DNA from: Thermoanaerobaculia bacterium
GTDB lineage: Bacteria; Acidobacteriota; Thermoanaerobaculia; UBA5066
Length of the DNA: 64,000 nt
Direction: 5' to 3'
Assembly: GCA_022071945.1 (NCBI GenBank)
Contig: JAJVIN010000028.1
Location: 124,001-188,000 of the forward strand
Below are positions 1-64,000 of the stretch, in pieces. Position 1 is the first letter of the stretch; every line of letters starts with the position of its first letter. The notes under the pieces are model-generated. The model searched no databases. It was not told the origin of the DNA and saw only the letters and a list, made by a program, of their open reading frames with translations. The translations under genes and the position numbers were made by a program.

Positions 1-987
1 GACCACCGTCCCTTCCTCGGTCCCACAGCCCTTCAGCAGCGTCGCGGGAACGAAGATCGAGGTCGCGAGACTGGCCTTTGGTCCCGCCAGCGACTGCCAC
101 GCGGCTCCCGAGAGGCGGTAGACCGGTCCCCCCATCGTGCCGAGGTAGACCTCGGCGGGAGAGGCGAGGGACGAGAGGGCGAAGAGTGTCGAGAGGCCGG
201 TGTTTTCGGCTTCCCAGACGCCCGAGCCGCCTCTCATGACGCCCGACGTCGTGGCGACCCGGATCACGCTGCCCGAAACGGCGATGGAGCGCACGTCTCT
301 CAGCCCGAGAGCCGTGTCCGCGACCCAGGCGGAGCCGTTCCAGAGGTAGAGGCCCCTGGGAGTTCCCGCCAGAATCCCCCCCGGCGAGGACGCGACGGCC
401 TGAACGGCTTCGGCAATGATGGACTGGTCGGTGTAGAACTGAGACGAGGTTCCATCGAAGCGGGCCACGCCTCCGGTGGCGAACCCGATGAGAAGTCCGC
501 CCGGCGAGGGCGCCAGGGCGGTGATGCTCCGGGTCTCGTAGCCGCCGATCGAGGTCCATCCGGTCGCGGTCTTCTTGTAGAGGCCCGCCCCGCCGGCGTA
601 GAGGACTCCCCCGAACTCGGCGACGTGGGAAAGGGATGTGACTCCGGCCGGCAGCCCTTCGGATTCGTAAGTCCCGGCCGCCGAGCGCCTGTAGACGGCC
701 CCGCCCGCGACGGCCCAGAAGCCCGCCGTGCCGATCGAGAGCGAGGTGACCTTCCTGCCGGTGAGGCCATCGGCCGACCAGACGCCTCCCGAAAAGCGAT
801 GGACTCCGCGCCCCGTCGCGGCCCACAGGACCCCGGCATCGGTGGAGAGCGCGAAAGTCTCGGCTCCCTCCCGGCTCTCCACGGGCGAAAAGCGAAGCCC
901 GGCGAAAAGTGGTCCCGGGACGAGGGAAGCGAGTGCCAGGAGGAATCCACCGAACCGGGCGAGCGTCCTTGTTTCACGAGTGGCCAT
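1..987 (-). CDS. secreted beta-propeller-like protein (3' end beyond window)
   Basis: Reading leftward from an ATG whose first base is at 987, the frame stays open to the window edge (329 codons, no stop), so the C-terminus is missing. The start has a hydrophobic signal peptide ending near LFAGLRF. The rest is short repeated beta-strand units of the type 'GVLWAATGRGVHRF', 'GGVLYAGGAGLYKK', 'GGILAGTPRGLYLW', spaced 40-50 residues apart as in two-component-regulator propeller blades. It is probably an extracytoplasmic ligand-binding or scaffold protein. A GGGGG ribosome site sits 6 bases before the ATG inside the end of the upstream yraN-like gene, which it overlaps by 14 bases, so the two are probably co-translated. 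The exact function is unknown. Confidence 0.8.
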   Translation of the reverse strand, partial: MATRETRTLARFGGFLLALASLVPGPLFAGLRFSPVESREGAETFALSTDAGVLWAATGRGVHRFSGGVWSADGLTGRKVTSLSIGTAGFWAVAGGAVYRRSAAGTYESEGLPAGVTSLSHVAEFGGVLYAGGAGLYKKTATGWTSIGGYETRSITALAPSPGGLLIGFATGGVARFDGTSSQFYTDQSIIAEAVQAVASSPGGILAGTPRGLYLWNGSAWVADTALGLRDVRSIAVSGSVIRVATTSGVMRGGSGVWEAENTGLSTLFALSSLASPAEVYLGTMGGPVYRLSGAAWQSLAGPKASLATSIFVPATLLKGCGTEEGTVV

Positions 988-1459
988 CAAAAGCCCCCTT
1001 CAACCATTCGATCCGATGTGTCGCATCCTCGATGGAGATCACGTCGAAGCGGATGCCACCGGGGAACGTGCCCGGATTCTCGCGCATCCAGTGGAGAGCG
1101 GCCGAGCGAAGCCGCTGCATCTTGGCGGGCGTCACCGCTTCCGCCGGATCCCCGAAGGCTCCGGACTGTCTGCGTTTCACCTCGACGAAGACGAGGGTCG
1201 ACGCCTCGCCGGCCACGATGTCGAGCTCTCCCTCCGCGTATCGGGCGTTGCGGGCCAGGATCAAGAGACCCTGGCTTTCGAGAAACGCCGCCGCGCGCTC
1301 CTCACCAGCCCGCCCGATCTCTTGCTGGCGGCTCCCCGGAGCCGGGGCCCCCTTCTTTCGCGCCAGCTGTGGCTGGCGCGCCAGCTGCGGCTGGCGCGCC
1401 TTCTTCGGCCGGACGAGCCCGAGCTCCCTCAGGCGCTTTCGCCAGTCAATCGCTCCCAC
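974..1459 (-). CDS. yraN: YraN/UPF0102 family endonuclease-like protein
   Basis: 161 residues. From about residue 46 the protein has the YraN core: GRAGEERAAAFLESQG, then ARNARYAEGELDIVA, then LVFVEVKRRQ. The E..D..E-x-K set is the PD-(D/E)xK-type nuclease signature of this family. YraN proteins are usually about 120 residues; here an extra basic N-terminus of about 45 residues carries a duplicated LARQPQ unit. The cellular role of YraN is poorly known; a link to DNA uptake or repair is only inferred in the literature. Its stop overlaps the start of the downstream propeller gene, and it diverges from the small gene at 1491 across only 31 bases. Confidence 0.85.
   Translation of the reverse strand: MGAIDWRKRLRELGLVRPKKARQPQLARQPQLARKKGAPAPGSRQQEIGRAGEERAAAFLESQGLLILARNARYAEGELDIVAGEASTLVFVEVKRRQSGAFGDPAEAVTPAKMQRLRSAALHWMRENPGTFPGGIRFDVISIEDATHRIEWLKGAFDGHS
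1359..1394. repeat. two tandem 18-bp units inside the yraN-like gene
   Basis: Two near-identical 18-bp units (differing at one base) encode LARQPQ twice. Each unit is itself an inverted repeat (CGCCAGC ... GCTGGCG), so the DNA or RNA could form two small hairpins. This explains part of the longer N-terminus of this protein. Confidence 0.75.
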
Positions 1460-1490
1460 CGTTTCCCCCGGCCGCGAGCATAATCAGGAC

Positions 1491-1784
1491 ATGAGCACCC
1501 TGCGCGTCATGTGTCCCGACTGCGAGAGCCTTCTGTTGATCGATTCCGAGACGGGCGCGGTGTTGGAGCATCAAGGCGTCGCCGCCCAGAAGAAGCTGTC
1601 GAGCTTCGAGGAAGCCGCCCAGGAGAACGCCCGGCGGGAGAAGCGCGCCAAGGACGTCTTCGCCGCCTCCGTCGAGCGCGAAAAGAACAAGAGCGAGATC
1701 CTCGAGAAGACCTTCCAGGAAGCTCTGGAGCGGGCGAAAAAAGATCCCTCGCGAAAGCCGCGAGGGATCTTCGACCTCGACTGA
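1491..1784 (+). CDS. small coiled-coil protein with N-terminal CxxC
   Basis: 97 residues from the ATG at 1491; an in-frame extension upstream would run through the yraN-like gene and is rejected. The N-terminus VMCPDCESLLLIDSETG looks like half a zinc ribbon (one CxxC pair only). It is followed by a highly charged helical stretch (EEAAQENARREKRAKDVF...), consistent with a coiled coil. The family looks like a conserved hypothetical; no function is proposed. The gene is divergent from yraN and convergent with the gene at 1805. Its last codons overlap a terminator hairpin for the opposite strand. Confidence 0.65.
   Translation: MSTLRVMCPDCESLLLIDSETGAVLEHQGVAAQKKLSSFEEAAQENARREKRAKDVFAASVEREKNKSEILEKTFQEALERAKKDPSRKPRGIFDLD
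1737..1769 (-). terminator. Rho-independent terminator, minus strand
   Basis: On the minus strand a perfect 11-bp stem (GATCCCTCGCG / CGCGAGGGATC) with a 5-base loop is followed directly by six T. It lies 36 bases past the stop of the gene at 1805-2278 and is read in that gene's direction. It sits inside the 3' end of the convergent small gene, encoding part of its DPSRKPRGIFDLD tail. Confidence 0.85.
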
Positions 1785-1804
1785 GGGCCTCACGCCGCCG
1801 GGCG

Positions 1805-2278
1805 TTACCACTCCGTCCGGTTGAGGTACCAGAGCAAGAGGAAGATTCCGCCAAAGAGGAACGTTCCCAGCATGATCCAGACGGCCCCCATGGGCCACTC
1901 GTTGCCGTAGGTGCTCTGGACCCGCCAGTAGAGATAGGCGGCGCCCCCGACGAGGGCGATGATCCAGACCGCCCGAAAGACCCGCTTCCAGCCTTCCCGG
2001 GCCTCTTCCTCGAGGCGTTCCCGCTCCAGCCTCGCGGCGCGCTTCTTTCTCTCGATCTCGCGTCTGCGCGCGAGCATCCCCTCGGTCGGCCCGGCCTTGG
2101 CGGGAGCCTCTCTCGGAAGGGCCTGCGAGGTCCCGGTCGAGGACGGGACGGGGATGGGCTGCGTGCGGCCAGAGGCGGGGACGGCGAAAGGCTGGGTCCG
2201 GCCCGTCACGGGACCGGTGGCTCCGGCCGGAATCATCCGGAAAGGCCGGGTGGTGTTCGGATCCTTGATCTCAGCCAC
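1805..2278 (-). CDS. small two-helix membrane protein of unknown function
   Basis: 157 residues. Residues 1-65 are Pro/Thr/Gly-rich with repeated GRTQP[FI] motifs. Residues 68-95 are a charged helix (ARRREIERKKRAARLERERLE), probably a cytoplasmic coiled coil. Two transmembrane segments follow (about 100-118 and 129-150, the latter WIMLGTFLFGGIFLLLWYL). There is no signal peptide and no recognised domain. It starts 34 bases after the stop of the Fe-S oxidoreductase gene, so it is probably the last gene of that unit and ends at the terminator at 1737-1769. It may be a small membrane partner of the oxidoreductase; that is inference. Confidence 0.65.
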   Translation of the reverse strand: MAEIKDPNTTRPFRMIPAGATGPVTGRTQPFAVPASGRTQPIPVPSSTGTSQALPREAPAKAGPTEGMLARRREIERKKRAARLERERLEEEAREGWKRVFRAVWIIALVGGAAYLYWRVQSTYGNEWPMGAVWIMLGTFLFGGIFLLLWYLNRTEW

Positions 2279-2312
2279 GGTTTCTGCGTCCTCCCCTGTC
2301 GGTCACCGCATT

Positions 2313-4409
2313 CTAGTTGGAGGCCCCCTGTCCGCTCGAGGGCTGAGCCGGCAGGGCCTTGGCCGCCAGCTCGAGGATGTCGAAGGGCTCGGTCTTGCCA
2401 TTCATCTCGGTCGTGGCGTTTCCGAGCATGACCATGCAGAACGGGCACGAGACACCGACCGCATCCGTCCCGGCCGCCTCGATCTCGGCATAGCGCGATT
2501 GGTTGATCCGGGCTCCAATTTTCTCGTCGAGCCACATGCGGCCTCCGCCGGCGCCGCAGCACATGCCAGTCTCGCGGCTGCGGGGCAGCTCCTTGAGCTT
2601 GAGCCCAGGGATGGCGGAGAGAATCTCTCTCGGGGCGTCATAGACGTCGTTGTGCCGGCCAAGATAGCACGGGTCGTGGAAGGAAATGCTCTTTTCGATC
2701 TTCGCCGAGAGCTTCACCTTGCCTTCCTTCACGAGGTGGGACACGAGCTCGGCGCCGTGCAGGACTTCGAACTTGCCTCCGAAATCGGGGTACTCGTTCT
2801 TCAGCGTGTTGAAGCAGTGCGGACAGTTCGTGACGATCTTCTTGACGCCGTACCCGTTCAGGGTCTCGCAGTTCTGCTGCGCCAGCATCTGGAAAAGGTA
2901 CTCGTTGCCCAGGCGCCTCGCCGAATCGCCGTTGCACGTTTCCTCGGACCCGAGGATGGCGAACTTGACCCCGCCCTCGTGAAGGAGCGTCGCGAGAGCC
3001 CGCGAGACCTTCTTTCCACGGTCTTCGTACGATCCCGCGCAGCCGACCCAGAAGAGGTACTCGATCGCGTTCTTGTCCTCGACCTCGGCCATGGTCGGGA
3101 TCGAGAAGGGGAGCTCCTGCGTCCACGCATCTCGGTCGGAGGCCGACAGGTTCCACGGGTTGCCCTGCCGTTCCATCCCGTTGAAGGCCGTCTGCGCTTC
3201 TTTCGGGAACTCGCTCTTTTCCAGGACGAGGTACCGGCGCATGTCGATCAGCTTGTCCGTGTAGGTGATGGAGACGGGGCAGGCGTACTCGCAGTAGCGG
3301 CAGGTCGTGCAGGCCCAGATCGTCTCCTCGTCGATCCAGCCCCCGACGAGAGGACGGCGGTTGGCCATCCGCTCGGCGGCGGCCGCGTCGGCCCGGCCCG
3401 CCGCGGTGTCGACGATGTCGGGCGCTTCCGTGTAGAGAGCCTGTCTCAAGTCAACCATGAACCCTTTGGGCGTCAAGGGTTTGCCCGTCAGATGCGTCGG
3501 GCAGACCTCACGGCAGCGTCCGCACTCCGTGCACGTGAAGATGTCGAGCTTTTGCTTCCACGTGAAATCCTCGAGCCTGGAGACTCCGAACTTCTCGGCC
3601 TCGGCGGCCTTCTCGATGTCGATCGTGGAGAGCTTCCCGGGCGGGTCCAGCTTCCTCAGGAAGATGTTCGGCAGGGCGGTGATGACGTGGAAGTGCTTGG
3701 CGAACGGGAGGTAGTTGAGGAAGACGAAGATCGCGACGAGGTGGAGCCACCAGCAAGCGATGTAGATGCCGCGCAGGACGCCCGGGGAGGCTCCGGCCAG
3801 GAACGTCGACAAGAGGGCGGTGACGGGCTCCGCCGCGAGCGCGTGCTCGGGATGGAGCCGGAACATCGCCGCCCCCGCCCCGAGGTCCGTGACCATGAGG
3901 AAACCGATGAGACAGAGGATGACGGCCGCGTCCAGAGACGGGTCGAGCCGTTCCTTGCGGAAGAGGTAGCGTCGGCCGAGGGCGAGGATGACCCCAGCCA
4001 GAGTCGTGACCAAGACGACGTCTTTGAGGAAAAGGTACGTGTGCCAGAGCCCTGGCGGCAGGAAGGGCATCCCAGCCCTGGGGAAGAGGCCTTCCAGGAC
4101 GAGGGAGACCGTCCGCAGGGACAAGATACAGAAGCCGCCGAAGATGAGGATGTGGTAGAGGCCGGCGTAAGGGTCCCGGAACATCTTCCGCTGAACGATC
4201 CCGAACTCGACGAGCCCCCGGATGCGTTCCCCGATCCTGTCCCACCGGTTGTCTGGAGGACCGCCTGCCGTCATGAGCTGCCACCGCCGGGTGGCGGTGT
4301 AAACGAAGATCGCGAGGGTCCCTACGAGGAGGAGGGCGAAAAGGAGCTGCCCTGGAATCCCGAAGGTGGAGATTTCTGTGGGAATCATCACAAAAAAGCA
4401 TAGCGCCAT
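2313..4409 (-). CDS. membrane-bound Fe-S oxidoreductase, ETF:menaquinone oxidoreductase-like
   Basis: 698 residues. The N-terminal 250 residues hold about five hydrophobic segments of a NarI/HdrE-like haem-b module. A dicluster ferredoxin region follows, with CTECGRCREVCP near residue 293 and CTTCRYCEYACP near 367. The C-terminal half carries two cysteine-rich CCG-type domains (VGCAGSYEDRG, CNGDSARRLG, NCPHCFNTL; then FHDPCYLGRHN, MCCGAGGGRMW, SCPFCMVML). This order matches the FadF/EMO group, known to pass electrons from electron-transfer flavoprotein to menaquinone during fatty-acid or aromatic oxidation. EtfAB is not in this window. A second in-frame ATG at 4388 is an alternative start; neither has a clear ribosome site. 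Confidence 0.85.
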   Translation of the reverse strand: MALCFFVMIPTEISTFGIPGQLLFALLLVGTLAIFVYTATRRWQLMTAGGPPDNRWDRIGERIRGLVEFGIVQRKMFRDPYAGLYHILIFGGFCILSLRTVSLVLEGLFPRAGMPFLPPGLWHTYLFLKDVVLVTTLAGVILALGRRYLFRKERLDPSLDAAVILCLIGFLMVTDLGAGAAMFRLHPEHALAAEPVTALLSTFLAGASPGVLRGIYIACWWLHLVAIFVFLNYLPFAKHFHVITALPNIFLRKLDPPGKLSTIDIEKAAEAEKFGVSRLEDFTWKQKLDIFTCTECGRCREVCPTHLTGKPLTPKGFMVDLRQALYTEAPDIVDTAAGRADAAAAERMANRRPLVGGWIDEETIWACTTCRYCEYACPVSITYTDKLIDMRRYLVLEKSEFPKEAQTAFNGMERQGNPWNLSASDRDAWTQELPFSIPTMAEVEDKNAIEYLFWVGCAGSYEDRGKKVSRALATLLHEGGVKFAILGSEETCNGDSARRLGNEYLFQMLAQQNCETLNGYGVKKIVTNCPHCFNTLKNEYPDFGGKFEVLHGAELVSHLVKEGKVKLSAKIEKSISFHDPCYLGRHNDVYDAPREILSAIPGLKLKELPRSRETGMCCGAGGGRMWLDEKIGARINQSRYAEIEAAGTDAVGVSCPFCMVMLGNATTEMNGKTEPFDILELAAKALPAQPSSGQGASN

Positions 4410-4510
4410 TGCGTCGAAATCGGAGTCTGTCCTCCATGCAGGGAGGCGTGTATGATCCTTCGATAGCTCTGATCGGCTAACGAAAACCGGATGCTTTGGG
4501 AGCCAGAATC

Positions 4511-6385
4511 ATGTTTGTAGACCGCACTCGGTTCGTGACCCCGGCGGTTGTCTTGCTGGGAAGTCTTCTGATGGCGGGAGCAGCCATGGGCGAGAGCCCT
4601 CGCTCCCTGGCCGAGAGTACGGAACTCTGGGGGGGCCCGGCGGCCCGAGGGGCAGGACAGGCTGGGGCTCGTTTCGACTCCATCATCTACATCACGGGCT
4701 CCGTGGCCGCGTCGGGAGTCGTCGAGTTCTACCAGGGGGGCCAGATGGCGGCCTCCACCCCGTTTTCGACGGTCCCCCGGGGCGTGACCCAGCTTTCCAC
4801 GCCGGCCGCCCTGGATGGCAAGGGCACGTATCTCTTCAAGGTGCGCGCCGACCAGCCCGTCAGCGCCTGGTCCGAGACCTACAACGACAGTCCCAACGGA
4901 CGCTACAGCGTGAGCCTCGGGACCTTCCGGAGCTCGGACTTCCTCGATCCGGGCGATGAGGCCAACGGAGGCGGAGCCGCGGCCCACACGACCGCCGGGG
5001 ATGGCAAGGCGAGAACGAACGTGGTCTTGCTTTGCAGCCCCGCAGCCAGTCAGAACTGCGTGGCCGACGTCTCGGCGTACGAGTCGGGCCGCCTCATCGG
5101 CACCGGCCGCCTGGAAACCGTCGCCGGGTCGGCGGCCCAGAACAGTCTCGCCAGCCTGATTCCGGGAGCGGCCGAGAAATCGGGCCTCTCGATCCGGTTC
5201 GCGATCCTCTCTGGTCCCGCCCAGCCCACCATCGTCCGCAACGACAACGAAAACAGTGACGGGACGATCGTCTTTCTCACGGTCACGCGATCGGCCTTCT
5301 CGACGGCTCCCGTGATCAATTCCTTCACGGCGGACCCGGCCGTCGGATGCGCGCCTCAGGAAGTGACCTTGACGTGGTCGACGACGGGTGCCGTCCGGGT
5401 GAACATCAGCGGCGTCGCCTCGGACTTGCCCGCCAGCGGGTCGTACAAACTCGCCGTCAACAAGACCACGGAATTCCTGCTGAGGGCGTTCGCCGCCTCC
5501 GGGGAGTCGTCCACCCGGCCCGTCACGGCCAACGTCCAGCCCGCCACACCCGTCCCGGCTCCGCAGCCCTCTTCCGAAACCGTGAATCCGGGCGGCGAGG
5601 TGCGCGGCTATCTCCCGTCCGGGCTGCCAAACGTGACCTGGGAATTCGCCCAGCAGCAGTCCCAGGGCTCGAAGTTCGTCATCGATTCGAACAACTACTT
5701 CACCTACACCGCCGGAACCACTCTCGGCAAGGACATCATCCGGCTCACTGTCAACGGACCCTGCGGGCCCGCCACGGCCCTCTTTACCGCCGTTGTCCAG
5801 GAACCTGGAGAGCCCGCCATCCTCGAGTTCTACGCGGAACGCGCCCTTCCCGGTAACCCGCTCAACCGCGCTTGCGTCCAGCCGCCGGAAAACCAGGACG
5901 ACTTGGTTCTCCACTGGAGAACCCAGAACGTCCGGATCGTCACCATCACGAACACCGACCCGATCGCGCCGCTTCCGGTGACCGGACAGTGGTCGATCAC
6001 CGTCACGGACCCGATCACCTACACCCTCACGGCCGTCGGAATCGACGGCACGACCAAGAAGCAGGACTTGAACGTCATCGTTGACCGGGGCCCCGTCTAC
6101 ACGACGATCACCCCCACGACGGCCGATGTCGTCAGCGGAACGACCGTCATGATCCAGGCAACCCTCACGCCTTCCTCCGCCCCGCTCACCGGGGTCGGCT
6201 GGTACTTCCGCGAGAACCAGACGAGGGCCGGGTTCGAGCTGACGAACACGCCCGGTCTCTTCCGCTACATCGCGGGTCCGGACGCCGGCAGGGACTGGAT
6301 CCAGTTCGGGTTCCGCAACGCCTGCGGCATCTCCTTCACCGACTTCAGGTCGAACGTCTCCCCCATCAACAATCCTCCCAAGTAA
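4511..6385 (+). CDS. secreted protein with Ig-like domains and an RTN-type module
   Basis: 624 residues. The ATG at 4511 is chosen over the in-frame TTG at 4496 because GGGAG at 4498-4502 lies 8 bases before it. A signal peptide ends near AMGES. Residues about 45-255 resemble the secreted modules found elsewhere in this window (compare KARTNVVLL and RNDNENSDGTIVFL). The remainder is a series of beta-sandwich stretches typical of bacterial Ig-like domains (VINSFTADPAVGCAPQEVTL, VTWEFAQQQS, WRTQNVRIVTITN). It is probably exported and surface-associated. No enzyme motif is seen. A strong terminator follows at 6412. Confidence 0.75.
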   Translation: MFVDRTRFVTPAVVLLGSLLMAGAAMGESPRSLAESTELWGGPAARGAGQAGARFDSIIYITGSVAASGVVEFYQGGQMAASTPFSTVPRGVTQLSTPAALDGKGTYLFKVRADQPVSAWSETYNDSPNGRYSVSLGTFRSSDFLDPGDEANGGGAAAHTTAGDGKARTNVVLLCSPAASQNCVADVSAYESGRLIGTGRLETVAGSAAQNSLASLIPGAAEKSGLSIRFAILSGPAQPTIVRNDNENSDGTIVFLTVTRSAFSTAPVINSFTADPAVGCAPQEVTLTWSTTGAVRVNISGVASDLPASGSYKLAVNKTTEFLLRAFAASGESSTRPVTANVQPATPVPAPQPSSETVNPGGEVRGYLPSGLPNVTWEFAQQQSQGSKFVIDSNNYFTYTAGTTLGKDIIRLTVNGPCGPATALFTAVVQEPGEPAILEFYAERALPGNPLNRACVQPPENQDDLVLHWRTQNVRIVTITNTDPIAPLPVTGQWSITVTDPITYTLTAVGIDGTTKKQDLNVIVDRGPVYTTITPTTADVVSGTTVMIQATLTPSSAPLTGVGWYFRENQTRAGFELTNTPGLFRYIAGPDAGRDWIQFGFRNACGISFTDFRSNVSPINNPPK

Positions 6386-6411
6386 TCGAATCTGCTCGGG
6401 TGATTGGCAAC

Positions 6412-6442
6412 GGGCGCGGGAAAACCCGCGCCCTTTCCTTTT
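6412..6442 (+). terminator. Rho-independent terminator after the Ig-like protein
   Basis: A perfect 9-bp stem (GGGCGCGGG / CCCGCGCCC) closed by an AAAA tetraloop is followed by a pyrimidine-rich tail TTTCCTTTTCC. It lies 27 bases beyond the stop at 6385 and separates this gene from the following two-gene operon. Confidence 0.85.
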
Positions 6443-6472
6443 CCTGACGCATAGAATCGGCGCCGTCATCAG

Positions 6473-8569
6473 ATGGCACAGGAAAGGGCCGTGACCCTCC
6501 GCCCGGCACGGGGCCGGCCGCAGAGCGTTCCGTTTGGACCGCTCTTGAAACAGGCCTCGCTCGAGTGGACCTATCGCGCGAGAAACCGCGCCCGGTTTTC
6601 CGAGCCGGGCCGGATCGGCCACCTTCCCCGTGAGTCGTGTCAGCGCGCTCTGTCGGGTCTGGGGGTCGACTGGGCGACGCTCGGCCGCTCGCACGCCATC
6701 GAGGTCGTCATCCCCTACGCGGCGGAGGAAGAAGGGTGGGAGGCTCGAGTCTTTCCGTGGGAGTTCGTCCTCGTTTCAGCGTTGAGCCAGCCAGGAGGCC
6801 CTCTCTCGGTGGTGCGAAGCCTGAAGAGAAAACGAGCCACTCTACTCTCGGAGGGAGGACCCGTCCTCATCATCGACAGCGCGCCCCCCGCCGCCAGGGA
6901 GGACCGCGACTTCGAGGCGGAGTGTCAGCTCGTCGCCAGCCTGTTCGAGACCCGCGGGATCGAGCGGCTCACCAATCCCTCGCGCGCCGTCCTGGAGGCG
7001 GAAGTCGCGCGGCTCGAACCGTCGGTCATCCACGTCACCGGGGTCGACAGTCACGAAGCCGAGAAGAGGGGCTACCTGGCGCCCCGACGCCGCCGCAACG
7101 GCCTCTTTCTGGACGGCGAGACCCTGGACGCCCCCGAGCTCGCGGCCGCGCTGACCGCCGCCCCGAAAAAGCCGGCGCTCGTCGTCTTCAATCTCGCCTA
7201 CAGCGCCGCGAGGATCGCGGCCCTGCCGGTCGCCTTCGGCGCGGAGAGCAGCATCGGGTTTCACGACGAGGCCGACGCCGACCTCGCGCTCCTCCTGCTC
7301 TCGAACTTCTATGACTCCCTGATCCGCCAGGGGCGGCCAGCTCTCGGAGCCTTCAGGGCCGCAAGCCTTGCCTCGGGCGCGGTTCCCGCCACGGGCGCCA
7401 CGTTCTGGACCGCGGCGCCCGTTCACTGGCCCTCGACCAGCCCGGAAGAGGGCGAGAGGCTACGTCCCCCGCTGCGGCCCTCCGAGCTCCAACCGTCCGG
7501 TCCCGCGCCCGAAGACCTCGTGAACGTGGTCGCCCGCCCCTTCTCCACGCTCAACTACGCGCGCCTCTACAACGACCGGGACCTCTTCGAGACGTTCCTC
7601 ATCGAGAGGCGAACCGACCGCCCCCTGCACGCGGTCAAGGTCGAGGTGAGCCTCTTTTCGGGCGGGATCTCCCAGCCCTACCTTTCGACCCTCGATCTCG
7701 ATGCCCGGGTCACCGACATCAAGCCGCTCGCAAGGGTTCCCCTCGTCGACCCCGCTCCGCGCAGTTCCTTCGAGAGCCTCCGGACTCTCTTGTCCGTATC
7801 TGTCTTCTGGAGCGGGCTCGAACTCACCCGTGCGAGCTGGTTCGTCACCCTGCCCCCGCCGAACGAGTGGGAGGACGAGCCGTCGGGCTGGCCCCTCCTC
7901 CCGTCCTTCGTCCTTTCCCTGGATCCCTTCGTCACCGCCCTCCTGGAGAGAGCCCGCCGGCTCTTGCGATTCCTGGAGGATGACGCGTCCGCCGGATTCA
8001 CCGGCTACGAACAGCCTTCCGAGGGAGTGGACCGCCAGGTGCAGGCCATCTGGGCCGCCGTCAGCTTCGAGGAGGGCCTGTCCTACTCCCCTCCGCCGCC
8101 CGTCTTCTCGACCACGAGCCAGCGCATTCGAACCCCGTCCCAGATCGCCGCCAGCCGCGCCGGCACGTGCCTCGACCTGGCGCTCCTTTTCGCGGCCTGC
8201 CTGGAAGCCGTCGACCTCTACCCGGTGCTCTTCCTCTTTGCGGGGCACGCCTTCCCGGGCTACTGGCGTTCTAAGGCCGCTCACGACGACTTCAGGACGA
8301 ACCCCTGGGCCGCCGCGGGCATGAATGACAGCGGCAGCGGCGAGGGCCCTCTCGAGGAGGCGTTTCTGGAAGTCCAGACTCGCGTGTTCCAGGGCGACCT
8401 GGTCCCTCTCGAGACCGTCGGCCTGACGCGGCGAGACTCCTTTGGCCAGGGCCGGCGGACGGGACTGTCGAACCTCGCCAGCCTTTCGGGCTTCCAGGCC
8501 CTCGTCGACGTCAGACTCGCCCGCCTCAACGGCATCCTTCCCCTGCCGATCCTCACGAGCCGCACATGA
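6473..8569 (+). CDS. degenerate CHAT domain fused to transglutaminase-like domain
   Basis: 698 residues, no signal peptide. Residues about 60-330 follow the CHAT (caspase/clostripain-like) layout: a FPWEFVLVSA strand, then VLIIDSAPPAAREDRDFEAE, an IHVTGVDSHE strand-turn near 186, LVVFNLAYSAAR near 236, and a final FYDSLIRQGRPALGAFRAA helix. Active CHAT proteases normally have H-x-x-G-H-G and a Cys in N-A-C-E-[ST]; here both catalytic positions appear replaced (V and A), so this half is probably a pseudo-protease. Residues about 545-620 look like a transglutaminase-like Cys protease (SRAGTCLDLALLF, Cys566; FAGHAFPGYW, His592). Its stop overlaps the next start as ATGA. A weak TAGAAT -10-like box is at 6452; no clear ribosome site. 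Confidence 0.65.
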   Translation: MAQERAVTLRPARGRPQSVPFGPLLKQASLEWTYRARNRARFSEPGRIGHLPRESCQRALSGLGVDWATLGRSHAIEVVIPYAAEEEGWEARVFPWEFVLVSALSQPGGPLSVVRSLKRKRATLLSEGGPVLIIDSAPPAAREDRDFEAECQLVASLFETRGIERLTNPSRAVLEAEVARLEPSVIHVTGVDSHEAEKRGYLAPRRRRNGLFLDGETLDAPELAAALTAAPKKPALVVFNLAYSAARIAALPVAFGAESSIGFHDEADADLALLLLSNFYDSLIRQGRPALGAFRAASLASGAVPATGATFWTAAPVHWPSTSPEEGERLRPPLRPSELQPSGPAPEDLVNVVARPFSTLNYARLYNDRDLFETFLIERRTDRPLHAVKVEVSLFSGGISQPYLSTLDLDARVTDIKPLARVPLVDPAPRSSFESLRTLLSVSVFWSGLELTRASWFVTLPPPNEWEDEPSGWPLLPSFVLSLDPFVTALLERARRLLRFLEDDASAGFTGYEQPSEGVDRQVQAIWAAVSFEEGLSYSPPPPVFSTTSQRIRTPSQIAASRAGTCLDLALLFAACLEAVDLYPVLFLFAGHAFPGYWRSKAAHDDFRTNPWAAAGMNDSGSGEGPLEEAFLEVQTRVFQGDLVPLETVGLTRRDSFGQGRRTGLSNLASLSGFQALVDVRLARLNGILPLPILTSRT

Positions 8570-9876
8570 CAGACCAGAAAACCGCCAACCGCGCCCCCGA
8601 GTTTCTCGTCGCCCTCAACAGATCCCTCGACGGTGAAGGCTTCGTCTCGCCGCTTTCGACCCTCCCCGCGGAGGAGGGCTCGACTCTCGGGCAACGCCGG
8701 ACCCGGCCCGGCAAGGAAGACCCCTTCGGCAGCCTCGCCCTCTTGGAAGACGCATCGGGAGTCCTTCGGTGGAGTGATGTGACGGCCCACACCGCCCCCC
8801 TCCCGGGCCGGCGCTCCGAACGGCCCCTGGCTGGCGGGAAGATCCTGCAGCTCAGGAAGTTCGAGCCCCTCGCGCCCTCTCGCCTGACCGGCTTTCTCGA
8901 GGACCTCGACCGGCGGCTCAACCCGCATCTGAACGATTCGGACTCCCGAGTCTCGGAGTTCACCCCGACGGGGCTCGTCCCGGTTTCGGAGGTCGGGGGA
9001 GACGGACGAGTCCTTCTCATCATCCACGGCACCTTCAGCTCGAGCACACCGTATTTCAGTCAGCCCCCGGATTCACCCTGGATGACGTACCTCTCGTCGT
9101 GCCGGAACCGATACTCGCGCGTCCTGGCGTTCGACCACCCGACACTGGCGGCGGCACCCTTCCTCAACGCAATGGCTCTCCACCGCCATTTCTCACGCTT
9201 TCGAGGCGACATCGACATCGTCTGTCACAGCCGTGGCGGGCTCGTCAGCCGGTGGTGGCTCGAGGGACTTCGCCCCCAGAACCTCGGGACGGCTCGGGTC
9301 GTCTTCGTTGGATCTCCACTCACCGGGACGAGCCTCGCGTCACCCGCGCGCTTGAGGGGCGCGCTCAATCTCCTCACGAACCTGGCGAGATCCCTTTGCC
9401 TCGTCGCCGACCTCGCGTCGCTCGCGTCCCCGCTCTTCCTCGTGGTTTCGGGTCTCCTCAGGCTGGTCGCCTCGCTCGGCCCGCTGTCCGAGAAGCTCCC
9501 GTTCCTCGATGCCGGGGTCGCCCTCGTGCCGGGGCTTCATTCCCAGGCACGAGTCGGCAACAACCTCGAGCTCGGCTGCCTCTCCCGGCAGGCACCGGCC
9601 CCGGCCACCTACCACGCCATCACGAGCAACTTCGAGTCCGACGATCCCCTGTGGGCCTTCTGGAAACCCTTCAGGCTCGCGGACAACCTTGCGGGCCACG
9701 TGTTCGACGGAGACAACGACCTGGTGGTCGATACCGCCGCGATGACGCTCGACGGCCTTGCGCAACCGATCCCTCCCGAAAGAAGGCTCGATTTCGGAAC
9801 GAATGGCCGCGTCCATCACACCAACTACTTCCATCAGAAGGCGGCCGTCGACTACCTCGCGAGCGCGCTGGGCTGA
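8566..9876 (+). CDS. alpha/beta hydrolase (lipase/esterase-like)
   Basis: 436 residues, no signal peptide. Residues 1-145 are an unassigned N-terminal region. The hydrolase core has an oxyanion strand VLLIIHGTFSSS (His154), the nucleophile elbow DIVCHSRGG (Ser222), a probable acid in VFDGDNDLVV and a catalytic His in VHHTNYF near the C-terminus. A hydrophobic stretch (about residues 265-310) may form a lid or a membrane-dipping helix. The start overlaps the CHAT-like/TGL gene by 4 bases, so the two are translationally coupled and their products probably act together. Substrate unknown; lipid or ester hydrolysis is inferred from the fold. Confidence 0.8.
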   Translation: MTDQKTANRAPEFLVALNRSLDGEGFVSPLSTLPAEEGSTLGQRRTRPGKEDPFGSLALLEDASGVLRWSDVTAHTAPLPGRRSERPLAGGKILQLRKFEPLAPSRLTGFLEDLDRRLNPHLNDSDSRVSEFTPTGLVPVSEVGGDGRVLLIIHGTFSSSTPYFSQPPDSPWMTYLSSCRNRYSRVLAFDHPTLAAAPFLNAMALHRHFSRFRGDIDIVCHSRGGLVSRWWLEGLRPQNLGTARVVFVGSPLTGTSLASPARLRGALNLLTNLARSLCLVADLASLASPLFLVVSGLLRLVASLGPLSEKLPFLDAGVALVPGLHSQARVGNNLELGCLSRQAPAPATYHAITSNFESDDPLWAFWKPFRLADNLAGHVFDGDNDLVVDTAAMTLDGLAQPIPPERRLDFGTNGRVHHTNYFHQKAAVDYLASALG

Positions 9877-9911
9877 CCTCTCACGAAAGCCTCTCGCAAG
9901 AGCCTCTCCCC

Positions 9912-10835
9912 TCAGCCCGGCGGGGGCGCCTCGCGCCGGGAGCGGAGGTGCTCCTCCATCTCGGCCAGAGACCGGGGCCAATCCGACTTCAGGAGCCTGG
10001 AGAGCGCCCGGTCGGCGAGGAGCTTGCCTCCCGTCTGGCAGCCAGGACAGTAGTTCACCTCGTTGTCGGCGTACTTGATCCGCTGGACCGCCGCCCCGCA
10101 GACCGGGCAGGGTTGCTGAAAGCGGCCGTGCACCGCCATCCCTTCCCGAAAGGCCGTGACCTTTTCGGGAAACCCCTCTCCCACTTCTCTCCGGAGGCTC
10201 GCCGTGGAGAGCTCCAGGACGTCGCGGCAGGCGTGGTAGAGGCGAAGGGACTCTTCTTCCGAGAGGCGGCCTGTCAACGCGACCGGAGAGAGCCGCGCCT
10301 TGTGGAGGATCTCGTCTGAATAGGCGTTCCCGATCCCGTCGAAAAGGGTGGGATCTGTCAGGGCGCGCTTGAGCGTGTGGCTCTCGCTCCGAAGGACCGC
10401 GGCGAATTCGGAAGGCGCCGCCCGGAAGACGTCCAGTCCGCCCGGGTCGTGTGAGGCGAGGGAAGCTTCATCCTCGATGAGCCGCATCCAGGCTCTCTTC
10501 TTCGGGCTCGCCTCGGTGAAGAGAATCGTAGCGTGGTCGAAATCGAACGCCGCCAGCCCCACCTTCGCCGGGAGCTTCTCTCCCCGCTCGCGGAGCCGCA
10601 GCCGCCCCGCGATCATCAGGTGCAGGAGCACGAAACGCCCGTTGGCGAACGCGAGAGCGATCCGCTTCCCGACTCTCTGGCACCCGGTCATCCGCTGGGC
10701 CGTCACGCTCGACAGCGGCGGGACGACGGACCTGAGGACGAAGGGACTCCCGAGCCTGATCTTCTCGAGCGTGTGCCCAGAAACGAGCGCTTCGAGACGC
10801 TCGACGTAGATGGTGACGTCGGGGAGTTCGGGCAT
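9912..10835 (-). CDS. Fpg/Nei family DNA glycosylase
   Basis: 307 residues. It begins MPELPDVTIYVE, the catalytic Pro2/Glu3 N-terminus of formamidopyrimidine-DNA glycosylases and endonuclease VIII. The helix-two-turn-helix region (FDGIGNAYSDEIL) follows near residue 165 and a C-terminal zinc finger has CPVC and CPGC pairs (about 239-262). The family removes oxidised bases and nicks at abasic sites. The PELPDV variant and the extra 35-residue tail make it a divergent member; mutM or nei cannot be chosen from sequence alone. It is convergent with the hydrolase at 8566. Confidence 0.9.
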   Translation of the reverse strand: MPELPDVTIYVERLEALVSGHTLEKIRLGSPFVLRSVVPPLSSVTAQRMTGCQRVGKRIALAFANGRFVLLHLMIAGRLRLRERGEKLPAKVGLAAFDFDHATILFTEASPKKRAWMRLIEDEASLASHDPGGLDVFRAAPSEFAAVLRSESHTLKRALTDPTLFDGIGNAYSDEILHKARLSPVALTGRLSEEESLRLYHACRDVLELSTASLRREVGEGFPEKVTAFREGMAVHGRFQQPCPVCGAAVQRIKYADNEVNYCPGCQTGGKLLADRALSRLLKSDWPRSLAEMEEHLRSRREAPPPG

Positions 10836-10889
10836 TTCCTTCAGTATCTCGCGGACGAGGGTGGGAAGGGCGCGATCTCCGCCCGAGGT

Positions 10890-11738
10890 TCATTCCCGCC
10901 CGGGACTCTCCTCGAGGGCCGGCCACTTCTCGACGAGGGTGACGAGTTGTTCCGGGTTGATTCGTGCCCCCTGCCACCTCACGCCGAAGTGGAGGTGGGG
11001 TCCGCTGACGCGTCCCGTCGCGCCCGAGAGGGCAAGCTTCTGCCCCCTCGTCACGCTCGCCCCCTCTTTCACGAGCACCTGCGACAGGTGGATGTAGGTC
11101 GAGAAGAAGCCTCCCCCGTGGTCGACGACGACGATGCGCCCGGGCATGAAGTGATCCGCCACGAGGACAACCCGGCCCGCCTCGGCCGCAAGGACCGCCG
11201 TCCCGGTCGGGACGCCATAGTCGACGCCGCTGTGCGGCTGGCGTTCCTGGCCGTTGAAGATCCGCTTGACCCCGAAGTTGCGGCCCCGGGGCGCGTCGAG
11301 GAGAGGGGAGGAAATGGGGAACGAGAATTGGGGCGGTGTCACCTTCGAGAAGACCTCGGCCAGGATCTTCTGCTCCCGCTTGACGCGTTCGAGGTCCCGG
11401 GGTTTCAGCTCGACGTATTTCTTCTGTGTCGTGACCCGCTCCGTGGGATAGGGCGATTTGCCCACCATCAGTGAGATCGTCTCGATTCGGCCAGACTTTT
11501 CCCGCGAGAGAGCGACAGGTCCCCCGGCATGGAGCAGATCGATCGCAAAGAGGCACTCGCCCTCCACGGGTTCGACCTTCTTGTCCGCGAACTGGCAGCT
11601 CGTGACGTCCTTCCCGGGCCACCTCACGACGGAACCGGGAGCCGTCTGGAAGGCCTGGGCTGAAAGCGAGCGTCCCGAGAAGGAGACCCCAGCGAAGACC
11701 AGGATCAGCAGAGGGCGGAGAGCAACACTTTGCGCCAC
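10890..11738 (-). CDS. secreted M23 family metallopeptidase
   Basis: 282 residues with a signal peptide (MAQSVALRPLLILVFAGVSF..., cleavage near LSAQA). The C-terminal 140 residues form a LytM/M23 domain: HSGVDYG carries the first zinc His and Asp, and GPHLHFGV the second HxH. Blades such as VVVDHGGGFFSTYIHLSQV are typical. It probably cuts peptidoglycan cross-links or activates amidases in the periplasm. The N-terminal 110 residues (with a TTQKKYVELKPRDLERVK linker) are unassigned. It sits 54 bases upstream of the glycosylase gene on the same strand. Confidence 0.9.
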   Translation of the reverse strand: MAQSVALRPLLILVFAGVSFSGRSLSAQAFQTAPGSVVRWPGKDVTSCQFADKKVEPVEGECLFAIDLLHAGGPVALSREKSGRIETISLMVGKSPYPTERVTTQKKYVELKPRDLERVKREQKILAEVFSKVTPPQFSFPISSPLLDAPRGRNFGVKRIFNGQERQPHSGVDYGVPTGTAVLAAEAGRVVLVADHFMPGRIVVVDHGGGFFSTYIHLSQVLVKEGASVTRGQKLALSGATGRVSGPHLHFGVRWQGARINPEQLVTLVEKWPALEESPGRE

Positions 11739-11848
11739 TTCGCGGATCGTACAGGTCGGCGGCCGGAAACCCGAGAGAAGCTCTGCCGGGCGGCTTTCGA
11801 GGGAATCGCAAACTGACCCCTCGATGGTCTAAAGTCCGCATTGGCGCC

Positions 11849-14800
11849 ATGCCACGACGATCCCTACCGGCCCCGCTGACCCTTCTGTGGAAGCGGCGCA
11901 CCTCGATGGGGGGCACGGGGATTCTCCTACTCGCGGCCCTTCTGGTCGCGCCCGGCGTTCAGGCAGAGGGGACGCGGCGCTCTCTTTCAGAGATGTCCCT
12001 GACCTCCTGGCCGGACGGATTGCCCCAGAACACCGTCCCCGTGCTCCTGCAAGACCGGCTGGGGTATCTCTGGATCGGGACGTACGGAGGCCTGGTCCGC
12101 TTCAACGGAATCACCTTCGCGGTCCACGACCGGAGCCAGTACCCGGACCTGCCCAGTAACTCGATCCTCAGCCTTCACGAGGACTCTTCTGGGGCGATCT
12201 GGATCGGCACGCGGGGAGGCGTGGCCATCCTGAAAGACGGGAGGGTCGCGTCCTTTTCACTCAACTCCTCGCTACCGGACCGGCAGGTCCTGGCGCTTGC
12301 CGGGGATGGCTCATCCGGTGTCTGGATCGGGACCCGAGGGGGTCTCTGTCGCGCCGAGGGCTCGCGGCTCGATTGCTTCACACAGGAGGCGGGTCTCCCC
12401 GCCTCACCGGTCCACGGCCTGAGCCGGGATCGGTCCGGACGCCTCTGGATCGCCTACGCCGGGGCCATCTTCAGCCACGCGCGCGGAGCCTTCAGGCTGG
12501 AGAGCGAGTCGATTCCGGGCCACTCGTTCTCTTCAATCGCCGTTGCGGAAGACGGAACCGTCTTCTCCGCGACTCGCGATGCCGGAATCGCGAGACTGTC
12601 CCGGGGGGTCTGGACCTTCCTGAAACCGCCGGGAGACTCGTCCGTGCCGCCGTTTCAGGCTCTGGCCATCGACCGGTCCGGACGCCTGTGGGCGGGAACC
12701 GAGGGTGATGGGATCTGCCTCTTCAGCGATCCGGCGCAAAGAGCCCCCGCGGGAGAGTGCCGGGGGACCGCGACGGGCCTGCCCAGCGCGGTCGTGCGGA
12801 GCATTCTCGAGGACCAGGAAGGCACTGTCTGGATCGGAACGACGGCGGGGATCACCGCTCTCAGGAGCCCTCCGTTTGTCGCCTACACGCGGGCGAACGG
12901 GCTCGTCTCCCAGAGCGTTCGAAGCGTTCTTCAGAGCCGGGACGGACGAATCTGGGCCGGCACCGAGGGAGGCGGCGTGGCGGTCAAGGAGGGGGCGTTC
13001 TTCCGGCCCGTAGAGGCCCTCACCGGCGCGGTCCGCTCCCTCGCCGAGGACGCCGCGGGAAACATCTGGGCGGGCTCCTTCGCCCGGGGCGTCACGAGAT
13101 TCGACCCCAAGAAGAAAACGACCGTCACGTACACCACCGCCAGCGGTCTCTCGTCGGACTCGGTGACCAGCATGGTGGCGGCCCGGAACGGCACCCTCTG
13201 GGTCGGGGGCAGCACCGGACTCGACCGGGTCGAAGGAAACCGGTTCGTCTCCGTGCCCCTCGTGTCGACCCCCGCGGGACGGCCGGAGCCCCTCGCGGTC
13301 TTCACCCTCCACGAAGACAGGGCGGGAACCATCTGGGCAGGGACGGCCCGGGGGCTCTATCGGGTCGAGGCGGACCGGTCCACGAATTTCCGGCAACCGC
13401 TACCGGTCGCGGACGTTTACGCCATCCTCGACCTCGGCGGCGGCGCTTTGCTGACCGGCGGCGAGAGCGGGCTGCACGTCTTCGAAAGCGGGCGCTTCAC
13501 CCCGGTGAGGACCCGGGAAGGTCCCCTCGTTCAGCCCGTTCTCCACCTGCTCGAGGACGAGAAGGGCGATATCTGGCTCAGCACCAGCCAGGGGATTCTC
13601 CGGATCCGCCGAAAGGAACTGGAGGCGTTCGTCAAGGATGACGATCCTGTCTCCAGCCCTGAGGGCTTCACGATCTCGGACGGCCTGCCCAGCCTGAACT
13701 GCAGCGGCGCCAGCTTTCCCGCGGCCATCAGAGCGCAAGACGGCAAGCTCTGGTTTGCGACGAATCGCGGACTGGCGGCGGTGGCCCCGGGCCAGCCGTC
13801 CGAGCGGCGTCCGCCGGCAATCCGAATCAGTGGCATCACGGTCGACGGCCTCCAGCAAGAAGCTCGGCCGGCCGGCGTCATCATCGAGCCTGATGGCCGG
13901 AACCTCGAGATCCTCTACGACGCCCTGAGCTTCGTGGCGCCGCCGGAACTCCAGTTCCGTTATCGCCTCGACGGACTCGAGTCGGCGTGGACCGAGGCGG
14001 GATCCCGCCGCTCGGCCTTCTACACGTCCTTGCCGCCCGGCACCTACACGTTCCTCGTCACCGCCCGCCGGCTGGGCGGAGCGTGGGGCCGGTCCAGTGC
14101 CGAGATGAGGCTCGTCGTTCGGCCGCGCTTCACTCAGACGCGCCTCTTTTTCGGGCTGGTCTCGTTCGGCATCATCGCCGCGGCCTTCGCCCTCTACCGG
14201 GTCCGGGTGAATCAACTGAAGAGGCGTGCCGTCGAGCTCGAGAACACGGTCGAGCGCCGCACGGAAGAGCTCAGAGAAGCTCGGGACGAAGCCGAGGAGC
14301 GGCTGCGGCTCTTCAGCCAGCTCCTCGACACCGCGCCGGACTGCATCCTCCTCTCCGACATGAACGGCAGGATCGTGGTGGCCAACCACCAGACCGAGAG
14401 CATCTTCGGCTACGAGCCGGCCGAGCTGATCGGCCAGCGTGTCGAGATTCTCGTCCCAGGAGAGCTGCGGGCGCGGCACGCCGAACACCGGGAACGCTTC
14501 CGCAAGGCGCCGGGTGTACGCCCCATGGGTGCCGGCCTCGAGCTTCACGGACAGCGCAAGGACGGTTCCCACTTCCCTGTCGAGATCAGCCTGAGCCCGA
14601 TGGAGACCCAGGACGGCGTCCTCGTCACGAGCATCATCCGGGACGTGACGGATAGGCGCCGGGCGGAAGAGCGGCTGCGCCTGCAGGCGGTCGCCCTGGA
14701 TTCCGCGGCCAACGGAATCGTCATCACCGACCGGTCGGGCACCATCCGATGGGTGAATCCGGCCTTCACCACTCTGACCGGTTACTCCAGCCAGGAAGTG

Positions 14801-15766
14801 GTGGGAAAGAACCCCCGGATCCTGAGGTCCGGGATTCACGATGACGCCTTCTACCAGAACATGTGGCTGACGGTCCTCTCGGGAAAGACCTGGTTCGGGG
14901 AGACGACGAACCGGCGCAAGGACGGGACTCTCTACACCGAGGAACAGACGATCGCCCCCGTCAGAAACGAGCTGGGCGAGATCTCTCACTTCGTCGCGAT
15001 CAAGCAGGACGTCACGTCCCGAAAGGAATCGGAGCGGCTCCGCGAGTCGATGGCCCGGACGATGGTGCATGACCTCAGGAATCCCCTCTCCGTCATCCAC
15101 GGGTCCCTCGGGATCCTCAGGACCGAAATGGAGAACCCGGATCCGGAGGAGCGGACCTGGACACTGGAAACACTGGAGCGCGCCAGCCGCCAGATGCTTG
15201 ACCTTGTCAACGGAATCCTCGACGTCGAGCGTCTCAAGCAGGGAGACCTTCCGCTCGAGAAGTCCCTCTTCGACCTCACGGAGGTCCTCGAGACCGTCCT
15301 CCTGCTCCAGGCCCCCCTGGCGGCGGCAAAGGAGCAGTCCCTCCTCGGAGAGAGCGAGAAGAACCTGCCCCCCGTCGAGGCCGACCGTACCCTGATCGAG
15401 CGCGTCCTGCAGAACCTGGTCGGCAACGCGATCAAGTTCACTCCCGAGAAGGGCACGATCCGGGTGACCGTGGCGGGGGGACCCGAAGGCGTCACCGTGG
15501 CCGTGGCGGACAGCGGCGCCGGAATTCCGGAGGAGGTTCGCAGGAGGCTCTTCAGCCCCTTCATCACGGGACGGCAGAAAGAGAGCGGGAGCGGCCTCGG
15601 GCTGGCCTTCTGCCGCCTGGCCGTCGAGGCTCACAAGGGCCGCATCTCGGCAGAGACGACGGCCGACCGCGGCACGGTGTTCACCTTCACTCTGCCCGCG
15701 GCCGAGCCCGCCAGGAGTTCAAACGAGGGCGGCGGACTGGCCCCCGAACCGGCGCGTCACGGGTAA
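11849..15766 (+). CDS. hybrid propeller/PAS sensor histidine kinase
   Basis: 1305 residues. After an N-terminal signal/anchor, residues about 45-690 hold many two-component-regulator propeller blades with repeated G-x-[IL]-W-[IVA]-G-T motifs (LGYLWIGTYGGLVRF, GAIWIGTRGGVA, GTVWIGTTAGI). A Y_Y_Y-type beta-sandwich follows (FRYRLDGLESAWTEAG), then one transmembrane helix near 767 (FFGLVSFGIIAAAFALYRV), a short coiled coil and two PAS domains (about 825-945 and 945-1065). The HisKA H-box is MVHDLRNPLSVIHG near 1071, and the ATPase domain has LQNLVGNAIKF, VADSGAGIP and GSGLGLAFC. No receiver domain is present. It probably senses a periplasmic ligand (often glycans in this class). Its 3' end overlaps the convergent Fe-S gene by 48 bases. 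Confidence 0.92.
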   Translation: MPRRSLPAPLTLLWKRRTSMGGTGILLLAALLVAPGVQAEGTRRSLSEMSLTSWPDGLPQNTVPVLLQDRLGYLWIGTYGGLVRFNGITFAVHDRSQYPDLPSNSILSLHEDSSGAIWIGTRGGVAILKDGRVASFSLNSSLPDRQVLALAGDGSSGVWIGTRGGLCRAEGSRLDCFTQEAGLPASPVHGLSRDRSGRLWIAYAGAIFSHARGAFRLESESIPGHSFSSIAVAEDGTVFSATRDAGIARLSRGVWTFLKPPGDSSVPPFQALAIDRSGRLWAGTEGDGICLFSDPAQRAPAGECRGTATGLPSAVVRSILEDQEGTVWIGTTAGITALRSPPFVAYTRANGLVSQSVRSVLQSRDGRIWAGTEGGGVAVKEGAFFRPVEALTGAVRSLAEDAAGNIWAGSFARGVTRFDPKKKTTVTYTTASGLSSDSVTSMVAARNGTLWVGGSTGLDRVEGNRFVSVPLVSTPAGRPEPLAVFTLHEDRAGTIWAGTARGLYRVEADRSTNFRQPLPVADVYAILDLGGGALLTGGESGLHVFESGRFTPVRTREGPLVQPVLHLLEDEKGDIWLSTSQGILRIRRKELEAFVKDDDPVSSPEGFTISDGLPSLNCSGASFPAAIRAQDGKLWFATNRGLAAVAPGQPSERRPPAIRISGITVDGLQQEARPAGVIIEPDGRNLEILYDALSFVAPPELQFRYRLDGLESAWTEAGSRRSAFYTSLPPGTYTFLVTARRLGGAWGRSSAEMRLVVRPRFTQTRLFFGLVSFGIIAAAFALYRVRVNQLKRRAVELENTVERRTEELREARDEAEERLRLFSQLLDTAPDCILLSDMNGRIVVANHQTESIFGYEPAELIGQRVEILVPGELRARHAEHRERFRKAPGVRPMGAGLELHGQRKDGSHFPVEISLSPMETQDGVLVTSIIRDVTDRRRAEERLRLQAVALDSAANGIVITDRSGTIRWVNPAFTTLTGYSSQEVVGKNPRILRSGIHDDAFYQNMWLTVLSGKTWFGETTNRRKDGTLYTEEQTIAPVRNELGEISHFVAIKQDVTSRKESERLRESMARTMVHDLRNPLSVIHGSLGILRTEMENPDPEERTWTLETLERASRQMLDLVNGILDVERLKQGDLPLEKSLFDLTEVLETVLLLQAPLAAAKEQSLLGESEKNLPPVEADRTLIERVLQNLVGNAIKFTPEKGTIRVTVAGGPEGVTVAVADSGAGIPEEVRRRLFSPFITGRQKESGSGLGLAFCRLAVEAHKGRISAETTADRGTVFTFTLPAAEPARSSNEGGGLAPEPARHG

Positions 15767-17026
15767 GAAGGTTTCGAGGAAAGTCGAGCGTAGCGGTGCG
15801 AGGGCCGAGAGCGCGGCGCCGGGCACCATCGTCTCGAGCACCCGGATGATGCGTCCGAGGGCCTGGCTCGAGAGGCTTTCTGGGTCTTCCAGGATGAGGT
15901 TCGACAGCTTCCCCCTCTCGATCGCCATCGCGACGATCCGGTCGAACGTCGTCTCCGGGGTGAAGACACGCCTTTCCCTCGGGCGCATCCCGATGCCGTC
16001 TTTCTTGCAGACCGAGTGGCAGACTCCGCAGCCGAGGCAGAGGTCTTCCGAAAGGGCCGCTCTCCGCTTCCTGCGCCCATCCAAGACGTAGTCTTCGTTT
16101 GCGAGGGCTCCCGCCGGGCAAGCCTTGACGCACAGTCCGCACCCCGTGCAGTTCTCGTTCTTCACGCTGGCGATCCAGTTGGAGCTGACGATGGCGTGGT
16201 TGAGATCGAAGGACCGGATCGCTCGCATCATCCCGCAGCAGCACCCGCAACAGTTGCAGATGTAGCCGACGTTTCTCTGGACGTTGTCTCCGGTCTGGGC
16301 GAGGCCCGAGCTCTGGCACTCATCGAGGATCGAGAGCCCCTCCTTGCTGCCGATCCTTTCCGCGTGGCCGCTCCGGATCATCGTCTCCGCCCCGCTGTTC
16401 AGCGTCAGACAGACGCGCTGTGGACGATTGCAGGCCTTCCCGAGGTGCTCGGAGTGGTGCCGGCAGGCGCAGGTGGAGACCGCCACGGCCGAGGCGGTCT
16501 CGATCAGGCGGCTCGCCCTCTCCCAGTCGAGGATCTCGGCGGCGTCTTCGGCAGGGAGCGCGGACTCTCTGACCAGGGACCTGCCGATCTGGGTCTCCCC
16601 GCCGAAGACGGCCCTGGAGAACTCGCCTTCTCCCTCGAAGAAGTACGTCTCGAAGAGCTCGGCGAGCTCCTTTCTCGGCAGGTCATCCCCCGATCTCATG
16701 AAGGTGAACTCGAAAAAGCCGATCACGACCGGGGCGAGGGAAAAGTAGTGGCGGCCCGCGTGCTCGATGTCGAAGACGAGCCCGCGCCGCGACATGTCCG
16801 AGAGCTTCTGCTCGAGCCAGCTCTCCTCGCGGCCCAGGCGGCGGGAGAGGACCTCCGAGGTGGTCAGGCGCGTCGGAATCTGACGGGCGATCTCGGCATC
16901 CTCCTCGGAGAAGAGGATCCTCAGGATCCGCTGGAAAGCCGGGGAATCCGGAGCCCCCGTGACGTTCTGGTCCAGGCGCTTCTGCAGGAGTGAATAGGTC
17001 CGCGCGGGATTGACGAGATGACCCAT
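15719..17026 (-). CDS. 4Fe-4S protein with N-terminal winged-helix-like region
   Basis: 435 residues from the ATG at 17026, preceded by a GGGGGGA ribosome site; an in-frame ATG at 17092 is less well placed. Residues 1-120 look helical with a winged-helix feel (IPTRLTTSEVLSRRLGREESWLEQKL, MSRRGLVFDI). The middle has single cysteines in STCACRHHSEHLGKACNRPQR and an unusual cluster ICNCCGCCCGMM. Two ferredoxin motifs follow (CTGCGLCVKACPAGAL, CLGCGVCHSVCKKDGI). Cluster-bearing proteins of this layout occur in anaerobes; the substrate is unknown. Its last 16 codons run antisense to the end of the histidine kinase gene at 11849. Confidence 0.8.
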   Translation of the reverse strand: MGHLVNPARTYSLLQKRLDQNVTGAPDSPAFQRILRILFSEEDAEIARQIPTRLTTSEVLSRRLGREESWLEQKLSDMSRRGLVFDIEHAGRHYFSLAPVVIGFFEFTFMRSGDDLPRKELAELFETYFFEGEGEFSRAVFGGETQIGRSLVRESALPAEDAAEILDWERASRLIETASAVAVSTCACRHHSEHLGKACNRPQRVCLTLNSGAETMIRSGHAERIGSKEGLSILDECQSSGLAQTGDNVQRNVGYICNCCGCCCGMMRAIRSFDLNHAIVSSNWIASVKNENCTGCGLCVKACPAGALANEDYVLDGRRKRRAALSEDLCLGCGVCHSVCKKDGIGMRPRERRVFTPETTFDRIVAMAIERGKLSNLILEDPESLSSQALGRIIRVLETMVPGAALSALAPLRSTFLETFLPVTRRFGGQSAALV

Positions 17027-17134
17027 GACCGTCCCCCCGGCAGGCAATCCTACGCCGGTTGGTTTCCGCGCGGCGGCCGCTTCGGCATCCATGCGGGGCT
17101 CGCCGGCGTATGATTTCGTTGGAGGACCGAAACA

Positions 17135-18028
17135 ATGCGGCCGTATTCAGTGGGCGCCTCGCCTGCTTTGTGCTTGTTTCTCCTTCTCCCTTTTACCCCG
17201 GCGGCCCTGGCGAGTGAGATTCGCGTGGTTCCCGGTGCCATCGAGGACACGCGGTCGAACTCCCCCGAATACGCCGGCCTGAGCCTTGAAATCAAGCTCG
17301 AGGGAGCAGGGTCAGAGGACGTGGAAGCCGTCAGGATCCAGGTGAAGTCGGCGAAGGACAACCTGGGGAGCTCGCTCTTCCGCGCGGCCTCGAAGCAAAA
17401 GCGTGGCTCGTTCGACAAGCTTGGCGGGAGCCCTTTTCCGCCGAAGATCGTGCTCGCCAATCCCCCTCGTGACGCCTCGAGCCTCAACATCTCGCTCGAG
17501 CTCGAGATGTTCGTTCCGAAGCGCGATCCGGCCGCGAGACTCCGGCTGGATGGCTTCCTCTCCCGGCTCGACAAACCGCTGGCGCACTCGACCTTGAAGT
17601 CCGCCAAGGTCGAGGTCATCCCGCTCTCCCAGAAGGAGTACCTCGACCGGGAAGCGAAGAACCGCCCGACCCGGGAACAGCTGATGGCTCGTGCCAAGGA
17701 AGACGGTCTCTCCGAGAAGGAAGTCGAGCTGGCGCTCGGTTTGATGGAGGCCTTCTCGAAGATGGGGGAAGGAGAAGGACCGGCGGAGAACGACGTCTAT
17801 CTCGAGACGAAGGACCCCGACTACAGGCTGATCGACTGGAAGGTGATCGACAAGGACGGTAACGAGCTCCCGTCGGGCGGCAGCCAGTCCACGGGAGCAG
17901 ACAAGAAGCTCTGGAAGCTGAGCCTGCGCGAGAAGCCGCCAGCGGACGCCGCCCTCCTCCTGACAATCAGGACATCCAAGGCGACCGTCTCGGAATCATT
18001 CGAACTGAAGGAGGTTGCGCTGCCATGA
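17135..18028 (+). CDS. secreted protein of unknown function, tandem paralogue A
   Basis: 297 residues. The ATG has a GGAGG site about 8 bases upstream. A signal peptide ends near ALASEI. The mature protein has beta-rich stretches (LSLEIKLEGAGSEDVEAVRI, LNISLELEMFVPKRDP), a charged helical middle and a second beta stretch ending in FELKEVALP. It shares its plan with the next gene: 'L..[IV].LKL.GED.E.V', then an [RS]R[LI]DKPL motif (SRLDKPL here, TRIDKPL there), then a C-terminal ELKEVALP/SGIKLP ending. The stop overlaps the next start by 4 bases (ATGA). No domain recognised. Confidence 0.75.
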   Translation: MRPYSVGASPALCLFLLLPFTPAALASEIRVVPGAIEDTRSNSPEYAGLSLEIKLEGAGSEDVEAVRIQVKSAKDNLGSSLFRAASKQKRGSFDKLGGSPFPPKIVLANPPRDASSLNISLELEMFVPKRDPAARLRLDGFLSRLDKPLAHSTLKSAKVEVIPLSQKEYLDREAKNRPTREQLMARAKEDGLSEKEVELALGLMEAFSKMGEGEGPAENDVYLETKDPDYRLIDWKVIDKDGNELPSGGSQSTGADKKLWKLSLREKPPADAALLLTIRTSKATVSESFELKEVALP

Positions 18029-18975
18029 CTCGCGGACGGATTCTCTCGAGTATCTTTCTGTGCGGCGTCCTCCTCCTGGCACCCTCCACTGTCCTCGGAC
18101 AAGCCAAGGGGAAGAAGGCCCCCGCGCGAGCGACTCCGACGCCGGCGCCCGAGCCCGCCAAGGTAACGGCGAGCCTCGGAACGGTTCTCGACAGGCGGTC
18201 GGCCGGCAAGCCCTTCCCGGGCTCTCTTCAGATCGTGCTGAAGCTCGACGGCGAGGACGCCGAGACCGTCAAGCAGGTCAAGGCAAAGGTCAAGACGGCC
18301 CTCGACGACTCGGGGCAGGACCTGACCCAGAAAGAGTCATCGGGACGCCAAGACCAGTGGGTGCCCAGAACCCTCGGAAGGCCGCTCGAAGCCAACCTGG
18401 AGCTTGCATCGCCCCAGAGAAAGGCCACGGCGGTCCGCGAGCTCACGGGGACGGTCACCCTCCACCTGCCGCTTCGCGATCCCTCCGCCACGGTCTTGAT
18501 CCCCGATGTCCTGACGAGAATCGACAAGCCCCTCGACGTTCCGGCGCTCACCGCTCAGAAAGTCAAGCTAGCCCTCGTTTCCAAGCAGGCCCTCGAGAAA
18601 GAGAAGCAGGCAGCGAAAGAGAAGGAAAAGGCGAAGAAGGCGAAGGAAAAGAAGAAGAAGGGCGAGGGCATGGAGGAGATGTTCGACGCCATGGGGGACG
18701 CCATGACGGAGATGTTCGAGCGGCTCTTCATGACAGCGGGTGACAACGACCTGATCCTCAAGGTCAGCGACCCGGGCAAGAAGGTCTTCTCGTACGACAT
18801 CGCGGGCCCGGACGGAAAGCTCGTCGAGTCCTATGGAAAACTCGATCTCGAGGGCTACACGATCCTTCGACTCTTCGAACCCGTCCCGAAAGGCTCCTCC
18901 CTGAGGGTCAACCTCGTGACGCCGAAAGCCTTCGCGGAAGTGCCTTTCTCGTTCTCCGGTATCAAGCTGCCGTAG
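18025..18975 (+). CDS. secreted protein of unknown function, tandem paralogue B
   Basis: 316 residues, translationally coupled to the preceding gene. A signal peptide ends near VLGQA and is followed by a Lys/Pro/Ala-rich linker. The body mirrors paralogue A (LQIVLKLDGEDAETVKQV, VLTRIDKPL, SFSGIKLP). It carries a distinctive insertion near residues 192-215 that is almost only K, E and A (KEKEKAKKAKEKKKKGEG), probably a single charged helix. Both copies likely form a periplasmic or surface pair; there is no evidence for an activity. Confidence 0.75.
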   Translation: MTRGRILSSIFLCGVLLLAPSTVLGQAKGKKAPARATPTPAPEPAKVTASLGTVLDRRSAGKPFPGSLQIVLKLDGEDAETVKQVKAKVKTALDDSGQDLTQKESSGRQDQWVPRTLGRPLEANLELASPQRKATAVRELTGTVTLHLPLRDPSATVLIPDVLTRIDKPLDVPALTAQKVKLALVSKQALEKEKQAAKEKEKAKKAKEKKKKGEGMEEMFDAMGDAMTEMFERLFMTAGDNDLILKVSDPGKKVFSYDIAGPDGKLVESYGKLDLEGYTILRLFEPVPKGSSLRVNLVTPKAFAEVPFSFSGIKLP

Positions 18976-19038
18976 GCGGCCTTGGCCCGGCGGGGCTCTC
19001 GAGGAGGACTCCCCTGATCCCGCGAGGGGAAGCGCCCG

Positions 19039-19410
19039 TCAGGCGGCGGGTCCGTGGGCGCGCATGTAGCTTTTCCGGTGCATGTCGCGGATCTCTACCG
19101 AGAGCTTGACCTTCTGCGAGGCGAGGGCCTTCGGATAGGCGTCCTCGAGAAGCTCGAGAAGAGACTGGGCGAGCGCGGCTTTCGCCTCGTCGCTCCGGCC
19201 GTCGAGAATGGCGATCGTGAGCGCGACGAAGGCCGTGCCTTCCGACCCGTCGCCCACGCGATAGACGTCGTGAGCGATCACGCGGCTCTTGATGTCGCCG
19301 AGGCTGAAGAGCCCCGTCTCCATCAGGCGTTCGTGCAAGGCCGCCAGGAGCTGGCCGAAGTCCGGCTCGTCCAGGACGTTTCTTGAGTACTCGAGGGTGC
19401 AATGCGGCAT
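19039..19410 (-). CDS. CHMI-type tautomerase (5-carboxymethyl-2-hydroxymuconate isomerase family)
   Basis: 123 residues, starting MPHCTLEYS. In this family Met is removed and Pro1 is the catalytic base; the PHxxxEYS start is diagnostic. The remaining sequence (SRVIAHDVYRVGDG, FVALTIAILDGRS, VEIRDMHRKSY) fits the CHMI fold. In E. coli the homologue HpaF works in homoprotocatechuate breakdown; no other hpa genes lie here, so the substrate is uncertain. The open frame extends upstream to 19635 but the family N-terminus fixes the start at 19410. Confidence 0.88.
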   Translation of the reverse strand: MPHCTLEYSRNVLDEPDFGQLLAALHERLMETGLFSLGDIKSRVIAHDVYRVGDGSEGTAFVALTIAILDGRSDEAKAALAQSLLELLEDAYPKALASQKVKLSVEIRDMHRKSYMRAHGPAA

Positions 19411-19682
19411 GCCCAATGATCCGTCAAGACTCGAACTCCCGGCACGGCAGTCGAGGGCAGGCCGTGGCCCACATGAAATGCCGGTTGAAGGCAGCGCGAG
19501 CCAGGGAGATCTGCCCTGTCCAGAAGGGCGTCTGCGCTTCCGGCGTCTTCGAGCCGCGACAGACTCCCGCGTCACATCAGGCCGGAGTGCCCTCGCAATT
19601 TCCACATCCCGGCAGCTATCCCCTTGCGACTCCACGCGTCATCGCCCATATTGTCTTCAGGCTAGCCAAGAGGAGGTCGGCG

Positions 19683-20759
19683 ATGAAGCGCTGCAAACGC
19701 GGATTGGCTGAGCTTTTCCTCGGGGCTCTCGTGGGTCTGGCGCTCGCCATGCCGCTCGCCGGAGAGTCTGAGGACAGGCAGCAGAAAGGGATCGCCCTGA
19801 TCGATCGGGCATACTCGCTGGAGAAACTCCTCGCAACGGAGACGGGACCCTTCCACTTGCGCGCCCGCGTCACGCTTTTCGGCCTGGTCAGAGGAACTGG
19901 CGAGGGCGAATACGTGCTCTTGGCGGACTCATCGGAACGGTGGTTCCAGCAGATGCGCTTCCCGTGGTTCAGCGAGATTTCGGGCCAGTACAACGGCGAG
20001 CGGTGGCGGAAGCGCACCCTCGCCGAGAAGCAATTCCGTTTCCATGAGCTCGAACAGCTTCTGAATCCAGCGCTCCACCTCGAGCTCCCCACGGACGCAC
20101 GGATCGGCAAACTCGTGCAAATGGAGGTCGCGGGAACGAAGGCGAGCTGCATCGAAGTCTCACCCACCGCGGTGCTCTGGCAGAGTGACCGTGCGGGCAT
20201 GGCAGCGATCAGCCCGGTGGGGATCAGGAGAGACTCTCATGTGACGCTCTGCTTCGATCCCGACAGCGGCCTGCTCCGGAGCGTGACCTACGAGAACGAC
20301 CTGCCCCGGTTCGAGTACGAGGGTCAGGTCGAGATTCGCAGCAAGGTGTTCCCCAAGGTGCTGCGCTGCTACGAGGGAAAGGACCTCGCGATCGAAGCGA
20401 CCGTCGAGGAACTCGTCGAGGAGGCGGTTCAAGACCCGGCCGGTTTCGCCCCTCCGGAGGACGCGGACAAGTGGCCGTATTGCGCCAACCCGGATCCGCC
20501 TCTCATGCTGGAGAAGAAGAATCCGACCGAGCGGATTCTCGCCCGTGGAAGGGCACGCCGCGAGTACGGGACGGTCTACTGCCTGGCAGAGGTCGGAACC
20601 GACGGGCGCATCCATGATTTCACCTGGCTGCGGTTCGTGGCCGTCGGCCCGGCTGCGGCTGTCAGGCAGGCCGCGAGGACGTGGGTCTTCAAGCCGGCCA
20701 CTTGTCGCGGTGTTCCGGTGCCGGTGACCATCTACATCGCTTACACCGTCCCGCCGTGA
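19683..20759 (+). CDS. secreted protein with TonB_C-like C-terminal domain
   Basis: 358 residues. The start is fixed by AGGAGG at 19671, 6 bases before the ATG; upstream in-frame codons give no signal peptide. The signal peptide ends near PLAGES. The middle is beta-rich, LolA-like in feel (FHLRARVTLFGLVRGTGEGE, RWFQQMRFPWF, VEIRSKVFPKVLRCYEGK). The last 75 residues resemble a TonB C-terminal domain (AEVGTDGRIHDFTWLRF, AARTWVFKPATCRGVPVPV, IYIAYTVPP). Acidobacterial proteins of this plan are thought to be periplasmic; the role is unknown. Confidence 0.75.
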   Translation: MKRCKRGLAELFLGALVGLALAMPLAGESEDRQQKGIALIDRAYSLEKLLATETGPFHLRARVTLFGLVRGTGEGEYVLLADSSERWFQQMRFPWFSEISGQYNGERWRKRTLAEKQFRFHELEQLLNPALHLELPTDARIGKLVQMEVAGTKASCIEVSPTAVLWQSDRAGMAAISPVGIRRDSHVTLCFDPDSGLLRSVTYENDLPRFEYEGQVEIRSKVFPKVLRCYEGKDLAIEATVEELVEEAVQDPAGFAPPEDADKWPYCANPDPPLMLEKKNPTERILARGRARREYGTVYCLAEVGTDGRIHDFTWLRFVAVGPAAAVRQAARTWVFKPATCRGVPVPVTIYIAYTVPP

Positions 20760-21005
20760 GAGCCACACCGTTCCAATCTAACAGGCTCGAACCCTCCATC
20801 GTGCCCGGCAAGAGGCAGTCGAGACCGCGCGCCGTCTCCCGCGGGGACTCATCTGTCTTCCTCGAACCCTCCCTGGGGAGTCCGCGTCCGGTGAGACTGT
20901 TGTTTCCCCCGGGGGAAACCCCTCGACAGGCTCCAGAGAGAGCTCCTCGACGAAGACGAGTCGCGGGCGGCTTGCGGATCGGGCTCGGCCGGAACTGATT
21001 CAACG
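20760..21005. other. intergenic region with an 18-bp palindrome
   Basis: No gene is seen between the convergent stops at 20759 and 21006. A perfect palindrome GTTTCCCCCGGGGGAAAC lies at 20902-20919; as RNA it would have almost no loop, so it may be a protein-binding site rather than a terminator. Confidence 0.5.
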
Positions 21006-23786
21006 TCACCCCTTCGGCTTGACGAGTTCCTCGAAGGGCGGGTATCCGCGCAGCGTCTCGAGATCCATGAGGTGCTGATAGTTGAGGCCGTAGCCGTAGA
21101 GTTCACGCTCCACCTTCGTGTACCCGCCCCCCTGCGCGACGCACTCCCGCAGCAGGGTCACGGCTCCATCCCTGTCACCGAGGACGGCAGCGATCCGCGC
21201 GCGCCAGAGTGTGTCGGTCCCGAGGTTGTACCTCGACCAGGTTCGGGCGAGAGCGCCGGAGATCCGGTCCGCACCAGCTCGGTCCCCCCTCCGCGCGCCA
21301 GTGACGCCGAGCCAGCCCTGACGGGCGATCGCCGAGGCCCCTCCGGCGGCAATCCCCCCGAAGGCCTCTTGCGCCTCCTGCCATCGCTCGGCCATGTAAA
21401 GGGACTCGCCGAGCCGGAGGCGGTTCTCCTCCCGCTCGGCTTCCTCGCCCGCCCTGCCGCGGTGCCACTCGACGGCCCGCGTTGCCATCGCGCGCGACCG
21501 CTCATGGTGCCCGTGGACACGAAGCTCCTCCGCGGCGGCGAGCATCACGAAGCCGGGAGTGCCGCGTGGCATACAGCAGCTCTGCCAGCTCCACTTGGGC
21601 GGCAGGGAGAGCACCTGTGTGACCAGAGCGTCCACCTCGGGTAGACGCCCGAGCGCCACGAGCGCCCGCGCCTCGAAGGCCCAGGCGTTGAGGTGGTTGG
21701 GATAGATCTCTCGGGCCCTGCGTGCCTGGTTCAACTCCTCCTCGTGCTCGCCCAGCTGGTGGAGGGCGCCGGTCAGGTTCATGAAGTAGAGGACGGAGAA
21801 CGGATTGTCGGGTGTGATGGGAGCGGACCAGTTCCCGGGCGACCTGAGGAGCGTCACCACGTGCCGTGGCCGGTTCGACTGGAACGCGGAGACGGATAAG
21901 CCCATCCCTGTCCCGGGTTCGGAAGCCGCGAGTTCGACCGAGAGGGCGTACCACTCCTCGAGTCGCGCGAAGACGCTGGCGCGCCGCCGGTCAATCCTCT
22001 TTCGGAGAGCCGGCGTTTGCCTCTCCCGCGTCGCGTCCAGCCGGTCGAACTCGGCCTCCGCCTCGGAGAGGAGGCCCATGTTCCCGAGGTGGCCGGCCAG
22101 TTGCATCCGCGCGAACTGGAAGCCGGGATCGAGTTCCAACGCGCGCCGGTCGTGCTCGATCGCGGCCGGTAGGCCGTCTGAGGCGAGGTGGCCCCTGAGG
22201 ACCTCCTGGTACGCCTCGAAGCGTGGGGGGCTGGTCTCGAAGCGGAGCATGTCGAACATCGGAGACAGGAAGCGGGCCGCCAGGACGTCGAGGACCTGCC
22301 TGCACACGGCCTCCACGGCCTCTCCCGCCTTCTCTCTCGGCGCGCTGGCCAGCTCGATCGGCCAGAGGAGCTTGCTTGCAGTGACATCCGTGACCTTCGC
22401 CTGGATCTGGACGTTCGGACCCACCAAGTAGTACGAGCCGGAGATCACGGTTCCGGCCCCGGTGGATTCCGCGAGGGCGTGGACCGGGTCCTTTCCCGAA
22501 GCCGCTCCGGTGCCGTCCGCCAGGGCTGGCAGGACCGTCGAACTGGGGATCACCTTCACCGTCGTGACCTTCGCAAGAGCCCCGATGACCTGCTCGGCGG
22601 CGAGGCGTCCGAGGTAGGAGAGCGAGGCGTCGCCGGTCTGGTTATCGAACGTCGCCACGGCGATCTTCTTCGGGTCGAGGGCCGGGGCGACCGGGGCCGC
22701 CGCCTTCGGAACGGTGGGCCGCTCCCGCAGCTTCCAGAAGCCAACGGCGCCGACTGCCAGCAGGGCGACGGCCGCTGCGGCAATCCAGACGAGCCGGCGG
22801 CGGGACGACGACTTCGCGGCTTCCAGCGCCTTGACCGTCTCCGCAGTCTCCGCGGCAGCCGCGCTCGCCGCTTCCGCTGATTTCGCGGCCTCGGCCCTCG
22901 CCCCCGACCCCGGACCTCCAGGCTCCGACAGCCGCGTCCGGCAGAGGGTCAGCTCCTTGGCAAGGTCCCGCGTCGACTCGTACCGCCCCTCCGGCTCCTT
23001 CGACAGCAGCCTCGTCACCAACCACGAGACCGGCTCCGGCGTCCCCGGGGCTCGCTCTTCGAGCCGCCGCGGCTCGTCCCGGATGATCGCCGCCATCACG
23101 TCCGCCGCCGTCGCCCCCCCGAACGGCCGGGTTCCCGTCAGCATCTCGTACAGCACGATCCCCAGAGAGAACTGATCCGAACGGTGGTCCACATGCTGCC
23201 CCCGCGCCTGCTCCGGCGACATGTACGTCACGGTTCCCGCCACGCTCCCAGGCTCCGACAGGAGATGTGCCGTCACCGTCTGCGTGTCGCTCCCCGAGGA
23301 GCGTCCTGGCGTCCTGCGCGCCAATCCAAAGTCCAGCACCTTCACGTGCCCGTCCCGGGTCACGAAGACGTTCTCGGGCTTGAGGTCCCGGTGGACGATC
23401 CCCTTCTCGTGAGCAGCGGCCAGGCCCGTCGCGATCGGGATCACGAGGTCGAGCGCACGCCGAGGTGGCAGCGGTCCGCTCGCGATCACAGCCCGCAACG
23501 TCTGGCCTTCCAGCAGCTCGGTGACGGCGTACCGCGTGCCCGCCTCACTCCCGATGTCGTAGAGCGCGAGGATGTTGGGGTGGGACAGGGCGGCGACCGC
23601 CTTCGCCTCCGCCTCGAACCGGGCGAGGGCTTTCGGGTCGTTCGCGACGTCTTCCGGCAGCACCTTGATCGCCACGTCCCGGTCGAGCCTCGTGTCGCGA
23701 GCCCTGTAGACCTCGCCCATGCCGCCTGCCCCGAGCGGGCTCAGGATCTGGTACGGACCGAAGCGGGCTCCGGGGGTGACGGCCAC
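21006..23786 (-). CDS. Ser/Thr protein kinase with TolB-like and TPR C-terminal part
   Basis: 926 residues from a GTG at 23786, chosen because GGGGAGGAG lies 5 bases upstream and the kinase domain starts at once (TPGARFGPYQILSPLG). An open extension to 24278 has no kinase sequence. Kinase motifs are complete: GAGGMGEVYRA loop, VAIKVL, HRDLKPEN near 131, VLDFGLA near 152, SPEQA. One transmembrane helix lies near 327-352. Outside it, residues about 375-480 resemble a TolB/FlgO N-terminal domain (IAVATFDNQTGDASLSYLG, VISGSYYLVG), followed by about 400 residues of TPR-like helices. The family phosphorylates proteins in response to an outside or envelope signal; the target is unknown. Confidence 0.9.
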   Translation of the reverse strand: MAVTPGARFGPYQILSPLGAGGMGEVYRARDTRLDRDVAIKVLPEDVANDPKALARFEAEAKAVAALSHPNILALYDIGSEAGTRYAVTELLEGQTLRAVIASGPLPPRRALDLVIPIATGLAAAHEKGIVHRDLKPENVFVTRDGHVKVLDFGLARRTPGRSSGSDTQTVTAHLLSEPGSVAGTVTYMSPEQARGQHVDHRSDQFSLGIVLYEMLTGTRPFGGATAADVMAAIIRDEPRRLEERAPGTPEPVSWLVTRLLSKEPEGRYESTRDLAKELTLCRTRLSEPGGPGSGARAEAAKSAEAASAAAAETAETVKALEAAKSSSRRRLVWIAAAAVALLAVGAVGFWKLRERPTVPKAAAPVAPALDPKKIAVATFDNQTGDASLSYLGRLAAEQVIGALAKVTTVKVIPSSTVLPALADGTGAASGKDPVHALAESTGAGTVISGSYYLVGPNVQIQAKVTDVTASKLLWPIELASAPREKAGEAVEAVCRQVLDVLAARFLSPMFDMLRFETSPPRFEAYQEVLRGHLASDGLPAAIEHDRRALELDPGFQFARMQLAGHLGNMGLLSEAEAEFDRLDATRERQTPALRKRIDRRRASVFARLEEWYALSVELAASEPGTGMGLSVSAFQSNRPRHVVTLLRSPGNWSAPITPDNPFSVLYFMNLTGALHQLGEHEEELNQARRAREIYPNHLNAWAFEARALVALGRLPEVDALVTQVLSLPPKWSWQSCCMPRGTPGFVMLAAAEELRVHGHHERSRAMATRAVEWHRGRAGEEAEREENRLRLGESLYMAERWQEAQEAFGGIAAGGASAIARQGWLGVTGARRGDRAGADRISGALARTWSRYNLGTDTLWRARIAAVLGDRDGAVTLLRECVAQGGGYTKVERELYGYGLNYQHLMDLETLRGYPPFEELVKPKG

Positions 23787-24198
23787 GCAGGCTCCTCCCC
23801 AACCGGTGATTCGCCTATCTGCTCTGTCAAAAAGTCTACCGCACGAAGCTCGCTGTACAACTTGAGCCAGTCTCCCGGCCCGATGGCCGGGAATGAGCGG
23901 TGTCCCGTCGCCCTTCCCCTCTCGATTCGAGCCCAGGAGAACATCCCACCCCATGATCGGGCTCCGGAACTGACCCGGGGGAACGCGGACCCTCGAGTCG
24001 AGCACCCGTTCACCGACCGCTCGAGACAGGCCGCGAAGATCGGTGCCGGTCGCCGGCTCGACCTGTCGCCGGACAATCCGCGTTCCGGGTGAGTTCCAGC
24101 GCCCGGGGGGCACTCCCAGGAGAGTGGCCAGCCACAATGGATGCTCGTTTGTCAGAACCGGCGGCGGCAGCCCCGCCGCCCCGATCATGGAGGGTCCC
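23787..24198. other. divergent intergenic region, 412 bases
   Basis: This separates the divergent kinase and secreted-protein genes and should hold both promoters, but no consensus boxes were convincing. A perfect 7-bp stem with tetraloop (CCCGGCC-CGAT-GGCCGGG) lies at 23874-23891 without a T tract. An open frame continues across it on both strands, but without family sequence. Confidence 0.4.
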
Positions 24199-27126
24199 AT
24201 GCGTCTCCCCCGCCTCTTGGCGGCCGTCTCCCTGACGGCCCTCGGCCTCGCTTCCCTCACGGCCTCCGGGCGTGTCATCTCCTACGCGCCGGTGACGGAC
24301 AAGCTCGCGACACCCGCACTTCAAGAGCGGACGAATCGCCGGTTCGTCCTTCTGGAGTCCGAGTCTTTCTCTTCCTTCTGGGGAGGCGGCGACACGATGC
24401 CTCCCATCGACCAGTCGAGCTCATGGCTGACCCGGGGCCGGCTCGTCGTCCACGACGCCAGCGGCGAGGAAGAACCCCGAGTGGTGCTGCCCGCCTCGGG
24501 AGAAGAGGCCTCGTTTTCCGTGGTGGCGGCGCGCGAGGCAAACGATGGCTCCCTCCAGATCCTCGCCGTTACGGACGCCAATCCGACCGGAGGGCCCCCG
24601 GCGAACTCGCGGTTCTCGGTTCTCTTCAGCCTCGACGGAGGCCGCAGCTGGAAGAACCTGCCCCTGCCACCCAAAACCTCTGTGCCGGCGGCTTCACGCT
24701 CCCCATGGAACTGGCCGGAGGACTTCGGCGGCCCGTTCTGCCGGGGCCGCAACCCCCTCATCCGGGTGGGGAACGACGACACACCCTTCGTCCTTCAACT
24801 CGGCGGAGGGGCCTCGGGGTCGAGCATGGTGCTGGCCTCGGTGAGCCGGGACGCCTCGCTCGGGCTTCTGGCCGAGCTTCCCGGAGAAGGGGCCTCCCTG
24901 ATCGGAAGATCCCCCGAGGGGGACTCCCTCTTGCTGGCGGGACGGGTCCGGGCCCCGGGGGGCCCCGCGTCTCCCCTGCCCCCGCCAGGGATCTACCTCG
25001 TTCGCTCGTCCCGCCCGCCCGTGCTCCTCGTCGAGCTCCGTCAGATTCCCTCGGTGCTCGAGGGTTGGACCGTCCACAGTGAGGCAGGGAGCGAGGAGGT
25101 CCTGGTCGAAGTCGACTGGAAGGGCGCCACGCCGGTCAGCCCCTTCAAGTCCCCCCGGGCCCTCTACCGGGTTTCCTCCAAGGCGGTCACGGAGATCCTC
25201 GCGGCTCCGCCCGGCCTGAAGGACGTGACCGCCCTGAGCCGCGCGCTCTTCGCGATCCCGGCGGCTGCCTCCGATCCCGGAGCCTGGATCATCCAGCGCG
25301 GGCCCGGCTCCCCCACGTCTCTCGCCTTCTACTCCGCCACGACCGGCCAGCTCGTCGAGAAGTGGAAGGATGTCACCGCGCCGGAAGTCGAGGCCCTGCA
25401 CCGCGGTGCCGGAAACGACCGGCTGCTCATCCAGGTTCATCGTCCGCGTCCCCAGATGGACCAGCGCATCTTTCAGGATCCGGCCCTCGCCGTCTGGAAA
25501 GAGGGAGAAGGCGCTCCGCGCTTCTACGATGAGCTGTTCCTGAACGAACAGAGATCGAAGGGCTTCGTCCACGTGAATGTCGACACGATCGCTGACGGCG
25601 CGCCCTTCGTCTTCGATTCCGGGCTTCCGGAGTCTGTCAGGGCCGACGCTCCGGGCGGCGGTTCCGGGGGGTCCGCCGGCGGCGGAGCCGACGTCTCGCA
25701 GGAGTGGGGAGTGGTCAAGGCCTCGCTCCGCCAGAGGCTCGTGATCCCGGCGGTGGCGCGTGCGGCCGGGGTCAATGGGGCGTTCTGGAAGAGCGACGTC
25801 ATCCTCAGGAACCCGGGAAACGCGGCCCTCACGGTCACCCTGCGCTTCGTCCCGGAATCCGGAGCCCCCCTCGAGGTCCCGGTCGAGCTTCTCGGGTACG
25901 AGATCCGGCAGATTCCCGACGTAGTCTCCTCGATCTTTCAACTTCAGAACGGCTCGGGCGCTCTCTTCATCACGCCCGAGGGGAGGCGCTCGGTCGAGGC
26001 CACGAGCCGCACCTACACGAGCGCGGGAACGGGATCGTTCGGAATGAGCCTCGGCGCCACCGACGTCCATGCCGCGGCCAGCGCCCGTTTTGGCCTCACC
26101 TTCTCCGCTGCTTTCCAGGGTCCGGACTTCAGAACGAATCTCGGGGCCGTCAACGTCTCGTCGCGCCTTTCGGAGGTGTGGGTCGAGGCGGCCGGAGACT
26201 CCGGCCCCATGGGACGCACGAACTTCACGTTCACCGTTCCCGCGGGCGGCTTCTCGCAGGTGAACCGGGTCAACGACAGTCTCGGCCTGCCAGCCTGGCG
26301 GCAGGGAGCCATCAGCTTTACACCCCTCGCGGGCGAGGCCGTCCCCTTCCTCGTCACCATCGACAACTCGACCAACGATCCGACCTGCTTCCCGCCCGAT
26401 CTCTCCGCCAGGGTCGTCCGGATGATCCCGGCTCTCGTCCATGCCGACGGAGCCAACGGGGCCCGCTTCAGAAGTGACCTCTTCCTCTACAACGCCTCGA
26501 GCGAGCTCCGCTCCGTCACTCTCGCCGCCAAGCGTTGGGACTCAAACGAAAACGAGCGAATCGTCACCCTGACGCTCCTGCCGAAAGAGAGCAAGACGGT
26601 CCGGGACGCCCTGAGAGTCATCTTCGGGCTCAACGGCACGGCCCGCCTGCGCTTTCAGTCGAGCGGCTCGCTCTCCGATCCGGGCATCCGGGTCACTTCG
26701 AGGACGTACACCATCACCGATGGTGAGGGCACTTACGGACTGGTCGTGCCTCCACTGAACGCGTTCCAGACGGCGGGACCGGGCGAGAGCTTGGAGATCC
26801 TGGCCATCACGGGCGGGAAGGAGTTCCGGACGAACCTCTCCCTCGTCGAGGCCTCGATCTCGTCCACCGGAGCAAACGCGAGGGCCCGCATCGAGCTGGT
26901 CGATCAGACCGGCCGGACAATCGACTTCTTCCAGGTCAACGTCCCGGTGGCCGGAGGGATCCAGATCGACGACATCTTCCGTGCTCGCGGTCTCGGGGAT
27001 GGTCCCGAGGCGGCACTGATCCGGATTTCCCCTCTGTCGGGCCTCATCGGAGCCTACGCGACGACAATCGACCACGAAACCAACGACCCGTCGTATTTCG
27101 CGGCGGGGCTGGCGGCGCAGGAGTAG
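24199..27126 (+). CDS. large secreted protein with two RTN/IDN modules
   Basis: 975 residues from the ATG at 24199 (GGAGGG 4 bases upstream; ATG 24187 is an alternative). A signal peptide ends near LTASG. Residues about 30-480 are beta-rich with exo-sialidase-like feel (FSLDGGRSWKNLPLP), but no catalytic set is claimed. Two copies of a module of about 225 residues follow. Copy 1 runs from VIPAVARAAGVNGAFW to TIDNSTNDPTCFPPD; copy 2 runs from MIPALVHADGANGARF to TIDHETNDPSYF. Each has an internal S-x-x-[FV]RTNL strand (DFRTNLGAVNV, EFRTNLSLVEA). The same modules occur in at least four other genes of this window. Probable surface or matrix protein. Confidence 0.8.
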   Translation: MRLPRLLAAVSLTALGLASLTASGRVISYAPVTDKLATPALQERTNRRFVLLESESFSSFWGGGDTMPPIDQSSSWLTRGRLVVHDASGEEEPRVVLPASGEEASFSVVAAREANDGSLQILAVTDANPTGGPPANSRFSVLFSLDGGRSWKNLPLPPKTSVPAASRSPWNWPEDFGGPFCRGRNPLIRVGNDDTPFVLQLGGGASGSSMVLASVSRDASLGLLAELPGEGASLIGRSPEGDSLLLAGRVRAPGGPASPLPPPGIYLVRSSRPPVLLVELRQIPSVLEGWTVHSEAGSEEVLVEVDWKGATPVSPFKSPRALYRVSSKAVTEILAAPPGLKDVTALSRALFAIPAAASDPGAWIIQRGPGSPTSLAFYSATTGQLVEKWKDVTAPEVEALHRGAGNDRLLIQVHRPRPQMDQRIFQDPALAVWKEGEGAPRFYDELFLNEQRSKGFVHVNVDTIADGAPFVFDSGLPESVRADAPGGGSGGSAGGGADVSQEWGVVKASLRQRLVIPAVARAAGVNGAFWKSDVILRNPGNAALTVTLRFVPESGAPLEVPVELLGYEIRQIPDVVSSIFQLQNGSGALFITPEGRRSVEATSRTYTSAGTGSFGMSLGATDVHAAASARFGLTFSAAFQGPDFRTNLGAVNVSSRLSEVWVEAAGDSGPMGRTNFTFTVPAGGFSQVNRVNDSLGLPAWRQGAISFTPLAGEAVPFLVTIDNSTNDPTCFPPDLSARVVRMIPALVHADGANGARFRSDLFLYNASSELRSVTLAAKRWDSNENERIVTLTLLPKESKTVRDALRVIFGLNGTARLRFQSSGSLSDPGIRVTSRTYTITDGEGTYGLVVPPLNAFQTAGPGESLEILAITGGKEFRTNLSLVEASISSTGANARARIELVDQTGRTIDFFQVNVPVAGGIQIDDIFRARGLGDGPEAALIRISPLSGLIGAYATTIDHETNDPSYFAAGLAAQE

Positions 27127-27163
27127 TAGGGGGCAGCGGGATTCCGGACCAGGGCCCGCCGGT

Positions 27164-27967
27164 TCAGCGCTCCGGCGGGTCCGGGAGGGGACCGAAGCGC
27201 CTCTCGTATTCCGCAAGCTTGCGGGCGAGAGCTTCCGCTTCGCGCGCGGCTTCGTCCGCCCGCTGCGTCGCCTCGTCCGCCCGCTGCGTCGCTTCATCCG
27301 CTCGCTGCGTCGCTTCGGCGGCCCGCTGCATCTCGGCGACAGCGGCTTCGTCGCCGGACTGAAAAACGGCTCCGTCCGATCCGATCCACCTGAGCCACTC
27401 GGTCTCGATACTGCGGAACCTCCCGGGGCGAATTCCAACCGAGAGACCAAGCGCCGGGCATGGGAGGTCGCCGTTCGGAAGCGGCGAAATCGGCACGTAC
27501 GCCCCCGCGGCGTCCGGGCTGAGAGAGAACCCATCGAGCCGCTTGGAAAACGGATCGAAGATGAAGTAGTTGAGGACGCGCAAGGACTGGTAGAGGTCCT
27601 TCTTCACTCCACGGTCGACTCGCTCGGTAGTCGGCGAGGTCAGCTCGATCACGACCTGCGGCGTCTTCCCGTCCTCTTCCCACACGACCCAGCTTTTCCG
27701 CTCCTTCCGCTCGGTTCCGAGAACAACGAAAACGTCCGGACCGCGGTAGTCGTTCCTCTTCGCCTGCGTCTCGCTGAAGTAGAAGAACATGTTCCCGCTC
27801 ACGAAGAAGTCGAACCGCTGGCTCCACGCGAACTCGAGCGAGCCGATCAGAAGGTCCATCTGGCACTTGTGACGCCACGTCTCCATCGGTTCTCCGTCGT
27901 CGTACGGGAGGTCCTCGCCCCGCGGAGGGAGCTTTTCCAGAGGATAGATATCGAGGTTCGCTGACAT
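27164..27967 (-). CDS. Uma2-like (DUF820) PD-(D/E)xK nuclease-fold protein with coiled-coil tail
   Basis: 267 residues. Residues 20-190 have the Uma2 plan: PYDDGEPMETWRH start, RGPDVFVVLG with the metal-binding Asp, and TPQVVIELTSPTTERVD, where the E-x-x-S replaces the usual E-x-K/S of this family. The tail (about 215-255) is a coiled coil with three exact ATQRADE heptads. Uma2 proteins are abundant in Acidobacteriota and Cyanobacteria; nuclease activity is only predicted. It lies 41 bases downstream of the large secreted protein gene at 28009 on the same strand. Confidence 0.85.
   Translation of the reverse strand: MSANLDIYPLEKLPPRGEDLPYDDGEPMETWRHKCQMDLLIGSLEFAWSQRFDFFVSGNMFFYFSETQAKRNDYRGPDVFVVLGTERKERKSWVVWEEDGKTPQVVIELTSPTTERVDRGVKKDLYQSLRVLNYFIFDPFSKRLDGFSLSPDAAGAYVPISPLPNGDLPCPALGLSVGIRPGRFRSIETEWLRWIGSDGAVFQSGDEAAVAEMQRAAEATQRADEATQRADEATQRADEAAREAEALARKLAEYERRFGPLPDPPER
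27259..27321. repeat. three tandem 21-bp units encoding ATQRADE
   Basis: Three in-frame 21-bp units lie head to tail inside the Uma2-like gene, differing at a few bases. They encode three heptads of a coiled coil; flanking half-units (QRAAE, ADEAARE) look older and more diverged. Confidence 0.85.
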
Positions 27968-28008
27968 GCCCTTGCCTCTGGGGTGAGTCTACATCGCGGT
28001 TGCGTCTC

Positions 28009-31000
28009 TCATTTCGCGCTCGAAGCGAGCCGCATGGCGACGAAGGCACCGTCGCCGCTTCGGTCTCCGGGCTCTTCCCCGTCGTTGACGACACCATACG
28101 TGACGAAGGGAGCGCCGCCCAGGATTCGCGTCACCTTCGCGTAGCCGTTGCTCGTCCCCGGGGCGTACCGTGACAGCACCTTGCCGAGTTGCAGAAACTG
28201 GAGCGGCGCCAGGTCGACAGTGGTCGTTCCCGATGGCTGTCCCGTCGTCCCGTCGAAGAGATCGACCTGGAGCCGGACAGGATCGCCACTCCCCTCTCCG
28301 GTGTTCACGAACGCCATGTTCGATCTCGTCTCGGGATCCTGCTTCAAGCCGAAGATCCACGCGGCCTCCGTCGCGGAGGCCCCCGAGGCGACTGCGCCAT
28401 AGGCGACGCTGTACTGTCCAACTCCGCCAGAATCGGGGTTCACCGTGCGCGCGCCCGCGGCGAGCCCCTCCACGGTTCCACCCGGCACCGAGATCGTCAC
28501 CGGTCCCGTGAACGCCGGACCGGGCGGCCCGGGAGCCGGAGACCCTGACTCGCGGAGTCTCTCGACGAATCCCGGGACGATCCGCTGCTCGCCCGGTGCC
28601 AGCTCGACAGTCAAGCGCGAGCCGCCACCGTCGATCGCCGGTGACGAATAGAGAAGCTCCAGCGTCTTGCGCGCAGAACCCGTGTTCGTCAGTGTTACTT
28701 CCGTCGAGTAGATGCCTGCCTCCACGACCGCGGGGAGGACGAGCCGCGTCGCTCCGCTCCCGTTTCTCTCTGGAACGGGGAGGAGGAACGACCCATCACT
28801 GTTCTGGTTGTCGTTCACCACGCCATAGGCAAAGTACCCAGCGATGCCCGCCACCCTCTCGATGCGCGCGTAATAGCCCTCGCCAGAGGTGCTGACCTCC
28901 GGCAAGGAAGGCTGTGCGAACCCGCCTGGGGACAGCACCTGTGTCAGCGACGTCTCGACCACGCCGGCCGCGTTGATGAGTGAGATGCGCAGGGTGATGT
29001 CGCCGTCGTCTGGCCCACCCGCGTTCTGAACGGCAACTGCGGAGCGGTCGGAAGCCGTTCCCCTCAGTCCACAGATGTAGACGGGCGAAGACAGGAGTTC
29101 AGCTGGAGAAAGGCCGGCGTAGCTCAGCCCGGCGCGTCCGATCGGAGCGAGAGGAGGCACGGGAGTCGTCGTCCGCAGGTTCACGGACGCGTCCCGCGCG
29201 CTGTCGATGCCCTCGAACGTGACGCGAAGCGTGCCGGCACGTGGATCCGAATCCGGAATCGGGATCCCCCTCTGCTTCAGGTACGGCAGGACGTTCGGCA
29301 CCGCGACCTGCCGGCCCGGACCGAGCCGTTCCGGCACCGTCGACCGTCCACCTCCTCCCCCGGCAAACGGCGTGTACTCGAAGAAGACGCTCGCCTCTCG
29401 TGAAGACAGGTTCGTCAACGTCATCTCCGAGGTGTAGAAGGACCCCGATCGGCCCGCCGAGGAGAGCACAGCAGGAACGAAGAAGACAGGAGCCGCCTCC
29501 GCTTCGGCGGAGAGGAAATACTGCCCGTAACGACTCGACCAGCCGTGGATCTTCGACTCCGTTCCATCGAAGACGGTCGTGTTGTAGGCCGTGGGGGATC
29601 GGAGCGAGGGATCGGCCCAGGTATCGCCGGGAATCGCCAGGAAGTAGCGGACGTAGTCCTGGAAGGCGAGCCGCGCGTAGTTGAGATATCGCCTGTCACC
29701 CGTCTCCGAGTAGAGGAATCCGGCCGCATTGGCTGCCTGCAGGGCGTACGCCACTTGCCCCTGCAGTTGTTCCGGGATCGGCTGAGTCGTCTGGTAGAGG
29801 TACGGGATCTGTCTCGGCCGGTACAGTCCGGCGGCGTTCATGTCCCCGCCGTAGGTGACCGACATAAGATAGCCCGTCATCCGCTGGATCAGGCCGAGGA
29901 GACGGCCGGCGTATTCCGGGTCGCGCCCCTTGAAGACCTCGAGGTAGGCCTTCATCGCGGGCTCGAGGAAGTAGAGATGCTGCAGCGGCGCGCGGCGGGT
30001 TCTGTCCGGCTCGCCGGTACCCGGGTCGGTATCGAAGACGAATCCCTGGGCTCCCGCCGCCGCCTCTCGAGAGAAGACGTCCTCGAGCACGCTCTTGATT
30101 GCCTGCGGGATCGTCTTCGTCCCCCAGTTCGTCGTCGTGAGGACGGTGTCCGGCTCGATCCGGTAGCGGGCAACGAGGTTCTCGGTGAGCCATCCCTGCA
30201 GCCGGATTTCGCTCGTGACGACGCGCCCGTCCTCGTTGAAGGACTCGTAGAGGTACTGCCGGATCCCCTCCTGCAGTTCGTCGAATCCGTCCCGTCCGCG
30301 CGGGTCGCCCGTGAGGAGCCAGTGAAGCGCGTACCCCTGGGTCCAGGTGTGTGTCGGCCTTCCGCCGCCGAAGCAGTTGTCGGGCGTGTCGTGCGACGGC
30401 CGATCCTCCCAGTTCTTCTGATAGTTGAAGGCCGCGCCGTCACGGCCCGTGTGGTAGATGTCGAAGTCGATCTCGTGCCGGGCGAAGACGCGCGCGGCGT
30501 CACCGAAAGGCAGGAGGCCCGTTCGCATCAGCTGGAGGTACATCCCGTAGCTCCAGTCATAGTGGTTCCCGGAGAGGGTTCCGCAGCCGTTGCCCGCCCA
30601 GCGCAGATCCCCGTAGTCGTTCCAGCTCGACACGTCCTGGGCGAGATGGCCGAAGAGGGTGATGCCCGAGATGTTGGGAGGGTCTTCGACCTCGGACCGC
30701 AGGACCTTGGCCCGCTGCATCTTCTCGAACCGGTCGAAATCGGCCTGGCGCTCGGCCGGGAGCCCCCGGACCGGCAGGCTGATCCGGCCCCAGGCACCTG
30801 TCGAGGCGTAGTAGGCCGGGGACGCCAGAAGCAGCGGTTGAGGTGCGGCGGATCCGGAGGCGAGGGTTCCTTCTGCCGTGAAGCGCGTATCGATCAGGCG
30901 CGGAGTCGCGGAGGGAGGGAACTCGACCTCCCAGGTCTTCTCGACGCCGGGTCCGATCACATAGGAGCCGCCGGCCGGCAGAAGCACCGCACCGAGTTGG

Positions 31001-31728
31001 ACACCACTCAGGACGAGACCGTCCTGACGGGTGCAGCCCTCCACATCCCAGCAGAAGGGACCGTTGTTGCGAAAAGTGACGGAGGCGTGAAAGCGCGCCG
31101 ACCCCCGGTGAAAGACGAGGCGCGCCCGGAATCTGACGAACTCGTTCCCGAGGCTGCCGCCGGCGTTGCGCCACGTCCCCTCGACTCTCACCGTTGCCTT
31201 GACCGGACCGGGGTCCTCGACGACCCAGGAAACCGGGACCGCCTGGTAGGTCCCCCCGCCGCTCGTCACCTCGAGCGGGAAGCCGCCAGGCTTGAACTCG
31301 GACTTCGTGAACGTGAAAACGGCAGCCCCGGTCGTCAGGGTGAGCGTTGACGGCTGATCGTTCACGGTGATCCCCGTAACCGGCGCTGGTGCGGTCCCGG
31401 TGCGAAGAAGGAACTGGGTCGCTCCGGGCGGCGTCAAGAGATCCGAAACGAAGTCGACCAGAAGCCACCGGACGCTTCCGTCCGGCCACCTCGCCGCCCG
31501 GCGGAACTGTGCTGGCACTTCCCTTCCCCCCTGAAGCAGCCTCACCTGACCTGGATCGGTGAGGACTCCCTCCGCGAACGGGACTCCTCCGCTCACGGGC
31601 ACGGCGGCAGCCGGACTCCCCTCACGCGCGCTCACCGACAGAGGAATGTCGATCGCACAGAGTGGATGGGAGAAAGAGAGAAGGACTGCAAGGGGCAAGA
31701 ACGTCCAGGGGGAGGACAACCGACGCAT
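28009..31728 (-). CDS. secreted PcRGLX/YetA-like protein with C-terminal secreted modules
   Basis: 1239 residues with a signal peptide ending near PLCAID. The N-terminal domain ([37 protein letters not shown]) matches the start of the exo-rhamnogalacturonan lyase (PcRGLX/YetA-like) group. A helical alpha/alpha-toroid-like middle follows (about 330-760, e.g. [34 protein letters not shown]). The C-terminal 470 residues are two secreted modules with [20 protein letters not shown], then [17 protein letters not shown], then [16 protein letters not shown], then [20 protein letters not shown]. Polysaccharide cleavage outside the cell is inferred; catalytic residues were not identified. Confidence 0.75.
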
Positions 31729-31805
31729 CGTCTCAACTCCTGATTCGGTCTTCCAGATTAGCTCCGATTCGTCCCTGGAGTCTCCTGTGCAACAATCCGG
31801 TCCCC

Positions 31806-33209
31806 GTGAAGACGCCTCGTACCCTCTTCGAGAAGATCTGGGACTCTCACGTGGTCGCTCAGGAGCCTGGCTCCCCGGCGGTTCTCTACATCGACCGCCA
31901 CCTCATCCACGAGGTGACGTCCCCACAGGCCTTCACGGGCCTGCGCTCCCGAGGGCTCGCGGTGCGTCGCCCGGACCGGACGATTGCTACCGTGGACCAC
32001 AGCATCCCGACGCGGGGACCGGTCGTCGATCAAATGGCGGCCGCCCAGCTCGCACAGCTCGCACAGAACTGCCGCGAGTTCGGGATCACCCTGTTCGAGC
32101 AGGACAACCCGAAGCAAGGCATTGTCCATGTCATAGGTCCAGAGCTAGGCTTGACTTTGCCCGGGATGACGATCGTCTGTGGCGACAGCCACACGGCGAC
32201 TCACGGCGCCTTCGGGGCCCTGGCTTTCGGGATCGGCACGAGTGAGGTCGAGCACGTCCTTGCCACGCAGTGCTTGCTCCAGAACAAGCCGAGAACCTTC
32301 GAAGTTCGAGTCGAGGGATCCCTGCGGGCCGGCGTATCCGCCAAGGACATCATTCTCGCGTTGATCGCCAAGATCGGCGTTGGCGGCGGCACCGGCCATG
32401 TCTTCGAGTACACCGGCGCCGCCATCCACGGGCTCGACATGGAACAGCGGATGACCGTCTGCAACATGTCGATCGAGGGGGGAGCCCGGGCGGGTCTCGT
32501 GGCTCCCGACGACACGACGTACCAGTACCTCGCGGGCCGTGAGTTCGCCCCGAAGGGCGCCGCGTGGGAGGCCTCGCTGGACGCCTGGCGCCAGCTCCCT
32601 TCGGATGATGGCGCCTCTCACGACCGGACGGTGACGATCGACGCGTCGTCTCTGGTCCCGATGGTGACGTACGGAACCAACCCCGGAATGGGCCTTCCGG
32701 TTACGGGCCGCGTTCCCGATCCCGCCCAGCTGGCGGACGCCTCGCAGCGCGCCGCGCTCGAGAAGGCCCTCGTCTACATGGGCCTCACGCCGGGACAAGA
32801 ACTCCTCGGGATGCCGATTGACGTCGTCTTCATCGGCAGCTGCACGAACGGCCGGATCACCGACCTGCGCGATGCCGCCCGGGTGATGAGGGGACGGAAA
32901 GTCGCCCCACAAGTTCGCACGCTCGTCGTTCCCGGCTCGCAAGCCGTCAAGGAGCAGGCCGAGAGCGAGGGTCTCGACCGGATCTTCGTCGAGGCGGGCG
33001 CCGAGTGGCGCAATCCCGGTTGCTCGATGTGCATCGCCATGAACGGCGATCAGATCGAGCCGGGCCAGTACGCCGTCTCGACGAGCAACCGGAACTTCGA
33101 GGGGCGCCAGGGGAAGGGCGGCCGGACACTGCTCGCCTCCCCGCTGACGGCGGCGGCCGCGGCCGTGACGGGCAAGGTCACCGACGTTCGCGCGCTCCTG
33201 GGCGACTGA
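31806..33209 (+). CDS. leuC: 3-isopropylmalate/citramalate dehydratase large subunit
   Basis: 467 residues from a GTG at 31806, which gives the family N-terminus ([16 protein letters not shown]). Cluster and substrate motifs are intact: [25 protein letters not shown] and [13 protein letters not shown] supply the [4Fe-4S] cysteines. With LeuD it isomerises 2-isopropylmalate, and also citramalate when paired with CimA. It is the first gene of leuC-leuD-cimA-leuB and diverges from the secreted protein gene at 28009 across 77 bases, which should hold both promoters. No convincing ribosome site was seen before the GTG. Confidence 0.96.
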
Positions 33210-33227
33210 GGGTTCTCGAGTCAGATG

Positions 33228-33247
33228 CCCGGGGACGCTTCCCCGGG
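33228..33247 (+). other. strong hairpin in the leuC-leuD spacer
   Basis: A perfect 8-bp stem CCCGGGGA / TCCCCGGG with a 4-base loop begins 19 bases after the leuC stop. A smaller GGCCC/GGGCC stem follows. There is no T tract, so it looks more like an mRNA-processing or pausing structure than a full terminator. The 171-base spacer is unusual in an otherwise tight operon. Confidence 0.55.
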
Positions 33248-33380
33248 TTGCGTTACGGCGGCCCTACGGGCCTTCACGGAGGAAGTCCACAAACGAGCAA
33301 ACTGGAAGTCCGGCGAAGGACCGCCGGCCTCCACAGTTCCAAGTCCGGAGCGGACCGCTCCAGGAAACCAGGGAGAAGCC

Positions 33381-33986
33381 ATGGCCCAGTTCACGACTCT
33401 CACGTCCAAGGTCGTCGTCTTGCCGGTGAATGACATCGACACCGACCAGATCATTCCCGCCCGCTTCCTGAAGGTGACCGACAAGGCCGGCCTCGGAGCG
33501 AATCTCTTCGCCGACTGGCGGTACGAGAGTGACGGAACGCCGAAGGCCGGATTTGTCCTGAACGAACCAGGGTCCAAGGGAGCGGCCGTGCTCGTGGCCG
33601 GCGACAACTTCGGCTGCGGCAGCTCCCGGGAACACGCGCCCTGGGCACTGACCGGATTCGGGTTCCGGGCCGTGATCTCCACTTCCTTCGCAGACATCTT
33701 CAAGAACAACTCCCTGAAGAACGGACTCCTGCCCGTCGCGGTCGACGCCTCCACTCACACCACGCTCCTCGCGCTCCTGAAGGAGAACCCGGCGGCAGAG
33801 GTGACGGTCGACCTGGCTTCTCAGACCCTGACCCTCCCGGACGGGTCGAAGGTGATCTTCCCGATAGACGGGTTCTCCAAGGCCTGCCTCCTCAACGGCG
33901 TGGACGAACTCGGGTACATCCTGACGTTCTCCGAAAAGATCGCCAGCTACGAGACGGCCCGCGGCCTCTCCTCCGTGACGAGCTGA
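33381..33986 (+). CDS. leuD: 3-isopropylmalate/citramalate dehydratase small subunit
   Basis: 201 residues. The start is fixed by GGGAGAA just upstream of the ATG at 33381; an open upstream extension to 33225 lacks family sequence. Motifs [31 protein letters not shown] and [12 protein letters not shown] are those of LeuD/aconitase swivel subunits. It forms the heterodimer with LeuC. It is 10 bases upstream of cimA. Confidence 0.96.
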
Positions 33987-33996
33987 CGGAGGCGCG

Positions 33997-35556
33997 ATGA
34001 GACAGATCCAGATCTACGACACGACCCTGCGCGACGGCACACAGAGGGAGGGGATTTCCCTTTCCTGTGACGACAAGCTCCGCATCGCCCGGCGGCTCGA
34101 CGAGCTGGGCGTCACCTTCATCGAGGGCGGCTGGCCGGGCTCCAACCCGAAAGACGTCGAGTTCTTCGCCCGGGCGCGGGATATCCAGTGGAAAAACGCC
34201 CTCGTCACCTCGTTCGGCGCCACGTGCCGGGTCGGGGGCGGGCCAGAGGGAGACAGCAACATCAAGGCCCTCCTCGACGCCCACACGCCTGCCTGCACCG
34301 TCGTCGGCAAGACATGGACTCTCCACGTCACCGACGTCCTGCGGACGACACTCGAGGACAACCTCCGGATCATCCAGGAGAGCATCGCCTACCTCAGGGC
34401 ACAGGGACGCAGGGTCATCTACGACGCGGAGCATTTCTTCGACGGGTACCGCGCGGATCCCCAGTACGCGGTCGAGACGCTCCTGGCCGCAAAGCGCGGG
34501 GGCGCGGAGACTCTCGTCCTCTGCGACACCAACGGCGGATCCCTGCCCTGGCAGATCGCAGAGACCATCCGCGACGTGCGCGTCGCGGTGGACCACCCGT
34601 TCGGCCTCCACGCCCACAATGACGGGGAGTGCGCGGTTGCGAACTCCATCTCCGCCGTGAGGGAAGGTGCCGTGCAGGTGCAGGGCACGGTGAATGGCTA
34701 CGGCGAGCGCTGCGGCAACGCGAACCTCTGCTCGATCATCCCGAACCTCGAGTTGAAGCTCGGGATGAGGTGCCTGCCGGATGGGAACATCCGGTCGCTC
34801 TACGAGGTCTCGCACTTCGTGGCCGAGGTGGCGAACCTCGCGCCCGACGAGCATCTGGCCTATGTCGGCAAGTCGGCGTTCGCTCACAAGGGGGGGATCC
34901 ACGTCGCGGCCATGAGGCGGAACGAGACCTCCTACCAGCACGTCGACCCCGCCCTCGTCGGGAACAAGATGCGGGTCGTGGTGAGTGAACTCTCGGGCCG
35001 GGGGAACCTCCTCAGCAAGGCCGAGGAGTACGGCCTGAACACGGACGGCGGCGCTGACGTCGCGGAAGTGCTTTCGGCCATCAAGGAAATGGAAGCAAAG
35101 GGCTTCTCGTTCGAGGCCGCCGAGGCCTCCGTCACGATGCTGATGAAGCGGCAGTTGCCGGGATACCTTCCTCCGTTCGAACTCATCGACTTCGTCGCCA
35201 ACGTCGAGCACCGGACCGGCCGCGGCATCTTCGCGGAGGCGATGGTGAAGGTGCGCGTCAAGGACGAGGTCCTGCACACGGCCGCCGAGGGGGACGGACC
35301 CGTCAACGCGCTCGACCTCGCTCTCAGGAAGGCGCTCGTGCCGCACTATCCCGAGGTCGAAGAGTTCCAGTTGGTGGACTACAAGGTCCGAATCCTCGAC
35401 GGCACCGACGGCACGGCCGCGGTCACGAGGGTCTTGATCGACACGCAAAAGGGCGTGACGCGCTGGAGCACCGTCGGCGCGAGCACCAATATCATCGAGG
35501 CGAGCTGGCGGGCACTCGTGGATGCCTACGAGTACGGCCTGACCGCCGGGATCTGA
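33997..35556 (+). CDS. cimA: (R)-citramalate synthase
   Basis: 519 residues, the usual CimA length. The HMGL-like TIM barrel opens with YDTTLRDGTQREGISLS and the CimA-type IEGGWPGSNPKDVEFF. Metal ligands are in LHAHNDGECAVANS, and GYGERCGNANL and KGGIHVAAMRRN follow. A C-terminal LeuA-type allosteric domain (about 390-519) is present and probably gives isoleucine feedback. The enzyme condenses pyruvate and acetyl-CoA to citramalate. LeuCD and LeuB then give 2-oxobutyrate, the isoleucine precursor, so this operon encodes the threonine-independent route. No leuA lies in the window. Confidence 0.95.
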   Translation: MRQIQIYDTTLRDGTQREGISLSCDDKLRIARRLDELGVTFIEGGWPGSNPKDVEFFARARDIQWKNALVTSFGATCRVGGGPEGDSNIKALLDAHTPACTVVGKTWTLHVTDVLRTTLEDNLRIIQESIAYLRAQGRRVIYDAEHFFDGYRADPQYAVETLLAAKRGGAETLVLCDTNGGSLPWQIAETIRDVRVAVDHPFGLHAHNDGECAVANSISAVREGAVQVQGTVNGYGERCGNANLCSIIPNLELKLGMRCLPDGNIRSLYEVSHFVAEVANLAPDEHLAYVGKSAFAHKGGIHVAAMRRNETSYQHVDPALVGNKMRVVVSELSGRGNLLSKAEEYGLNTDGGADVAEVLSAIKEMEAKGFSFEAAEASVTMLMKRQLPGYLPPFELIDFVANVEHRTGRGIFAEAMVKVRVKDEVLHTAAEGDGPVNALDLALRKALVPHYPEVEEFQLVDYKVRILDGTDGTAAVTRVLIDTQKGVTRWSTVGASTNIIEASWRALVDAYEYGLTAGI

Positions 35557-35582
35557 GAAGAACCTGAGAAGGGAGCCTCTCC

Positions 35583-36641
35583 ATGCAAGCGAAGATCGTG
35601 GTCCTGCCCGGTGATGGGATCGGCCCGGAAGTGACGGCGGAAGCCCTTCGAGTCCTGAGTGCCGTCGCGAAAAAGGGCGGGCATTCGTTCGAGTTCAAAG
35701 AAGAGTTGATGGGCGGCTGTTCGATCGACCGCCGGGGCGTCGCCCTCACCGATGAGGCCCTGGCCGTCTGCAAGGCCTCGGATGCGGTTCTGCTGGGCGC
35801 CGTCGGGGGACCCAAGTGGGACGACCCCTCGGCGAAGGTCCGGCCGGAGCAAGGGCTTCTCGGGCTTCGAAAGGGACTGGGAGTCTTCGCGAACCTGCGT
35901 CCGGTGAAGGTGCACCCCGCTCTCGTCGACTCGTCGCCCCTCAAGCCGGAGAAGCTCGCGGGGGTCGACATCCTGGTGATCCGTGAGCTGACCGGCGGGC
36001 TCTACTTCGGGCAGCCGAAGGGGCGCGAGGTTCGCGACGGAATCGAGCGCGCGGTCGATACCCTCGAGTACCACGACTTCGAGGTGAGACGTGTGGTGGA
36101 GCTGGCGTTTCGCCTCGCGCGCGACCGGAAGAAGAAGGTGACATCGGTTGACAAGGCCAACGTTCTCGAATCGTCCCGGCTGTGGCGCTCGATCGCCACG
36201 GAGATCGGAAAGGCGAATCCCGACATCGCCCTCGATCACATGCTGGTCGACACGGCGTCGATGAGGCTCATCACGAGCCCCGCGAGCTTCGATGTCCTCG
36301 TGACCGAGAACATGTTCGGCGACATTCTGACGGACGAGGCGTCCGTGCTCGCGGGCTCGATGGGGATGCTGCCGTCGGCCTCGATCGGGGACGGCGGTCC
36401 CGGGCTGTACGAGCCGATTCACGGTTCCGCTCCGGACATCGCGGGGATGGGGATCGCGAACCCCGTCGGGACGATCCTGTCGTCCGCGATGCTGCTGCGC
36501 CACTCACTCGGCCTGCCGGCCGAGGCAGAGGCCATCGAGAGCGCCGTCCACGCGGCCATCACGGACGGCTGCCGGACGAAGGATCTTGGCGGTTCGCTCT
36601 CGACACCGGCGATGACGGACGAGATCCTGAAGAGGCTCTAG
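35583..36641 (+). CDS. leuB: 3-isopropylmalate dehydrogenase
   Basis: 352 residues. It starts [21 protein letters not shown]. The substrate-binding [16 protein letters not shown] and the dehydrogenase signature [25 protein letters not shown] are intact. It oxidises 3-isopropylmalate, and can oxidise 3-methylmalate in the citramalate route. The gene is 26 bases after cimA with GGGAG before its ATG, and is followed by a hairpin at 36641. Confidence 0.96.
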
Positions 36642-36666
36642 GGGCGGAGCGGGCGCACCCCGCCCC
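36641..36666 (+). terminator. probable terminator of the leu/cim operon
   Basis: A 7-bp GC stem (GGGGCGG / CCGCCCC) begins at the last base of the leuB stop codon. It is followed only by TTGGGCTT, so it is a weak intrinsic terminator at best. Confidence 0.45.
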
Positions 36667-36771
36667 TTGGGCTTCCCGTCCTGAAAGGAAGGCGTCTGAG
36701 GCCGGGAGTGGATCTCGACGATTCCGCGGCCCTTCTCGATCTCCTCGACGAGCCAGAGGAGCCGCGCTGTC

Positions 36772-37176
36772 TCAGGCCGGCCGCTTTTCAGCCACCCTGG
36801 CATCGAACTTCGACCGGTCGACCATTCCTCGCACGTGCGTCCCCTCGCCGACGAGCTCCACGCCGTCGTGCGCGGTGATCGAAAAGGTCACCAGCCGGCC
36901 CTTGCATTCCGTGACCGTGGCTTTCGCGGTCACGTTGAATCCGATGGGAGTCGGGGCCAGGTGCTTGATCGCGACCTCGGCGCCCACCGAGACCCAGCCT
37001 TCAGGAAGATAGGGCTTCATGGCATTCGAGGCAGCCACTTCCATGACGTAGATCAGAAAAGGCGTGCCGAGCACCAGGGGCATGTCCGGGTGGAAGTGTC
37101 CAACCGTGTATTCACGAGAAACGATGAGGTTCTGGGTTCCTTCCGCGCCGATTGGGATCTCGATCTTGCTGCTCAC
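36772..37176 (-). CDS. thioesterase family (hotdog-fold) protein, FlK-like
   Basis: 134 residues from a GTG at 37176 (an in-frame TTG at 37203 adds nine unconserved residues). The sequence reads VSREYTVGHFHPDMPLVLGT, IYVMEVAASNAMKPYLPEGW, VGAEVAIKHLAPTPIG, ITAHDGVELVGEGTHVRG. This is the pattern of small hotdog thioesterases related to fluoroacetyl-CoA thioesterase FlK: a Thr/Glu/His set in the G-T, E-V-A-A and H-L positions. It presumably hydrolyses a short acyl-CoA; the substrate is unknown. Confidence 0.85.
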   Translation of the reverse strand: MSSKIEIPIGAEGTQNLIVSREYTVGHFHPDMPLVLGTPFLIYVMEVAASNAMKPYLPEGWVSVGAEVAIKHLAPTPIGFNVTAKATVTECKGRLVTFSITAHDGVELVGEGTHVRGMVDRSKFDARVAEKRPA

Positions 37177-37204
37177 GAGACGAGGATAGTCCCGGCAGGG
37201 CAAA

Positions 37205-37227
37205 GCCGGGGGACGTGCCCCCGGCTT
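37205..37227 (-). terminator. hairpin between the GGP-repeat gene and the thioesterase gene
   Basis: A 9-bp stem (AGCCGGGGG / CCCCCGGCT) with a 5-base loop lies just after the stop of the gene at 37253 in its reading direction. Only a short CTTTG follows on the minus strand, so termination is plausible but not certain. Confidence 0.45.
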
Positions 37228-37252
37228 GCCCGGCAGGGTTCTGATCGAGTTT

Positions 37253-37897
37253 CTAGGCGTCGAGCGCGAGGCTCCAGACCGTCTTGCCGGCCGCGTCGAT
37301 CAAGACGAGCGTCCGGGTGACGGTGGGCTGTGTCGCGGTGCCCGAAGCCGCCGTGACCTTGCGAATGACCGTCAGGATGCCGGTCGGGGCCGCGGTGAGC
37401 TCACCCGGCACGCCGTCGGGAGTCACGGTCCACGCCTGAGCCCCCGAGGCGAGATTCAGCGCGGTGATCTGGGCGGCAACCGCCGTCGTGCCCGCGCTGC
37501 CCGCGCCCTGGCCCTGTCCTCCGCCCGTGGCGACCACGACGAGGCTGCCCGAGAGAGCGATGTCGTGAATCGGCGCGGGGGCCGTCCACGTCCAGGCAAC
37601 TGTCCCGGCGGGGTTGACGGCCGTCAGCAGGAACGTCGGGGACGTGGTGGTCGACGCGGCGGGCTTCACCTGCACGAGAATCGCCTTGCCGTCGGAAGCC
37701 ACGAGGAGCTTGCCTCCCGGACCACCCGGGCCACCGGGCCCGCCCGGTCCACCCGGACCGCCGGGTCCCATGCCTTCCGGCGGAGCGCTGCCCTGGTTAC
37801 CGTTTCCGTTCCCGGAGCCTCCCCTCTGGGCGAGGGCGGTCGTCGAGAGAGCGACGAGGGTGATGGCGAGAGCGATGTAACGAGAAAGAGATTTCAT
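37253..37897 (-). CDS. secreted Gly/Pro-repeat protein with PQQ-propeller-like strands
   Basis: 214 residues from the ATG at 37897, which has GGAGG upstream; an in-frame extension is rejected because it hides the signal peptide. The signal peptide ends at ALAQRG. Residues about 37-60 are a collagen-like GPGGPGGPGG run. The rest has strands such as FLLTAVNPAGTVAWTWTAP, AQITALNLASGAQAWTVTP and LVLIDAAGKTVWSLAL, typical of PQQ-enzyme blades. It follows the FecR/regulator operon on the same strand and may belong to the same surface process. Confidence 0.75.
   Translation of the reverse strand: MKSLSRYIALAITLVALSTTALAQRGGSGNGNGNQGSAPPEGMGPGGPGGPGGPGGPGGPGGKLLVASDGKAILVQVKPAASTTTSPTFLLTAVNPAGTVAWTWTAPAPIHDIALSGSLVVVATGGGQGQGAGSAGTTAVAAQITALNLASGAQAWTVTPDGVPGELTAAPTGILTVIRKVTAASGTATQPTVTRTLVLIDAAGKTVWSLALDA
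37714..37770. repeat. GGP-coding tandem repeat
   Basis: About six imperfect 9-bp units encode (GPG/GGP)n. Slippage could vary the repeat number between strains. It forms a flexible, collagen-like linker after the signal peptide. Confidence 0.8.
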
Positions 37898-38062
37898 TCT
37901 GTCTTGCCTCCGTTCCGGGCCGCCTCTGGTGCCACCCGGCGCTCCCTGAGAAGTACAAGACCGGTGCCAGGCCTTCGGGCTGATTCCCGACCGGTTTCTG
38001 GGTCCTTTCGACCCAGTCACCCCGCACCGCGTGGGTCCGGCTGGGTCGTTCTGTCCGGGCGC

Positions 38063-38875
38063 CTACTCCGTACGTGGCTTCGAGGGTCCGCCCCCGGAGG
38101 GACCGCCTGGCGACTGGCCGCCAGGTCCCTGTCCGGGGCCTCCGGGAGGTCCCATGCCCGGACCCGTTCCACGGGAGGAGGGTCCGCCCCCGGGCTGATT
38201 GGGTCCGCCTTGCTGATTGGGTCCACCGGAACGTCCATCAGGCCCCGGAGGGGGGCCGGCTTCCCGCCTCCCCCAGGACTTCTCCGTCATGCCCCGTTCG
38301 CGCATGGGCTGCGGTCTGGGCGCCATCCGGGGGCCAAAGAAGCAGAACTCGTCCGCCTTCACCCGGGCGGGGCCAAGTCCTGGCGACGTCGGCAGGACCT
38401 CGACCGTACCCTCGAAGACCGCCAGCAGCGTTTCGCCATCGTCTCCGACCTCGAGTCCGTATCGCGTGCCGCGGACGGCCAGCATCGCTCCGGGTGCCGC
38501 GACCTTTCTCTCCACGGTCGCCCCACCCGTGAGGGCATCGAAAATCGCCTTCAGCTTTCCTTTCTCCAGAACCAGCAGGACGCCCGGTTCATCCCCCTGC
38601 AGCCGGACCCGCGTCGACGAGCTGATCTCGAAGCGCGAGCTCCGCTCGGGTACCGAGAGGACCGCCTTCGCCCAGAACCCCGTCCGGACGTGGTCCCCAC
38701 CTGCCGCGGTCTCCCCCGCCTCGACCCGCGCTTCTTTCTTCTCGTCGCCGCCCGGCGCTCTCATCACCTTGCTCTTCACTTCGTCGAACCGGTAGGTCAG
38801 GGGTTCGGGGTCGCCGGCCAGGGCGGCCGAACCCGTCGCGGCGGCCAGGATCACCAAGAGCGCTTGCCTGATCAT
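38063..38875 (-). CDS. FecR domain-containing secreted protein
   Basis: 270 residues with a signal peptide (ALLVILAAATGSAALAGD). Residues 25-165 match the FecR domain: DHVRTGFWAKAVLSVPERSS, FEISSSTRVRLQG, LVLEKGKLKAIFD, APGAMLAVRGTRYGLEV, VFEGTVEVL. The last 80 residues are a low-complexity Gly/Pro/Gln tail. The start overlaps the sigma-54 regulator stop by 4 bases (ATGA), so it is the third gene of a kinase-regulator-FecR operon. FecR domains sense or anchor in the periplasm; a role as the sensed partner of the CHASE2 kinase is inferred. Confidence 0.9.
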   Translation of the reverse strand: MIRQALLVILAAATGSAALAGDPEPLTYRFDEVKSKVMRAPGGDEKKEARVEAGETAAGGDHVRTGFWAKAVLSVPERSSRFEISSSTRVRLQGDEPGVLLVLEKGKLKAIFDALTGGATVERKVAAPGAMLAVRGTRYGLEVGDDGETLLAVFEGTVEVLPTSPGLGPARVKADEFCFFGPRMAPRPQPMRERGMTEKSWGRREAGPPPGPDGRSGGPNQQGGPNQPGGGPSSRGTGPGMGPPGGPGQGPGGQSPGGPSGGGPSKPRTE

Positions 38876-40254
38876 GATTCCTCTCCCTCGGTCTCATCCA
38901 AGGATGGTTCCTGAGCGCGATTCAACTTGCGAGCCAGGGTCTTCCGCTCGATGCCGAGAACTCGTGCCGCCTCGGACTTGTTCCCGCCGGCCCAATCCAG
39001 CACTGCCTGGACGTACCGGCGCTCCGCCTCGTCCAGCGGCAGCGGCTGCGCACCGGCTTGGAGCTCCATGGCGGGGAGACTCGGGACCGCGTGGAGGGCT
39101 CCCGCTTCGCTCTCGAGGATGCGTGACAGCTCCGCCGCGTCCGAGAGACCTCCCGAGTCGATCAGGAGCCTCCGGACCACGTGGGCGAGCTCCCGGACGT
39201 TCCCGGGCCAGAGATGGCTCGAAAGCCGGGCGAGCACGTCCGCCGAGACATCGCGGGACACCTCGAGCCCCAGATCGCGCTCGGCGGCCTTCCTCAAGTG
39301 AGAAACGAGAAGCGGAAGATCCGGGATCCGTTCCCGGAGCGGCGGAATCCGGATCTCGTAGCCGGCGAGCCGGAAGAAGAGGTCTTGCCGGAAGCGGCCG
39401 TCCCCCACCATGGCCCGAACGTCCCGGTGCGTCGCCGCGACCACCCGGACGTTGACGGGTTCGCCCTTCTCGGCTCCGAGAGGGGTGATGACTCCGTCTT
39501 CGAGGAACCTCAGGAGCTTGACCTGGAACATCGGCGAGATCTCGCCGATCTCGTCGAGAAAGACTGTCCCTGAATCCGCCTGCGAGAGGGCGCCTTTCCT
39601 GTCGCGGTGAGCGTCAGTGAACGCGCCCCGCCGGTGACCGAAGAGCTCCGACTCGATCAGCGTGTCGGGGATGGCCCCGCAGTGGACGGGAACGAACGGC
39701 CCCGCGGATCTCGCGCCGAACCGGTGCAGCGCGCGCGCGACGAGCTCCTTGCCCGTTCCGGTCTCTCCATGGATCAGGACCGGCACCTTCAGGGGGGCCA
39801 CTCGAGCCACGGCCTTGTAGACCGCGACGATCGCCGGATGCGACCCGACGATCATGGTCTCGGGACCTTCCTCTTCCGCCGCCCGCTTCGGAGGGTGTCC
39901 GGCAAGGGCCGAGCGGACCCTCTCGAGGAGGGTCGCGACATCGAACGGCTTGGCGAGGTAGTCGAAGGCCCCCGTCCTCGCGGCGATCGCCGCCGTTTCG
40001 ACCGTCCCGCGGGCCGTCATCAGGATCATCGGGGGCGGGTCGGAAAGCTGGCGCACCTCCGCGAGAAAGGAGACGCCGGTCTCCCCCGGCATGTAGATGT
40101 CGCTCACCACGAGATCGGGCCTCCCCGCCTCGAGAGAGCGCCGTGCCTCCGCGACGCCCGATGCCCGGACGACCGTGTGCCCGCTCTTGGTCAAGGCGAG
40201 CGCCACCATCTCCCGGATGGCCATGTCGTCATCGATCACGAGGATGCGCGCCAT
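38872..40254 (-). CDS. NtrC-type sigma-54 response regulator
   Basis: 460 residues. The receiver has the acidic pocket D8-D10, phospho-acceptor D52 (VVSDIYMPG) and K102. The AAA+ domain has Walker A GETGTGKE (163-170), the L1 loop GAFTDA (210-215) and Walker B VFLDEIGEI. A Fis-type helix-turn-helix lies at the end (NKSEAARVLGIERKTLARKL). The L1 loop is GAFTDA rather than the classical GAFTGA that touches sigma-54. It starts directly after the stop of the kinase gene at 40255 (no gap) and is almost certainly its partner. Confidence 0.95.
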   Translation of the reverse strand: MARILVIDDDMAIREMVALALTKSGHTVVRASGVAEARRSLEAGRPDLVVSDIYMPGETGVSFLAEVRQLSDPPPMILMTARGTVETAAIAARTGAFDYLAKPFDVATLLERVRSALAGHPPKRAAEEEGPETMIVGSHPAIVAVYKAVARVAPLKVPVLIHGETGTGKELVARALHRFGARSAGPFVPVHCGAIPDTLIESELFGHRRGAFTDAHRDRKGALSQADSGTVFLDEIGEISPMFQVKLLRFLEDGVITPLGAEKGEPVNVRVVAATHRDVRAMVGDGRFRQDLFFRLAGYEIRIPPLRERIPDLPLLVSHLRKAAERDLGLEVSRDVSADVLARLSSHLWPGNVRELAHVVRRLLIDSGGLSDAAELSRILESEAGALHAVPSLPAMELQAGAQPLPLDEAERRYVQAVLDWAGGNKSEAARVLGIERKTLARKLNRAQEPSLDETEGEES

Positions 40255-42036
40255 CTACTTCCTCTCGTGGCGAGCGCCCGAAGGAGAGAGCGGGAGAAAG
40301 ACACGAAACACGCTGCCACCCCCCGGATTCTCTTCCACATCGGCGCTCCCCCCGTGCCAGGCCGCTGCCTCGGACACGAGGGCGAGCCCGAGGCCCAGCC
40401 CGGGAACGGGGGAGACCGTCCCTCCCCTGGCGAAACGCCGGAAGATCCGGCCCCTCTCCTCCGGAGGGACTCCGGGCCCCGAATCCGCCACTTCCACCAC
40501 GGCGCGATCCGCGTCCACACGCAGCCGGATGCCGACGGGCGTTCCCTCCGGCGAGAATTTCAGGGCATTGCCGGCGAGATTGTCGAGAACCCGGCCGAGG
40601 AGTGCCGGGTCGCCTCGCACCTCCACCCGGGGAGCGACCGAGACGCGAAACTCCCGGTCCGACCCACTCCCGAGCACGGAGGCCCGTTCCTCGACGAGGT
40701 GCGAAAGATCCACCCGCTGGGAGTGTTCCGAGAAGTCGCGAAGTTTCATCCGCTCGAGATCGAGAAGAGCTTCGACCATGCCCGACAGCCTCGAGGTCTC
40801 GGCCACCACCATGCCGGCCACGCGGCGCCGCTCCTCTTCCGAGAGATCGAAGTCCGACAGGAGCTGGGCGAGCCCGCGAACGGAGGTCAGGGGCGTCCGG
40901 AGCTCGTGCGCGACGACACGCCTGACCTCCAGATCCTCCCGGCGTCCCTCCTCCAGCGTCTTTGCCAGGGCGGTCAGCTCGCGGACCCTCCGGGCGGCCT
41001 GAAGCGTCTCGCGGCGCTGCCGCGCGGCACCCGCCAGCGCGAGGCCGGCCGTCACGGCTGTGGAGCTCGCCGCCGTCGTCACGGCCGGGAGCTCGAGGTC
41101 ACTCACGAAGAGCAGGAGGATCCCCGCGACGAGGGGCAAGGGTGCCACGAGGAGACTGACGGGCCTGTTGCCGGCCGCCAGGGCGAGAAGGACGGTGACT
41201 CCCGCCAGAAGACCGGCGAAAAGAGGCGGGACCTGCCGGAGAAGGTCCCCCGTAATCGTCGCCTCGCACGCGGCGGCCTGGATCAGAACTCCGGGCTCCG
41301 GCGCACCGCCGGCGGAGACGGGCGAGACAAACCTGTCCCCGATTCCGGCCGCGGTCGCGCCGACAAAGACGACCCTTCCTGCGAGCCTGCCCGGTTCAAC
41401 CGGCCCGTCGAGAAGGCTCACCGCGCTCACTGACGGTGGACGCTGTGCCTGGAAGCCCGGCCGCAGTGTCGCGCCGACGGGAAGCGGGCGGTGGGGATCG
41501 GCAAGTCGCGCCCCCGCCATCGCCATCGCCGGAAGGGACCGGGAGGAGAGCTGCTTTGTCGCGAGGTATCGCCGCACGACTCCATCCCGGTCGGCCTCGA
41601 AACTGACGTGGGCGAGCGTGACCCCTCGCCGGAGCGCCTCCGCCGGAAGGAGCCAGCCCTCGCGATCGTCGATCCCCGTCGCGAGGACGGAGGGGCGTCT
41701 CGACAGGGCGGCGGAGAGGTCTCCGTCACCCTCTCGCGCTTCGGGCAACAAGAGATCGAGAACCACTCCCCTCGCGCCGCTCTCGTTCACGCGGTCGACC
41801 AGCCGCGACAGGAGTTCTCTCGACCACGGCCAGGCTCCCGCCCTTCGCAGGGATTCCTCATCGATGACGACGAGGGCGACGTTCCGCGCCGGATGCTTCG
41901 GCCGCCACCTCAGGACCGCATCCCGCACGAAGAGATCGACGGGAAAAAGGATCCGTGAGGCGGCGGTGACGGTCGCCAGGACGGCAGCCAGAAGAGCCGG
42001 CCCGAGCCTCAGCCGCGCCCGCAAGCCTCCGCCCAT
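40255..42036 (-). CDS. CHASE2-domain sensor histidine kinase
   Basis: 593 residues. One N-terminal transmembrane helix is followed by a CHASE2 extracellular domain (VALVVIDEESLRRAGAWPW, GVVLDLLLPEAR, GRVVFVGATAAGIGD) and then by three closely spaced transmembrane helices (about 270-335), the classical CHASE2 layout. A coiled-coil linker leads to HisKA (VVAHELRTPLTSVRGL) and HATPase (DNLAGNALKFS, VADSGPGVP, PGLGLGLALV). It is the first gene of the operon with the sigma-54 regulator and FecR protein. Confidence 0.95.
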   Translation of the reverse strand: MGGGLRARLRLGPALLAAVLATVTAASRILFPVDLFVRDAVLRWRPKHPARNVALVVIDEESLRRAGAWPWSRELLSRLVDRVNESGARGVVLDLLLPEAREGDGDLSAALSRRPSVLATGIDDREGWLLPAEALRRGVTLAHVSFEADRDGVVRRYLATKQLSSRSLPAMAMAGARLADPHRPLPVGATLRPGFQAQRPPSVSAVSLLDGPVEPGRLAGRVVFVGATAAGIGDRFVSPVSAGGAPEPGVLIQAAACEATITGDLLRQVPPLFAGLLAGVTVLLALAAGNRPVSLLVAPLPLVAGILLLFVSDLELPAVTTAASSTAVTAGLALAGAARQRRETLQAARRVRELTALAKTLEEGRREDLEVRRVVAHELRTPLTSVRGLAQLLSDFDLSEEERRRVAGMVVAETSRLSGMVEALLDLERMKLRDFSEHSQRVDLSHLVEERASVLGSGSDREFRVSVAPRVEVRGDPALLGRVLDNLAGNALKFSPEGTPVGIRLRVDADRAVVEVADSGPGVPPEERGRIFRRFARGGTVSPVPGLGLGLALVSEAAAWHGGSADVEENPGGGSVFRVFLPLSPSGARHERK

Positions 42037-42096
42037 TCCGAGGCGGAGGCTCGCCGTCGTCGGGAGCTCGGGCTCTGTGCTCAGGCGGGCCCTGAC

Positions 42097-44256
42097 TTAG
42101 GCCGTGACGAGCTTTCCCGCGGTCTGCTGGGCCTGGATCGCCGTCAGGTTGATGGTGAAGACGATGTCCTCGATCAGGCAGCCACGAGACAGGTCGTTGA
42201 CCGGCTTCGCGAGGCCCTGGAGCATCGGCCCCATGCTGACGACGTTCGCGGACCGCTGGACCGCCTTGTAGGTGACGTTCCCGGTGTTGAGGTCGGGAAA
42301 GACGAGAACGGTGGCCTGGCCCGCCACCAGGGATCCCGGCGCCTTCAGGCGCGCGACATCCGGCATGACGGCCGCGTCGTACTGCAGCGGTCCGTCGATG
42401 GCGAGATCGGGCCGGGCGAGCCGGGCGAGCCGGGTCGCCTCCTTGACCTTCTCGACGTCCTCGCCGGTCCCACTGGTCCCGGTCGAGTAGGAGAGCATCG
42501 CCACACGGGCAGGAATGCCGAACGCGATGGCGGACTCGGCGCTCTGGATCGCGATGTCAGCGAGCTGCTCGGCGGTCGGATTGGGATTGACGGCACAGTC
42601 CCCGAACACGAGCACCTGATCCGGCAGACACATGAAAAAGACGCTGGAGACCAGGTTGCAGCCCGGAACGGTCTTGATGATCTGGAGGGCGGGCCGGATG
42701 GTGTGAGCGGTCGTGTGGATCGCCCCCGAGACCAAGCCGTCCGCATGATCGAGGGCGAGCATCATCGTTCCGATCATGATCGGATCTTGCAGCTCGGCCT
42801 CGGCGCGCTCGCGCGTCATCCCTTTCGCCTTGCGGCGCTCGACGAGGGGCTCGACATACTTCGGCGCGACGGTGACGGGGTCGAGGATCTCGACGCCGTC
42901 GGGCAGGCGAACTCCCTGCCGGGCCGCGACTTCCTTGACCTCGTTCGGATTGCCGAGCAGGACGCAGTGCGCGATGTTCCTGGACTCGACGATGGCCGCG
43001 GCGGCAACCGTGCGAGGCTCGGCGCCTTCGGGCAGGACGATGCGCTGCGGGTTGGCGCGGGCGGCCTCGATCAGCCGGTGGCGGAAGGCCGGAGGCGACA
43101 CACGGGGCACGCGAGTGGCCTGGGCGAATCCCTTTGCCCAGGCTACGTCGAGGTGGTCGGCGACGAAGTTCATCGTCTCCTCCACCCGCTCGGGGTCATC
43201 CACCGGAATCTCGGCGTTCATCGCGGCGAGCCGGGCCGCTGCCCGGTAGCTCGAGTCCCGAACGGCAAGCAGGGGAAGACCTCCCTCGAAGGCCCTTCGG
43301 CAGAGGGCGATGACGCGCGGGTCCGGATCCAGGCCGCCAGTGAGGATGACTCCGGCGAGCGGGGTTCCGGCCTGGACCGTCATCGCGGCCGCGAGCAGGA
43401 TGTCGCTTCGGTCCCCGGGAGTGATGACGAGGGTCGAGGGTTTCATCGCCTTGAGGGCGTTGGGAACCGTCATGGCGCAGACGGCCACGTCCTTGACGCG
43501 GCGGATCCTCGACTCGCCAGGGAACAGGATGCGCGCTCCGACGGCGGCCGCCACGTCCAGAACGCGGGGCGCCGAGAGAGATCCGTTGCACGGAATGATC
43601 GCGAGCGGCCGCAGATTCTCGGCCTTCAGGGCTGCCCTGAGGGCGGAATCGAGCTCGGGCGGCACCGGGGCGCCGACACAGGCCCCGCAAGCGCCGCATG
43701 CCGGGCCGAACGTCTCGGTGTCGGTATCGGCAACACCCACGCCGTGACAGACGCGGTTCAGGACGCAGCCCACGCTCCGCCCCTCTGCCAGAGCTCCGTA
43801 TCCCCTGGCGGCGATGGCGACCGAATCGGCAATCTCGGTCGGGCTCTGATGAACCGGGGACGCCACGAGGACGAGCTCGGCATCGAGGGCCTTCAGCATC
43901 AGGGCGTTCACCCGGCTCGCGTGGACCATACCGGCCTCGGGGTTCATCCCCTCGATGAACAGGACGTCGGCCTCCTGGCCCGCCTTCCCGGCCGTCTCGA
44001 CGACCTTTTCCATGAGGGTCTGGTCGTCTCCGGCGGCGAGGAGTCCCTCCGCCACCTGCCTGGGAACGGGTTCGTGGGGGTAGAGGTGCGCTCCGAGGGC
44101 GACGAGGGAGGCGGAGTGATCCGGTTCACGGTTCGCAATCGGCTTGACGAACGAGACCCGGAGTCCTTGCCGGTCGAGGGCTCGAACCATCCCGAGACAC
44201 GCGGTCGTCAGGCCGACGTGGCGGCCGGCGGGAGCAACGAGAACGGTAGTCAACAT
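42097..44256 (-). CDS. pta: phosphate acetyltransferase (long, BioD/DRTGG type)
   Basis: 719 residues, as expected for the long Pta form. The N-terminus is a P-loop/BioD-like domain (VLVAPAGRHVGLTTACLG), although the P-loop lysine and threonine are not typical. A DRTGG-like middle follows. The C-terminal catalytic domain (about 390-719) has RIVLPEGAEPRTVAAAAI, SGAIHTTAHTIRPALQII, YSTGTSGTGEDVEKVKEA and VFPDLNTGNVTYKAVQR. It converts acetyl-CoA and phosphate to acetyl phosphate. It starts 10 bases downstream of ackA. Confidence 0.96.
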   Translation of the reverse strand: MLTTVLVAPAGRHVGLTTACLGMVRALDRQGLRVSFVKPIANREPDHSASLVALGAHLYPHEPVPRQVAEGLLAAGDDQTLMEKVVETAGKAGQEADVLFIEGMNPEAGMVHASRVNALMLKALDAELVLVASPVHQSPTEIADSVAIAARGYGALAEGRSVGCVLNRVCHGVGVADTDTETFGPACGACGACVGAPVPPELDSALRAALKAENLRPLAIIPCNGSLSAPRVLDVAAAVGARILFPGESRIRRVKDVAVCAMTVPNALKAMKPSTLVITPGDRSDILLAAAMTVQAGTPLAGVILTGGLDPDPRVIALCRRAFEGGLPLLAVRDSSYRAAARLAAMNAEIPVDDPERVEETMNFVADHLDVAWAKGFAQATRVPRVSPPAFRHRLIEAARANPQRIVLPEGAEPRTVAAAAIVESRNIAHCVLLGNPNEVKEVAARQGVRLPDGVEILDPVTVAPKYVEPLVERRKAKGMTRERAEAELQDPIMIGTMMLALDHADGLVSGAIHTTAHTIRPALQIIKTVPGCNLVSSVFFMCLPDQVLVFGDCAVNPNPTAEQLADIAIQSAESAIAFGIPARVAMLSYSTGTSGTGEDVEKVKEATRLARLARPDLAIDGPLQYDAAVMPDVARLKAPGSLVAGQATVLVFPDLNTGNVTYKAVQRSANVVSMGPMLQGLAKPVNDLSRGCLIEDIVFTINLTAIQAQQTAGKLVTA

Positions 44257-44266
44257 GAAAATCCCC

Positions 44267-45466
44267 TCATCGGGCGGCGTGCCCGTTGCGGCGAGCGATC
44301 TCGGCGGTATCGCTTGCGATCATCAATTCTTCGTTCGTGGCCACGACGAGAGCCTGCGGGCGGGTCTTCTTCGTGATCTGCCCCGCCGTGCCGCGGCCAT
44401 GGACCTTGTTGGCCTCTTCGTCGAGCTCGAGCCCGAGAAATCCGAGGTGCTGAACCGTCTTGGCCCTCACCGTCGACGAGTTCTCGCCGATTCCGCCGGT
44501 GAAAGCCAGGGCGTCCAGGCGGCCGAGCGGCACGACCAGCGCCGCGATCGCCTTGGCGAGCACGTAGCAGAAGAGCTCGAGGGCCAGACGGGCGCGCTCG
44601 TGCCCGTTGGCGGCCGCCTCCTCGACCGTTCTCATGTCGTTCGAGAGGCCCGAGACGCCGAGCAGCCCGGAACGTTTGTTGAGCATGTCAAGGATCTCGC
44701 CCGGCGGCTTGCTCAGGGCCTGCGAGACATGGCCGATGATGGCCGGGTCGACGGACCCGCTGCGCGTGCCCATCATGACCCCCTCGAGCGGCGTCAGGCC
44801 CATCGTCGTGTCGACGCTCTTGCCGTTCCTGACTGCCGTGCACGAGCAGCCGTTCCCCAGATGGGCCGTCACGATCGCGTGATCCCCGGCCGGCAGGCCC
44901 GCCAGCGTCAGGGCGGCCCGGGCGACGAACCTGTGGCTCGTGCCATGGAACCCGTAGCGCCTGACGTGGAGGTCTTCCCTCCACTCCAGCGGGACGGGAT
45001 AGGTGTACGCCACTGGCGGCATCGTCTGGTGGAACGCCGTGTCGAAGACTCCCACCTGGAGCATTCCCGGAAAGAGCTCGTGGGCGATCTTGATCCCCAC
45101 CAGATTCGGCGGGTTGTGAAGAGGCCCGAGGGCGATGCACTCCTCGATCTTGGCGATCACTTCGGGCGTGATCTCCATCGATCCGGAGAAGGTGGACCCC
45201 CCGTGAACGACCCGGTGCCCGACCCCGAGGAGCCTTTCGAGAAGCCCCATCTCCCCGAGGAGCGAGACGATCGCCCGCAGGGCGACTTCGTGCCGGGCCC
45301 CCGGCAGGGGCTCGGACGACCTGTTGCCATTTCGCTTCACGTCGAGCGTGGCCTCGGCGGATCCGAGGCGCTGCGCTATTCCCGAGACGCGTTCGAGCGA
45401 GGTGTCCGGATCGATGACAGCGAACTTGAGGGAGGAGGAGCCGCAGTTGAGGACGAGAACGTTCAT
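44267..45466 (-). CDS. ackA: acetate kinase
   Basis: 399 residues from the ATG at 45466 (MNVLVLNCGSSSLKFAVID). The second signature GVGHRVVHGG and the phosphate/ATP loops (AHLGNGCSCTAVRNGKS, FTGGIGENSSTVR) are intact. It makes ATP from acetyl phosphate, the last step of the Pta-AckA acetate pathway; the pair is reversible, so acetate uptake is also possible. The open frame runs upstream to 45649 but the family start is clear. Confidence 0.97.
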   Translation of the reverse strand: MNVLVLNCGSSSLKFAVIDPDTSLERVSGIAQRLGSAEATLDVKRNGNRSSEPLPGARHEVALRAIVSLLGEMGLLERLLGVGHRVVHGGSTFSGSMEITPEVIAKIEECIALGPLHNPPNLVGIKIAHELFPGMLQVGVFDTAFHQTMPPVAYTYPVPLEWREDLHVRRYGFHGTSHRFVARAALTLAGLPAGDHAIVTAHLGNGCSCTAVRNGKSVDTTMGLTPLEGVMMGTRSGSVDPAIIGHVSQALSKPPGEILDMLNKRSGLLGVSGLSNDMRTVEEAAANGHERARLALELFCYVLAKAIAALVVPLGRLDALAFTGGIGENSSTVRAKTVQHLGFLGLELDEEANKVHGRGTAGQITKKTRPQALVVATNEELMIASDTAEIARRNGHAAR

Positions 45467-45902
45467 GATTCTGTACCGGGGGCTGCCGGCTATCACACCG
45501 GAAGGGCGTCCAGCTCCAAATGAGGGGCCGATCCCGGCCGGATGGAGGGAGGACGGCCGGAAACCCCGCGGGAGAATGATAGCGAAAACCCTGCCCGGAA
45601 ACGAAGAGAGATCCAGCGCCGCGATGCCTTGCCCGGTGAGAGAAATCACCGGAATTCCCCTTTGCCCAGGAAATTGGCTTGACCATCCCCCGCGGGTGAC
45701 CTAGCGTTTCAAGAGGTCCACTCCCTCCGCTCGAGTACCGCCGCGCGGTTCGTCCGGAACCCGCCGGAGCCGTTGCGGCGCCCTCTGGCGCCGAGGCAGC
45801 CGGTCCCTGAGTCTCGACCTCGGAACGGAGCTCACTCCCCATCCGGGTCTTCAGGACACGATCAGCCGGTGACACCTTAACCGGCGGCAAGTGAGGGTAG
45901 CC
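45467..45902. other. divergent intergenic region, 436 bases
   Basis: This lies between divergent ackA and the giant secreted protein gene. No coding sequence is supported. It contains the candidate promoter listed separately at 45679-45707 and short GC-rich inverted repeats (for example GCCGGCT and CCGGCCGG elements) of unknown meaning. Confidence 0.4.
45679..45707 (+). promoter_or_regulatory. sigma-70-like promoter candidate for the giant LRR/BACON gene
   Basis: TTGACC at 45679-45684 and TAGCGT at 45702-45707 are separated by 17 bases and point toward the ATG at 45903. The -35 is close to consensus and the -10 is weaker. The predicted leader would be about 190 bases. Confidence 0.35.
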
Positions 45903-48900
45903 ATGACGACGTCTCGACCCCACGCCTCCCTAGATTCCAGCGTTTCCTCCCTCGCGAGAATGCTGGGCGCGTCTTTGCTCATCACCCTTTCTGGCGCGTC
46001 CGCCGCGCACGCCGCCATACCCGCCTCCCAGAGAACGGCTCTCGTGGACCTCTACAACAACACCGCGGGAGGGAGCTGGCTGACCCGGACGAACTGGCTC
46101 AACGCCACCGGCACCGAGTGCACCTGGTACGGCGTCACCTGCGACATCGAGCAGACGACCGTTCAATCCCTCAGCCTGCCGGGAAACAGGCTAAACGGTA
46201 CCCTCCCCACAACCCTGGGGAATCTCAGCAATCTGAGGACCCTCAACCTCTCCAACAACCAGCTCTACGGAACCCTCCCCGCAAGCCTCTCGAGTGCCTA
46301 TTACCTCGAGACGTTGAGACTTCAGTCGAACCGGCTGGGAGGATCCATCCCCTCGAGCTACACCGTCTTCATGTACCTGACGACCCTGGACATCCGCTGG
46401 AATGCACTCTACACGAGCGACCCCGCGCTCCTCACGTTCCTCAACGGCAAGCAGTCCGACTGGAGCCAGACGCAGACCATCGCCCCGACGAACGTCCTGG
46501 CCACCAGCCCGACGACGACCACGATCACGATCACCTGGACGCCCATCGTCTACACCACCGACAGCGGCTACTACGAGGTCATGCGGAGCACCACCCCGGG
46601 AGGTCCCTACACGTCCTCGGGCACGACGGCGAACAAGTCGGCCTCCTCGTACGTCGTCACGGGCCTGAACTCAGGAACGGTCTACTACTTCGTCGTCCGG
46701 ACCGTGACGACCTCTCATGCCAACAACCAAAACACCGTCTACTCGGAGAACAGCCCCTACGTTTCGAACTCCACACAGTGCGCGTACACGCCCTCGCCGG
46801 CAGGCGCCTCGGTCGGAGCGGGGGGTGCCACGGGCCAGACGTTCCAGGTCCAACCCGGGGCCAGCTGCTACTGGCGGGCGATTTCCGGTGCCTCCTGGTT
46901 GACGGTCACGGCGGGGTCTCCTCACCTCGGGACCGGCAACGTGACCTACAGCGTGGCCGCGAACACGGGGCCGGCGCGGACGGGCACGATCACGATCGAG
47001 GACTACGCCACGCGCGGCGGCGGGAGCGCTCCCGAGCCCGGACTCTTGGCCTCGGGCTCCTTCACCGTCACCCAGGCAAGCGGCTGCGTCTACAGTCTCA
47101 ATCCCACGAGCATGAACATCGGAATGTCCGGGGGGACCAACCTGATCTTCCAGGTTCAGTCGGGCTCCGGGTGCCCCTGGACGGCCACCTCGAATGTCTC
47201 CTGGATCGTCGTCACGGCCGGGGCTTCCGGCACGGGTAACGGGACCGTGACCTACCGTGTCCTTTCGAACACGGGTGTCGCCCGGACAGGCACCATCACG
47301 GCAGGCGGTCAGACCTTCACCGTCAACCAGGACGGCACGTGCGCCTACACCCTCAATCCGCCGAGTGCCTCGGTGGGCGCGCCTGGCGCAACGGGGCTGA
47401 GCTTCCAGGTCCAGACCGGGAGCAACTGCTTCTGGACCGCAGCCTCGAATGCGGCCTGGATCACCATTACGGGCGGGGTCTCGGGGACGGGGACCGGGAC
47501 CGTCAACTACTCGGTCTCGGCGAACCCGGGCTCGGCCCGGACAGGCACGATCACGGCGGGGGGCCAGACCTTCACCGTCAACCAGTCGGGCTCCTGCTCG
47601 TACTCCCTGAATCCCACGAGCGCCTCGGCTCCCGCCTCGGGAGCGTCCGGTCAGACCTTCCAGGTCCAGACGACCTCGGGCTGCAACTGGACGGCGGTCT
47701 CCAACAGCACCTTCCTTCAGATCACGTCGGGCGCCAGCGGAACCGGCCCGGCAACGGTGACCTATTCCGTTCTGGCGAACTCGGGCGGCTCCCGGAGCGG
47801 GACCATCACCGCTGCCGGCCAGACCTTCACGGTCAACCAGGCTGGGTGTCCCGCGATCACGCTCAATCCTGCGGTGCTGCCTGCGGCCCGCATCGGCCAG
47901 CTCTTCTCGCAAGTCGTCTCGGCCTCGGGCGGTGTCTCCCCTTACACGTTCAGTGGATCGGGACTTCCACCCTGGCTGAGCCTCAACCCCGCGACGGGAG
48001 CCCTCAGCGGGACTCCGAGCCAGACCGGGAGCTTCACATTCGCAATCTCGGCGAAGGACGCGAACAACTGCCCGGGCAGCCGGGAGTACACCCTCGTGGT
48101 GAACGAGGAGCCGTGCCAGCCGGTCTCCGTCACCCCGGCCACTCTTCCCGCCGGAAGGGCAGGACAGGTCTACTCGACCCGAATCTCCGCTTCTGGCGGG
48201 ACGGCTCCCTACCAGTTCCTCTCGGCCAACCTTCCCTCGTGGCTGGTCCTCGGCCGGTCCACGGGCGAGCTCGCGGGCACTCCGCCCTCGCCCGGAACGT
48301 TCTCGTTCCTCATCGAGGTCCAGGATGCCAGGGGCTGCGAGGGAGAGAGGAGCTACCAGCTGACGATCGAGGGCTGCGAGAGGCCGGCAACGCCCTCCTT
48401 CACGAGCGTCCCCGGTGACGCGATCCCCGCCGGAACGCCGTTCACGGTGGCGTGGACTCCGGTTCTCCTAAGGGGGTCTGGCGGCCACTACGACGTGGAG
48501 ATCGCAACGGGACAGTCGTGCGTGAATCCGCTCCTGCTGACCGTCCGCGAACCCGTCATCACCGTTCCGACTCAACCGGGCGTCGCGACGACGTACTGCG
48601 TGAAGGTGATGGCCACCGACGCGAGCGGGTGCCAGGGCAACGCCACGGGCCAGGAAAAGGTCACCACTCGCCTGCCGCGTCCCGGATTCGCCGTGATCGG
48701 ACAGGTCCCAACGACGGCGGCCCAGCGCCAGGGAAGCCCCGAGGAAAGCCCGAGGGTCCTCGTGAGAAACCTGGGTGCCGTTCCCGACGGCCTGTCTCTT
48801 TCCGGCATTGCGGGCTACTTCGAGGCAGACCCGCCTTCCTTGGCCGACGTTCCCCCGGGAGCGGATGCGGTCTTCCACATCCGCTTCTCACCGGAGGCAA

Positions 48901-51038
48901 CTTCCTCACCGGGCCTTCGCTCCGGAAACCTCGCGGCGATCTGGGACGAGGGGCGGCTCCAGGCTCCTGTCTTCCTGACGGTTCTCGAGGGAGAGGCGGG
49001 AGGTGCCGAGGGGGTCAAGCTCTCGTATGTCGGATCGAACGAGGTCCATTTCAGGAAGGCGGGTGAAGGGAATCCGGCCTCGCTGGAGGTGACCATCAAG
49101 AACACGGGCGACAGGCCCGCTCGAGTGGCTCCCCGTATTGGCCCGGGAGGCGCCTGGCTCTCGGTGGCGGGCGACTTCTCGACGCCGCTTCCGGCGGGCG
49201 CGACCCGCGTATTCACCCTGAGTGTCGACCGGTCGAAGCGAACGGCATCGGACGGAGAAGCTCCGCTCGTGACGAATCTCGTCTTCCAGAACGTCGACGG
49301 GCGGCCAGAGGACGCGGCCTACGGTCAGGTCTTCGACGAGGAACCGCCTCTCGTCGAGAGCGGCAGGAACCGACCCGCGCTCCCCGAGGAGAGCTTCTCG
49401 CTCTTCATCGGATCGGTCGTCAGCGCGGACGGGATCGGCGCCCGATTCGTTTCCGACGCCTGGATCCGCAATCGCGGAGCCACCCCGGTTCAGGCAACCC
49501 TGTACTTCACCCCGGACGGCAAGGACGGACTGGAGGACCCGGAGATCCTCAAGGCGACGATCACGATCGCGGCCTTTTCGACCTACCGTCTCTCCGATCT
49601 CGTGAAGGGCATCTTCGGGCTCGACGGCCTCAGCGGACAGGTCGAGATCCGGTCGGCGGGACTGCCGCAGCTCTCCGTCCGGTCGACGGCGGATGCCATC
49701 ACGACGAAGGAAGCCGGGATCGCGCGCTACGGCTCGGAGATCCCGATCGTCCTGTCGGGTCAGGGAGTGAGGCTCGGCGCGGGGGCCAGGAAGCGGGCAC
49801 CGGCTGCGCAGAGTGACTGGATGGGGGTCTTGACCGCCCTCAGAGACCCGGCCGCCGGATTCCGGACCAACATCATCTTGGCCGAGACGGCCGGTGCCGC
49901 CGCGTCGGTGCGCCTCACGCTCTACGACAAGGACGGCGGCTTCATCGGGCAAAAGGAGGTCGGCCTGTCGCCCTACTCGAAGAGGCAAGTCAACGCGTCA
50001 GACACGGAGCTCTTCCCCGAGGGGAAGGCCTTCGACGGCGGGACCGCCGAGATCCTGCCGCTCGGCGGGAGCGGAGCGGTCGCGGCCTTCGCCACCGTCA
50101 TCGACAACGCCTCCGGGAGCTACGCGACGCGCCGGGCGGAGGTCTTCCAGGTCAGTGCCGCGGCGAGAGGAACGAGGACCATCGTTCCGAGAGCGGCCAG
50201 CGGACCCACGTTCCTTCCCGCGGTGACGCGGTCCGAGGCGCTCAACAACAGCTTCTACTCGACCCGCCTCGCTCTCACGAACCTCGCGAGGACGGAAGCG
50301 AGGGTGCAGTTGACATACCAGCCGGACCGCGGGCAGGGCGAACTGGTCAGGAGGGAGGTCGTCGTTCCGGCCCGGTCAGAGGGTCCCCGGGCCCTGGTGT
50401 GGGAGGACGTCCTCGGCAATCTCTTCGAGATCGACACGAATTCATCGGGAATGGTCCGGTTCGATTCCGTCACGGGCGCGCTGAGCATCGCCTCCGAGAC
50501 CTCGACACCGATCGATCTCACCGATCCAGGGAAGGGCCGCTCGATTTCGGCGGTCAATCCGGGCCCCGGAAAACCCGATGGAGAGCCTCTCGGCGTCTTC
50601 TCTCTTGATTCAGAGGAGGTGATCGGGACGCCGCAGTCAGGGAGTTCCCGGTCCGTGGTGACGCACCCGGCAATCGACGAGGGCTTCGCGTTCCGAACCA
50701 ACCTCATTCTCGCCGAGCTCACGGGTCAGCCGGTCGAGGTGAAGGTCCGTGTCGTGAAGGCCGGGACGGACGGTGTCAGCCTCGGGGAGAAGACCTACGC
50801 TCTCGATCCCTACCAAAGGCTCCAGAGAAACAAGGTCGTTCGCGAGGTGGCCGGCGTGGGCTCTGACGACCCGAGCGCCGAGTTCAAGGACATCGAGCTC
50901 CAGATCGAGGCCGTCGGGGGGACGGGCCGGGCGCTTGCCATCGTGACGAAGATCGACAACAACCCGGCCTCCAAGAGGGCCGACATCTTCACGCTCGGAG
51001 GGGCGATCGGCGGGAGCCCGCTGGGCTTCGGGAACTGA
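45903..51038 (+). CDS. giant secreted LRR/FN3/BACON/Ig-like protein
   Basis: 1711 residues. The ATG at 45903 has GAGGG 5 bases upstream; GTG 45891 is an alternative. A signal peptide ends near AAHAAIP. Residues about 40-190 are plant-type leucine-rich repeats with their cap (LVDLYNNTAGGSWLTRTNW, LRTLNLSNNQLYGTLP). An FN3-like domain follows (about 198-290), then four BACON domains (about 293-648), two putative-Ig domains (CPAITLNPAVLPA, CQPVSVTPATLPA) and an FN3/ASH-like stretch. The last 600 residues are secreted modules with FRTNIILAE, YSTRLALTNLAR, FRTNLILAELTG, VTKIDNNPASKRADIF. Probable surface adhesin or matrix protein; no catalytic site seen. Confidence 0.85.
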   Translation: MTTSRPHASLDSSVSSLARMLGASLLITLSGASAAHAAIPASQRTALVDLYNNTAGGSWLTRTNWLNATGTECTWYGVTCDIEQTTVQSLSLPGNRLNGTLPTTLGNLSNLRTLNLSNNQLYGTLPASLSSAYYLETLRLQSNRLGGSIPSSYTVFMYLTTLDIRWNALYTSDPALLTFLNGKQSDWSQTQTIAPTNVLATSPTTTTITITWTPIVYTTDSGYYEVMRSTTPGGPYTSSGTTANKSASSYVVTGLNSGTVYYFVVRTVTTSHANNQNTVYSENSPYVSNSTQCAYTPSPAGASVGAGGATGQTFQVQPGASCYWRAISGASWLTVTAGSPHLGTGNVTYSVAANTGPARTGTITIEDYATRGGGSAPEPGLLASGSFTVTQASGCVYSLNPTSMNIGMSGGTNLIFQVQSGSGCPWTATSNVSWIVVTAGASGTGNGTVTYRVLSNTGVARTGTITAGGQTFTVNQDGTCAYTLNPPSASVGAPGATGLSFQVQTGSNCFWTAASNAAWITITGGVSGTGTGTVNYSVSANPGSARTGTITAGGQTFTVNQSGSCSYSLNPTSASAPASGASGQTFQVQTTSGCNWTAVSNSTFLQITSGASGTGPATVTYSVLANSGGSRSGTITAAGQTFTVNQAGCPAITLNPAVLPAARIGQLFSQVVSASGGVSPYTFSGSGLPPWLSLNPATGALSGTPSQTGSFTFAISAKDANNCPGSREYTLVVNEEPCQPVSVTPATLPAGRAGQVYSTRISASGGTAPYQFLSANLPSWLVLGRSTGELAGTPPSPGTFSFLIEVQDARGCEGERSYQLTIEGCERPATPSFTSVPGDAIPAGTPFTVAWTPVLLRGSGGHYDVEIATGQSCVNPLLLTVREPVITVPTQPGVATTYCVKVMATDASGCQGNATGQEKVTTRLPRPGFAVIGQVPTTAAQRQGSPEESPRVLVRNLGAVPDGLSLSGIAGYFEADPPSLADVPPGADAVFHIRFSPEATSSPGLRSGNLAAIWDEGRLQAPVFLTVLEGEAGGAEGVKLSYVGSNEVHFRKAGEGNPASLEVTIKNTGDRPARVAPRIGPGGAWLSVAGDFSTPLPAGATRVFTLSVDRSKRTASDGEAPLVTNLVFQNVDGRPEDAAYGQVFDEEPPLVESGRNRPALPEESFSLFIGSVVSADGIGARFVSDAWIRNRGATPVQATLYFTPDGKDGLEDPEILKATITIAAFSTYRLSDLVKGIFGLDGLSGQVEIRSAGLPQLSVRSTADAITTKEAGIARYGSEIPIVLSGQGVRLGAGARKRAPAAQSDWMGVLTALRDPAAGFRTNIILAETAGAAASVRLTLYDKDGGFIGQKEVGLSPYSKRQVNASDTELFPEGKAFDGGTAEILPLGGSGAVAAFATVIDNASGSYATRRAEVFQVSAAARGTRTIVPRAASGPTFLPAVTRSEALNNSFYSTRLALTNLARTEARVQLTYQPDRGQGELVRREVVVPARSEGPRALVWEDVLGNLFEIDTNSSGMVRFDSVTGALSIASETSTPIDLTDPGKGRSISAVNPGPGKPDGEPLGVFSLDSEEVIGTPQSGSSRSVVTHPAIDEGFAFRTNLILAELTGQPVEVKVRVVKAGTDGVSLGEKTYALDPYQRLQRNKVVREVAGVGSDDPSAEFKDIELQIEAVGGTGRALAIVTKIDNNPASKRADIFTLGGAIGGSPLGFGN
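46780..47848. repeat. four tandem BACON-domain repeats
   Basis: Four units, beginning near 46780, 47086, 47340 and 47594, each start with a Cys-x-Y-[ST]-[LP] motif and include GQTFQVQ, SWLTV/SWIVV and RTGTITAGGQTF strands. Units 2-4 are spaced about 254 bases apart and are similar at DNA level. BACON domains are associated with carbohydrate or mucin binding in Bacteroidota; the role here is inferred. Confidence 0.8.
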
Positions 51039-51058
51039 GCCCGAAGGGGGAGGAGACG
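50921..51058 (+). repeat. duplicated 3' end of the giant gene (copy A)
   Basis: The last ~118 coding bases and 20 bases past the stop are nearly identical to 59219-59357, with about seven differences by eye, including one single-base indel after the stop. The shared sequence reads GTGRALAIVTKIDN, then ADIF-LGGAIGGSPLGFGN and the stop. Confidence 0.85.
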
Positions 51059-51060
51059 CC

Positions 51061-51327
51061 AGGCACAGGACGAGGGCTATCCTCCCCCGAGACCGTTTCG
51101 CAGGAATGCCAGGGCATCGTCCGCCATCCCGAGCCCGGAAAGCTGGGAGGGCCGAGAGGATCTTCTCCGCTCGGTCGCAAACGAAGCGCCAAGCCTGCGC
51201 AAGAAATGTAAATTGTTGAGCCATGGACACAGCCGTTCTCGGCCGAGACCGGCGTCGAGTTCGTCCTCGACGGCGGACGAAGAGCGGCACACTCTGAATG
51301 TGACCTGACGCCGCCCGCGTGCTGGGG
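51061..51327. other. intergenic region without recognised gene
   Basis: These 267 bases lie between convergent stops. They include a short AT-rich patch (AAGAAATGTAAATTGTTGAG at about 51203-51222) that stands out from the GC-rich surroundings, and a CGGCCG-centred inverted repeat. Nothing else is supported. Confidence 0.35.
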
Positions 51328-51630
51328 TCAGCTCCGCCGTATGCGGATCTTCTCGATGGCCCGCTCCCGGTCCGACTCGATCCGCTCCCGGTCGATCCGG
51401 TACTCGCGTTCGAGAGCCTCACGCGAGGCGGGGTCGCGGAGCTTCAGCAGGGAATCCTTGAACAGGATCTCGCGCTCGGCGAGGCGGGCGCCGTACAGGG
51501 CCCGGCACTCTCCGATCTCGGCTTTCTGGGTGTCCGTGAGAGGAGCGGCGGTAGGGACTGCGGCCTCGCGGTCGGCAGCTTGCAGCCGTTCCATGGCAAG
51601 TTCGTAGGCGGACTTGGGACGATTGACCAT
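51328..51630 (-). CDS. small conserved helical protein
   Basis: 100 residues. An MVNRPKSAYELAMERLQAAD start is followed by LTDTQKAEIGECRALYGARLAERE and a highly charged DRERIESDRERAIEKIRIRRS end; it is all-helical in character. It resembles small conserved hypothetical proteins of Acidobacteriota and Planctomycetota that pair a short N-terminal peptide with a coiled coil. No function is proposed. It is divergent from the HD-domain gene across 123 bases. Confidence 0.65.
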   Translation of the reverse strand: MVNRPKSAYELAMERLQAADREAAVPTAAPLTDTQKAEIGECRALYGARLAEREILFKDSLLKLRDPASREALEREYRIDRERIESDRERAIEKIRIRRS

Positions 51631-51753
51631 CGCGGCATCCTACTGCGGCCAGGTGCGATGATCCGCGGGCGACGGTGGGCCTGCGTCGGAGTCTGAACGT
51701 CGGGGTCCGCCTGTTTCGGTCTCAGGAGTGAATTCGGCGGCGATGGAGGGTGC

Positions 51754-52368
51754 TTGGATCCAGAAGCTCTCGAGCCCGTCTGGAAGCGGACCTGGAAGCA
51801 GCTTGGGCTCCCAGTGCCTCCGGAGGAGTGGCCTGGTCTTGTGGTGAGGTATCAGGAGCCGTGGCGGGCCTATCACACGCTCCGGCACATCGAAGAGTGC
51901 ATGGAGTGGGCTCTGGCAGCTGAGCCGGAGACGGGGGATCCGCCCGAGATCCGGCTCGCCCTGTTCTTTCACGACGTCGTCTATGAGCCGCGCGCTTCTG
52001 ACAACGAGGAGCGGAGCGCGGACCTCGCGAGGCTGGTGTTGGCACGGGCCGGCGATGACGGATCCTTGGCCGCCGCCAACTGTCCGATGATCCTGGCGAC
52101 GAAGTCCCACGCGCCTGAAAGCGGGATGACGGCCTATCTGCTCGACATCGACCTCGCCATTCTCGGCAGCACCCCGGAGAGATTCGCGGAGTACGAGCGG
52201 CAGATCCGCTCGGAGTACCGCCACGTCCCGGGCCCGTTCTTCCGCCTGGCGCGCCGGAGGGTGTTGAGTGGCTTCCTCGGCCGAAGCTCGATCTTCAGCA
52301 CTCCGTTCTTCCGGGAGAGGCTCGAGGGCCGGGCCCGCGAGAATCTCCGGCGTGCGATCGGGCCCTGA
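51754..52368 (+). CDS. HD-domain predicted metal-dependent phosphohydrolase
   Basis: 204 residues from a TTG at 51754 (GGAGGG three bases upstream is close; no better in-frame start). The HD-type metal ligands are H in RAYHTLRHIEECMEW, HD in LALFFHDVVYEP and the later His/Asp in TKSHAPESG and LLDIDLAILG. YERQIRSEY and VLSGFLGRSSIFST match the widespread predicted HD hydrolase family often labelled NMDA-receptor-like by old annotations. The substrate is unknown, perhaps a nucleotide. Confidence 0.85.
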   Translation: MDPEALEPVWKRTWKQLGLPVPPEEWPGLVVRYQEPWRAYHTLRHIEECMEWALAAEPETGDPPEIRLALFFHDVVYEPRASDNEERSADLARLVLARAGDDGSLAAANCPMILATKSHAPESGMTAYLLDIDLAILGSTPERFAEYERQIRSEYRHVPGPFFRLARRRVLSGFLGRSSIFSTPFFRERLEGRARENLRRAIGP

Positions 52369-52991
52369 ACCCTCGTGATGACTTCCCCAGAATTCAGGGC
52401 CACATAGGCGCCGACCATGCCTGCGTCCAGCCGTCGAACGAACCGCATGCCTTCCCTTTCTCCGTTCGTTAAGGTCGAGAAGCGCCGTGGTCACATCTCT
52501 GCGGCGAAACCCCACCTGGCAATGCCATCGTCGTCTGTCGAACGGATTCCGCCGCAAGGAACTGGGTGGCGGTCCCTCCTCGATCCTCGTCGTTCGAGGG
52601 GAGGATCGAACGGCTTTCGAACTCGACATGGCGACGAAGAGCTAGCGGGAGGCCGACCCGCTTCTCGGCGCCACCATCCTCACGGGGCATCCGCTCTCTC
52701 CCTGGTTCTCGGAGGTCGAGGCGCCGGGAGAGCCGCCCCGCTGAAGATCCGACGCAGCGGGCTGCACCTGGCTTGCCGTTCTGGCGGGCCTTGTCCGTGG
52801 TCTCGAGCGGGGTCCTGGGGTGCCCGCCGGCTACTGACAGATGGCATTCGAGAAACGGGCGAGTCGATGTCATTTGATCGTGGAGACCATCCGAATCAGA
52901 ATCCCGGCCACGGGAGTTCGCGGCCCGGATCAAGCCAGGCGTTGCATGCTGGAACTCCCGAGTTCCATTTGAATGTGAAAGGGGAAGGCTG
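52369..52991. other. long intergenic region, 623 bases, no recognised gene
   Basis: Frames on both strands are open for up to 190 codons but read as Arg/Pro/Ser-rich shadow sequence. A short plus-strand patch around 52600 (RTAFELDMATKS, then a stop, then READPLLGATILTGHPLSPW) has a more protein-like composition and could be a decayed gene; it was not identified. An inverted repeat CGATCCTC/GAGGATCG spans 52580-52607. Confidence 0.4.
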
Positions 52992-53975
52992 ATGAAGAAG
53001 ACCCTTCCGCTCTTCGTCATCGCCCTGGCCGCCGCCATCCCGGCTCTCGGCCAGGAGCTCAGTCTCTTCGGAGGTGTCACGACGGCAAAGGACTTCTCGG
53101 AGCCGTCGTATGCCTGGAAGATCGAGTACCGGCAAGGGCTCGGCGAGCACTTCGAGTTCTCGTACTCGTGGCTCAACGAGGGGCACATCACGGGGCATCA
53201 CCGCGACGGCCATTCGTTCCAGCTCTGGGCGCGCGAGAACATCTTCGGCCGGCGGCTGTCCCTCGCCCTGGGCGCCGGGACGATGCGCTACTACGACACC
53301 ATAGACGCCACGGCCGAGCACGGCTACGAGAATGTTCACGCCTGGGCTCCAATCCTGAGCGGCGACGTGACTGTCTACCTGGGGAAGCGCTTCACCGCGC
53401 GCCTTTCGACGGCCCGCGTGTGGGCGGGCTCGTCCAAGAGCATCGACACCTGGGACGTCCTCCTCGGCGTTGGCTACCAGCTGACGGCTCCGGAGGAGCC
53501 TGGCCCCCGCCCGTGGCCCGAGCAGCAGTCCTCGCCCTCGAAGCGTAACGAGGTGACGGCCTACGTGGGCCAGACCGTCGTCAACAGCTTCAACAGTCAA
53601 AGCTCCGTCGCCGCGGCGCTCGAATACCGCCGCGTCATTTCGAGGTATTTCGACGTCACCGGCTCCTTCATCTACGAGGGAAACGCGGGACTGGTCCGCC
53701 GGGCGGGCATTGCCGTGCAGGGCTGGTTCGGGCGTGCCTTCTTCAACGAGCGATTCCTGGTCGGGATAGGCTTCGGCGCCTACATCGCGGTGGACGAGTA
53801 CAAGAACGAGTCCGAAGGGGGCGAGGGCTCCGGAACGATCGCAGGGATCGTCACGCCGAGCATTGGCTATCGCATTGGCGACCACTGGCTCGTGAAGTTC
53901 AACTGGAACCGCATGGCCACGACCTATGACAAGGACACGGACGTGTTCCTCTTCGGCCTCGGCGTCAGGTTCTGA
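52992..53975 (+). CDS. outer-membrane beta-barrel protein
   Basis: 327 residues with a signal peptide (KKTLPLFVIALAAAIPALGQ). The mature part is alternating amphipathic strands (WKIEYRQGLGEHFEFSYSWL, VTVYLGKRFTARLSTARVW, VAAALEYRRVISRYFDVTGS) and ends in the outer-membrane signature VFLFGLGVRF with terminal Phe. The sequence looks like two related halves of about 150 residues. A PagL-like lipid A deacylase was considered, but no catalytic His-Ser pair stands out; a passive barrel or porin is equally likely. Confidence 0.75.
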   Translation: MKKTLPLFVIALAAAIPALGQELSLFGGVTTAKDFSEPSYAWKIEYRQGLGEHFEFSYSWLNEGHITGHHRDGHSFQLWARENIFGRRLSLALGAGTMRYYDTIDATAEHGYENVHAWAPILSGDVTVYLGKRFTARLSTARVWAGSSKSIDTWDVLLGVGYQLTAPEEPGPRPWPEQQSSPSKRNEVTAYVGQTVVNSFNSQSSVAAALEYRRVISRYFDVTGSFIYEGNAGLVRRAGIAVQGWFGRAFFNERFLVGIGFGAYIAVDEYKNESEGGEGSGTIAGIVTPSIGYRIGDHWLVKFNWNRMATTYDKDTDVFLFGLGVRF

Positions 53976-54142
53976 CTCGGCGGCGAGGGCGGGGAAGCGG
54001 GCCGGTCGATTCTCCACGACTCACAACTGTGGCCCCCCCTACGGCGTTCTGCTCCAACAAGCCTGTGGAGTCCAGGCGACAGGCACTCACATGCAGGAAG
54101 GCCGGCTGGCACGACACAGGGAACACAAGCGCCGGGAACGAC

Positions 54143-54247
54143 CCTCTCGGGCAGCTCGAGAGGCTGGGTGCGCCCCTCGAGAAAGGGGTCGTTACCAGAG
54201 AGGAGTTCCAGGCCAAGAAGGCGGAACTCTTGAAGCGGGTGCAGTGA
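54143..54247 (+). pseudogene. SHOCT-domain stub
   Basis: The last 34 codons before the stop at 54245 read LGQLERLGAPLEKGVVTREEFQAKKAELLKRV (shown in part), the classic SHOCT short C-terminal domain (L..L..L...GV[IV]T.EEF..KK..LL). Upstream in the same frame there is only low-quality Cys/Arg-rich sequence and no plausible parent protein. It is probably the surviving 3' end of a deleted gene; a tiny independent SHOCT protein cannot be excluded. Confidence 0.5.
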
Positions 54248-54346
54248 ACAAGGGCGGATCTGCTGGACTCATCACGCCCTCGCCAGGAACCGCCGTCGTC
54301 GTGGTCGCAGCCGCGTCCGCGGCTGGCGGCTGTGCCTTCGTCCCCT

Positions 54347-55096
54347 TCAGGGAAGCCAGGAGTCGTTGAGGCGAGCCAGGGCAGTGAAGTCGGTTCGCGT
54401 GAGTTTCTCCTCGACGACTCCGCGTGAAGCCTCGGCCGCGTGAATCAAGATCCGGTTCTCGGTGACGAAGGCGATGTGGTCACCTTCGGGCGACAGCCGC
54501 AGGAGGATATCCGCGTTCATGAATGACGTGGGAAACGGCGCCTGGAAGACTGTGAATTGTTCGTGGGTGTTTCCGCCCTTGTCGATCTTGTCTATCGACT
54601 GTTTCCAGCCCTTCCCCAGGGACTTGACCAGGCAGTAGTTGATGAACGAAATGCAGTCGAAGTGCCGGATCCCCTTGCAGCTTTCTCCGACGTAGATCGT
54701 GCCGTTCTTCTTCAGTCTCCGCGGAAAGAGTCCGCCGCCGTCGAAGCTCGGCCATTGGGACGGGGGTTTCGCGGTGCAGTTCAGGTCCGCGTGGTAGGTC
54801 TCCAGCTTCTTCCGCATCGCGCTGTCCTTGGGGTCCCCGTCGCCATCGACCTCGAGCTTGTAGCCGCCGGCCGTCTTGTAACGGCCGGTGCAACCGAGGG
54901 TGCTCGTGGCGGCCGTATGTATTGCAAAGTGTTTCCAGGAAACGTCATCGAGGTCTTTCAACACCCTGGTCGTGAGACCGTCGGCCCCTCCTCCCGGTGT
55001 GTTTCCCTCGCTCGCGTTGAGGTAGTGGCACCCCACCAGCGATCGCGCGAAGTGGATGATGAGCGCGCGCGTTCCCAGCTTTCCGAAATCCCCCAC
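54347..55096 (-). CDS. NlpC/P60-like cysteine peptidase or amidase, no signal peptide
   Basis: 249 residues. The N-terminus ALIIHFARSLVGCHYLNASEGN is followed by GNTPGGGADG, a motif seen in NlpC/P60-like enzymes next to the active site. The likely nucleophile is Cys148 in RHFDCISFINYCL, with His207 in EGDHIAFVTEN and a third residue in ILIHAAEASRGVVEEK. The middle holds a Gly/Cys-rich insertion (about 65-140). The lack of a signal peptide for a cell-wall-type hydrolase suggests an intracellular substrate or export by a special route. It is preceded by a decayed gene region. Confidence 0.7.
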   Translation of the reverse strand: MGDFGKLGTRALIIHFARSLVGCHYLNASEGNTPGGGADGLTTRVLKDLDDVSWKHFAIHTAATSTLGCTGRYKTAGGYKLEVDGDGDPKDSAMRKKLETYHADLNCTAKPPSQWPSFDGGGLFPRRLKKNGTIYVGESCKGIRHFDCISFINYCLVKSLGKGWKQSIDKIDKGGNTHEQFTVFQAPFPTSFMNADILLRLSPEGDHIAFVTENRILIHAAEASRGVVEEKLTRTDFTALARLNDSWLP

Positions 55097-55229
55097 CCGT
55101 GGCCTCCTCGAGATTGATTCTCTGCCCGGGGGAATCTACGGCGGCCCTGGCTCTCTGCAAGGGGATTCGAGAGCATCGTTGCGAGAATCGTCGTCCTGCG
55201 TGTTCCCGGTCACCTCGGAGTGAGGGAGT

Positions 55230-55925
55230 TGTGACCCCACCGCACGGTCAAGGAGGCCGGGATACGGGAGCCCCGGGGGACGCGGGAGCGACCTGGACGA
55301 CGGATCTCTTCGTTGCCAACACCGGCTCCGCCGAGGCGACCGCTGGTGTGAAGTTCCTGGGACACAACGTGGATGGTCGCTCCGGCGTGGAGAAGAGCTT
55401 CACGCTGGGAGGCGGCCAGGCCACCACATGGGCCGACATCCTCGGCTCCGTCTTCAGCCTGTCGACGGACTGGGGCGCGATCCGTGTGTCGTCGTCGTCG
55501 CCGTCGCTTCTCGTATCGGGTCAGACGTGGACGCCCGACTCCTTGACGGGGACCTACGGACAGAATGTCCCCGCATTCGGAGACGCCGATCTCATTCGCG
55601 CAGGAACGGCAAAGACGATCCTGGGAGTGGGGGAAGGCGCTCTGTTCCGGACGAACCTCATCCTGGCGAACGCGACGGACGCGGCCCTTGATGTCGATGT
55701 CGCCCTGCTCGCGGACTCGGGAGAAACGCTCGGTTCGGGACCTTTGGCCTTCTGCCGCTTGGAATGACGCAGGTGACGCGCGTCGTGCGAGAGCTGGGTA
55801 TCACAGCCGCTGTCGCCGGCGCCCGTCTCGTGGTTTCGACACCGACACCCTCGGGAGAGTTCGCAGCCTATGCGTCGGTGATCGACGCCGCCACGAATGA
55901 CCCGCGCGCACTCCTGCCGCGGTGA
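55230..55925 (+). pseudogene. frameshifted secreted-module gene
   Basis: From 55230 the frame encodes a secreted module (GAPGDAGATWTTDLFVANTG, TTWADILGSVFSL, LFRTNLILANATDAALDVDV), but it runs into a stop at 55767 after GSGPLAFCRLE. In a neighbouring frame the module continues without a break (LLPLGMTQVTRVVRELG, FAAYASVIDAATNDPRALLP) to a stop at 55925. A single-base indel near 55736-55741 explains this. No signal peptide or credible start exists upstream, so the 5' end is also lost. Confidence 0.8.
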
Positions 55926-56105
55926 GAGGTTCGACAGAGTGCGAAGACAAGGATGAGTCGATGCGCTCTGCATCGTAGAGACTCGGCGACTGGATGCCTC
56001 CGGGCCCGGCACCTACCGGAGTGCGTGATCGCCGCGCTGCAGCTTGGGAAGCCCGGTGCCAGTTGATACTCTTGGACAAAGAGTTGCGTCAGGAGGGAAT
56101 CGAGG

Positions 56106-56528
56106 ATGAAGGCGGTCGTGAGAAACGTGTTGGCCGTGTTGGCCGGTCTGGTGGCCGGGAGCCTCGTCAACGGGGGGCTGATCATGATCAGCGGGAAGGT
56201 CATCCCGCCGCCTTCTGGCGCGGATGTGACGACCTTGGAGGGCTTGAAAGCCTCCTTGCACCTCTTTGAGCCGAAGCACTTCCTGTTTCCCTTCCTCGCC
56301 CACGCGCTCGGAACGCTGACCGGCTCTCTCGTCGCGGCCGCGCTCGCCGCGAGCCGCAAGACAGTTATGGCCTTTGTTGTCGGAAGCTTCTTCCTGGCGG
56401 GGGGACTGGCGAATGTCGTGATGCTGCCCGGTCCGCTCTGGTTCGAGACCCTGGACCTCGTGGCGGCCTACTTGCCAATGGCGTGGATCGGGGCGAGGCT
56501 CGCGACGCGCCCGGCGTCGAAAGGCTGA
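56106..56528 (+). CDS. small four-helix membrane protein
   Basis: 140 residues with AGGAGGG about 9 bases before the ATG. Four hydrophobic segments are seen: about 5-30 (VLAVLAGLVAGSLVNGGLIM), 57-80, 85-105 and 113-132. A short loop carries KVIPPPSGADVTTLEGLKAS. The P-P-P-G-x-D loop between helices 1 and 2 recurs in small conserved membrane proteins of many soil bacteria. No function is known. Confidence 0.75.
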   Translation: MKAVVRNVLAVLAGLVAGSLVNGGLIMISGKVIPPPSGADVTTLEGLKASLHLFEPKHFLFPFLAHALGTLTGSLVAAALAASRKTVMAFVVGSFFLAGGLANVVMLPGPLWFETLDLVAAYLPMAWIGARLATRPASKG

Positions 56529-56745
56529 CAGCTCAGCTCTGGGAGCGGGAGGAGTCCTTCGCCGCCTCCTCTGGTGTCACAGAGGAATACGGAGCGGAAA
56601 GGACCAGGCGGAGACCAGGAGAACAGGAGGGGCCGTCAAGGTCTCGCGGATGTCCCGGTGAGCCGGCGTGAAGCGGTGGCCCTTCATTCCGCTCATGCCC
56701 CGCGAGGAGCCAGCCCGGCGATAGACTGTCGTCCGGAGGATTCTC

Positions 56746-58887
56746 ATGAAGCCGTCCTGGCATCCCCTCCTCGTGATCCTCGTCTCCCTCCTCGCCTCCC
56801 TTCCTGCCGCTGGTGAAGTCTGGTATGTGCCGGGCGCGGCGGAGTCCACTGGACTGGCAGGCGCCCGCTTCTCCTCGACCCTCGTCGTGGCCAACCTCTC
56901 GAGTGCCGGTGTCACGGCATCGATCGGTTTCATCCCATACGACGGCAGCCCGACACCCGAGCCTGTCGAGCGGCCGCTCGCCGCGGGCCAGACCCTTCAG
57001 ATTCCGGCAGTCCTAGAAACCCTCTTCGGCCTCACCGCTGATGCCGGGACCCTGACCGTTTCCGCTCCGGCGACTTTGGCGATCTCCCTCGTGACAGCGA
57101 ATGTGGCAGACCCGGCCGGAACCTATGGCGTCTCCGTGGCTCCCCTGATGGAGGATTCCCTCATCGGCGCCGGACAGACGGGTCACGCTGTCTGGGCCAC
57201 GGAGAACGCGGACTACAGGACGAACCTGGCTCTGGTCTTTGCTGATCCCGGCACTTCGGTGGAAGTCACGGCCCTCGACAATGAAGGGAAGTCCCGGGGC
57301 ACCGTTCCCGTGACGAGTGAACGCAGGTCGAGCTGGCAGGCCCGGTTACCCGACCTCTTCCCGGGCCTCGACCTGTCTGCCGGTCGCGTCGAGGTCAAGG
57401 TCATCCGGGGACGGGTGACGGGGTACACGGCCACCGTCGACAACAACACCAACGATGGCATTGCAGCGAGTCTCGTTCGCGCCCCGGCAGGTACCTCGGA
57501 TCTCCTGCTGAACGGTGCGGCGAACTCCCCCGGACGAAACGGGACCTTCTTCGTCACGGACGCGCGGGTGTGGAATGCCAGCTCCACTCCTGCGGTCGTG
57601 ACTTTCCAGTCGGTTGGAGTGACAGACGCCCGGACGTTCTCCCAGATGGTTCCTGCCCTCGGCCTGGCGGAAATCCGGAATGTCTTTGGCCCGGAAGGAT
57701 TCGGCTACCCGGAAGGGACGGTGGGAGCGTTCCGGCTACGAGCAACCACCCCGCTCGTGGCCGCCGCGCTGACGCGAACGCCCGCGCCGGAAGGAAAGAA
57801 GGGGTTCTTCGGCTCATTCTTGACGACGGTCCAGTATCCGGACGGGCTTCTCGTCCCGGGCAGTCAGGGATCCGTGGCCGGAATCAACCACATATCCGGG
57901 GCCACGGGATTCCGCACGAACGTGGCTTTCCTGGCGGGAGCGTCCGGCGCCGAGGGGACGATGATCCTCAAGAACGCCAACGGCGTCGAGGTGGGGAGAA
58001 CTCCGGTGTCTCTCTCTCCCGATCAGTGGCAGCAGCGGTCAGTTTCCGAGTGGTTCCCCGCGGTGACCTCTACCGAGTCGTCGCGAATCGACCTTGCCCT
58101 CACATCTGGATCAGCGGATATGTACGCGGCTCGCGTTGATAACGGAACGGGAGATGGCGTCGTCCTTCACCCGCGGGCCCTGGCAAGCTCGGAGCCGCAA
58201 CCCGACAAGCTCCCGGCCGGCCCGCTCCAGATCGTCACGCTCGGAGACAGCCTGACAGCCGGGGACGGGGACGAAGCCGAGAAGGGAGGGTATCCCGGCC
58301 GCCTGCGTCCCATGGTCGAGGCCAGAAGGCCAGGATCGAGGGTCACGAACTTTGGCCTCTCGGGCTGGACTTCCAATGACATGAACAACGGTCAGCTCCC
58401 GGACGCTCTCCAGGAAATCGCACGGGGAAAGGCAGAAGGACGGGTTCCTGTTGCGATGGTGTGGATCGGGAGCAACGACCTCTGGGCTCTTTACGAGTAC
58501 GGAACGGGCTCGGACCAAGGTGACGCCGAGGACCTCACGAACTACACGGCGAACATCGAGTTCACACTGCGGGAACTCTCGAACGCGGGAGCCTTCACCT
58601 TCGTTGCCCTCCTCGACGACCAGTCGAAGCGTCCCGTGGCCCTCGCGGGGGAGGCTTTTCCTGGCACCACGCCCGAGGAACTGGCCCGGATGTCCCGGCA
58701 GGTCGTGCGGTACAACACGGCCATTCGAGAAAAGGCCGCGGCGCACAAGGCGACGACGGTCGACTTCTTCAATACGACGATCTTCGTCAATCCCGCGACG
58801 CTGGCCGACGATGGAAACCACCCAAACGCCGCGGGCTACGAGATCATCACGCAGCTGTGGTTCGGAGCGCTTTCGCCCAGGTTGTAG
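56746..58887 (+). CDS. secreted SGNH/GDSL hydrolase with N-terminal RTN/IDN modules
   Basis: 713 residues. GGAGG precedes the ATG, and a signal peptide ends near PAAGEVW. Residues 25-240 and 245-480 are two secreted modules (YRTNLALVFADPG, TVDNNTNDGIAASL; FRTNVAFLAGASG, RVDNGTGDGVVLHP). Residues about 490-713 are an SGNH hydrolase: block I TLGDSLTAGDGD, block II GLSGWTSND, block III IGSNDLW, block V DDGNHPNAAGYE with the Asp-His pair. It is probably an extracellular esterase or deacetylase carried by the binding modules. The fusion links the unknown module family to carbohydrate or ester chemistry. Confidence 0.85.
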   Translation: MKPSWHPLLVILVSLLASLPAAGEVWYVPGAAESTGLAGARFSSTLVVANLSSAGVTASIGFIPYDGSPTPEPVERPLAAGQTLQIPAVLETLFGLTADAGTLTVSAPATLAISLVTANVADPAGTYGVSVAPLMEDSLIGAGQTGHAVWATENADYRTNLALVFADPGTSVEVTALDNEGKSRGTVPVTSERRSSWQARLPDLFPGLDLSAGRVEVKVIRGRVTGYTATVDNNTNDGIAASLVRAPAGTSDLLLNGAANSPGRNGTFFVTDARVWNASSTPAVVTFQSVGVTDARTFSQMVPALGLAEIRNVFGPEGFGYPEGTVGAFRLRATTPLVAAALTRTPAPEGKKGFFGSFLTTVQYPDGLLVPGSQGSVAGINHISGATGFRTNVAFLAGASGAEGTMILKNANGVEVGRTPVSLSPDQWQQRSVSEWFPAVTSTESSRIDLALTSGSADMYAARVDNGTGDGVVLHPRALASSEPQPDKLPAGPLQIVTLGDSLTAGDGDEAEKGGYPGRLRPMVEARRPGSRVTNFGLSGWTSNDMNNGQLPDALQEIARGKAEGRVPVAMVWIGSNDLWALYEYGTGSDQGDAEDLTNYTANIEFTLRELSNAGAFTFVALLDDQSKRPVALAGEAFPGTTPEELARMSRQVVRYNTAIREKAAAHKATTVDFFNTTIFVNPATLADDGNHPNAAGYEIITQLWFGALSPRL

Positions 58888-58944
58888 GCTGACGGGCTCG
58901 GGCGGCTTCAATCTGCAGGCCCCCGAGCCGGCCGCCCGCGCACC

Positions 58945-59160
58945 GTGGGATGCTGGCTGGCCGCGCGCACCGGCGAGACACAGTGGGCGAACCTGCTCCC
59001 AGCGTATGGGGTGATGCAGGGTTACGTCCGGATCGTCAACGAGAGCTCGTCGGGGAGCTTCGTCGGGTACGGAGTGGTGAACGACGGGGCCTCCCCGGGT
59101 TCGGCGACGGGCACGGACGACGGATCCTTCATCCCGGCCATTCCGGGTGAAGGGCTCTGA
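58945..59160 (+). pseudogene. 3' fragment of a secreted-module gene
   Basis: About 50 codons before the stop at 59160 read YVRIVNESSSGSFVGYGVVN and DDGSFIPAIPGEGL. This matches the ends of modules in the protein at 28009 ([15 protein letters not shown]...DGAFVAMR). There is no signal peptide or upstream module sequence, so it is a truncated remnant. Confidence 0.75.
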
Positions 59161-59196
59161 TCGATGTCATTCAGATGGTTCGACCGGGGGGCGAGG

Positions 59197-59336
59197 CAGG
59201 TCGAGATCCGGTGGGTGGGACGGGCCGGGCGCTCGCCATCGTGACGAAGATCGACAACGACCCGGCCTCCAGGAGGGCCGACATCTTCAAGCTCGGAGGG
59301 GCGATCGGCGGGAGCCCGCTGGGCTTCGGGAACTGA
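59197..59336 (+). pseudogene. orphan 3' end copied from the giant LRR/BACON gene
   Basis: The frame reads GRALAIVTKIDNDPASRRAD and ends GGAIGGSPLGFGN plus stop, nearly identical to the last 40 residues of the giant protein at 45903. Upstream of 59197 the similarity stops in frame-broken sequence. It has no start of its own. Confidence 0.8.
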
Positions 59337-59357
59337 AACCGAAGGGGCGAGGAGACG
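59219..59357 (+). repeat. duplicated 3' end of the giant gene (copy B)
   Basis: Partner of 50921-51058; identity extends about 20 bases beyond the stop codon, so the DNA itself, not only a protein domain, was copied. Confidence 0.85.
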
Positions 59358-59451
59358 ATCGGGCCTCTGCGGGAATGGCACGACAAGGTCTGCCACCTCT
59401 TCGCGGCCGCGAACCCCTTGCGCTGGACCCAGGGCGGTCAACCGGGCTCTG

Positions 59452-59977
59452 TTACCGCCGGGCCTTTCCCTTGAAGTAGAACATCGACCAGAGCGTCCGT
59501 CCCCAGACGCCGACTCCGAACGGTTCGAACACGACCGGCGTGAAATCGGCCATCAGAAGCTCTTTCCAGGCGGCCATCGGCCGGACGTATTCCCCTCGAT
59601 CAATCCGGGCGAACAGCTCGCTCAGGCTGCGTGTCCACGTCATTCGTGTGGTGGAAGAAGCTGTTGGCAAGGACGAAATCGAACGGTTGCTCGCCGGCTG
59701 GGACGTGATAGCGCGTGACGTCGGCAGTGAGAAACGTCCCGCGGTAGCGCCTCTGGGCGTAGGCGATGTAGCGCGGGTTGATGTCGATCCCCAGGTAGTC
59801 GCTTCAGGAAAAGTGGGCCGCGTTCGTCCCGGGCCCGCACCCGACGTCAAGCGCCCTGCGGACCGAGGACGTGTCGTTGTGCTTCAGCACGGGAAGCCAC
59901 TTCTGTTCCGCAAAGCCCCATCCCTGGGTCAGGCGATAGGCAAGAGTGAACTCGAGTATTCGGTGCGTCTTCTTCAC
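59452..59977 (-). pseudogene. broken class I SAM-dependent methyltransferase
   Basis: From a GTG at 59977 the frame encodes KKTHRILEFTLAYRLTQGWG, then the SAM-binding motif RALDVGCGPGTNAAHFS, an in-frame TGA near 59806, and then SDYLGIDINPRYIAYAQRRY, FLTADVTRYHVPAGEQPFDF and NSFFHHTNDVD. A one-base shift near 59625 is then needed to reach the C-terminus SLSELFARIDRGEYVRP ... LWSMFYFKGKARR. The nonsense and the frameshift together point to a pseudogene, or less likely two sequencing errors. Confidence 0.8.
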
Positions 59978-60123
59978 CCGCGAACCACCGGCATATGAAC
60001 GAGTCCATTCTCACACCCGCTTCGGACCAACCTCCGTTGTATGGGCCCCACCGCAGCACCTTCATCCGGGAGAGTATTCGAAAGCGAGCCCTCCAGGCAC
60101 GCCAGCTCTTCTTGGGAACAATG

Positions 60124-60486
60124 CTAGATCGGAACCCCGTCCGGGGCCGTGAGCTGGTCGTCATAGACATTCCCGGTGTTCCGGGTGCTGGCGGGCTCGA
60201 AGATCAGCACGTGCGCCTCGTCCTCCGCCACCGAGCGGTGCTCGACACCTTTCGGGACGATGATCATCTCTCCGGGTCCGAGGTTCACGGAGCGGTCCCG
60301 GAAATCGAGGCGCAGCCCGCCGTGAAGCACCAGGAACAGCTCGTCTGCCTTCTCATGAAAATGCCAGACGAACTCGCCCTGGAGCTTGACGAGCTTCACT
60401 TCTTGCCCATTCATCTCGCCGACGACCTTCGGCCGCCAGTACTCGTGGATCAGACTCAGCTTCTCGGAGAGATTGATCTTGTTCAC
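60124..60486 (-). CDS. cupin-domain protein
   Basis: 120 residues from a GTG at 60486. The cupin motifs are GEFVWHFHEKADELFLVLHG (metal His/His/Glu) and PGEMIIVPKGVEHRSVAEDE (second His). It is a single-domain cupin, probably metal-binding, with no genetic partner that reveals the substrate. A TAGTAT box ends 7 bases before the GTG on the minus strand, and no ribosome site fits between, so the mRNA could be leaderless. Confidence 0.85.
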   Translation of the reverse strand: MNKINLSEKLSLIHEYWRPKVVGEMNGQEVKLVKLQGEFVWHFHEKADELFLVLHGGLRLDFRDRSVNLGPGEMIIVPKGVEHRSVAEDEAHVLIFEPASTRNTGNVYDDQLTAPDGVPI

Positions 60487-60776
60487 GGCGCAAATACTAC
60501 CGGCGCGCCGGCTGCCCGGCGGCGCGATACGGGATCCGGCTTGGGCGATTCCGACCATGAAATGACCATGAAACTGTCTGTCCCCGTTCCTCTGTTCCTC
60601 TGCCGGTCCTCTGGTTCCTCTCACTCTCGTCGTCCGAGGCTGGCCGCCAGAAGCCGTGGCTGCAAAGCTGGTTCGAGGCGGGGCCCCGGTAGAATCCGCC
60701 CAGACCACCAACGAGCTTCCGCCAATCCCCGGCCGGAGATCAGATCGCGCCCGCGACCTCATGGAGGGCAAGCACC
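60487..60776. other. divergent intergenic region, 290 bases
   Basis: No gene is seen. It carries the putative leaderless promoter of the cupin gene, a perfect palindrome CCGGCGCGCCGG near 60502, and a short CCTCTG/GTTCCTCT microrepeat at about 60590-60622. Confidence 0.4.
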
Positions 60777-61592
60777 TTGGCCACGAAAGACGCCGCTCCC
60801 GCCAGCGTTTCTGAGTACATCTCGGCGTTCCCGCCCGAGGTGAGGAAGATCCTCGAGCGGATCCGCCAGACCGTTCGGGCCGCCGTCCCGGAGGCGGAGG
60901 AGGTGATCTCCTACCGCATGCCGGCGTTCCGGCTCGGCGGGATCCTCCTCTACTTCGCGGCGTTCCGGAGCCACATCGGGGTCTTCCCGCCCTTCTCCGG
61001 CGACGCGAGGCTGGAGAAGGAGCTCGCGCCATGGGCGGGCCCGAAAGGAAACCTCCGGTTCCCGCTCGATCACCCCATCCCGTACGACCTGATCGAGCGG
61101 ATAGCCACGGTCCGAGCCAGGCAGAACGCCGCGAAGGCCGCCTCGAAGACTTCCTCGACCCGGAGGAGCCCGCAGGGGGCGCGATCGAAACGGGTGCCGG
61201 CCTCGCCTCGCGCAATGGGTGTCCGCCCCGGGCAGACGCCCGCGACAGTGAACGAGGCGACGATCGGCCGGTACCTGGAGGGCTTCCGTCGCGGGGACAA
61301 GGCCGCGGTCCTCGCCTGCCTGACCGAGGACGCCGAGTGGGAGGTCCCGGGCGCGTTTGAGGCCCGTGGAAAGGCAGGCTTTGCCGAGCACTTCATCGAG
61401 CCCTGCTTTGCCGGGCTTCCGGAGATCACCGTGACGCGCCACCTGGAGGCAAACAACGTCGTCGTGGCCGAAGGGACGGTGACGACGCACATGAAAGACG
61501 GCTCCGTCGTCCGTCTCGCGTACTGCGATGTCTTCGAGCTGCGCGACGGCCTGATCTGCCGGCTGAAGAGCTACCTCGTCACGCTCGGGTGA
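60777..61592 (+). CDS. DUF1801-SnoaL-like fusion protein
   Basis: 271 residues from a TTG at 60777 with GGAGGG 8 bases upstream. Residues 8-115 are a DUF1801/YdhG-like domain (VSEYISAFPPEVRKILERIR, AEEVISYRMPAFRLGG, IGVFPPFSGD, NLRFPLDHPIPYDLIERI). A basic linker (TRRSPQGARSKR) leads to a SnoaL/NTF2-like domain (about 150-271: IGRYLEGFRRGDKAAVLACL, DAEWEVPGAFEARG, YCDVFELRDGLICRLKSYL). Both domains usually occur as separate small proteins. The frame is unbroken. Function unknown. Confidence 0.8.
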   Translation: MATKDAAPASVSEYISAFPPEVRKILERIRQTVRAAVPEAEEVISYRMPAFRLGGILLYFAAFRSHIGVFPPFSGDARLEKELAPWAGPKGNLRFPLDHPIPYDLIERIATVRARQNAAKAASKTSSTRRSPQGARSKRVPASPRAMGVRPGQTPATVNEATIGRYLEGFRRGDKAAVLACLTEDAEWEVPGAFEARGKAGFAEHFIEPCFAGLPEITVTRHLEANNVVVAEGTVTTHMKDGSVVRLAYCDVFELRDGLICRLKSYLVTLG

Positions 61593-61607
61593 CCGGAGGG
61601 CGGTGGA

Positions 61608-61776
61608 TCCGGCTTGTCGACCGCCTCGCCGATCCGCTCCACCCGGTGGCTCGCCGGCGGCCTGCTCGAAGCGCTGGCGGAGACCCCCCCAGCTCATCCG
61701 CTATCCCGCAATCGATCCTGACCGCCTGCGCGACAGAGTCGTCAGGTTCCTGAAGGCTCATGACGCGTCTCGATGA
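61608..61776 (+). pseudogene. short gene remnant with a poly-C slip
   Basis: Two frames join at a C7 tract at 61684-61690: upstream STRWLAGGLLEALAET, downstream LIRYPAIDPDRLRDRVVRFL and a stop at 61776. The downstream part overlaps the next ATG by 17 bases, as in an operon. The parent family was not identified. It may be the end of a partner gene of the decayed AbiEii-like locus. Confidence 0.35.
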
Positions 61777-62056
61777 ACTGCCGGGAGGTGGGATGGTTCT
61801 TCAAGGTCTGGCGGACCTCCGGTCGGGCACGGTCTCCCCCGCGGCGTGCCTAGTTGACGGCGCCTCCCAGTGGCTTCGTGATCTGGGCCTCGAACTCCCG
61901 GAAAGCGGGTGCCTTCCCGCGGAGCGCGAACTCACCCTCTACCAGCTCCTTTCCGCGACGGCTGAGGACGGCTACTGTCGTTCCAACACTGTGCTCCGCA
62001 AACTCGACAGCTCGACCTTGTTATTGAGACCCTCGACGGCTCCGGAGGAGACGTGA
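61760..62056 (+). CDS. small protein next to the AbiEii-like remnant, C-terminus doubtful
   Basis: 98 codons: MVLQGLADLRSGTVSPAACL, WLRDLGLELPESGCLPAERE, LTLYQLLSATAEDGYCRSNT, VLRKLDS. The first 80 residues look like a real conserved hypothetical (GL.DL..G..[ST]..A.L, a W/LR.LGL..P block, a LY.LL..... block, a R.N..LR.L block). The last 15 residues are low quality, and the following gene's sequence begins in another frame here, so the 3' end was probably cut by a deletion near 62000. Confidence 0.5.
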   Translation: MTRLDELPGGGMVLQGLADLRSGTVSPAACLVDGASQWLRDLGLELPESGCLPAERELTLYQLLSATAEDGYCRSNTVLRKLDSSTLLLRPSTAPEET

Positions 62057-62408
62057 ACGACGTGAGGTCACGAGTGGGTGAGGCCTGGATCCACCTCGTC
62101 CTTGGCCGGCTCGACACTCCACAGAACCTCCTCGCCAACAAGATCACTGCCTCGTGGAACGGCAAGGGCCGAAGGACTTGGCAGACGTCTGGGCCTTGTG
62201 TTGCCTGATGGGGCTCTCCCTGGCCGAGGCACTCGAGAACTCACACGGGAAGACCGCGGATCTCTTTCCCGTCGATGTGGCGCGGCCTCTCCTTCCTGCG
62301 ACAGCATCGGACTGGCGGCTCGTTCGCTGGATCGATGCGCCCCGCGTGGACGGTTCTCTCGCTGACTTTCGCCGGATGGGCGAGAAGCTCCCGTTTCCCG
62401 AGTCGTGA
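62008..62408 (+). pseudogene. AbiEii/AbiGii-like nucleotidyltransferase, truncated and frameshifted
   Basis: Frame one gives QLDLVIETLDGSGGDVNDVR, RVGEAWIHLVLGRLDTPQNL and LLANKIT. One missing base near 62150 shifts it to VERQGPKDLADVWALCCLMG ... WRLVRWIDAPRVDGSLADFR to a stop at 62408. The LDTPxNLLANK[IL]TAL and KDLADVWAL blocks are those of AbiEii-like nucleotidyltransferase toxins. The N-terminal half with the G-S-x-D nucleotide-binding motif is missing. This is a dead toxin-antitoxin-like remnant. Confidence 0.7.
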
Positions 62409-62440
62409 CATACTCTCCTCCAACCACAAGGAGAGATACC

Positions 62441-63814
62441 GTGTCCTTCCCGACCGCTGTTGCCGCGTTTCGTGTTGCCTGCGTCTGTCTTTCTGTTCTT
62501 CTTCCCATGGCAGCACCATTCTCGCCGGCGGGCCAGGCGCGGGCGGCCGAACCCCCGCAAGGAATCGCGGGCATTGAGGAACTCCTCCCGTCTCTCGATG
62601 CTCTCTATCTCGACCTCCATCGAAACCCCGAACTCTCGTTCCAGGAGGAGAAGACCGCCGCGAAACTTGCTTCCCGCCTTCGCTCCTACGGCTACGAGGT
62701 CACAGAGCATGTTGGAGGGCTCGGGATCGTCGGGGTCCTCTCGAACGGGGCTGGCCCGACGGTGATGCTGCGGACGGACATGGACGCCCTCCCGATCCAG
62801 GAGCAGACCGGGCTGCCATACGCCAGCACAGCCACTGTCAAGAACCAGCGAGGAGAGATCGTTCCCGTGATGCACGCGTGCGGGCACGATGTTCACATGA
62901 CAACATGGATGGGCGCGGCCGCACTCCTGGCCCGGTCGAAAGACCGCTGGCGGGGCACGGTCGTTCTTGTCGGTCAGCCGGCCGAGGAGATACTTCAGGG
63001 CGCCCAGGCCATGGTGAAGGATGGCCTCCTCAGCCGATTCCCAAAGCCTGACTTCGTTCTGGGTCTCCATGTGTCGCCCGTCCTTCCGACAGGCCAGATC
63101 GGCATCATCTCCGGCCCCTCATCGTCTGCCTCGAACGCGGTGGACATCACCTTCTTCGGCAAGGGCGGCCACGGAGCGGCGCCACATCGCACGATCGACC
63201 CGATCGTAATGGCGGCGAGGGCGGTCGTCACCCTTCAGACGATTGTGTCGAGGGAGGTGAATCCGTTCGACCACGCCGTTGTCACAGTTGGTACGTTTCA
63301 TGCCGGAACCAAGCGAAACATCATCGGGGACGAAGCTCGACTCGAACTGACGGTCCGTTCCTACAAGCCGGAGATCCAGAAGCAACTTCTGGCCTCCATC
63401 GAGCGGATCGCCAAGGCCGAGGCAGCAGCCGCCGGCGCGCCGAAAGAGCCCGTGGTTTTCGTCGACCCGAAGGAGGCTTCGGAAGTCGTGACCAACGATC
63501 CGGCCCTCTGCACACGACTCGCCGCAGCGCTGCGTCATTCGCTCGGCGAGAAGAACGTCGTTCCCCACGATCCAGTATCGTCCTCGGAAGACTTCGGTGT
63601 TCTCGGCCGGGCTGCCGGCGTTCCTTCAGTTCAGCTCAGACTGGGTGTTTACGAACCCAGCCTGCTGGCTCGATTGAAGGCCGAAGGGAAGACACCTCCC
63701 CTACCTCACACAGCCGGCTTCGCACCCGACCGGGAGAGTTCCTTACGGACCGGCGCCGCAGCACTCTTCTTCTCCGCCATTGAACTCCTCGGGAGCGCGG
63801 GTCCAACCAGGTAG
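62441..63814 (+). CDS. secreted M20 family amidohydrolase/peptidase
   Basis: 457 residues from a GTG at 62441 with AAGGAGAG upstream; an earlier in-frame start at 62405 lacks a site and would precede the signal peptide. The signal peptide spans AFRVACVCLSVLLPMAAPFS and ends near RAAEPP. M20D features: LHRNPELSFQEEKTA, metal ligands in RTDMDALPIQEQTGLPY, MHACGHDVHM, GQPAEEILQGAQAMV and the C-terminal SSSEDFGVLG. A lid-type dimerisation domain spans about 230-350 (FGKGGHGAAPHRTIDPI). Such enzymes hydrolyse N-acyl amino acids or hippurate-like amides; here it acts outside the cytoplasm. Confidence 0.92.
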   Translation: MSFPTAVAAFRVACVCLSVLLPMAAPFSPAGQARAAEPPQGIAGIEELLPSLDALYLDLHRNPELSFQEEKTAAKLASRLRSYGYEVTEHVGGLGIVGVLSNGAGPTVMLRTDMDALPIQEQTGLPYASTATVKNQRGEIVPVMHACGHDVHMTTWMGAAALLARSKDRWRGTVVLVGQPAEEILQGAQAMVKDGLLSRFPKPDFVLGLHVSPVLPTGQIGIISGPSSSASNAVDITFFGKGGHGAAPHRTIDPIVMAARAVVTLQTIVSREVNPFDHAVVTVGTFHAGTKRNIIGDEARLELTVRSYKPEIQKQLLASIERIAKAEAAAAGAPKEPVVFVDPKEASEVVTNDPALCTRLAAALRHSLGEKNVVPHDPVSSSEDFGVLGRAAGVPSVQLRLGVYEPSLLARLKAEGKTPPLPHTAGFAPDRESSLRTGAAALFFSAIELLGSAGPTR

Positions 63815-64000
63815 GGAGATGCGGCCCGGCCTCAGTCGAACGGATTTACCACACGAACCCCCGTGGCCGAGAAGTCTCCGTTACCCACTCCCAATCGGTC
63901 GCAAATAGCAGCAACTGCTCAGAGCCAACCGCTGCACCATGACGGGGCGCACGGCCGGGAAGCCCGTGCCTGCCGGAAGGCCGCCCTCAGGCGCAGTCAG
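63815..64000. other. window end without recognised gene
   Basis: These 186 bases show no supported gene, tRNA or clear terminator. Confidence 0.4.

Follow-up and report, generated by a model that had tools for sequence, protein, structure and literature searches.

A CHAT domain whose catalytic residues look replaced, joined to a transglutaminase-like (TGL) domain and encoded directly ahead of an alpha/beta hydrolase, raises the question of which of these parts still act as enzymes and whether the two genes work as one unit. The original prediction, read from the window (the whole 64,000-nucleotide stretch of Thermoanaerobaculia DNA analyzed here), had described two genes that share an ATGA overlap and stand isolated, and both points are confirmed: the two open reading frames overlap as stated, a strong terminator (a stem with a 4-nt loop, followed by TTTCCTTTTC) lies upstream, and a convergent Fpg-type gene lies downstream (Table 1). 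Many of the homologous loci have the identical 4-nt overlap between both genes, so that translational coupling appears frequent, and because both the arrangement and the key residues recur at 28 further loci, they are more than chance. The genome (6.17 Mb in 69 contigs) carries one copy of the pair, which has as neighbors in the window genes for an Fe-S protein, an unknown protein, Fpg, an M23 peptidase, and a sensor kinase. The Reg_prop/Y_Y_Y/PAS histidine kinase at 11849-15766 (1305 aa) is an ordinary hybrid-type sensor.

Table 1. Features of the two-gene locus and its boundaries (positions in the window)
Feature	Position	Strand	Remarks
Intrinsic terminator of the preceding gene, setting the pair apart	6412..6433	+	9 G-C pairs, loop 4, T-rich tail
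Gene 1, pseudo-CHAT/beta-sandwich/TGL protein	6473..8569	+	698 aa; homologues at 28 loci
Pseudo-CHAT domain, residues about 1-330	6473..7462	+	hhalign; best Foldseek and hmmsearch match 8tl0 SAVED-CHAT
Degenerate CHAT His motif, H187-V-T-G190-V191-D192	7031..7048	+	V191 instead of catalytic His
Degenerate CHAT Cys motif, N240-L-A242-Y-S244-A-A-R247	7190..7213	+	A242 instead of catalytic Cys
Beta-sandwich domain, residues about 346-465	7508..7867	+	AlphaFold2 strands; common to ProA N-terminus
TGL domain, residues 466-698	7868..8566	+	PNGase and TG2 fold matches
Predicted TGL catalytic residues Cys566, His592, Glu647	8168-8170, 8246-8248, 8411-8413	+	each 29/29
ATGA stop/start overlap, gene 1 to gene 2	8566..8569	+	read in sequence
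Gene 2, DUF7379 alpha/beta hydrolase	8566..9876	+	436 aa
Arg44-Arg45, predicted disordered linker	8695..8700	+	R44 26/27, R45 25/27; low pLDDT 25-50
Arg82-Arg83, predicted disordered linker	8809..8814	+	27/27; low pLDDT 74-88
Predicted hydrolase triad Ser222, Asp385, His418	9229-9231, 9718-9720, 9817-9819	+	27/27 each
Predicted hydrophobic lid of hydrolase, residues 258-325	9337..9540	+	hydrophobicity across homologues
Fpg-type DNA glycosylase, convergent; boundary, outside the unit	9912..10835	-	PF01149, PF06831

The first gene product had been read as a CHAT fold with replaced catalytic His and Cys, joined to a TGL-like domain that keeps Cys566 and His592, and each part of this reading stood up to analysis. 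Profile-profile comparison with intact CHAT domains gave 97.5% (hhalign, E 7.6e-12), the family profile matched the SAVED-CHAT structure 8TL0 at the sequence level (hmmsearch, E 5.3e-6), and the same structure was the top PDB match of the predicted fold (Foldseek, E 2e-6). Pfam gave no CHAT match on the window protein alone; PF12770 was found at E<=0.01 in 8 of 22 homologues, and the split Bradyrhizobium CHAT gene at locus L088 exceeds the Pfam CHAT cut-off. In the AlphaFold2 model (pLDDT 81.9, pTM 0.55), an alpha/beta domain is followed by a beta-sandwich and then by a TGL part that is again alpha/beta; in view of the pTM, the domain placements are more reliable than the inter-domain arrangement. 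Intact CHAT domains carry H-x-x-G-H-G around the catalytic His and N-A-C-E-S around the catalytic Cys; IHVTGVD and FNLAYS occupy these positions in the profile-profile alignment and in the alignment to 8TL0 alike. Across 29 aligned sequences, which include close relatives (five Thiodiazotropha-type and seven Bradyrhizobium), the catalytic His is lost in all, with V, F, I, L, C, or M in column 191, and the Cys is lost in 27, its position being occupied by Y in 19 and by Cys in 2. The motifs survive as remnants, with H187 present in 29/29, G190 invariant, D192 in 28/29, S244 in 29/29, and R247 in 28/29, and the excess of conserved positions around the pseudo-active site is marginal (Fisher p 0.049). 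Judged by this alignment, the CHAT domain is a pseudo-enzyme, and the loss of the His-Cys dyad is family-wide rather than a single case. Two of the sequences (L079:7665-10181 and L083:7731-10004) keep the CHAT Cys (SSCFS) and are without the His; their contigs stop before the hydrolase.

The TGL domain is the most constrained part of the protein, because 64 of its 233 positions are at least 90% conserved, compared with 27 of 330 in CHAT and 12 of 120 in the beta-sandwich (counts on the 21 sequences left after near-duplicate removal). Equivalents of Cys566, His592, and Glu647, the last being the likely third catalytic residue, are also found in ProA-type and NACHT-type relatives. The only Pfam signal on the window protein, PF04473, is sub-threshold, and it reaches E<=0.01 in 10 of 22 homologues. 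PNGase and transglutaminase 2 rank below 8TL0 among the Foldseek matches, those to the TGL part being weak, and residues 361-695 align with positions 1-316 of the NCBIfam profile for anti-phage ProA (NF058533, E 4.7e-50, 170.2 bits). TGL folds have transglutaminases and amidases among their members too; with its conserved triad, the domain would be the active thiol enzyme of the protein, and proteolysis is its most likely activity.

The second protein belongs to DUF7379 (PF24096, 111.2 bits against a cut-off of 33) and keeps the complete Ser222-Asp-His set that had been proposed for it. Its model is of modest confidence (pLDDT 69.3) and matches lipases, esterases, and thioesterases, the best being the lipase BlEst2; the most hydrophobic 19-residue stretch falls within the predicted lid in 26 of 27 homologues. 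The two Arg-Arg pairs in the predicted disordered linkers are possible cleavage or binding sites, and these Arg-rich linkers may equally have a different role. No recognizable sensor, NTPase switch, or nucleic-acid-binding domain was found in either protein.

That the pair is conserved, as the original prediction implied, is borne out by its recurrence. A single-protein scan of genome contigs found no relatives, whereas the alignment-based scan returned 37 loci, 28 of them with CHAT and TGL, a number that is a lower bound given a scan built on two short peptide patterns. The 28 loci fall in Gemmatimonadota, Acidobacteriota, Planctomycetota, Verrucomicrobia, and Proteobacteria, and the hydrolase gene lies immediately downstream in 26 of the 26 whose contig continues (L079 and L083 are left out of this count), so the pairing appears obligate. 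It is limited to the close family, because a CHAT-TGL fusion at L006:9048-12247 (G035:C11), with a NACEAGG Cys motif and no recognizable His motif, has no hydrolase gene alongside and is instead overlapped by a 326-aa gene without a Pfam match; the fusion would thus be older or looser than the pair. In five Bradyrhizobium loci (L088-L092), CHAT and TGL are two adjacent genes, and the domains are therefore separable. The trees of CHAT, TGL, and hydrolase agree (distance r 0.71-0.76, 0/2000 permutations), an agreement that co-inheritance would produce but that a common history of the species can also account for. Of the 149 genomes that represent the class, one has a full-length match; a count by the hydrolase gave 3 among the 396 genomes sampled from the phylum; and the phyla are interleaved in a tree with weak deep support. 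The pair is likely to have spread horizontally.

The hydrolase family is linked to caspase-fold domains elsewhere as well, and 8 of 12 other DUF7379 loci have a CHAT or caspase domain, fused or beside. CHAT is fused to DUF7379 in L055, L057, L063, L064, and, by annotation, L065; L060 and L061 carry a fusion to caspase C14; and in L059, the gene beside the DUF7379 gene encodes a CHAT protein. At L062, the adjoining gene encodes an M4 metallopeptidase, and no CHAT/caspase-type partner was found at L054, L056, or L058. Such fusions (e.g. Ruegeria pomeroyi WP_051420469.1) resemble our pair in combining this hydrolase family with a caspase-fold domain and differ from it in that they have no TGL and that the CHAT or caspase domain keeps its motifs at L055, L057, L060, L061, and L064. 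A comparable arrangement has been described for VMAP (MoxR-vWA) ternary systems, in which the gene of an alpha/beta hydrolase always adjoins the caspase components; of the caspases in the effector position, about 70% are inactive (Kaur et al. 2020, PMC7159879). The pair shares with these systems a caspase-superfamily domain consistently beside a hydrolase of the alpha/beta type and the frequent inactivity of some caspase domains; among DUF7379 relatives, the likeness extends to TCAD7 in L055 and TPR-S in L063. The pair differs in having a dead, TGL-fused CHAT and in being a stand-alone unit of two genes, with no MoxR, vWA, or VMAP genes among its neighbors in the window. With SAVED-CHAT (8TL0, the top match by profile and by structure) and the TPR-CHAT of Craspase, it has the CHAT fold in common, but its CHAT His is always and its Cys nearly always gone, and it has no SAVED or TPR domain. 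Identity with the TPR-CHAT of type III-E CRISPR was considered and rejected, positions 1-30000 of the window holding no CRISPR-like direct repeats.

On the TGL side, the closest described relative is ProA, a giant helicase-nuclease with the TGL module at its N-terminus. The beta-sandwich/TGL module of protein 1 has the identical Cys, His, and Glu, but in place of DUF4011, helicase, and nuclease, the protein has a pseudo-CHAT at its N-terminus, and the hydrolase is encoded separately; its 170.2 bits stay below the 1500-bit cut-off of the family, whose TGL-DUF4011-helicase-nuclease architecture was seen in L008. Giants of this kind, combining TGL, an SF1 helicase, and a Vsr-type nuclease, have been described by Anantharaman et al., who suggest a proteolytic role for TGL (PMC3710099). 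The literature search found no paper on DUF7379 or on a CHAT-TGL plus hydrolase pair, no description of caspase-fold/hydrolase and TGL ingredients in combination, and no origin for the ProA name. Among the bacterial conflict or cell-death modules built from a protease and a hydrolase, the pair looks like a version that has not been described.

On the strength of these comparisons, our preferred reading, to which we give a probability of roughly 40%, is that the two genes encode one effector module in which TGL has replaced the dead CHAT domain as the working thiol enzyme and acts together with the hydrolase or upon it. The CHAT domain would no longer cut and would be retained as a platform for binding or assembly, its former pocket (H187, G190, D192, S244, R247) being re-used, and it may be the sensor that sees or relays the trigger. 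The target of the TGL domain, most likely a protease, would then be either the hydrolase, where the Arg-Arg linkers may be the site of action, or some other protein, and the hydrolase, lipase-like with its lid, would attack a lipid or a different ester substrate, leading to growth arrest or cell death, so that the unit would be a stress or anti-invader effector. Alternatively, TGL and hydrolase may be parallel effectors that attack protein and lipid, both kept together and restrained by pseudo-CHAT until release, with no activation of one by the other. This is rather unlikely, yet it would explain why both enzymes keep full triads across the homologues, and TGL is indeed fused to unrelated partners (helicase-nuclease, NACHT) without a DUF7379 hydrolase; the presence of the hydrolase wherever the contig continues and the tight overlap, on the other hand, would be explained at least equally well if one partner were the substrate or activator of the other, and the conserved Arg-Arg linkers of the hydrolase also speak against it.

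Whether an effector module of this kind serves defense is a separate matter. The original prediction had expected enrichment near defense genes, and this was not supported: no PADLOC-DB 2.0.0 profile matched either protein up to E 1, no neighbor of the pair in the window had a PADLOC match, and 97 flanking proteins of the other loci gave scattered matches. A defense island was rejected, as the matches that were traced are generic (a Ser/Thr kinase as PD-T4-6/mad6, a RecQ-type helicase as DpdF, and a weak P-loop as QatA); PtuA, HerA, and mad2 matches among the 97 proteins were not assigned to a locus, and the flank scan stands as an absence of defense-island signal rather than a formal test against controls. 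Searches of plasmids, phages, and viral contigs returned TGL/ProA-type matches and no copy of the pair; TGL-module relatives at L103-L105 (IMG/VR), on contigs classed as viral, are likewise without it. What speaks for a defense role is the company that the domains keep. The fullest scenario, an immune or cell-death system that stands alone with its two genes and has spread horizontally, is doubtful; in it, the dead caspase-like domain would be the sensor, and the TGL protease, in place of the caspase, would turn on a lipase harming the membrane of its own cell. The absence of defense neighbors and of mobile copies, together with housekeeping-looking neighbors in most loci, would suit a physiological module for protein or envelope quality control, lipid remodeling, or stress response with no link to invaders, its patchiness being due to gene loss and transfer; we regard this as unlikely, given how rare the pair is in the class and in the hydrolase-based phylum sample, the interleaving of phyla in the tree (its deep support being weak), and the membership of its domain families in described conflict systems (PMC7159879, PMC3710099). 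It is very improbable that TGL is a true transglutaminase or amidase cross-linking or deamidating a target shown by pseudo-CHAT, with the hydrolase handling the product or a linked lipid. A beta-sandwich followed by a catalytic core, as in TG2 and Protein 4.2, and PNGase among the fold matches speak for it; against it stand the weakness of the matches to the TGL part and the interpretation, made without assays, of TGL in related conflict proteins as peptidases (PMC3710099, PMC7159879).

If the effector-module reading is true, the pair would represent a clean replacement of a protease in bacterial conflict systems, in which the caspase fold stays beside the hydrolase and the fused TGL takes over catalysis. 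It would also make two questions testable, namely the function of alpha/beta hydrolases paired with caspase-fold domains and the use of pseudo-CHAT domains as sensors or scaffolds, because the unit is small (two genes), is found in cultured Bradyrhizobium and Tahibacter, and allows point mutations for which the predicted outcomes are clear. For the N-terminal module of ProA, which is poorly understood, the pair provides a second, simpler context.

Several of the related loci show further combinations of the same parts. At L061:3457-8150 (G376:C59), the C14-DUF7379 gene overlaps a clostripain (C11) gene, bringing together two caspase-clan proteases and one hydrolase; at L060:3789-11821 (G273:C38), a caspase-nSTAND1 gene lies near the C14-DUF7379 fusion gene; and at L063:4081-10044 (G360:C40), a single 1987-aa frame matches CHAT and the TPR-S sensor domain as well as DUF7379 and other alpha/beta hydrolases. 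At L009:5094-11085 (G083:C33), the gene for a TGL-NACHT protein of 1520 aa, with the triad kept, overlaps a gene for an LCAT-type lipase, which is a second, independent pairing of TGL with a lipase.
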